This document shows positions 1-22,028 of a stretch of DNA of 22,028 bases, piece by piece. Both the position numbers and the translations under genes were made by a program. Numbering within the stretch: the first letter of the stretch is position 1; the number at the start of each line of letters is the position of its first letter. Source of the DNA: a virus; IMG/VR virus record IMGVR_UViG_3300020195_000933, positions 1 through 22,028 of that record. One strand, given 5' to 3'. The notes below the pieces were generated by a model. That model worked only from the letters and a program-made list of their open reading frames with translations, made no database searches and was not told the origin of the DNA.

Positions 1-440
1 CGAGGGGGCGGGGGGCGGTGGGTGAACTGGTGCCGGTCTGGGGCCCCCAGCTCGATGTACCCGGTCCTGGGGCTCGCGATCGCGACCGCCGTCGCCGCGG
101 TCGACTGCGCACTGATCGGGTCGAAGTACAGCCAGATGCACAACATGGCCGTCGCGGCTGGGACGGTCATCCCGTCGATCTGGATGCGCATCAGCTTGTT
201 CGCAACGCTGACCGCGCCGCCGGCGCCGTCGTCCAGCGCGTAGTCCAGGACGGTCCGGCCGTCGTACCAGACGACCCGGAGGTTGGCACCAGTGGTGTCG
301 GACAGGGCGACCAGGGAGGCCCAGAACGCGTCGAACTCCTTCGGCACGGTGACGTTCACGTCCACTGGCGTGGCCGCGGCGATGTCGACGCTGATCGCTA
401 CCCGCCTCCGCCAGAGCCCTCCGGCCGCGTACCAGGCCAT
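1..440 (-). CDS. DUF2341-like virion/tail-associated protein, C-terminus outside the window
   Basis: The leftward frame is open from an ATG at 440 to the window edge, about 146 codons without a stop, so the gene is partial. Its ATG overlaps the stop of the upstream gene (ATGA). The N-terminal part reads as a beta-rich domain: a Trp/Arg-rich start, then VTVPKEFDAFW, SDTTGANLRVVWYDGRTVLDY and later MLCIWLYFDP. This order (conserved Phe-Trp, 'SD..G..LRV.D..', then a 'L.Y.L' stretch and 'W.Y') resembles DUF2341 domains found in phage tail or receptor-binding proteins and in secreted bacterial proteins. Its place after the tail-terminator-position gene fits a tail or adhesion component. The family call rests on recalled motif pattern only; another beta-sandwich virion protein is possible. 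Confidence 0.6.
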   Translation of the reverse strand, partial: MAWYAAGGLWRRRVAISVDIAAATPVDVNVTVPKEFDAFWASLVALSDTTGANLRVVWYDGRTVLDYALDDGAGGAVSVANKLMRIQIDGMTVPAATAMLCIWLYFDPISAQSTAATAVAIASPRTGYIELGAPDRHQFTHRPPPP

Positions 441-919
441 CAGATCCCCCTGGAGCGGTGCGTTTCGTACCGGATGATTCCGTACGCGATGCCCAACCCC
501 GCCGGGAGGTCTGGCCCGTCCGAGAGGATGTCCAGGACCTCGACCTCGAGGATGGTCAACGCGTACAGCGTCGAGTAAACGGCGCTGTGATGGGCGTTCT
601 GGAGCGCTGTGGCCAGGTCGTTCGCGATGTCGAGCGCTGCCCGAGCGCGGGACTCGGTCGTCTCAGCCGCGGCCCCAGCGAAGGCGCCCCACTCGAACTC
701 ACCGCTGACGTGGTACTCGGTCAGCGGCGCGCCCCGGTCGATCAGCGACTTGGGCCGCGGCGGAGCGATGATCACATACGGCGGGCCGACCGGCGGGCTG
801 CCGCCGTCGCCCACAACGACCCGCGGGGTGCTCAAGGTCGTGCGGAGGTCGTACCCGGCATGGTTCGCACGCAAGGCGGAGAGGAGGTCGTCCAGGACGG
901 CGCAGGCGTGAGCGGCCAT
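440..919 (-). CDS. Putative tail terminator / minor tail protein
   Basis: This 159-aa protein has no motif I can name. It starts with a helical segment (HACAVLDDLLSAL), has a beta-rich middle containing 'PPYVIIAPPRPKSL', and a helical 'ARAALDIANDLATAL' segment followed by beta strands, with no signal peptide or membrane segment. That alpha-beta layout and length fit small tail-terminator or tail-tube-joining proteins, which usually follow the gp10-like head-closure gene, as here. ATGA overlaps join it to both neighbours, so it is translated within the late structural message. The function is inferred mostly from position; a structure prediction against lambda gpU or SPP1 gp17 would decide. 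Confidence 0.5.
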   Translation of the reverse strand: MAAHACAVLDDLLSALRANHAGYDLRTTLSTPRVVVGDGGSPPVGPPYVIIAPPRPKSLIDRGAPLTEYHVSGEFEWGAFAGAAAETTESRARAALDIANDLATALQNAHHSAVYSTLYALTILEVEVLDILSDGPDLPAGLGIAYGIIRYETHRSRGI

Positions 920-1116
920 CAGCCCTCCTTGTCGGGAGGGGCACGCTTGCCCTCGATCGCGGTCCGGAGCCGCTCGACGTCGGTGAAGTTGGTCTCGTGC
1001 TCGGTCTTACCGACGACCAACACGACCCGCCCCTCGTCGTTGAGCCGCAGGTCGTACGTCGGCGACCGGAGCTGGATGGAGCCGTGCGGATGGAGGGAGA
1101 TCGTGATGATTCTCAC
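919..1116 (-). CDS. Small structural-operon protein of unknown function (65 aa)
   Basis: The gene starts at a GTG whose last base overlaps the stop of the gp10-like gene (GTGA), with a good Shine-Dalgarno (GAGGAGGTG) about eight bases upstream on the leftward strand. An in-frame extension to 1239 is possible but runs through the upstream coding region and lacks this ribosome site, so the short form is preferred. The product reads as a compact beta-rich domain (VRIITISLHPHGSIQL, YDLRLNDEGRVVLVVGK) followed by a short helix and a charged tail. I do not recognise the family. Its place between the gp10-like gene and the tail-terminator-position gene suggests a minor head-tail joining or tail protein. 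Confidence 0.65.
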   Translation of the reverse strand: MRIITISLHPHGSIQLRSPTYDLRLNDEGRVVLVVGKTEHETNFTDVERLRTAIEGKRAPPDKEG

Positions 1117-1589
1117 CGGGTCACCTCCTCGACCAGCCGCTTGGCGACCCGCACGTCGGCCTTCTGCATGTGCGCCTCGAGCGCTCGCAGGAGGTACCGG
1201 GAACCGCGGATCCGGACCTCCCGGCGACGGACGGCCCACAACTGGCGGGTGCCGGAGCGGAAGACCAGACCGCCGCCCGAGCTTCGGACGGTGACGAAGC
1301 CCGGTCCGGGGGCGAAGCCACGTCGAACGGGAATCGTGAGGAACTGCCGCCGAACCGGGCGAACCACCCCGCCCTCGCTCTGAAGCTGGGCGTAGGGCAG
1401 GTCGGAGTGCACCGTCTTCCCGAGGCGCTTGATGGAGCGTCGCAGCGCGCCCGACCGCCGCGGGGCGAACTCGCGCACGGTGGCTGCAGCCCGCTCGGCC
1501 TCCCGCTCGAGCTCGTCGGGCACCCGTCCGGCCATGCGGTGGAGGTTCCCGGCGAACCGAGTCGTCCAGGGCTCAAGCTCATCCGACAC
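1113..1589 (-). CDS. HK97 gp10-like head-closure / tail-completion protein
   Basis: The 158-aa product begins with an amphipathic helix (DELEREAERAAATVREF) and then carries the diagnostic 'APRRSGALRRSI' segment. An A/SP..TG.LR.S motif at this position is typical of HK97 gp10-like and virion-morphogenesis proteins, which sit in the neck between connector and tail. A basic beta region with PVRRQFLTIPVRRGF follows, then a C-terminal helix. The start is GTG at 1589 with GGAG six bases upstream, overlapping the connector gene by 11 nt. It follows the gp6-like connector, the usual gene order. The family call is fairly safe; which neck component it is remains inferred. Confidence 0.75.
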   Translation of the reverse strand: MSDELEPWTTRFAGNLHRMAGRVPDELEREAERAAATVREFAPRRSGALRRSIKRLGKTVHSDLPYAQLQSEGGVVRPVRRQFLTIPVRRGFAPGPGFVTVRSSGGGLVFRSGTRQLWAVRRREVRIRGSRYLLRALEAHMQKADVRVAKRLVEEVTR

Positions 1590-2211
1590 GGGAGCTCCAG
1601 ACGACCCAGGGGGCCAGGGCGTTCCGCACGGAGGCGGGGAGGAGCGCGTCGCTGTCCGAGCGGGTGACCGACTGCCCGCCCTGGGAGATCGCCACGGCGG
1701 ATCCGACGCGCGGTCGCTCGAGGAGATGCCGAACGGCGTCAGCCGCGATGGGCAAGATCTCCGGCGCGTCGGCCGCGAACCCGCCGACGTAGATCACCCG
1801 ATTCGCTCGGGCGTCCGTCCGCCAGATGCTGTACGGGGTCGCCGTCGATCCGAGCCAGAGCTCCCGAGCTCGAGCGTCGAGGACCCGGTACCCGGCGGCC
1901 ACCTCCGCCGCCGCTCCGTACGCCGACGCGATCGATACGTTCCAGCTCGGATCCATGTGGGCGCTGGTGATCGCCGTGATGAGCCCGTGCGGGATGTCGA
2001 GGACCCGACGCTCACCCGGGCGAGGCCGCAGGTGCGCCGTGTAAGTCGCGGACTCCATCGTGTAGGTGCCCGCGTCGCTCACCGGCCAGCCGCAGAACTC
2101 GGCCATCAGCGCGTTGGCGTCCGCCACGGCTGCGAGGATTCGTGTGTCCTCGCCGGTCCCCGTCAGCTGCGGGAACCGGATGCGGAAGGCTGCGGCGGTG
2201 ATCAGCGCCAG
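1579..2211 (-). CDS. gp6-like head-tail connector protein, probable CTG start
   Basis: The connector would form a ring between portal and tail. The first standard start is GTG at 2127, but the frame stays open upstream to a stop at 2217-2215. The extra codons read LALITAAAFRIRFPQLTG, which matches the usual opening of gp6-like connectors ('ALxTxxxFRxxFPxL', followed by an alanine-rich helix and 'FCGWP'). No ATG, GTG or TTG lies in that extension. The CTG at 2211 sits just after a GAGGTGA ribosome-site-like sequence and next to the upstream stop, so it is the likely initiation codon, giving 210 aa. Later segments include 'DARARELWL', 'NRVIYVGGFAADAPEI' and 'GGQSVTRSDSDALLP', all familiar in this family. 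Confidence 0.78.
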   Translation of the reverse strand: MALITAAAFRIRFPQLTGTGEDTRILAAVADANALMAEFCGWPVSDAGTYTMESATYTAHLRPRPGERRVLDIPHGLITAITSAHMDPSWNVSIASAYGAAAEVAAGYRVLDARARELWLGSTATPYSIWRTDARANRVIYVGGFAADAPEILPIAADAVRHLLERPRVGSAVAISQGGQSVTRSDSDALLPASVRNALAPWVVWSSRVG

Positions 2212-2219
2212 AGCTCACC

Positions 2220-2522
2220 TCACCCCTTCGAGGGCTTGCGGGTCGATTCCTTGTGGTCGGCCTTGTCGATCTTGCCGAGCACGTCGGCCTTCGACGGCAT
2301 GGGCCTGCCCGCGGATCCCGCCGCGGATCCGCCATGCTCCACGAAGCTCTCCGGGAACGTGGACATCAGGTAGGTTGCGACGCTCTCGGGGACCTCGCGG
2401 ACCTCGCCCGGCCTCCACCCCCGACCAGTGGCCGCGGAGGAGTAGCTTTCGAACTCCTTGCCGGGGCGCAGCAGCAGCATCTTCTTCGGTTCGGGCTTCT
2501 TCACGTCGTCATCAGGGTTCAC
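2220..2522 (-). CDS. Small charged structural-operon protein (100 aa)
   Basis: The GTG start overlaps the upstream stop (GTGA), placing this 100-aa protein inside the translationally coupled head operon. The N-terminus is Asp/Lys/Pro-rich (DDDVKKPEPKK). The middle reads LLLRPGKEFESYSS and GWRPGEVREVPESVATYLMSTFP, and the C-terminus is a Lys-rich helix (KADVLGKIDKADHKESTRK). The 'WRPGEVREVPESVATYL' element recalls small head-associated proteins encoded between the capsid and connector genes, but I cannot name a family. There is no signal peptide or membrane segment. It is likely a minor head protein or assembly factor, by position only. Confidence 0.65.
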   Translation of the reverse strand: MNPDDDVKKPEPKKMLLLRPGKEFESYSSAATGRGWRPGEVREVPESVATYLMSTFPESFVEHGGSAAGSAGRPMPSKADVLGKIDKADHKESTRKPSKG

Positions 2523-2914
2523 AGCGGCCTCCGCTCGAGCGCCAGAACCATCCGGCCTCGAACTGCTACGCCGGTTCCCGGCGTGGTTTTGGCGAGTCGC
2601 AGCACGTCGTTCTCCGAGACCACGGATGCCGCGCCCGCCGGAGTGGTGAGCACCTCTGGCGCGCCCGCGACGCTGTTCGTCGCTGCGTACGAACGGCTCG
2701 CGATGGTCTGGGCCTGGGTCTCGTTTGTCAGTGTCAGAACGGCGTAGTTCGTGCCGTCCGCCGTTACGGCATCGTCCGGGAGCCAGACGACCTTGGTGAT
2801 CTGCCACTTGCCCGGCAGGAGGAATGAATTCTGATAGTTGCGGTCGGTGTTCGCCGTCTCTGCCGCAGTGTCGGTCGCAATCTCGAACTGCGCGTGCTCG
2901 TTGTGGACTGCCAT
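2519..2914 (-). CDS. Putative capsid decoration or head-associated protein (131 aa)
   Basis: It starts at an ATG with a strong Shine-Dalgarno (AGGAGGCCCGG before ATG), the best ribosome site in this block, which suggests a highly made virion protein. It sits directly after the major capsid gene, the usual place of a decoration or head-fibre protein. The 131-aa sequence is beta-rich and hydrophilic: 'YQNSFLLPGKWQITKVVWLP', then 'TNYAVLTLTNETQAQTIASR', and a C-terminal 'GVAVRGRMVLALERR'. I do not recognise a named family. It is separated from the capsid gene by an 80-base gap with a stable stem-loop. Decoration is inferred from position, ribosome site strength and beta-rich pattern. Confidence 0.6.
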   Translation of the reverse strand: MAVHNEHAQFEIATDTAAETANTDRNYQNSFLLPGKWQITKVVWLPDDAVTADGTNYAVLTLTNETQAQTIASRSYAATNSVAGAPEVLTTPAGAASVVSENDVLRLAKTTPGTGVAVRGRMVLALERRPL

Positions 2915-2950
2915 CCGGGCCTCCTGGGCACGTGGCCCTTTGCCACCTCG

Positions 2951-2977
2951 GGCCCGCCACCATCACGTGAGCGGGCC
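2951..2977 (-). promoter_or_regulatory. Stem-loop between capsid and decoration-position gene
   Basis: The 7-bp arms GGCCCGC (2951-2957) and GCGGGCC (2971-2977) flank a 13-base loop, and an extra CTC/GAG pairing is possible with one bulged base. No T run follows on the leftward strand, so it is not a classical rho-independent terminator. It may stabilise the capsid message or partly uncouple expression of the next gene. Confidence 0.45.
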
Positions 2978-2994
2978 GAGGACGAACGCTCGAA

Positions 2995-4605
2995 TCAGGC
3001 GATGGGCAGGTTGTACGAGTAGTGCACGTCACGAACGCCGTCGGCAGCGCCCGGCACAGCATCGAGCGACCGGAACGCGGACCGGCCCCGCGCCACCACC
3101 GTCGTGGTGTTGTTGCGGATGTCCACTTCCTGCTCCATCACCAAATTCTTCCTGATCACGTATTCGAAGCGCGAGCGGTCGACGGTGATCAGGCCGGTGG
3201 TCGTCCCGCTCCCGGTGAACAAGCCCGTTGCCGCCAAATCCGCCGTCATCGTCCCGCTGATGATCAGCGGCACCATCCCCGAGAGGAACCCGACCTGACC
3301 CGGCAGGATGCCGCCCGGCGTCCCGCCCACGTCACCGATCTGCCCGGAGAGGATGGAGGCCAGCGCGCCGACCTTCTCCCACGAGGCGAACTCGGCGAAG
3401 TCCAACATCTTCGCCCAGAAGTACTCCCAGGAGGTGATGGCGACGACGTTCGAGGTCCCCATTCCGTTCATCATGTTCGGGACGCCGAGGTTCCCCGCTG
3501 CGGCCCGGAACCCTGCCCAGGTGGCGGCCGCGCCCTGATCGGTCGCACCGTAGGTGGTGACGGCCTCCGCATCCTTCGCCCGAGCTCGGAGCCCGAGACC
3601 GCGCCGCCGGTGGTCGATGGTGGTCCCAAGGCCCGCAGTCCCGCCGAGCATTCCCCGCGGGTCCCACGACGCGATGGCGTCCTGGTGCGTCGCCGCGCTG
3701 TCGGAGTTCATCGCGGTGTCGTCTTCGCACCACCGCCAGCCGTCGACGATGGCGCGCTGGATCTCCGGCAGAACCGCGATGATCGAGTCCTCCTCCCAGT
3801 CCCGATCGAACTGCACGCCCCCGGCCGCGCTGTAGGTCTCGATCGTGACCGATGCGTCCGTCAGGTTGGAAAGCGGGTCGGCTGCGGGGTCATTCGAGGT
3901 CGGGACGCGATGGATGTAAAACCTGACCCTTCCGGCGATCCGCGGGATGGTGATCGATGAGCCATTGATGATCCGGCGCTTGAACAGGCCAACCAAGCCC
4001 GTCGGGATCATCACCTCCCGCTCGATCTCCGGGATGGTCACGTCCGGTGCCCAGCTGGCCCCAATGCCGGAGGAGTCCGCGAGGATCTTCTCCACCTGCG
4101 GTCCCATCGCGCGGGCCGCCTCCATCACGTCCGAGTCCAGCTGCGGCGTGAACTTCCGACGCACCATCGAGGCCCGCGCGACGCTCCGGCGGGTGACTGC
4201 TCGCTGGAGCGCGAGCTGCGCCGTGGTTCGCGGCTTCGGGTCGTCGATGAGGCCCGGGACCCAGACCTTGCAGACGGAGCCGTCGGGCCCGAGGTGGTCG
4301 ACCGTGTGGCCGCGGAGGCGGAGCGCGCCGTCCGGGCTCACCCGGTAGTTGTCCCGGTCCTGCGCAGGGGGAGCGGAGCGCGAGAAGTACACATCCAGGT
4401 CCCGCTCGGTTCCAGCGCTCGCCGCCCGATCGACCGAGGCCCGCATCTGGGCGTCCTGGGCCTGCTGGATGGCGAGCATCGCGGTCTTGAGCGTACCGAT
4501 CGCCCCGCCGATGTCGGCGAGCTGACCGCCCTGTTCGTCCCGGGCCTTGCGGAGGTCGGCGATCGTCTTCGCCAGTTCCTGGGCCTTCTCCTCGACTCCG
4601 TTCAT
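2995..4605 (-). CDS. Major capsid protein, HK97 fold, with N-terminal coiled-coil scaffold domain
   Basis: This 536-aa protein builds the icosahedral shell. Residues 1-60 form an Ala/Gln/Lys-rich helical region (EEKAQELAKTIADLRKARDE), as expected for a delta domain acting as built-in scaffold. It is followed by a flexible region near residues 60-100. The central part carries 'VTIPEIEREVMIP' and 'GVQFDRDWEEDSIIAV', which fit the E-loop/P-domain of HK97-fold capsids, and the C-terminal part has 'MTADLAATGLFTGSG' and a closing strand. It is longer than the roughly 385-residue HK97 gp5, suggesting an inserted region or an extended P/A domain. Gene order (protease immediately upstream, ATGA overlap) supports the call strongly. 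Confidence 0.9.
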   Translation of the reverse strand: MNGVEEKAQELAKTIADLRKARDEQGGQLADIGGAIGTLKTAMLAIQQAQDAQMRASVDRAASAGTERDLDVYFSRSAPPAQDRDNYRVSPDGALRLRGHTVDHLGPDGSVCKVWVPGLIDDPKPRTTAQLALQRAVTRRSVARASMVRRKFTPQLDSDVMEAARAMGPQVEKILADSSGIGASWAPDVTIPEIEREVMIPTGLVGLFKRRIINGSSITIPRIAGRVRFYIHRVPTSNDPAADPLSNLTDASVTIETYSAAGGVQFDRDWEEDSIIAVLPEIQRAIVDGWRWCEDDTAMNSDSAATHQDAIASWDPRGMLGGTAGLGTTIDHRRRGLGLRARAKDAEAVTTYGATDQGAAATWAGFRAAAGNLGVPNMMNGMGTSNVVAITSWEYFWAKMLDFAEFASWEKVGALASILSGQIGDVGGTPGGILPGQVGFLSGMVPLIISGTMTADLAATGLFTGSGTTTGLITVDRSRFEYVIRKNLVMEQEVDIRNNTTTVVARGRSAFRSLDAVPGAADGVRDVHYSYNLPIA

Positions 4606-5561
4606 GACTGCTCCAGAAGCTGGGCGACCCGGGTGAACAGGTCGACTGGTGGTGGGCCGGCTTGCGCGTAGGCCTGGACGATCCGGCGAGCCGGGTCGGT
4701 TCGGAGGATGTCGAGGACGGTGGGGCGAACCATCCGCATCGCCATCTCGGCCACCGGCTCATCGGCCGGCGCATCCTTCTCCGGCTTGGGAAACAGGGCC
4801 CGAACGAACGCCGGGAGCAGCGCCTGCGCGACCCGGTCCAGCTGCTCGTCGTCTGCCAGCCAGGCCCACGGGTCGACGTCGGAGTCGGTGTCGTCGGCCG
4901 GAGCTTCTGCCTCCGGATCGTCCTCACGGCGGAAGAGCTCGAACGACCTCTGCAGCGCCTGCGCGTTCATGGGGATCGTGGCGCTGCTGAACTCGAGGAG
5001 GACCGGGGATTCGAAGAGCGTGCCGGCGTACTTCTCGCGGCCCCAGAACGTTTCGATCTCGATGGGCGCCTGGTAGAACTCGTGGTCAGCGGGGAGCTTG
5101 TCCCGGCGGGTCTTCTTCTCGGACCGGAAGCCGACCGAGCCCGCGCGGCGGATCCCGGCCAGGTGCTGGTGTCCGACGCCCCGGACCTCGGGGTTCGGAT
5201 TGTCCGTGTCCCACTTGACCCGGATCATCAGCTTGCCAGCGTCGTCGCCAGCCTTCGGGACGATCGCCTCGACGGCGTGCCCGACGACCCGGAGCGGGTT
5301 GTGGTTGTCGAGGATGACCGGGTTGGACCGGAACTCCGCCAGCCGCCAGTTCTGCTTCACCACGTCCATCGCCCGATCCGGCGAGTCGGTGGACGCGACA
5401 AACAGCGTGGTGCCGTCGGTGTTGCCCTTCTCGGCGCGGGACTCGATCAGGACCGACCCGCTGTCGTCCTTCCCGCGCTCGACCAGGTCCCAGGCCCAGC
5501 GGACCTCCCGCTCCATAGGCTCGAGGCCCCTCGTGATGCTCTTGGTCGTGGTGCGCTTCAT
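4602..5561 (-). CDS. Prohead protease, HK97 gp4 family (U35)
   Basis: The protease cleaves the capsid delta domain during head maturation. The 319-aa product carries all three catalytic signatures in order: His87 in 'VILDNHNPLRVVGHA', Ser142 in 'AGSVGFRSEKK' and Glu190 in 'LLEFSSATIPMNAQA'. Family knowledge pairs these as the His-Ser-Glu triad of HK97 gp4. After about residue 205 there is a long acidic Ala/Asp/Glu-rich tail and a helical C-terminal region, which could be a scaffold-like extension, since the usual protease is near 225 residues. The start is ATG at 5561, overlapping the portal stop (ATGA) and preceded by GAGGG. The in-frame upstream extension to 5744 lies inside the portal gene and is rejected. 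Confidence 0.92.
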   Translation of the reverse strand: MKRTTTKSITRGLEPMEREVRWAWDLVERGKDDSGSVLIESRAEKGNTDGTTLFVASTDSPDRAMDVVKQNWRLAEFRSNPVILDNHNPLRVVGHAVEAIVPKAGDDAGKLMIRVKWDTDNPNPEVRGVGHQHLAGIRRAGSVGFRSEKKTRRDKLPADHEFYQAPIEIETFWGREKYAGTLFESPVLLEFSSATIPMNAQALQRSFELFRREDDPEAEAPADDTDSDVDPWAWLADDEQLDRVAQALLPAFVRALFPKPEKDAPADEPVAEMAMRMVRPTVLDILRTDPARRIVQAYAQAGPPPVDLFTRVAQLLEQS

Positions 5562-7063
5562 GCGGCCCTCCGCGCACAGATGTCGGCGGCGAGCCGGGCC
5601 GCGCGCTCTGTGGTGAACGTGTCGACGACACCCATGCGCAGGCCCTCGTCGGTGATGCCGCAGATCTCCTCGGCCCACCAGCGAGCCGACGGCCGCTCGA
5701 GACCCGCCTGGTCGAACGCGTGGTAGAGCCGCTCGGTTTGCCACCGTACGAACAGCCTGGCGTCGACCTCGTCCCCGAGCTCGGCGTACGTCGCCTGCGA
5801 TGCGCGGAGGTGCTGGTCGAGCGCCGACCGGAGTCGGCCCTCGAGCGCCTTTTCCCGGTCGTCCTGCGGCTCCTCGGGCTGCCGGTCGATCGGCCGGGGC
5901 GAGTGGAACGTGTCCACCATCGCGGCGTCAGGCACCGGGGCCTCGTCGAACCCCTCGTAGTCGGCGGCCTGCCGGACGCTCGCGCCCATCCCGACCCAGG
6001 TCGAGACCCGCATCAGCCGCTCCGTGTAGGACACCTGGAGCGACTCCACCGACGAGTAGTCGTATTCGATGCGGACGCCGGCCTTCGCTAGCCGCGTCCA
6101 GGCCCGCTCGAAGGGGCGGGCGCGACCCATGTTGCTTTCCCAATAGACCCGCATCTCCTGACGGGAGCCGCCGTAGTTGGCGGTCGACAACCCCGCCCGG
6201 GTCGGGGGGACGCCGAACAACGCCAGGGTCACGTCCCGCAGTTGGTTGCTGCGCTCGGTGAACGGGAACGCATCCGGCGACCAACCGAGCTGCGTCGCAG
6301 TCACCTCGCCGCCAACCACGAAGGCGCCGTGCTTCGCCGCGATGGCCTGTTCCCAACGGTTCCGGAGTTCGGCGGTGGCTCCCGGGCCCAGCCCGGTCAT
6401 GCCCTTGATCGAGAACAGCACATCCGGACGACCTTTCGCGGCCTGTGCGCCGGCCGTTCGTCTGGCCTCCAGCTCGATGTTCAGGTCGTCGTGGATGCAG
6501 CGAACGCAGGTCTCGCCGTAGACCGACGACGGGTCATCGGACCAGGACACGTCGCGGACGTGGATGACCTCGTCCGGCGGCAGGATCTGCCGCTCGCCGT
6601 TCTCGTGCGTGAACTCGAACCCGACCGGGACGCCGAACGGACCGGGGAGAACACGAGTCCGTCCGGGATGCAGTCGGTAGATCGCGGGTCCGCCGGGCCG
6701 CCAAATGTAGGCGTTTCCGCAGCATAAGTAGTCGACCCACAGCTGCTTACGGAACAGGAAGCCATCGCATCCCGCGTTCGGTTGCTCCAGGAGCTCAAGC
6801 GCCGGATCGTCGACGATGGTCCGGGATCGTTTGCCCTTCCCGCCCAGCGCCGCGTCCTGCCGAGCCGCGACCAGCGGGAGTCCGGCCATGTCGGTCGCCA
6901 CCGCCTGGATGCATGTCCAGATCCAGGGGAACTGCGCCATCGCCGACATTGAATTGGTGACGGCGTACGCCGGCGAAACGGCATCCCCACCAGACGCGAA
7001 CAAGAGCGTCGGCACGACGAACAGCCGCTGGACCCACCCGGTGAGCGCGCGCCAAACCACCAT
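5558..7063 (-). CDS. Portal protein, HK97-like (phage_portal family)
   Basis: This 501-aa protein would form the dodecameric DNA channel at one capsid vertex. Recognisable segments in order are 'FPWIWTCIQAVATDMAGLPL' near residues 45-65 (the conserved opening helix of HK97-like portals), 'NAGCDGFLFRKQLWVDYLCCGNAYIW' near 95-122, 'EVIHVRD' near 165-170 and 'LFGVPPTRAGL' near 285-295. A C-terminal Arg/Glu-rich helical tail follows. Its position between large terminase and protease is canonical. The start is ATG at 7063, 48 bases after the terminase stop; the ribosome site is weak (GGTGGCG). Confidence 0.92.
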   Translation of the reverse strand: MVVWRALTGWVQRLFVVPTLLFASGGDAVSPAYAVTNSMSAMAQFPWIWTCIQAVATDMAGLPLVAARQDAALGGKGKRSRTIVDDPALELLEQPNAGCDGFLFRKQLWVDYLCCGNAYIWRPGGPAIYRLHPGRTRVLPGPFGVPVGFEFTHENGERQILPPDEVIHVRDVSWSDDPSSVYGETCVRCIHDDLNIELEARRTAGAQAAKGRPDVLFSIKGMTGLGPGATAELRNRWEQAIAAKHGAFVVGGEVTATQLGWSPDAFPFTERSNQLRDVTLALFGVPPTRAGLSTANYGGSRQEMRVYWESNMGRARPFERAWTRLAKAGVRIEYDYSSVESLQVSYTERLMRVSTWVGMGASVRQAADYEGFDEAPVPDAAMVDTFHSPRPIDRQPEEPQDDREKALEGRLRSALDQHLRASQATYAELGDEVDARLFVRWQTERLYHAFDQAGLERPSARWWAEEICGITDEGLRMGVVDTFTTERAARLAADICARRAA

Positions 7064-7111
7064 GGCGCCACCGATACCAGCAGCACCGCGACAGACGCTG
7101 TCCGCGTTGCT

Positions 7112-8569
7112 TCAGAGCACTTTCCAGTTCGCGATGCCGGAGCACGTGTACCGGACCGCGTCCGCTGCGTGGTCGTCCTTCTTCACCGGCATCTCGTCTT
7201 TCCGGTTCGGATCCCACGTCAGCGCCGGGAGTTCGCGCAGGGTGTTGATGCAGCTCCGGAACACCTTCAGCCGGGGCCGGTTGTCGCCCTGGAGGCGGAG
7301 CCGGTCCTTGACCCGATCGATACCGCCCTTGATGTCGTTGTCCGCGCCCGCCATCGAGAGTCCGGCGAACCCGAACGCCTCGCGTGCCTCTTTGGCTGCG
7401 GGGTCTCCCCAGCTCATCTCGATCCGCTGCGGGCCCCCGAGGCTCACGTCGTACTCACGGCCGGACGCAGGGTAGATCCGCACCGTCCCGCCCTGCTCGA
7501 GGGTGCGCACCCGCTCCGCGTGCCATGGGTAGCTCTCGCCGTTCGGCTGGTAGTACTCGCCATAGAAGTAGAGGGTGTCGTCGTCGCCGATGGCGGACCA
7601 CAGCACGCACGTCGGGTTGACCAGCCCGAAGTCGGCGACCCTGAACCGCGGCCATTCCACAGGGATCGGGAAGTCGTCGCACATGTGGCCCGGGCCCCAA
7701 CGGTCCCCATCGCCGTCGGCCCACATCGAGTAGACAGAACCGCTCCGAGACCGGAACCGCCCGAACCGCCGCTGGGCCACCTCCTCGTCGTCCATCCCGG
7801 CGAAGTGCCGGAGGAACCGCTCCCGGGGCAGGTGGGGATTGTCGAGCGTGTCCAGCTCCAGGACCACGGCGGCGTCCTCCCGGTCCCGCAACAGTCGATC
7901 GTGGACCCACGTGTAGCCCTCGGTCGGAACCATCGTGATGACCACCACCGCGTTCTGATCGGCGACCCGGCCCCGCAGGTGGCGGTAGACCTTCAGCCCC
8001 TTCTCGCCGAGCGGTTCCTCGTCAATCCAGGCTCCACCGAGCGAGATGCCCTGCATCGCGTCGGGGCCCTGGTCGACCGACATGAACCACACCTTGCCCA
8101 CGTCCCCCCTCGTGGTGCGGATGTGGAGACTGGCCTCCCCCTTGGTGTCGCGGTTGATGAACCGGTGCGGGAGCGCCCCGACCATCTTCGCGAAGTCGGA
8201 ACGGTGGTACCGGACGGAGTCCCCCGAGCGCTGGGCGACGACGTAGACCTCGGTCGGGCCGGGCTGAATCAGGTCCTTCGGCAGGCGGTTGAGCCAGAGC
8301 CACCGCTGGACAGCGGGCTCCTCCGACCCGAGCGCCCGGGCGAACATGAGGTCTTTCATCCCGCGGGACTTCCCGGATCGCTCCCCTCCGAGGATCAGGC
8401 AGACGCTCGGGGCGGTCATCGCAGCAACGACGCTCCGTCGCTGGTCCCACATCGAGCCGTCCGCGGTCCAGAGAACCGAGGTCGTCAGCGGGTACTGGCG
8501 TTCGATGCGGTCGAGTTCCTCCATCCGCTCGGCGGCCTGGTCCGCATCCTCGGCCTCCAGGTCGCTCAA
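7112..8569 (-). CDS. terL: Terminase large subunit (packaging ATPase and nuclease), TTG start
   Basis: The 485-aa motor packages DNA into the prohead. The ATPase half has Walker A GGERSGKS at residues 61-68 and Walker B with catalytic Glu in 'GGAWIDEEP' near 178-186. The nuclease half has the RNase H-like acidic residues: Asp313 in 'RVADFGLVNPT', Asp389 in 'SWGDPAAKEA', and Asp465/466 or Asp470 in 'DDHAADAVRY' near the C-terminus. The start is TTG at 8569, overlapping the upstream stop (TTGA). It is preceded by GAGGAGGACG, a strong ribosome site that decides the start. Length and motif order match a standard large terminase. Portal follows directly downstream. Confidence 0.95.
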   Translation of the reverse strand: MSDLEAEDADQAAERMEELDRIERQYPLTTSVLWTADGSMWDQRRSVVAAMTAPSVCLILGGERSGKSRGMKDLMFARALGSEEPAVQRWLWLNRLPKDLIQPGPTEVYVVAQRSGDSVRYHRSDFAKMVGALPHRFINRDTKGEASLHIRTTRGDVGKVWFMSVDQGPDAMQGISLGGAWIDEEPLGEKGLKVYRHLRGRVADQNAVVVITMVPTEGYTWVHDRLLRDREDAAVVLELDTLDNPHLPRERFLRHFAGMDDEEVAQRRFGRFRSRSGSVYSMWADGDGDRWGPGHMCDDFPIPVEWPRFRVADFGLVNPTCVLWSAIGDDDTLYFYGEYYQPNGESYPWHAERVRTLEQGGTVRIYPASGREYDVSLGGPQRIEMSWGDPAAKEAREAFGFAGLSMAGADNDIKGGIDRVKDRLRLQGDNRPRLKVFRSCINTLRELPALTWDPNRKDEMPVKKDDHAADAVRYTCSGIANWKVL

Positions 8570-9198
8570 CTGTCGTCCTCCTCGACGGCTCGCCGCTCCG
8601 CTTCCGCGAGCTCGCGGAGCCGATCACCCCTCCGCAAGATCTCGGCGGCGATGGCACCGGGGCTTCGGTCGAGCGGGGCCCGTTGGCCGGCCATTCCACG
8701 AGCCTCGTCGAGCTCATCGCGAAGCGCGCAGGCCCGGGCGTCGAGGGGCGGGATCAGGGACCATTGCTCGCTCTGCCGGAGGTAGTCCAGGTCCGCTTCG
8801 ATCTCGAGCAGGTGGCGCTCCAGCCACGGAATCCGCCCCGCGTTCGGGTCCGCGACCTGGCTCCGGGCGCGCACCGGTCGGGGCGAGTCGAGCTCCGCGA
8901 GCTGGGCCTCCAGGTCGAGCTTGTGGCGACGGGTCCGGTCCGCCGCCTGGTGTGACTTGTCTGCCTTCGCCGCCAGGTAATCCGTCTCTGCGTCCGCGAT
9001 GGCCTGGAGGAGCCGGATCCTCGGGTCGTCGGACCTCTTCCGGGGCTGGATGGCGAGCTGTCGGAGCCTTCCGACGTACCGACGGATCGCGGTGGTGACA
9101 TCGCCCTCGGGTAGTCGAGACAGGAGCTGGGTCAGAGCCCGTTCCCCCTCCTCGATGGCGGTCACGTTCTTCGCCCTGGTCATGACATCGACTGGCAC
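8566..9198 (-). CDS. Putative terminase small subunit (position-based)
   Basis: The 210-aa product (205 if the ATG at 9183 is used) lies immediately before the large terminase and overlaps it, the place of the DNA-recognising small subunit. It is almost wholly alpha-helical and charged: 'RAKNVTAIEEGERALTQLLS' near 8-27, 'IRLLQAIADAETDYLAAKADK' in the middle, and a long C-terminal coiled-coil-like region rich in Arg, Glu and Ala. I see no clear helix-turn-helix motif, so assignment rests on position and on the coiled-coil character common to small-subunit oligomers. GTG 9198 and ATG 9183 are both possible; neither has a strong ribosome site. An inverted repeat array overlaps the start. Confidence 0.55.
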   Translation of the reverse strand: MPVDVMTRAKNVTAIEEGERALTQLLSRLPEGDVTTAIRRYVGRLRQLAIQPRKRSDDPRIRLLQAIADAETDYLAAKADKSHQAADRTRRHKLDLEAQLAELDSPRPVRARSQVADPNAGRIPWLERHLLEIEADLDYLRQSEQWSLIPPLDARACALRDELDEARGMAGQRAPLDRSPGAIAAEILRRGDRLRELAEAERRAVEEDDS

Positions 9199-9238
9199 AT
9201 TGTTAGCCAGTAATCTTCTTTATTCCGCTCGACTGGCT
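9191..9238. promoter_or_regulatory. Three-half-site inverted repeat array (ACTGGC/GCCAGT)
   Basis: ACTGGC at 9191-9196, GCCAGT at 9206-9211 and ACTGGC at 9232-9237 alternate in orientation around an AT-rich patch, unusual in this GC-rich DNA. The pairs extend to AGCCAGT/ACTGGCT at 9205-9211 and 9232-9238. The array lies between the leftward structural operon and the rightward three-gene island and overlaps the first start codon of the leftward genes. A regulator-binding region for divergent promoters is the simplest reading. I could not find a convincing -35/-10 pair here. Confidence 0.45.
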
Positions 9239-9264
9239 TCGGGGCTCCGATATGAGCTTGGTGT

Positions 9265-9283
9265 GGGGAGGATGAACCTCCCC
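9265..9283 (+). promoter_or_regulatory. GC hairpin in the leader of the rightward island
   Basis: Perfect 7-bp arms GGGGAGG (9265-9271) and CCTCCCC (9277-9283) enclose the loop ATGAA, about 20 bases before the first start codon of the island. It lacks a following T run, so a translational or mRNA-stability element is more likely than a terminator. Confidence 0.5.
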
Positions 9284-9302
9284 CGTCCACCAGGAGTCCA
9301 GA

Positions 9303-9485
9303 ATGTTCCGGTCCATCCGTTCGGTCAGCACCTTCACCCACTCCGACCAGTCGGTGACCGTCAGGTTCCGGGAGGGTGGAGCGGTGGACGACGGGTTCCT
9401 CCGGGATCCCGAGCACGTCACGAGGATCCGGACCTACCCGTCCGTGGACAAGGCGGACCGGGCCATCGGTCGGTGGCTCCGGTAG
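9303..9485 (+). CDS. Unknown small basic protein, first gene of the rightward island (60 aa)
   Basis: A rightward ATG at 9303 is preceded by AGGAG at a suitable distance, supporting a real 60-aa gene on the strand opposite to the surrounding late genes. The protein reads as a small alpha-beta domain: 'FRSIRSVSTFTHSDQSVTVRF', an acidic turn, then 'RIRTYPSVDKADRAIGRWLR', a basic C-terminal helix. There is no signal peptide, membrane segment or metal motif, and I do not recognise the family. It heads a three-gene rightward set whose last member has an ASCH domain, and its leader contains a 7-bp GC hairpin. Confidence 0.6.
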   Translation: MFRSIRSVSTFTHSDQSVTVRFREGGAVDDGFLRDPEHVTRIRTYPSVDKADRAIGRWLR

Positions 9486-9499
9486 TCGAGACCCCTCCC

Positions 9500-9545
9500 G
9501 GGGCCCTCCCGGGCCCCCTTCCCCCGTGGTCCACCGGCCACGGGG
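9500..9545 (+). promoter_or_regulatory. Tandem strong hairpins between island genes 1 and 2
   Basis: Hairpin 1 pairs GGGGCCC (9500-9506) with GGGCCCC (9511-9517) across TCCC. Hairpin 2 pairs CCCCGTGG (9522-9529) with CCACGGGG (9538-9545) across an 8-base loop. Both fill the 82-base gap between the first stop and the ribosome site of the second gene (AGGAGGT at about 9556-9562). No T runs follow. They may attenuate or insulate downstream expression, or act as a protein-binding RNA leader. Confidence 0.5.
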
Positions 9546-9567
9546 CGAAGCCGTCAGGAGGTACCCG

Positions 9568-9810
9568 ATGGCGTACAAGCACCCGGTGGAGCTCGACATC
9601 TGTTTGAACTGCACCCTCACCCGAGGGGCGAACATAGGGGGGAACGGTGGGAAGTGGAAGAACTGGCACATCTGGGTCGGGGGCTGCGTCTCGATCGAGC
9701 GGGACGAGCTGGACCCGTCCGGACATCCTTGGCCCTGCGACCTCTGTCTCTCCCGGGAGAGCGGTCCACGGTTCGAGGCCACCGCCCGATGGGCGACCGG
9801 GAACCGCTGA
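9568..9810 (+). CDS. Small protein with two CxxC pairs (putative zinc ribbon)
   Basis: The ATG at 9568 follows a very good ribosome site (CAGGAGGTACCCG), which fixes the start and makes translation likely. The 80-aa product contains CLNC (residues 12-15) and, 40-odd residues later, CDLC, the spacing of a zinc-ribbon or treble-clef fold. The linker is Gly/Trp-rich (GGNGGKWKNWHIWVGGC). No catalytic domain is visible, so it is likely a nucleic-acid or protein-binding adaptor. It lies 12 bases before the ASCH-domain gene and is preceded by two strong hairpins. Zinc binding is inferred from the Cys pairs. Confidence 0.7.
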   Translation: MAYKHPVELDICLNCTLTRGANIGGNGGKWKNWHIWVGGCVSIERDELDPSGHPWPCDLCLSRESGPRFEATARWATGNR

Positions 9811-9822
9811 CGGGCGGACCTC

Positions 9823-10221
9823 GTGAGGGCGATCACCCTCCACCCCGAGTGGGCCGCCGCGGTGGTCCACCTCGGAAAGTGGGTGGAGAACCGGACGTGG
9901 AAGCCCCCGGAGTCCGTGATCGGGCAACGGGTGGCCATCCACGCAGGGAGACGCGTTCGGGACCTCCCCCGGATGGTCCAGGTGGCCCGGTCGGTCGGTC
10001 TGGAGGTCAGCCAGGAGGGTTCTCGGGTCGTGTCCGGAGGGGTCGAGGTCCCGATCGTCCTGTCCTCGATCGTGGCGTGCGTGACCCTCGGGGGGGTGGT
10101 CACCGACGCTCCGAGTGGGTGGGCGGTCCCCGGGTCGTTCCACTGGCTCCTGGACGACATCACTCCGATCGTCCCGGTCCCGATCACCGGTCGACTCGGG
10201 TTGTGGGAGATCCCCGAGTAG
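9823..10221 (+). CDS. ASCH-domain protein
   Basis: The 132-aa product begins MRAITLHPEWAAAV, then 'GKWVENRTWKPP' (residues 18-29) and 'IGQRVAIHAGR' (33-43). This is the characteristic ASCH/PUA-like pattern (G.K..E.R.W followed by G.R.AIHA). A Val-rich beta region (IVLSSIVACVTLGGVV) and a closing strand (GRLGLWEIPE) complete the beta-barrel. ASCH domains bind RNA or modified nucleic acids and are common in phages. The start is GTG at 9823, twelve bases after the preceding stop. The gene converges with the leftward ABC-GNAT gene and overlaps its 3' end by 38 bases. The exact substrate is unknown. Confidence 0.85.
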   Translation: MRAITLHPEWAAAVVHLGKWVENRTWKPPESVIGQRVAIHAGRRVRDLPRMVQVARSVGLEVSQEGSRVVSGGVEVPIVLSSIVACVTLGGVVTDAPSGWAVPGSFHWLLDDITPIVPVPITGRLGLWEIPE

Positions 10222-11326
10222 GGTCCCGGAGCGAGGTCATGGCCCGCTCGAACTCGTCCCGCGTTGCCCGAGGTCCGACATACCGGAACGAGGCGGTGAC
10301 GCGGTTTGCGGACTTTGCAAACCGCCCACGTCGGGTTCGAGCGTCCACGGGGCCCTCTTGCACCCGCGACGGTGCCCGCGTCATCCGCCAGAGCTTCGAA
10401 CGGGCCCGATGCCGCACGAACGCGGGGTTGCTCGAGCAGACGATGTACGGCTTATCGGCCGAGAACAGCCACCCCATCCACTCGGCGAGCGCGTTCCCGA
10501 TTCCCATGCCCTGGTAGTCGGGGAGGCAGACCACCCGGTGCCCCCGCCAGAACGAGACCTGTCCGGGAGCGACGGTGGCCGCGCCGAACGCGACCGGGAC
10601 CCCATCCCACATCGCGAGGAAGCACCGCGCGGGCTGGTGGATGTCGCTGTTCAGGTAGTGGTGCTGCTTGAATAGCTGCCACGCCTGACGATGGACCGGG
10701 ACAATGTCGAGGTTAACCCTAGGTCGCTGTTGAACCTCCCTCCAGCGGAACAGGGACTCGTGCGGCTCGCAGATCCAGTCCGGCTGGAGCCACTCGAGCA
10801 CGTCGTAGTGGCATCCGACGCCGACGAACCGCCGGCCGCCGCGACGAACGGCCTTGCTCACCGCTGCGCACGCCGCTCGAGCAACCTGCCGGTCCACGAC
10901 CGACGTGAACTCGTCGATCACGACCAGGTCCTCGGCCTCGGCGAGCGCGCGCGCCATCGTCGCTCGGAACTTCTCACCGGTTGAGAGCACCTGGAACGGC
11001 CGGAGCCAGCTCGGCGGCGAGCTGAAGCCGACGGCGGAGAGCCACCCGGTCACGTCCTTGATCCCGAGCTCGGGCCCGAACCCGTCGAGCACCGATCGGT
11101 CCGCGGGCCAGACGAGCTCGTCGACGATGTGCTCCCCGAACAGCTCGCGAGCGATCGTGGACTTCCCCGCACCCGACGGACCGACGATCAGCCCGATCTG
11201 CCACTCCCGATCCTCGAGCGGGAGATCGAGCGACCACCGGACCTCGGCCGTCGCCGCGGCCGGCAGCTCGAACATGGACTCGGCCTGCATCACGCGCGGC
11301 GTGCGCGCGACGACCGACGACCTCAC
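10184..11326 (-). CDS. ABC-type ATPase fused to a GNAT acetyltransferase-like domain
   Basis: The 380-aa protein has two parts. Residues about 20-195 are a soluble ABC ATPase: Walker A GPSGAGKS (49-56), signature LSTGEK (114-119), Walker B with catalytic Glu in VVIDE (135-139) and a switch His in 'GVGCHYDV'. There is no membrane domain. Residues about 205-380 look like a GNAT fold: 'QLFKQHHYLN', 'GVPVAFGAATV', then the acyl-CoA-binding turn in 'PDYQGMGIGNALAEW' (271-277). This matches the ATPase-acetyltransferase fusion family COG2401. The GNAT half also recalls Mu Mom-type DNA-modifying proteins, though that link is inference. The GTG start at 11326 overlaps the ParB-like stop (GTGA); ATG 11290 is an alternative. 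Confidence 0.85.
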   Translation of the reverse strand: MRSSVVARTPRVMQAESMFELPAAATAEVRWSLDLPLEDREWQIGLIVGPSGAGKSTIARELFGEHIVDELVWPADRSVLDGFGPELGIKDVTGWLSAVGFSSPPSWLRPFQVLSTGEKFRATMARALAEAEDLVVIDEFTSVVDRQVARAACAAVSKAVRRGGRRFVGVGCHYDVLEWLQPDWICEPHESLFRWREVQQRPRVNLDIVPVHRQAWQLFKQHHYLNSDIHQPARCFLAMWDGVPVAFGAATVAPGQVSFWRGHRVVCLPDYQGMGIGNALAEWMGWLFSADKPYIVCSSNPAFVRHRARSKLWRMTRAPSRVQEGPVDARTRRGRFAKSANRVTASFRYVGPRATRDEFERAMTSLRDPTRGSPTTRVDR

Positions 11327-12069
11327 GCAATCAATGCGCGGCACGCGATCCCCTCCCGCTCGAGCAATCGAAGGATCTCGCCCTGGTGCTGTTCGTCGGT
11401 GCACTCGATGAGCACCTGGTACAGAGCGTCGTCGAGCTCGTCGGACTGGTCCCACGACTCCGCCTCCGACTCGGGCTCCACGAGCCTCTGGAGCTCGGCC
11501 TCCGACCACCCCAGCGTCGTGATGTCCCGGTCCTCCGCTTGGAGCTGGCGGAGCACGTCCCCGAGGCCGTCGGACCACTCCGCGAGCTCGCCCACCCTGT
11601 TGTCCGCGAGCGCGAGCATGTGGGCGTCGGCGGGGTCCAAGTCCATGAACCGCACGGGCACCCGGTCGAGCTTGAGCCGCTTCGCCGCCATGTACCTGGT
11701 GTGGCCGGCGATGATCTCGCCGTCGGCCGCGCGGGCGATGATCGGCGAGGCGAAGCCGAACCGGCGGATGGAGCGGGCCACCTCCTCCACCGCCGCGGCG
11801 TTCTGCCTTGGGTTGCCGGGCCACGGCCGCAGCCGGCCGATCGGCACCCAGCTGGCGGCGGCGGCCTCTTCGGCCAGCCGCGGCGGTGCAGCCGTGCCGG
11901 CCGTGCCGGCCGCCGCATTGCCGGCCGGCGCCGCTGCGGGCTGCCGTTTTCTGCCGGCCGGCCGCCGCTTCTCCACGTCCTGGCCATGTTCCGGTGGTCC
12001 CATGGTGTCAAGCCCCTGCACCAAAAAAATTTTGCCGGCACCCTCAGAGAGAGAGAGCCGGACTACCAT
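11323..12069 (-). CDS. ParB/Srx-like N-terminal domain protein
   Basis: A low-complexity Ala/Pro/Lys/Arg-rich N-terminus (to about residue 70) precedes a ParB-fold domain. The domain opens with 'VPIGRLRPWPGNPRQN' and runs through 'SIRRFGFASPIIA', the key 'GEIIAGHTRYMAAKRL' (117-132) and 'MLALADNRVGELAEW' (151-165). The last element is typical of ParB-like domains linked to DNA methyltransferases in phages rather than of chromosome-partition ParB, and no partition HTH follows. The C-terminal region is acidic and helical. It may act on DNA, possibly CTP-dependent, with the ABC-GNAT protein encoded next (GTGA overlap). ATG 12069 has GAGGT upstream; ATG 12003 is an alternative start that avoids a simple-repeat region. 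Confidence 0.85.
   Translation of the reverse strand: MVVRLSLSEGAGKIFLVQGLDTMGPPEHGQDVEKRRPAGRKRQPAAAPAGNAAAGTAGTAAPPRLAEEAAAASWVPIGRLRPWPGNPRQNAAAVEEVARSIRRFGFASPIIARAADGEIIAGHTRYMAAKRLKLDRVPVRFMDLDPADAHMLALADNRVGELAEWSDGLGDVLRQLQAEDRDITTLGWSEAELQRLVEPESEAESWDQSDELDDALYQVLIECTDEQHQGEILRLLEREGIACRALIA
12023..12057. repeat. Simple-sequence tracts at the ParB-like 5' end
   Basis: A7T4 (12023-12033) and (AG)6 (12046-12057) lie within 50 bases of the ATG at 12069 and upstream of the alternative ATG at 12003. In leftward reading they are a T7 and a (CT)6 run inside the first 16 codons. They could allow slippage, or mark a non-coding leader if translation starts at 12003. Confidence 0.55.
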
Positions 12070-12164
12070 TCGACCTCGGATCGGCTCGCTGATCTAGGTC
12101 CTGACGATGAGACCTGCGCGTCACCGTCCGCCTCGCTCACGCTGTACCGGTCAGCGGCGCTCAT
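12063..12164 (-). CDS. Possible 33-aa microprotein
   Basis: A short leftward frame starts at an ATG overlapping the stop of the preceding gene (ATGA) and ends in a TAG that overlaps the ATG of the ParB-like gene. The product is Ser-rich and hydrophilic (MSAADRYSVSEADGDAQV...) with no recognisable domain. The ribosome-site-like GAGGAGGA is very close to the ATG. The exact stop-start junctions on both sides support translation, perhaps as a coupling leader, but chance cannot be excluded. Confidence 0.35.
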   Translation of the reverse strand: MSAADRYSVSEADGDAQVSSSGPRSASRSEVEW

Positions 12165-12328
12165 TCCTCCTCGACCCAGTCCCCGAGCTCCCTGTCGTGC
12201 GGCGTCTCCCGCAGCAGCGGCGGCCTCCCGAGGAACGCGTCCAGGTGCCGGTCCTCCACGTCGACGTAGGCCAGGTGCACCTCGCAGTACATCAGCCCCG
12301 CCTCGTTCACGTCACCGTGAGCCGGCAT
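12161..12328 (-). CDS. Small acidic protein of unknown function (55 aa)
   Basis: The ATG at 12328 has a good Shine-Dalgarno (GGAAGGTG, four bases before ATG) and the frame overlaps the previous gene by 17 bases, so a real gene is likely despite its size. The protein reads MPAHGDVNEAGLMYCEV then 'HLAYVDVEDRHLDAFLG' and a Pro/Arg segment, ending in an acidic WVEEE. One Cys, no membrane segment. I do not recognise it. It belongs to the string of small proteins between the double-HTH regulator and the ParB-like gene. Confidence 0.6.
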   Translation of the reverse strand: MPAHGDVNEAGLMYCEVHLAYVDVEDRHLDAFLGRPPLLRETPHDRELGDWVEEE

Positions 12329-12500
12329 CTTTCACCTTCCCGACCGCGGCCAGGCTGCGCTTGCCCGTCCTGTCGTGAACCATCTCCCAGTGGACCTCCA
12401 TGACGCCCTCGAGTTCGACCTCGGTACTCTCGTCGCTCACCACGAGAACCCTGGTACCGTGCACCGTCCCGTCGCTCTCGATCCGAACGTTGGACTTCAT
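12312..12500 (-). CDS. Small beta-rich phage protein (62 aa)
   Basis: The ATG at 12500 overlaps the regulator stop (ATGA) and is preceded by GGAGGAGGG, a strong ribosome site that fixes the start. The 62-aa sequence alternates short strands: 'NVRIESDGTVHGTRVLVV', 'TEVELEGVMEVHWEMV', 'KRSLAAVGKVKDA'. This N.R...DGT..GTRV pattern is seen in small uncharacterised phage proteins, but no function is known to me. It is compact and soluble. It shares the DNA-metabolism operon. Confidence 0.7.
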   Translation of the reverse strand: MKSNVRIESDGTVHGTRVLVVSDESTEVELEGVMEVHWEMVHDRTGKRSLAAVGKVKDAGSR

Positions 12501-12919
12501 CCCTCCTCCTCCCGTCCGAGCAGCCGCTCGAACCACTCGCGCACCGCTGCCACGCTCTTCCACCAGGGTTCCGCCTTCCTGTCGCCCCGCTCCTTCCGCT
12601 TCCGCGTGAGCGTGTTCCGGCCCACACCGAGCGCTATGGCTGCCTGTCGCCACCCGACAACCGGCCCCCCGGCCTCGTGGTGCACTTTGGTGCGTCTTGG
12701 TGCGTCGCTGTCATCTCCAGGAGCCTCCCCGGTTACCGGGTCGAGTCGCAACGCCTGCTCCAGGGCGGCGAGCGTGTCCAGGTTGAACGTCTCCCCGTCC
12801 AGGAACCGGCGGACCGTCCGTTCGTGTAGTCCAGCGCGGATGGCGACCTGCTTGGTGGCCAGCCCCTTACGCTCGATGGCCTGACGGATGCGGGCGCGGT
12901 GGGTGTCCTGGAGGCTCAC
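12497..12919 (-). CDS. Regulator with an XRE HTH and a second excisionase/MerR-like HTH
   Basis: Residues 1-60 form an XRE-type HTH: 'RIRQAIERKGLATKQVAIRAGLHERTVRRFLDGE', with a good recognition-helix pattern. After an acidic linker (70-85), residues 87-134 read as a second winged or MerR/excisionase-like HTH: 'VVGWRQAAIALGVGRNTLTRKRKE' followed by 'WWKSVAAVREWFERLL'. Two different DNA-binding modules in 140 residues suggest a protein bridging or bending two sites. The GTG start at 12919 overlaps the stop of the TM microprotein (GTGA), which excludes the longer in-frame extension. It could regulate replication or late genes; the target is unknown. Confidence 0.7.
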   Translation of the reverse strand: MSLQDTHRARIRQAIERKGLATKQVAIRAGLHERTVRRFLDGETFNLDTLAALEQALRLDPVTGEAPGDDSDAPRRTKVHHEAGGPVVGWRQAAIALGVGRNTLTRKRKERGDRKAEPWWKSVAAVREWFERLLGREEEG

Positions 12920-13047
12920 GGTCCCATCCACAAGCAAACCAGCTCCAACCCGGCCCACACGCACCCAGCGAGGAGCAGGAGCAGGACGGCACCCCGGATG
13001 CAGGTGACCAACAGCTCGCGGTTGCCGTCCAGGTCGGGGTCTCTCAT
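12916..13047 (-). CDS. Single-pass membrane microprotein (43 aa)
   Basis: The ATG at 13047 overlaps the RusA stop (ATGA) and the TGA overlaps the next GTG, so the frame is exactly tiled between two genes. The product has an Asp/Arg N-terminus (MRDPDLDGNRELLV) and then a strongly hydrophobic stretch 'GAVLLLLLAGCVWAGLELV' long enough to span the membrane. This is a common form of phage microprotein; the role is unknown. Confidence 0.65.
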   Translation of the reverse strand: MRDPDLDGNRELLVTCIRGAVLLLLLAGCVWAGLELVCLWMGP

Positions 13048-13586
13048 GCGGACCACACGCGGATCTCAACGCACGGTTCCTCACCGGCCCCGGCGTAGAC
13101 CTTCCTCGACCCGCCGTCCTCCACCACGAGCCGGTCGTCCGCGAGCACCCCGGCCTGGACCAACACGTCGAGCGGACCCTTGCGCAGGTTGTCCAGGTCC
13201 TCGACTCCGAGGTGGTAGTTCCGGCCCTCGGTCCAGGGGAACGGGTATCGGAACGCCTCGCCCCGAACGATGAGCCAGCGCGGGGCCTTCAGCGGCCTCG
13301 GCATCGCCAGGATCACCTGGGCGATCAGGGCTGCCCGGATGGGTGCCCGGCCGGCCCAGTAGGCCACGAGGAGCCCGATCGCCTCGACCTTCCACGCGGC
13401 GTAGGTCGGCTCGTCGTACACGTGGGCGGCCCATCCGCTCTTCGTCCGGTCGCTCCGCATGGCCATCGCCAGGGGCCGCTTTGCGACCTGGGGCCGGATG
13501 GGGATCCGGCAGGCCACGAGCGGCACGCCCCGCTGCGGTCGCGGGGGGAGCGGGACAAGCTCGAGCTGGCGGACCGTGGAGATCAC
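13044..13586 (-). CDS. rusA: RusA-family Holliday junction resolvase
   Basis: RusA cuts four-way DNA junctions during phage recombination and replication. The 180-aa product has the RusA layout: an N-terminal beta region opening with 'VACRIPIRPQ', a helical middle, then the metal-binding acidic cluster 'VEDLDNLRKGPLDVL' (Asp130, Asp132, Asp140) and 'GVLADDRLVVEDG' (Asp150/151), ending with 'EEPCVEIRVW'. In the family these aspartates bind magnesium. It is longer than E. coli RusA (about 120 residues), mostly through an N-terminal extension and an insert with WLIVRGEAFRYPFPW near 104-118. The GTG start at 13586 overlaps the preceding stop (GTGA). It lies downstream of replication genes, a usual place. 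Confidence 0.85.
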   Translation of the reverse strand: MISTVRQLELVPLPPRPQRGVPLVACRIPIRPQVAKRPLAMAMRSDRTKSGWAAHVYDEPTYAAWKVEAIGLLVAYWAGRAPIRAALIAQVILAMPRPLKAPRWLIVRGEAFRYPFPWTEGRNYHLGVEDLDNLRKGPLDVLVQAGVLADDRLVVEDGGSRKVYAGAGEEPCVEIRVWSA

Positions 13587-14272
13587 GTCTTCCTTGCCGG
13601 GAGCTGGCGCACGTTCACGTTGGTGTCCGACCTGGGGCCGACGTGGTCCTCGAGCAGGGCGGCGACCAGCCGTTCGGTCTCGTTCAGCTGCCGTCGCTGG
13701 CGGCGCGAGCGGTAGGCCGACCGGAACGCGGCTCGGTGAGCGACCATCGTGTCGTCCTCGGCCATGCCAAGCGCCCGCCACCCCCCGCAGGCGTTGACGC
13801 CCGCGAACAGGGCCGCCGATCGGTGAGCGTCGTCCCGCGGTAGACCCGCGCCGACCCGCTGCGCCCTCGCCATCCGATCGTGGTCCCCCTTCTCCCGGGC
13901 CAGCGCGTAGGCAGCGCGGAGCCTTGCCCGGAGGTCCTCGAGCTCGTCGGGCGAGGTAGGCGCGCTGTCCCGCCCACGCCACTGGAGCAGCCGGAGCGCC
14001 TCGGACCAGGCGGCCTCGCTGTCGTCGACCAGGTCGGGATCGGGGAGCGCGTGGAGGAGCGCGCCCGGGAGCGGCCACCGCCCGAACCGCGAATCGTCCG
14101 ACCGGAGCCAGGCGGTCGTCATCGCGAGGAGCCGGTCGTCCGCCACGTCCGCGAGGACGAGCGACCAGGCGTCCAGCGCCCGCTCGGCCTCTCGCTCATC
14201 GACGAACGGGCGCGGCACCCCGGCAGCCTGGAGCAGGCCCCAGCACGCGATCACTCCGGGTCGGCTTGCCAT
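13583..14272 (-). CDS. Putative replicative helicase loader (G39P-like N-terminus)
   Basis: The 229-aa protein starts at an ATG with GGAG closely upstream and follows the replication-initiator-like gene, overlapping it by 22 bases. Its N-terminal domain reads as helices: 'ERALDAWSLVLADVADDRLLAMTTAWLRSDD' then 'GRWPLPGALLHALPD'. This resembles the helicase-loader pattern ('AW...L.D......A...W....RWPPT.A.L') of phage G39P-like proteins that deliver DnaB-type helicase. A charged helical middle (ELEDLRARLRAAYALARE) and a basic C-terminal region follow. No ATPase motif is present, as in G39P. The call rests on pattern and context; a primosome accessory of another kind is possible. Confidence 0.5.
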   Translation of the reverse strand: MASRPGVIACWGLLQAAGVPRPFVDEREAERALDAWSLVLADVADDRLLAMTTAWLRSDDSRFGRWPLPGALLHALPDPDLVDDSEAAWSEALRLLQWRGRDSAPTSPDELEDLRARLRAAYALAREKGDHDRMARAQRVGAGLPRDDAHRSAALFAGVNACGGWRALGMAEDDTMVAHRAAFRSAYRSRRQRRQLNETERLVAALLEDHVGPRSDTNVNVRQLPARKT

Positions 14273-15225
14273 ATGTCTCCTCCGTCCTCACGTTTCCTGA
14301 ACTCGCGGTCCATGAGAGCTTCCAGCACGCCGTCCCCGGCGTGGCCATGGCGGTGGCGGTGGCCGTTGGTCTTCGGCGGAGCTCGGGCGGTGCCCGAGGG
14401 TCGATCGGCGTGGATCCGCCACAGTTCGGCGTACTCGTCGAGGTGCCGGAGAACGGTTTCGACGGTCAACCCGTCGTATTCCCGGAGCTTCACCGCCCGG
14501 TCGATCTGCGACTCCCCGGCGAACCGCAGCGCGTCGAGCACCTTCTCTTGGTCCTTCCGGCATTCTCGATAGAGACGCTGCCCGACCTTGCTCGACCGTT
14601 CGGGGCCTTTGCTCGGTCGGCGGCCAATCGCTCGGTGGACGATCTCGCCGAAGTAGGTCGCCGCCTGCAGATAGGCCATGGAGGCCATGTCGAACACCGT
14701 CGGGTGCTCTTCCGTGAGCACCGGAAGGTCGTCCTCGGGCTCCAACCCCACCGGGGCGCCCGGCGGCCCGACCGACAGTTGTTCCTTGTCCCCGGGTGAG
14801 GGTGAGGGTGAGGGTGAGGGTGGATCAACGCGCGTGTGGTGCGCGCTGGGTCCGGCCTGGTGCAGGCTGGGTCCGGCTGGGTCCGGCGGGCGATATTCCC
14901 CAGGTTCGCCCGTGTCGGGTTGGGTCCGGCTGGGTCCGGCTGGGTCCGGGCTGGTGCACGCTGGGTCCGGAGGCCTCGGCGAGGCGAGTTGCGGAATCTC
15001 CCCGCGCTTCGGATCCCACCATCTCGCCGGGGTTCTCAACAGCCCTCGGACCCGACCGTCGGACCACCCCCAGCGGTCGGCGAGCACCCGGCGAGACGGG
15101 ACCTTCCCGTCCTGGTCGACCCACCAGCGCAGGTCGATGCACGCCGTCTCGTCCTTCCACGGACGGGGCAGGGCCTCGGCGGTGGCTCGCCACCAGTCCG
15201 CCTGCACCGGGACCCACCCGCTCAC
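14251..15225 (-). CDS. Replication initiator / replisome-organiser-like protein
   Basis: The 324-aa protein has an N-terminal winged-HTH-like region (residues about 8-75), where 'VPSRRVLADRWGWSDGRVRG' is the expected recognition element of phage replisome organisers. A Pro/Ser/Asp-rich linker (about 82-150) contains repeated PDPAGPS and (PS)n peptides. A helical C-terminal domain (about 170-275) includes 'YLQAATYFGEIVHRAIG' and 'VETVLRHLDEYAELWR'. The linker DNA carries seven TGGGTCCGG copies and a G-run array, so the origin may lie inside the gene, as in lambda O. The GTG start at 15225 overlaps the methyltransferase stop (GTGA), ruling out the longer frame. Helicase-loader and RusA genes follow. 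Confidence 0.7.
   Translation of the reverse strand: MSGWVPVQADWWRATAEALPRPWKDETACIDLRWWVDQDGKVPSRRVLADRWGWSDGRVRGLLRTPARWWDPKRGEIPQLASPRPPDPACTSPDPAGPSRTQPDTGEPGEYRPPDPAGPSLHQAGPSAHHTRVDPPSPSPSPSPGDKEQLSVGPPGAPVGLEPEDDLPVLTEEHPTVFDMASMAYLQAATYFGEIVHRAIGRRPSKGPERSSKVGQRLYRECRKDQEKVLDALRFAGESQIDRAVKLREYDGLTVETVLRHLDEYAELWRIHADRPSGTARAPPKTNGHRHRHGHAGDGVLEALMDREFRKREDGGDIWQADPE
14794..14823 (+). repeat. GGGTGA tandem repeat, G-quadruplex-type
   Basis: Four GGGTGA units (14794-14817) plus GGGTGG give six consecutive GGG runs with three-base TGA loops on the rightward strand. The leftward strand encodes the Pro-Ser part of the linker. The spacing is ideal for a G-quadruplex. Confidence 0.8.
14847..14970. 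repeat. Seven phased TGGGTCCGG repeats, candidate origin iterons
   Basis: Exact TGGGTCCGG copies begin at 14847, 14868, 14878, 14921, 14931, 14941 and 14962. Spacings are 21, 10, 43, 10, 10 and 21, close to whole turns of DNA. They encode the PDPAGPS-type peptide repeats, but the helical phasing and location inside the initiator-like gene fit initiator-binding iterons. Confidence 0.6.
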
Positions 15226-15866
15226 CGCCACCCCAACCACCGGAGGCGGGTGTCCCGCTCTCCCCGGATCCAGAGCACCAGGATGGAGTCCGCGCTGTCG
15301 CTCGCCCTACGTTGGCCCGGACCGCCCCATTTCGGCCGAGGCACCAGGACCCAGATCGTGGCGGGCGGGTGCTTCTCCCACCACGGCAGCCGGTCCAGGG
15401 ATCCGAGCACGGTCCCGCGGAGCAGGTACGCCACCACAGGCGCGAGCTCGAGGGACCGGTCGAGCCACCCGACCAGGTCCCCACCGTACGGCGGGTTGCC
15501 GAGGATCAGGTCGACCGGATCGGGATCGAACGCTCGGAAGTCCGCAACGCCAGCCAGGTCGGCATGGGCCAGACCGGGGGCGTCGGGGTCAACGTCGATA
15601 CCGAACCGTTCGGCCCACGGCCAGACCTCGGCGGCCGCCTCCAGCCACGCGCCTCCTCCGACCGACGGCTCGAGCAGCCGCCTGGGCCACCGCGGGAGCT
15701 GCCACCGCGCCTCGGCGTCGATCTCCGCCACGCAGGCGCGGGCGACCTCGAGCGGGGTCCAGTACCCGTCGAGCGAGTCACGCTCCCCCGGTCCGAGGGC
15801 GCGGGGACCCTCCCCGAGGACGAGCTGACCGTCCCGGATCGCGCTGTGGTGGCGAGGCCCGGTCAC
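15222..15866 (-). CDS. Orphan N6-adenine DNA methyltransferase
   Basis: This 214-aa enzyme should transfer a methyl group from SAM to adenine N6. Motif X is seen as 'GYWTPLEVA' (34-42), motif I (SAM-binding) as 'LLEPSVGGGAWL' (64-75) and the catalytic motif IV as 'ILGNPPYGG' (121-129). The order X-I-IV is that of gamma-class N6-adenine enzymes. The protein is short and lacks an evident target-recognition domain, and no restriction enzyme is nearby, so it is an orphan phage methylase, perhaps protecting DNA or marking origins. The GTG start overlaps the preceding stop (GTGA), and GAGGCG lies upstream. Confidence 0.88.
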   Translation of the reverse strand: MTGPRHHSAIRDGQLVLGEGPRALGPGERDSLDGYWTPLEVARACVAEIDAEARWQLPRWPRRLLEPSVGGGAWLEAAAEVWPWAERFGIDVDPDAPGLAHADLAGVADFRAFDPDPVDLILGNPPYGGDLVGWLDRSLELAPVVAYLLRGTVLGSLDRLPWWEKHPPATIWVLVPRPKWGGPGQRRASDSADSILVLWIRGERDTRLRWLGWR

Positions 15867-16807
15867 GCTTCGGACGCCTCGTCCGCCCCGGCTGCGGCGA
15901 GCGTTTCTGGACTGATCACCACGAGCCCGTGGTCACCCAACGCGTCGGCGTCCTCGTCGTCGTCCTCCAGGTCGGTCACCACCGCGGCCGGCGGCTTCGA
16001 CTTCCGCCTCTTGGCGGTGTCCTTGGCCAGCTCGAGGAGGTTCGCCTGGCGCGGGAGGCGGTGCTCCTGCCAGAGCATCCCCTGGCCCGACGCCGGGTCG
16101 AACCCATACTCCCGGAGGAGGCGCTCATGGGTCGGGTGCGCCTGAGCGTGGGCAACCGCCATCGCCTGGCGAACGCCGCCGACGCCGAACCGCGCGAGGG
16201 TGCTGGCGTGCGCGACGATGTCCGCCTTCCGCAGCACCGGCCGGTCTCCCGTCTCCATCCCGCAATACGCGAGCAGGTGGTGGAGTCCGCGCTCCTGCTC
16301 GTCGTCGTCCGCGAGCAACCACCAGGGGAGCGACAACTCGAGGCGGAAGGCCGGAGCCGGTCCCTGCCCGGTCCACAACAGCCGATCGGGGATCGACACC
16401 GCTTTGACCCGGCCCGCCAGAGCCTCGGTCAGGACCATGTCGCGGACGACGATCGGTCGACGGGTCCAGCGGACCTCGATCACCTGCGCCGCCCAGGTCG
16501 AGAACTCCGGCAGCGGGCGAAGCCGGTTCAGGACCGGCCCTGCCAGGTCCTCGAACCCCGCCACCAGGTCCTGGTTGCGGATCCAGACCGGCACGCCGCC
16601 GGACTCGTCGAGGATGCCGGACGCCCACGAGACCCAGGAGCCCCGGGCGACGCTCGGGAGATCCTTGCGGGGCTCCTCCCGGTTCGCGTGCCGGGCCTTC
16701 CGCCGCGCGTCCTCGTAGTCCTGCACCTTGGTGGCGACGCGGGAGAGGACCTCGCTGCAGCCGGAGGCGATGTAGTCGAGGAGGGTCGAGGCGGGGGCCG
16801 TGTTCAT
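15863..16807 (-). CDS. Phage metallopeptidase-like protein with degenerate zinc site
   Basis: The 314-aa protein starts at ATG 16807 (ATGA overlap). Residues about 155-208 resemble the 'putative phage metallopeptidase' family: a strand 'AFRLELSLPWWLLADDDEQ', then 'ERGLHHLLAYCGM' (173-184) and 'RPVLRKADIVAHASTLARFGV' at the position of the family's 'R.HD.EEF..V..RYG' element. The expected HExxH is replaced by HHLLAY: Glu becomes Leu and the second His becomes Tyr (Tyr181). Catalysis is therefore doubtful. N-terminal helices and a C-terminal Lys/Arg-rich then acidic tail (DLEDDDEDADALG) flank this. It may be a DNA-linked scaffold; the homology is from remembered family patterns. Confidence 0.6.
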   Translation of the reverse strand: MNTAPASTLLDYIASGCSEVLSRVATKVQDYEDARRKARHANREEPRKDLPSVARGSWVSWASGILDESGGVPVWIRNQDLVAGFEDLAGPVLNRLRPLPEFSTWAAQVIEVRWTRRPIVVRDMVLTEALAGRVKAVSIPDRLLWTGQGPAPAFRLELSLPWWLLADDDEQERGLHHLLAYCGMETGDRPVLRKADIVAHASTLARFGVGGVRQAMAVAHAQAHPTHERLLREYGFDPASGQGMLWQEHRLPRQANLLELAKDTAKRRKSKPPAAVVTDLEDDDEDADALGDHGLVVISPETLAAAGADEASEA

Positions 16808-17076
16808 GGGGTCTCCGAGGTGGGGAGGTGGGCGCCGCGCTCGATGGCGGCGGCGAGGTTGCGGGCGACCGCCCACGGGGCCTGGTCCTGGTGGGCGATC
16901 GTCTCGGCTTCAGCGCGGATCCACTCGACGATCCGCCTCCGCTCGGCGAGCGCCTCGATGTGGTCACCGAGCACGTGCGGACGGAACTCGGGGAACACTT
17001 CGCCCTCGAGCCGGTCGAGACGTTGGGACACGGCGCGCTCGAGGAGGCGGATCCGCTCGCGGAGCTCGTCGCTCAT
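16804..17076 (-). CDS. Small helical protein, paralogue of the next upstream gene (90 aa)
   Basis: The ATG at 17076 overlaps the preceding stop (ATGA). The 90-aa product opens with a coiled-coil-like helix (ELRERIRLLERAVSQRL), followed by 'VLGDHIEALAERRRIVEWI' and 'AIERGAHLP'. The same C-terminal elements ('VLGDALAERTQIVEWL', 'AIQGGAHHVP') occur in the adjacent upstream gene, so the two are tandem duplicates that have diverged. No catalytic or metal motif is visible and I do not recognise the family. It could be a small DNA-replication accessory or an oligomerising regulator. Confidence 0.65.
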   Translation of the reverse strand: MSDELRERIRLLERAVSQRLDRLEGEVFPEFRPHVLGDHIEALAERRRIVEWIRAEAETIAHQDQAPWAVARNLAAAIERGAHLPTSETP

Positions 17077-17324
17077 CGCCGCACCGGGACGTGGTGGGCA
17101 CCGCCCTGAATCGCGTCGGCGAGGGTGATCCCGTACGCCGAGAACTCGAGCTCGGGCGCCAGAGACCGCAGCCACTCCACGATCTGCGTCCTTTCGGCGA
17201 GCGCGTCACCGAGCACGATCACGCTGGGGCCGGGGCCGGGGGCCGAGAACACCCGGTCTTCGAGCCGAGCGACCCGCTTGTTGAGCGACAGGAGCTCGGG
17301 CAGCGACCGGACGTCGAGGAACAT
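17073..17324 (-). CDS. Small helical protein, tandem paralogue (83 aa)
   Basis: From ATG 17324 the 83-aa product reads 'LDVRSLPELLSLNKRVARLEDRVF' (helical, coiled-coil-like), a Gly/Pro turn, 'SVIVLGDALAERTQIVEWLRSL' and 'TLADAIQGGAHHVP'. Its second half matches the following gene and its first helix occupies the same place as that gene's N-terminal helix, which favours this start. An in-frame ATG at 17474 with GAGG upstream would add 50 Arg/Gly-rich residues and is an alternative. The function is unknown. Confidence 0.6.
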   Translation of the reverse strand: MFLDVRSLPELLSLNKRVARLEDRVFSAPGPGPSVIVLGDALAERTQIVEWLRSLAPELEFSAYGITLADAIQGGAHHVPVRR

Positions 17325-17546
17325 GGGCGCCGTGGGGTCCTCGTCGCGGTTCGGGACGGGCCCGGGCGTCTCGCCCTGCTCGCTCCACAGACCGTCGCTG
17401 TCCTTCCGGCGCTGGGTCAAGATCCACCCACGAGAACCCCGGCCGGGCTGGCACCCGACACGGGGCGGCCGCATGGGCCTCGGACGTGGTTGGTCGGTCT
17501 CGTGCCAGCGGGACCTACGACGAAGACAGACTCACCCACCGGCTTT

Positions 17547-17559
17547 GACAGCTGCTGTC
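17547..17559. promoter_or_regulatory. 13-bp perfect palindrome in the 17325-17562 gap
   Basis: GACAGC-T-GCTGTC is a perfect inverted repeat in a 238-base region between the TM-protein gene and the tandem paralogues. It may be a regulator site for the leftward operon. Apart from this and a possible N-terminal extension of the paralogue, I see nothing else in the gap; the overlapping TTGACA has no matching -10. Confidence 0.35.
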
Positions 17560-17562
17560 TGC

Positions 17563-17805
17563 TCACGACCACTCCGGGTCAACAGGGGTTGCGTCGTTGG
17601 GGTCGGTGTTCCGCAGGCCGACAGCAGCAGCGAGCTCGCGGTCGAGCTGGAAGAGCTCCGCCCGAGCCTCGGCGGCGACCCTCGCGAGCTCTCGCCACCC
17701 CGCTTCGCGACGGCAGGCCGCCCGGTAGCTCGACCACCAGAGCAGGTGGGTCGCCAGGTTCAGGCCGACGATCAGGACCACGCCGAGGACGTTGGTCAAG
17801 GTCAA
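17563..17805 (-). CDS. Small N-terminally membrane-anchored protein (about 80 aa)
   Basis: The leftward frame encodes an N-terminal hydrophobic span 'VLGVVLIVGLNLATHLLWW' followed by a basic segment and a long helix 'ARVAAEARAELFQLDRELAAAV', typical of a membrane-anchored coiled-coil protein with the helix in the cytoplasm, as in many small phage i-spanin-like or accessory proteins. The start is uncertain: TTG at 17805 or 17799, or GTG 17781, none with a clear ribosome site. It is the most upstream gene of the leftward operon and is divergent from the exported-protein gene. Confidence 0.55.
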   Translation of the reverse strand: MTLTNVLGVVLIVGLNLATHLLWWSSYRAACRREAGWRELARVAAEARAELFQLDRELAAAVGLRNTDPNDATPVDPEWS

Positions 17806-17876
17806 CGGCGCACCGGAATTGCGGGCGAACCTAAAGTCCGGCGGCCAGGGTTCCGAAGAGGCCGGCGGAGGTTCCG

Positions 17877-18590
17877 TTGATCCTGTTGCTGACGAGCGCC
17901 GCTTTGGCCCAGGAGGCCCCCGCGGCCGCCTGCCCCTGGACGAAGAGGATCCAATCGGTCTGGTCCGACGAGGATCGGGTTCAGATCGACGGCGCCCAAT
18001 ACGAGGTGGTGGGCCGCGCGGCGTGGGAGCCCTTCCAGGGGCAGCTCAAGGCGTGCGGCATGACGGATGCGGCCGACGCGCTCGTGGCGTGGCGAAAACA
18101 GCGCCGGACCACGAACTGGAGCATCGTACTCGGCTGCGCGACCATGGGTGTCGGCTTCATCACCACGCCAATCGCCGCGTCCTCGGCCGGAAACCGGCGC
18201 GAGCGAATGGAGCAAGCAATCCTCGGCTGGTCCCCACCGGGCGGAGAGGACGCGGCGGCGGGTGTTCCCCTCGCGCGCCCCGCGCTTCCGGGTCAGGGGA
18301 AGCTCGCCGCCGGCTTTCAGGGGTTGGCGTATGGCCCCGTCCCGGAAGCCCCCCCGCTCGCCGCATGCGTGGATGGCGAGGCCGAGGGCATGCGGTGGCG
18401 GTGCTCGCACACGCTGGGCACCCTCGAGGACGTCACCGTCTTCTTTCGGGTCCAGGATCAGCTCTACACAGAGACAGGTCACGCTGAAGCCGGCGTGACG
18501 TCTTGGGACGGGTCATCACCGGGGGCGTCGGATGAGATCCGCGACCGCAAATCCAGCGCAAACGAGATCTCTCGTTCGGGGCAGCCGTAG
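17877..18590 (+). CDS. Exported or membrane-anchored cargo protein, unknown function
   Basis: The TTG start at 17877 follows a strong Shine-Dalgarno (GGCGGAGGTTCCG). The 237-aa product opens with a very short signal peptide, MILLLTSAALAQ, with a likely cleavage after ALA (residue 11). A second hydrophobic segment lies near 81-102 (WSIVLGCATMGVGFITTPIA). There are several Cys residues (19, 60, 87 and later) that could form disulfides outside the cell. No known domain is seen. It is the only rightward gene between the replication operon and the regulatory switch, a typical place for a lysogenic-conversion gene. The 3' end overlaps the leftward XRE gene by 112 bases. Confidence 0.65.
   Translation: MILLLTSAALAQEAPAAACPWTKRIQSVWSDEDRVQIDGAQYEVVGRAAWEPFQGQLKACGMTDAADALVAWRKQRRTTNWSIVLGCATMGVGFITTPIAASSAGNRRERMEQAILGWSPPGGEDAAAGVPLARPALPGQGKLAAGFQGLAYGPVPEAPPLAACVDGEAEGMRWRCSHTLGTLEDVTVFFRVQDQLYTETGHAEAGVTSWDGSSPGASDEIRDRKSSANEISRSGQP
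18478..18499. terminator. Hairpin at the 3' end of the leftward XRE gene
   Basis: GTCACGC (18478-18484) and GCGTGAC (18493-18499) pair across an 8-base loop, covering the leftward stop codon. Leftward, CTGTCTCTGTGT follows, a weak T-rich tail, so a poor intrinsic terminator is possible. It also lies inside the convergent cargo gene. Confidence 0.35.
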
Positions 18591-18748
18591 AACTCCAACA
18601 GCCGGCGGATGTACACCGGGTCTGGCTTGGAGCGCGACGACTCCCACAGGTACAGCGTTTGGCGCGGGATCCGGAGGCCCCTGCCGGTCTCGGTCACCCC
18701 TCGACCCGCTGCAAGTCGTCGGTCGCGTAAGTACTCGCCGAGCCGCAT
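18479..18748 (-). CDS. XRE-family HTH regulator (leftward, candidate repressor)
   Basis: The 89-aa protein is an XRE HTH: 'RLGEYLRDRRLAAGRGVTETGRGLRIPRQTLYLWESSRSKPDP' contains the usual helix 2-3 pattern (T.T..G....R.T...WE...S.P), followed by a helical 'RRLLEFYGCPEREI' and a short acidic tail. It lacks a peptidase or dimerisation domain like that of lambda CI, so it may act as a small Cro- or P22-C2-type repressor. The ATG at 18748 has GGGGGG upstream; ATG 18760 also fits but lies very near the predicted transcription start. Its promoter carries the operator also found before the rightward operon, so autoregulation is likely. Confidence 0.8.
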   Translation of the reverse strand: MRLGEYLRDRRLAAGRGVTETGRGLRIPRQTLYLWESSRSKPDPVYIRRLLEFYGCPEREISFALDLRSRISSDAPGDDPSQDVTPASA

Positions 18749-18758
18749 TCGGCCCCCC

Positions 18759-18775
18759 ATATGCTGGGGGCATAC
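18759..18775. promoter_or_regulatory. 17-bp operator, site 1
   Basis: ATATGCTGGGGGCATAC has inverted arms TATGC/GCATA around a five-base centre. Read leftward it starts at the third base of the -10 box of the regulator promoter. It matches site 2 at 19277-19293 in arm, spacing and register. Confidence 0.7.
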
Positions 18776-18800
18776 TACTGCCGACGGACCTCGGTGTCCA
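18772..18800 (-). promoter_or_regulatory. Leftward promoter of the XRE gene
   Basis: Leftward, TGGACA (18800-18795) and TAGTAT (18777-18772) are separated by exactly 17 bases, a good sigma-70-type pair. Both hexamers and the spacer length are identical to the rightward promoter at 19252-19280. Confidence 0.7.
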
Positions 18801-18839
18801 GCCGTGACATACGCGGTCCGCACGCACTACCCGGTCGAG

Positions 18840-19220
18840 ATGGACAAGCAGGAGCTGAAGGACCACGTGGCGGCCGTGGTAAGAGCGCGGATGGATGCTC
18901 TCGGGCTGTCCTACCGAAGGGCCGCGGGCGCGCGGGCCGAAGATGGCGGACCGAACCACTCAACGGTCCAGCAGATCGCGGTCGGAGAAACCAATCCGAA
19001 GCTCGCGACCCTCGCGGGCGTGGCGCGATATCTCCGAGCGCGGTGGGAAGTTCGCCTCGTCGGAGACGAAGAGCGGCCCCGCCTCCGGAGCGAAGAGCGC
19101 CAGAAGCTGCTCGATAGAATCTCGGCGGAAATCGACGTCCTCCTGGACCACGAGGTCGAGCACCTCGCCGGCATGTTGCGGATCTACGGCGAGGGCCGCG
19201 AGCGCGGCAACCAGAAGTAG
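18840..19220 (+). CDS. XRE-like HTH regulator (rightward)
   Basis: The 126-aa protein has an N-terminal HTH region: 'LKDHVAAVVRARMDALGLSYRRAAGARA' then 'NHSTVQQIAVGETNPKLATLAGVARYL', which fits an XRE fold (first two helices, 'S.VQ.I..G..NP...TL...A'). The C-terminal half is a charged helical region (RLRSEERQKLLDRISAEIDVLLDHEVEHL) suited to oligomerisation. ATG 18840 is chosen; GTG 18804 upstream in frame is possible but has no ribosome site. It lies divergent from the leftward XRE gene with a short shared control region, the usual CI/Cro layout. Which of the two is the maintenance repressor cannot be told from sequence alone. Confidence 0.75.
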   Translation: MDKQELKDHVAAVVRARMDALGLSYRRAAGARAEDGGPNHSTVQQIAVGETNPKLATLAGVARYLRARWEVRLVGDEERPRLRSEERQKLLDRISAEIDVLLDHEVEHLAGMLRIYGEGRERGNQK

Positions 19221-19251
19221 AGCAGGACATAACAGCAAAGTATGCCGCCAC

Positions 19252-19280
19252 TGGACACCCCCGCAAGTGCCGACTAGTAT
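19252..19280 (+). promoter_or_regulatory. Rightward promoter of the recombination operon
   Basis: TGGACA (19252-19257) and TAGTAT (19275-19280) with a 17-base spacer precede the rightward early operon. The -35 and -10 hexamers equal those of the leftward XRE promoter, while the spacer sequences differ. Confidence 0.72.
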
Positions 19281-19293
19281 GGTGGGACCATAC
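19277..19293. promoter_or_regulatory. 17-bp operator, site 2
   Basis: GTATGGTGGGACCATAC has perfect 6-bp arms GTATGG/CCATAC. It begins at the third base of the -10 box, the same register as site 1. The shared consensus, reading site 1 on the given strand, is RTATGSTGGGRSCATAC. Repressor binding would block RNA polymerase. Confidence 0.75.
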
Positions 19294-19325
19294 GGGACGC
19301 CGCCCGGCTTCCGTGCCTCCAGCTA

Positions 19326-19343
19326 ACTGTACAGGTGGACAGT
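19326..19343. promoter_or_regulatory. CTGT-N8-ACAG (LexA-box-like) palindrome
   Basis: ACTGT-N8-ACAGT has the CTGT-N8-ACAG form of enterobacterial SOS boxes. It lies about 40 bases after the predicted start of the rightward message and ends immediately before the ATG at 19344. The host's LexA motif is unknown, so this is tentative. Confidence 0.4.
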
Positions 19344-19496
19344 ATGGCGCCCAATTCTGTCCGCCCCCAGGAGACCTCGATGCGCTCTATGTCGGCTTCC
19401 GGGCTGCCACGTGGCAACACCCTCGACACGCTCCGAGACGGGATCGTGGTCGGGGTCTACCGGGTGGACGGCACCCGGACGTCGGTGGCGTCATGA
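19344..19496 (+). CDS. Small protein heading the rightward operon (50 or 38 aa)
   Basis: Two in-frame ATGs exist. That at 19380 has a good ribosome site (AGGAGACCTCG) and gives 38 aa; that at 19344 has only GGTGG and gives 50 aa. The stop TGA overlaps the next ATG (ATGA), supporting translation. The sequence ends 'NTLDTLRDGIVVGVYRVDGTRTSVAS', a small beta-turn-rich module of unknown function. It is the first gene after the operator-controlled promoter. Confidence 0.55.
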   Translation: MAPNSVRPQETSMRSMSASGLPRGNTLDTLRDGIVVGVYRVDGTRTSVAS

Positions 19497-20044
19497 CTCC
19501 CGACCTGACCGAACTGTTCGTCCAGCTGCGGGACGTGCTTCTCACCGCCCAGGTTCGAGCGACCCGGAGCGGACCGACCGGTGGATACGGCCAGGAGCGG
19601 GTCTGCCTCTCCGGAGACGTGACGCTGGCGCGGGTCCAGGGGCTGGTCCTGCAGCTCGACCAAGTGCTCAGCCGGACGTGTGAGGCATACGGCCGCGTGA
19701 ACGACTTCGCGTTCGAGCTCGAGCGCAATCTCGAGGGACAGCGCCTCGAGGATCCGGACGCCATGTCGCCCGAGGCCCGGGACGCTCGGCTGCGGCTGGT
19801 CGCTCACCTGAAGCTGGTCGCCTCCGCGATGCACGCGATCGAGTGGGTCGACAGCTGCGACTACGGGCCCGACGACGAGATCCCAGCGATTCGCGCGGTC
19901 CTCGGCCGGGAGGCGAGGGGCTGCGGCGGTTGTGGTGGTCGAGGCGTGGTCGAAACGCGGGGTCCCGCTGGCCCGGGGAACTGGGAGCCACCGTGGGTCG
20001 AGAGCCCGTGCGAGACCTGCAGCGGGTCGGGGGTGGCACCATGA
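19493..20044 (+). CDS. Helical protein with C-terminal DnaJ-type CxxCxGxG zinc motifs
   Basis: The ATG at 19493 overlaps the preceding stop (ATGA); the longer in-frame start at 19313 would run through the operator region and is rejected. Of 183 residues, 1-140 are mainly helical (LTELFVQLRDVLLTAQV, LARVQGLVLQLDQVLS, ARLRLVAHLKLVASAMHAIE). The C-terminus has two CxxCxGxG elements, CGGCGGRG (144-151) and CETCSGSG (173-180), the DnaJ cysteine-rich pattern. A zinc-binding single-stranded-DNA or protein-binding tail is likely. No known family comes to mind. It is cotranscribed with recombination genes. Confidence 0.75.
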   Translation: MTPDLTELFVQLRDVLLTAQVRATRSGPTGGYGQERVCLSGDVTLARVQGLVLQLDQVLSRTCEAYGRVNDFAFELERNLEGQRLEDPDAMSPEARDARLRLVAHLKLVASAMHAIEWVDSCDYGPDDEIPAIRAVLGREARGCGGCGGRGVVETRGPAGPGNWEPPWVESPCETCSGSGVAP

Positions 20045-20175
20045 CCCTCGCCGACACGGTGAGCCTGTACGTCGCGGTGCTCCTCCCCCTCCTTCGGCGC
20101 GCCGACGTCTGTCGTGCCGTGGATTCCCTGCTCGCTCGTGACGCCCTTGCTGGGTGGTGGCTGGTGTCCCAGTGA
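20041..20175 (+). CDS. Small hydrophobic-helical protein (44 aa)
   Basis: The ATG overlaps the previous stop (ATGA) and the TGA overlaps the following GTG, so the frame is exactly tiled. The product reads 'TLADTVSLYVAVLLPLLRRADVCRAVDSLLARDALAGWW', an amphipathic to moderately hydrophobic helix pair. It may be membrane-associated or a small binding peptide. The function is unknown. Confidence 0.55.
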   Translation: MTLADTVSLYVAVLLPLLRRADVCRAVDSLLARDALAGWWLVSQ

Positions 20176-20333
20176 CGCTCACCTGGCAGCAGGAGTCGGC
20201 GCTCGACCGCGAGGTCCAGGAGCTCGAGCGGATGGTGGATGAGGGGGAGATCAGCGAGGCGGCGTTCCGCCGAGCGATGCGGAACCTCCACGAGGACGTG
20301 CGGGAGATCGAACAAGGCCGGGAGACCACATGA
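20172..20333 (+). CDS. Small charged coiled-coil protein (53 aa)
   Basis: The GTG start overlaps the preceding TGA and the stop overlaps the next ATG. The 53-aa sequence is almost all charged helix: 'LDREVQELERMVDEGEISEAAFRRAMRNLHEDVREIE', with a helix-turn-helix-hairpin look ('DEGEISEAAFRRAM' is a common phage motif). A short coiled-coil partner protein is likely. Confidence 0.6.
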   Translation: MTLTWQQESALDREVQELERMVDEGEISEAAFRRAMRNLHEDVREIEQGRETT

Positions 20334-20425
20334 CCAACGTCGCCCGCCTGGCCGCACTGCTCGCGCTGACCTGCCTCGCCGTGACGATGTTCCTCGCCCT
20401 CCTGGTCCTCGGGGAGGCCTGGTGA
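20330..20425 (+). CDS. TM microprotein (31 aa)
   Basis: An ATG overlapping the previous stop (ATGA) opens a 31-aa frame whose TGA overlaps the exonuclease GTG. The sequence has one hydrophobic span, 'LAALLALTCLAVTMFLALLV', and almost nothing else. Exact tiling supports reality; it may serve as a membrane anchor or just as a coupling leader. Confidence 0.5.
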   Translation: MTNVARLAALLALTCLAVTMFLALLVLGEAW

Positions 20426-21396
20426 CCGTCGCCCACCGGTACCCCACCAGGGCGGACTGGCTCGCCCACCGCCGGATCGGCTCGTCCGACGTGTCGGCGA
20501 TCCTCGGGTTGTCTCGGTACCGATCGGAGTGGGACGTGCTCCTCCGGCTCAAGGGCGAGCTGTCGGAGGGTCCGTCGTCACCGGCGGCGGACCGTGGCCG
20601 CCTGCTCGAGCCTGTCGTCCTCCGCCGCTACGGCTCGGCGACGGGGCGGCAGGTGCGTCCGACGCCGCCGAACACGCTCTGGACCCGAGACGAGTGGGCG
20701 AGCGCGACGCCGGACGCGTTCGCCGACGGGGAGATCGTGCTCGAGGCGAAGACAGACGCCCGACGCGAGCGGTGGGGTGAGCCGCAGACGATCGAGCGGT
20801 GGGAGCCCGGCGCCGAGCTCGTGGTTCGACCCGACTACTACCTGCAGGTCCAACATCAGCTCTGGGTCCTCGACCTGGAGCTCGCGGACCTCGCGGTGCT
20901 CGTCCCCGGCGACGACCCGTTTCTGCCCGAGCTTCGGATCTTCCGGCTGCACCGCGACGAGGAGGTGGTGGCGGCGGTGGTCGACCGGCTGTCGACGTGG
21001 TGGCAGCGGCACGTGGTCGCGGGCGAGCCCCCCGAGCTCGATGGCTCGGCATCGGCGGGCCGGTGGCTGGCGAGCTGGCCCAACCTGGGCGGGGAGCGAG
21101 CGGCGACTCCCGGCGAGGTCGCCCTGGCGGCCGGGTACGAGATGGCGCGCCGCAACGCGCGGGCCTGGGAAGAGGCGCGGAACCGGTACGGGCAACTCCT
21201 TGTCGCTGCTGCCGGCGGCGTGCGTCGGCTGGCCCTGCCGCGGGGCCGCGTCACCGTCGTCCGCAACTCGGGCCGGACCCGGCTCGACGAGGCGGCTCTT
21301 TTGAGCGACCACCCCGAGCTCGGGGCGGTCCTGGAACTCTATCGGCGTCGGACCGAAGCTTCTGTATTTCCGCGAATCAGCGGGCTGGAGACATGA
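20422..21396 (+). CDS. YqaJ/lambda-type exonuclease (viral recombinase nuclease)
   Basis: The 324-aa nuclease would resect DNA ends 5' to 3' for annealing-based recombination. The GTG start at 20422 overlaps the previous stop (GTGA). Motifs are in order: 'RIGSSDVSAILGLSRY' (18-33), Glu63 in 'DRGRLLEPVVLRRYG', Asp98 in 'SATPDAFADGEIVLEAK' with the E-x-K of the PD-(D/E)XK site at 108-110, then 'YYLQVQHQLWVLDLELADLAVL' (139-160), the conserved Gln helix. The C-terminal third is helical and Arg-rich. Length fits the YqaJ family. The gene directly downstream is the usual place for its annealing partner. Confidence 0.9.
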   Translation: MTVAHRYPTRADWLAHRRIGSSDVSAILGLSRYRSEWDVLLRLKGELSEGPSSPAADRGRLLEPVVLRRYGSATGRQVRPTPPNTLWTRDEWASATPDAFADGEIVLEAKTDARRERWGEPQTIERWEPGAELVVRPDYYLQVQHQLWVLDLELADLAVLVPGDDPFLPELRIFRLHRDEEVVAAVVDRLSTWWQRHVVAGEPPELDGSASAGRWLASWPNLGGERAATPGEVALAAGYEMARRNARAWEEARNRYGQLLVAAAGGVRRLALPRGRVTVVRNSGRTRLDEAALLSDHPELGAVLELYRRRTEASVFPRISGLET

Positions 21397-22028
21397 TGGA
21401 AGACACGACCTGGTGGGCCGAGCAGCGGGCGATCCCGATGGACGACGGACTCTTGATGGACGATGCGCCGATCGTCGTCCGCGGCGAGACGCAGGGGCTC
21501 GCCCGGCGGTCGGAGTACGCCGAGCTCGCGGAGCTTGCGTCGGCGGGCGGCCCCAGGGATCCGGCGGCGCTCCTCCGGGAGGCGCGGCGGGTCGGTGAGC
21601 TCCTGGCCGAGCGGGCGTACTACGACTTCCCCGCGGGCCAGGGTCGGGTGACGGGTCCGTCGATCGACCTCATGGACGCGCTGGCCATCGTCTGGGGTCG
21701 GGTCGTCTCCCGGGTCGAGATCGTCGACGAGCGCGCGAACCGGGTCCACCTCCGAGGTCGGGTGATCGACCTGCTGGCGCTCACCGCCGTCGAGCGCGAC
21801 TACGTCTCGGCTCTCGCTCCGGCCCCCGGGAAGTTCGCTCGGGACCCGGTCCAGTCGGACCGGTGGCGGGTCATGCAGCTCCAAAGCGCGAGCAGCAAGG
21901 CGATCCGCGGCGCCCTCGAGCACGCCCTCCCGGCCTGGCTGGTGGACACCGCGCTGCTCGCGGCCCGGGGTGCGGCTGCTCGCGCGGCGACGGGCGGCAA
22001 ACCCCTCCCGGAGGCCCGGGCCGCGAGC
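21393..22028 (+). CDS. Putative recombination partner (annealing-type) protein, partial
   Basis: The ATG at 21393 overlaps the exonuclease stop (ATGA), with a second ATG next to it. The frame is open for 212 codons to the window edge, so the C-terminus is missing. The sequence includes 'FPAGQGRVTGPSIDLMDALA' followed by 'IVWGRVVSRVEIVDERANR', which matches a 'GPS..L..ALA..WG.V' element I associate with phage proteins encoded beside YqaJ-type nucleases. It then has a helical 'RWRVMQLQSASSKAIRGALEHALPAWLV'. The exonuclease-plus-annealing-protein pairing (as in lambda Exo/Beta) suggests a single-strand annealing role, but no RecT, Erf or Rad52 signature is clear. Confidence 0.6.
   Translation, partial: MMEDTTWWAEQRAIPMDDGLLMDDAPIVVRGETQGLARRSEYAELAELASAGGPRDPAALLREARRVGELLAERAYYDFPAGQGRVTGPSIDLMDALAIVWGRVVSRVEIVDERANRVHLRGRVIDLLALTAVERDYVSALAPAPGKFARDPVQSDRWRVMQLQSASSKAIRGALEHALPAWLVDTALLAARGAAARAATGGKPLPEARAAS

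Follow-up and report, generated by a model that had tools for sequence, protein, structure and literature searches.

The window analysed here, a 22,028-nt stretch covering positions 1 to 22,028 of the IMG/VR virus record IMGVR_UViG_3300020195_000933, carries two coupled genes, one encoding a ParB-like protein and the other a fusion of an ABC ATPase with a GNAT domain (hereafter ABC-GNAT), which probably form a protective phage DNA acyl-modification system made of two, rarely one or three, polypeptides. Judging from their sequences and relatives, the pair most likely adds an acyl group to bases of the phage DNA. With a GC content of 70%, the window includes among its phage genes a RusA-like resolvase and a RecE-like recombinase (Pfam, PHROG), as well as minus-strand terminase and portal genes, which are recognised by where they lie and by resemblance to terminases and portals already annotated. 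The features of interest are as follows.

11323-12069, minus strand: ParB gene (248 aa; Pfam ParB_N, E 1.1e-9; PHROG ParB, E 3.6e-38)
11470..11856, minus strand: ParB N-terminal domain, about residues 72-200 (Pfam ParB_N, E 1.1e-9; structure model)
11326..11433, minus strand: ParB C-terminal tail, residues 213-248, a predicted docking module (profile distribution; structure model)
11323..11326, minus strand: GTGA overlap of the ParB stop and the ABC-GNAT start (read directly from the sequence)
10184-11326, minus strand: ABC-GNAT gene (380 aa; GTG start at 11326, stop at 10184)
10739..11326, minus strand: ABC ATPase half, residues 1-196 (Pfam ABC_tran; family-invariant motifs)
10187..10738, minus strand: GNAT half, residues 197-380 (Pfam Acetyltransf_1; AlphaFold2 model with pLDDT 86, GNAT fold by Foldseek)
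9823..10221, plus strand: ASCH-like (PUA-superfamily) gene (phrog_3193, E 1e-25; ASCH-type motif by alignment)
15222-15866, minus strand: short adenine-type methylase-like protein (phrog_799)

A preliminary description of this DNA, made from its letters alone, had recognised a ParB gene followed through a GTGA overlap by a soluble ABC ATPase fused to a GNAT domain. Both genes and the overlap, which is predicted to couple their translation, can be read in the sequence, in agreement with Pfam and PHROG. The listed open reading frame 10184-11824 begins too early for the ABC-GNAT gene, whose true start is the GTG at 11326. By its domain and modelled fold, the window ParB is assigned to the ParB/Srx superfamily; the best Foldseek matches of its model are nucleotide-clamp ParBs of the Noc/ParB/KorB type (E 2.9e-7), and its second-best PHROG match is phrog_498, a family of ParB-bearing DNA methyltransferases. 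The ABC-GNAT protein is matched by Pfam ABC_tran (E 3.6e-8) and Acetyltransf_1 (E 8.9e-7), and over its full length (residues 9-355, E 1.3e-103) by phrog_11143, whose function is unknown. In the family, of which 36 nonredundant members were aligned, the Walker A, LSxG signature, Walker B DE (with the catalytic E) and H-loop of the ABC half are near-invariant, as is the QGxGxG motif of the GNAT half, in which HY (223-224), RxV (264-266), PDxQGxG (269-275), P301 and W313 are invariant; the catalytic motifs of both halves are intact. Pfam matched no membrane-domain family in this soluble protein, and the genes that recur beside it encode ParB, terminase and head proteins, so that an identity as ABC transporter was rejected. 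Misleading annotations are corrected by this assignment: among L086, L089 and L093, the ABC half had been labelled "iron siderophore transporter", the ABC-GNAT "hemin importer" and, in Enterococcus phage 9184, the GNAT half "DNA polymerase".

Homologues are broadly distributed. Searches by tblastn with the ABC-GNAT protein retrieved 55 phage records (39 at ≥80% coverage), including Gordonia, Arthrobacter, Streptococcus, Lactococcus, Oenococcus, Leptospira, Aeromonas, Vibrio and Porphyromonas phages. The matches further included at least 227 stretches in IMG/VR and at least 296 in bacterial genomes; the best of the bacterial ones were mostly from Planctomycetota, with others from Nonomuraea, Streptomyces and Proteobacteria. 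Many of the bacterial loci appear prophage-like, because terminase, portal or major head genes lie nearby. On Planctomycetota chromosomes (L129-L208), ParB and ABC-GNAT genes are frequent and adjoin terminase, portal or head genes, which suggests a widespread prophage or gene-transfer-agent-like element.

Gene neighbourhoods were compared at 175 viral, phage and bacterial loci, the last mostly from prophage-like regions of Planctomycetes. At almost every viral or genome locus a ParB gene lies directly upstream of ABC-GNAT, and after collapsing at 70% identity, a ParB bearing a characteristic C-terminal tail (see below) adjoins ABC-GNAT in 81 of the 90 informative families, an adjacency far beyond chance. 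The survey of co-occurrence that had been proposed for the two genes thus finds a strongly conserved neighbourhood rather than none. Six families are devoid of ParB and tail altogether (T4-like Aeromonas and Vibrio phages, P12024S, pT24, Enterococcus 9184 and Pan216), and ABC-GNAT therefore does not always need ParB, a point against the proposed system.

Two further explanations were weighed. A terminase large subunit is encoded within 3 kb downstream of ABC-GNAT in at least 56 of 80 viral and 37 of 64 genome loci, as might be expected of a packaging or genome-end factor, with ParB as the marker of a site close to the terminase genes and the ABC ATPase as a partner of terminase. Yet many members, such as those of EastWest, the T4-like phages and P12024S, have no annotated terminase nearby, the GNAT active site is conserved although packaging has no need of it, and a methylase gene holds the same pre-terminase position in L227 (see below), which makes this role very unlikely. 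We consider it highly improbable that the system is a toxin or a defence against competing phages or the host, in which a ParB nuclease or NTPase and ABC-GNAT would target incoming DNA or nucleotides. Nucleases do occur in the ParB superfamily (cited in PMC10853773), and PADLOC returned weak matches to MADS mad3/mad8, but these are confined to the ABC region and look like generic ABC similarity; moreover, no recurrent nuclease partner was seen beside ABC-GNAT in the locus neighbourhoods, and the gene behaves as a phage gene at a standard position across phyla.

Support for a dedicated partnership comes from the ParB C-terminus. When the ParBs found upstream of ABC-GNAT are aligned, their domains are variable and a C-terminal stretch of about 35 residues is conserved, which in the window reads YQVLIECTDEQHQGEILRLLEREGIACRALIA. 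A profile of this tail detects it directly upstream of ABC-GNAT in 159 of the 175 loci, a count obtained partly by construction since the profile was built from the same loci; the informative part is the set of control ParBs gathered with ParB queries, among which the tail is absent in 68 of 70. One of the two tail-positive controls is itself an ABC-GNAT locus. In the other, L289, a tail-bearing ParB (2875-3507) has portal-like genes after it but lacks an ABC-GNAT; the partner seems to have been lost, and this orphan likewise counts against the proposed system. Secondary ParBs of ABC-GNAT loci also have no tail (0 of 9). The remainder of the 175 loci comprises contig edges, four loci of Nonomuraea or a relative with the tail farther upstream, a fusion (L073) and the six without tail. 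In Pseudomonas phage Komp_PAO1_1 (L092 3810-3959), a 49-aa protein that is essentially the tail alone, without a ParB domain, directly precedes ABC-GNAT. In the window ParB model, the tail forms a separate, confidently predicted helix-containing module behind a low-confidence linker. From this distribution, the tail looks like a docking piece for ABC-GNAT.

The number of polypeptides varies. On a 65.6-kb phage contig, L073 joins ParB domain, tail, ABC and GNAT in a single open reading frame of 585 aa, and in streptococcal and oenococcal phages ABC and GNAT are encoded by separate adjoining genes, still downstream of ParB. A deeper branch, represented by an Acinetobacter phage-plasmid and Rhizobium phage RHEph10, has a ParB without tail, a stand-alone ABC and a GNAT one or two genes further on, with other genes between (L218 3312-6029 and L219 1896-5092). 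Their ABCs match the ABC-GNAT profile in a 12-protein set (E 1e-35 and 1e-30), and their GNATs, 38% identical to each other, align HY on HY and SR on HR with ABC-GNAT (hhalign P 1.1e-4). The genes inside these split trios encode a thioredoxin-like protein (Acinetobacter) and a Tad2-like anti-Thoeris protein (Rhizobium phage).

Further indications of function come from the other partners of ParB. In Arthrobacter phage EastWest, the gene order is gp73, ParB, ABC-GNAT, two small genes, HTH and sliding clamp, while Arthrobacter phage Martha has gp68, ParB, a small gene, a Mom-like protein, HTH and sliding clamp. With identities of 65% for gp73/gp68, 55% for ParB, 80% for HTH and 45% for the sliding clamp, the comparison indicates that ABC-GNAT and Mom have been exchanged in the same slot between orthologous genes. 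In phage Appa, ParB is likewise paired with Mom, and the Mom-linked ParBs of Martha and Appa carry a CxxC-bearing C-terminus in place of the tail. Among the relatives closest to the window ParB domain (52-63% identity), many are fused to N6_N4 methylases (Pfam), and one adjoins a C5 methylase; the phrog_498 fusions (ParB_N with N6_N4_Mtase) share the ParB domain type of the window and differ in their effector, a methylase instead of ABC-GNAT. In L227 (934-3347), downstream of a CxxC-ended ParB come a C5 cytosine methylase and then a terminase-like gene; ParB and methylase there hold the pre-terminase place that ParB and ABC-GNAT have elsewhere. Among the 70 control ParBs, 46 have no recognised partner. 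In other phages, ParBs of this type are thus joined to methylases or placed before a C5 methylase or Mom. Given the methylase fusions and neighbours and the Mom exchange, several phage DNA-modification enzymes share ParB as a module, with ABC-GNAT in the enzyme position, and this shared use, together with the slot exchange, supports DNA as the substrate more strongly than any other argument.

The preliminary description had looked to Mu Mom as a model for the GNAT half, and here the comparison went the other way, ordinary GNATs being the best matches by both Foldseek and profile. PF25680 (Mom) gave no match to the GNAT half at E≤10 (control Mu Mom, E 2e-75). Foldseek placed ordinary GNATs first for the GNAT-half model, with spermidine acetyltransferase SpeG at E 1.8e-5 and a TM of about 0.5, and the Mom structure 8bv8 was not among the best 50 matches; in the viral library, the top matches were family members of Enterococcus phage 9184 and Leptospira phage LE4. 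With hhalign, the GNAT half aligned with nine Mom proteins at P 0.003-0.008 (probability 5-10%), the main segment spanning the HY region, and the score of 23.8 compares with at most 17.6 for 60 column-shuffled Mom alignments; a single RimI sequence reached P 2e-5 over the CoA half. Residues H48, Y49 and R101 of Mu Mom are reportedly important at its active site. The GNAT-half HY aligns with or beside the Mom HY at a weak P, and the R was aligned by eye. Direct homology by profile was rejected, the similarity being weak. Because of the missing PF25680 match, the ordinary GNATs found by Foldseek and the weak hhalign result, the GNAT half is classified as not a Mom family member, its predicted fold and CoA-binding half matching ordinary GNATs best; at best it would work like Mom, which it resembles, weakly, only at the HY and R positions. 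ABC-GNAT, by prediction, and Mu Mom with its Mom-like relatives (PF25680; structure 8bv8) are nonetheless both GNAT-superfamily phage DNA modifiers; they can fill the same slot beside an orthologous ParB, and they appear to have in common an HY ahead of the second strand and an R in the motif that follows. In contrast to ABC-GNAT, Mom has no ABC domain and no QGxGxG CoA motif, and the Mom-linked ParBs of Martha and Appa end in the CxxC element, not the tail.

This affinity to ordinary small-molecule or protein GNATs (SpeG, RimI) bears on a third explanation, in which the GNAT acylates a protein where ParB sits, such as host RNA polymerase, a nucleoid protein or a defence protein, with the ABC domain as a switch. 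Phage GNATs such as Rac do acetylate RNA polymerase (PMC7824862). However, ABC-GNAT exchanges its slot with Mom, the other recognised partners of ParB are DNA methyltransferases, and ABC-GNAT often adjoins structural rather than early takeover genes; we therefore regard protein acylation as unlikely.

Two other genes of the window were considered as parts of the putative DNA-modification system. The methylase-like gene lies about 3.2 kb from the ParB/ABC-GNAT pair, with several genes between; no relative was found in any other ABC-GNAT locus, and methylases of the ParB-fused N6/N4 type occur within 3 kb of ABC-GNAT in only 2 of the 175 loci. From the two- or three-part modification system first suggested, the two-part core of ParB and ABC-GNAT is retained, given the conserved pair, the L073 fusion and the Mom exchange, and the methylase is dropped as third component for want of relatives near other ABC-GNAT genes. 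The ASCH-like gene is convergent with ABC-GNAT and overlaps its end by 38 nt; its product has K..ENR and IHAG motifs and no Pfam match. An ASCH gene of this type is found no more than 3 kb away at 18 of 175 ABC-GNAT loci and at 1 of 70 ParB controls, itself an ABC-GNAT locus, in a comparison between sets that differ in flanks and redundancy. ASCH and EVE domains have reportedly been proposed as readers of modified bases. For EVE domains, this proposal is found in PMC7641849. The ASCH-like protein is a possible accessory of ABC-GNAT, perhaps a reader, and we offer this as a lead. RNA cytidine acetyltransferase likewise combines an ATPase with a GNAT domain. An N4-acetylcytidine writer and eraser were nevertheless rejected, that enzyme being a weak match (E 0.43) and the ASCH proteins having no Thr at the relevant position. 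The triad of the YqfB N4-acetylcytidine amidohydrolase is Lys21-Thr24-Glu74, with Thr as nucleophile (PMC6972931), and in the window protein, as in most of its neighbours, Glu takes the place of Thr24 (K..E.R; the YqfB comparison sequence being approximate), so that a YqfB-type hydrolase was discarded.

Base modification by phage ABC ATPase-GNAT proteins had already been predicted in print (Iyer et al. 2013, described in PMC7824862), and as a general claim is not new. These predicted modifiers (phrog_11143) have the domain combination of the window protein, as do, by domain description, COG2401-type ABC ATPase-acetyltransferase proteins, and Tenacibaculum phage pT24, named in PMC7824862, is a direct tblastn match of the window ABC-GNAT. 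The passage of PMC7824862 that deals with the family mentions neither ParB nor a docking tail. In the searchable literature, we found no biochemical test of this prediction, now more than 10 years old, and no description of the ParB tail, of the single-chain fusion, of Mom and ABC-GNAT trading places or of how the family is distributed. Added here are the tail-bearing ParB as a concrete partner and the natural single-chain form.

In the mechanism that we propose, the ParB domain would bind phage DNA, as a CTP-type clamp or as a sequence reader, and its C-terminal tail would recruit the ABC-GNAT protein. Around ATP, two ABC domains could then form a dimer that closes on the DNA or remodels it and that offers a base to the GNAT, which would transfer an acyl group from acyl-CoA to the exocyclic amine of the base, so that the acylated phage DNA may resist host nucleases before packaging. 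As in the preliminary description, we infer that the ATPase powers GNAT action. A more specific version is plausible but held tentatively: an ATP-driven, modular DNA acyltransferase, interchangeable with Mom in evolution and directed by a ParB clamp to which the docking tail links it, that makes an undescribed N-acyl base and has spread among phages and prophages of, at least, Actinomycetota, Planctomycetota, Pseudomonadota, Bacillota and Spirochaetota.

EastWest, with ABC-GNAT, and Martha, with Mom, provide a matched pair of cultured phages for a comparison of DNA bases. Should the DNA-acylation reading be true, the tail would serve as a sequence marker for finding such systems, and ATP-driven, clamp-guided base acylation would represent a new chemistry of phage DNA protection.

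Follow-up and report, generated by a model that had tools for sequence, protein, structure and literature searches.

Do two matched promoters that share one candidate operator make a self-regulated switch for a phage recombination operon? The question is raised by IMG/VR record IMGVR_UViG_3300020195_000933, the whole of which (22,028 bp, 69.7% GC) is the window analyzed here. Its portal, terminase, and head-tail genes are on the minus strand, a rightward operon with a YqaJ/RecE-like recombination exonuclease forms its right end, and two genes encoding HTH proteins, XRE1 and XRE2, lie between the structural genes and the exonuclease operon. We consider it probable that this part of the record holds the repressor and early-control functions of a tailed phage that is unclassified. 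Two features by which CI/Cro-type immunity regions are recognized were found there: HTH regulator genes adjoin the phage early promoters, and related 17-mers, here putative operators, overlap both the regulator's own promoter and the early promoter in identical register. No integrase match was obtained among the proteins scanned (a subset of the ORFs of a record that is a fragment), and no Rfam match was obtained between positions 17,500 and 22,028. A ParB-like gene is present at 11323 to 12069.

The two promoters, P_L and P_R, point outward, away from each other, and were located by both pattern matching and a sigma-70 scan. P_L, on the minus strand, has its −35 element (TGGACA) at 18795 to 18800 and its −10 element (TAGTAT) at 18772 to 18777; P_R, on the plus strand, has the same hexamers at 19252 to 19257 and 19275 to 19280. 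From the spacing, the predicted start of P_L is an A at 18765, 7 nucleotides past the −10 element, and that of P_R is an A in the same register at 19287. The first-pass annotation had reported identical hexamers and 17-bp spacers for this pair, which agrees base for base with our reading, and had described the spacer sequences as different; they match at 6 of 17 positions, about chance level. A generic scan of positions 12,000 to 22,028 for sigma-70-like promoters found these two and no others, versus 0.3 expected, and no other place in the 22,028 bp fits TGGACA-N17-TAGTAT when as many as 2 mismatches are allowed.

When P_L and P_R are aligned, three runs of at least five bases agree: a GTATG 12 bp from the −35 element, CTGGACACC, and TAGTATG. 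To set a background for this likeness, promoter-like pairs were surveyed in the record (which contributes six of them) and in fetched loci, among them 80 loci carrying distant YqaJ relatives (best segments of ~40% identity). Similarity of the P_L/P_R pair outside the −10 element (z = 5.07) ranked 7th of 190,737 pairs, the top-ranked pair being a plain repeat; because the majority of loci had been trimmed at 6 kb around YqaJ, the rank is a measure of background rather than of how frequent the design is. An exact scan of IMG/VR for the combined promoter and operator pattern gave no match. In one surveyed locus from another phage (L069, positions 12327 to 12545, minus strand), two promoter-like sites share TGACTCACTC and GTTCG flanks (z = 5.58), and this may be a similar shared-operator pair.

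As the first-pass annotation had noted, each −10 element has at its third base the start of a 17-bp inverted repeat, which extends from about −10 to +7. The putative operator O_L at P_L occupies 18759 to 18775 (GTATGCCCCCAGCATAT in promoter orientation) and is a 6+5+6 repeat with its outermost pair mismatched; O_R at P_R occupies 19277 to 19293 (GTATGGTGGGACCATAC in promoter orientation) and is a perfect 7+3+7 repeat. Read in promoter orientation, the two sites have in common the arms GTATGS and SCATAY and the A at the predicted +1, but not a central TGGG. The earlier consensus read both sites on the plus strand, and for O_L it is this reading, opposite to its promoter, that brings out the TGGG. 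The mismatch-tolerant search that had been proposed as a check was run on the 22-kb fragment: RTATGSTGGGRSCATAC with up to 3 mismatches was confined to the two promoters, versus a shuffle expectation of 0.10 (the search returns three rows because the palindromic P_R site matches on both strands). An inverted repeat alone is common in this DNA, which contains 44 of 17 bp with five perfect outer pairs; among these 44, only O_L and O_R have TAT in the arm. What is unusual is the combination of identical arm sequence, a register that is the same at both promoters, and arms that are AT-rich although the DNA is 70% GC. Close relatives of the operator were not found in the collections searched.

The GTATG of the arms recurs upstream, an element absent from the first-pass annotation. 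Half-sites lie at 18808 to 18812 on the minus strand (about −47 to −43 of P_L) and at 19240 to 19244 on the plus strand, each exactly 12 bp upstream of its −35 element. A same-register coincidence of the GTATG type was seen in 3 of 400,000 random flank pairs drawn from the record, and 6 of the 11 occurrences of GTATG or CATAC in the 22 kb fall within one 600-bp stretch at the two promoters. The P_R leader also contains a hairpin (GGTGGACAG/CTGTCCGCC, 19334 to 19365, plus strand) just before the first ribosome-binding site, with a further GTATG at 19342. A role for this hairpin as an attenuator is unsupported (z = −1.0 relative to shuffles, with no T run).

XRE1 (89 amino acids; 18479 to 18748, minus strand) matches the HTH_31 profile with an E value of 4e-10 and is a candidate repressor; a GGGGGG ribosome-binding stretch lies upstream, and an alternative ATG is at 18760. 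XRE2 (126 amino acids; 18840 to 19220, plus strand) gives a weak XRE/HTH_3 match (E = 0.059) and has a predicted long C-terminal helix (low confidence). It lacks a clear ribosome-binding site, and the scan of 12,000 to 22,028 assigned it no sigma-70-like promoter of its own. AlphaFold models of both proteins were of low confidence (pLDDT of 58.6 and 57.0), and Foldseek found no significant match for the XRE1 model. PHROGs matches of the regulators were weak. In phage records, XRE1 retrieved one distant HTH protein and XRE2 none; beyond distant HTH domains, no kin of either were found in phages or viral contigs, nor of XRE1 in plasmids or genomes, and the 80 loci of distant YqaJ relatives held no relative of either. 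With no close XRE1 or XRE2 relative to allow operators to be compared with recognition helices, the binding protein is assigned here by position.

Downstream of P_R, the operon begins with a 38-amino-acid ORF (19380 to 19496, plus strand) preceded by AGGAG. Four small coupled ORFs follow on the same strand at 19493 to 20425, encoding 183 amino acids (with a weak DnaJ zinc-finger motif) and then 44, 53, and 31 amino acids. The YqaJ/RecE-like exonuclease gene (20422 to 21396, plus strand) matches phrog_434 at 6e-52, and a phrog_3657 protein (21396 to 22028, plus strand) runs past the end of the record; a phrog_3657-like stretch directly follows YqaJ in many other phage loci. Close relatives of XRE1, XRE2, YqaJ, or the terminase were not found in viral contigs, nor were any of XRE1 or YqaJ in genome contigs. 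The anatomy, from the XRE1 profile match to the identity of the exonuclease, gives good support to the earlier proposal that one operator is shared by an XRE gene and the recombination operon.

We favor the reading, which we regard as probable, that P_L and P_R are repressed together, through the shared candidate operators, by an HTH protein of the phage, XRE1 being the likeliest. XRE1 is preferred as the binder on grounds of position, in that the site lies on the promoter of XRE1 itself, and because its HTH match is strong. In this scheme, a sigma-70-type polymerase of the host would use P_L to transcribe XRE1 and P_R to transcribe the recombination operon. XRE1, most likely as a dimer and perhaps joined by XRE2 on the same sites, would bind the 17-bp palindromes. 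It is an established principle that an operator dimer and polymerase exclude each other where their sites overlap; as the repeats span about −10 to +7, any protein bound there would block RNA polymerase, and both promoters would be shut. The repressor would then limit its own synthesis and silence the early operon, with one threshold for both.

The part of the first-pass annotation that did not hold is its description of the arrangement as direct sequence evidence of self-regulated switching. When two promoters carry the same operator, the outcome is coordinate repression and negative feedback, not mutual antagonism. Two identical promoter-operator pairs are insufficient alone for a bistable switch, and for two stable states XRE2 would have to act in the manner of CI or MOR. 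If the locus is a true switch, XRE2, in the mirror image of the cI position, may supply the opposing arm. A quite different use of the same elements, which we think improbable, treats the −47 half-site and the palindrome as a two-part operator, on both promoters, of one regulator that at low concentration would help polymerase from upstream and at high concentration would block it from downstream; P_L and P_R would in that case form a synchronous pulse generator that fires together and shuts together, not a lysis-lysogeny switch.

Other explanations differ on what binds the sites, or on whether anything does. It is unlikely, though well short of negligible, that XRE2 rather than XRE1 is the operator-binding repressor, with XRE1 being a Cro-like early product or binding elsewhere. 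XRE2 does sit between two outward promoters as cI sits between lambda P_L and P_R, its lack of a consensus promoter is as expected of an activated P_RM-type promoter, and the recombination exonuclease lies on the P_R side here as exo lies on the lambda P_L side. Set against this CI-like position are the weak HTH match and poor expression signals of XRE2, and the fact that XRE1 is the gene directly carrying the putative operator over its own promoter.

GTATG-N7-CATAC might instead be recognized by a regulator of the host, such as a LexA-type SOS repressor, that ties the early promoters to host physiology, and host regulators can generally bind palindromes over the −10 element of phage early promoters. 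We regard a host regulator as quite improbable, however: the pattern is not known to match any SOS box, and next to the sites are two HTH genes of the phage itself, one of which is under a putative operator. Least probable of all, and to us very unlikely, is that the promoter likeness is a remnant of the duplication of one strong promoter, with incidental palindromes. The abundance of inverted repeats of this length would fit incidental palindromes, but simple duplication and drift would not selectively spare the arms: the spacers are at chance identity, while the arm bases on both sides and the upstream half-sites stay in register.

Joint repression of P_L and P_R by XRE1, the reading that we prefer, can be set beside known phage repressor regions. 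The order in lambda is cro - O_R/P_R/P_RM - cI - O_L/P_L - exo. As in the lambda immunity region, two outward early promoters have common operators (putative ones here) that overlap promoter elements, one HTH gene lies between the promoters while another is first on one arm, and the arm with its start past the cI-like gene carries a recombination exonuclease. The present arrangement is a mirror image, however (XRE1, P_L, XRE2, P_R, exonuclease, with XRE1 at the cro position); each promoter has one full palindrome and one half-site in place of three operators, and a convergent ORF at 17877 to 18590 probably breaks up the leftward unit past XRE1. Descent from a lambda-type region is not indicated, as no sequence relation of XRE1 or XRE2 to lambdoid CI/Cro was detected.

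The convergent ORF (plus strand) has a signal-peptide-like start and overlaps the 3′ end of XRE1. Its codon-position GC contents of 0.67, 0.57, and 0.83 are coding-like, it has no match in Pfam or NCBIfam, and it is possibly a moron. The presence of this plausible ORF casts doubt on an early operon that would extend leftward from XRE1 into the replication genes.

In TP901-1, small regulator genes are divergent, the CI operator overlaps the early promoter, and the distal part of mor contains another operator, O_D (PMC7250872). The present locus resembles this CI/MOR switch in its divergent small regulators, a putative operator over the early promoter, and a second one placed distally. Here, however, the distal site belongs to a complete promoter that lies 32 bp beyond XRE2, and XRE2 has no demonstrated likeness to MOR. 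The small repressor gp33 of mycobacteriophage BPs has operators at its early lytic and repressor promoters, and its full site is a palindrome plus a divergent second half; O_R lies between the −10 and −35 elements of P_R, O_Rep lies downstream of P_rep, and immunity depends on integration (PMC4557955). Operators at both promoters, putative in our case, and a full site of palindrome plus second half are common to BPs and the present region. The registers of O_R and O_Rep differ in BPs, whereas those at P_L and P_R are the same here, and no sequence relation between BPs gp33 and this region was found.

By analogy with these systems, the region appears to follow the same logic as known phage repressor regions, with unusually well matched promoters. 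It adds an example and not a new principle: a compact case in which the geometry of promoter and operator is the same for a probable repressor gene as for its target operon. For the regulators of a phage lineage that had no close relatives in the searched collections, it also provides an exact candidate operator, GTATGS-N5-SCATAY, together with the matched half-site upstream.

Several observations were made elsewhere in the window. A third Cro/C1-type HTH gene, at 12497 to 12919 (minus strand), is far from O_L and O_R and has no operator copy nearby. The minus-strand gene at 10184 to 11254 encodes a protein with an ABC-ATPase-like part (phrog_11143 at 7e-103); it was the sole gene tried alone that had clear relatives, in three viral contigs, which had nothing else detectable in common with the 22,028-bp record. 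Iteron-like tandem repeats at 14794 to 14970 (GGGTGA in 4.8 copies and a 10-bp GCTGGGTCCG unit in 12) lie inside a minus-strand gene (14251 to 15240) whose product has a low-complexity, Pro-rich middle, and these repeats are possibly a replication origin inside an O-like initiator gene.
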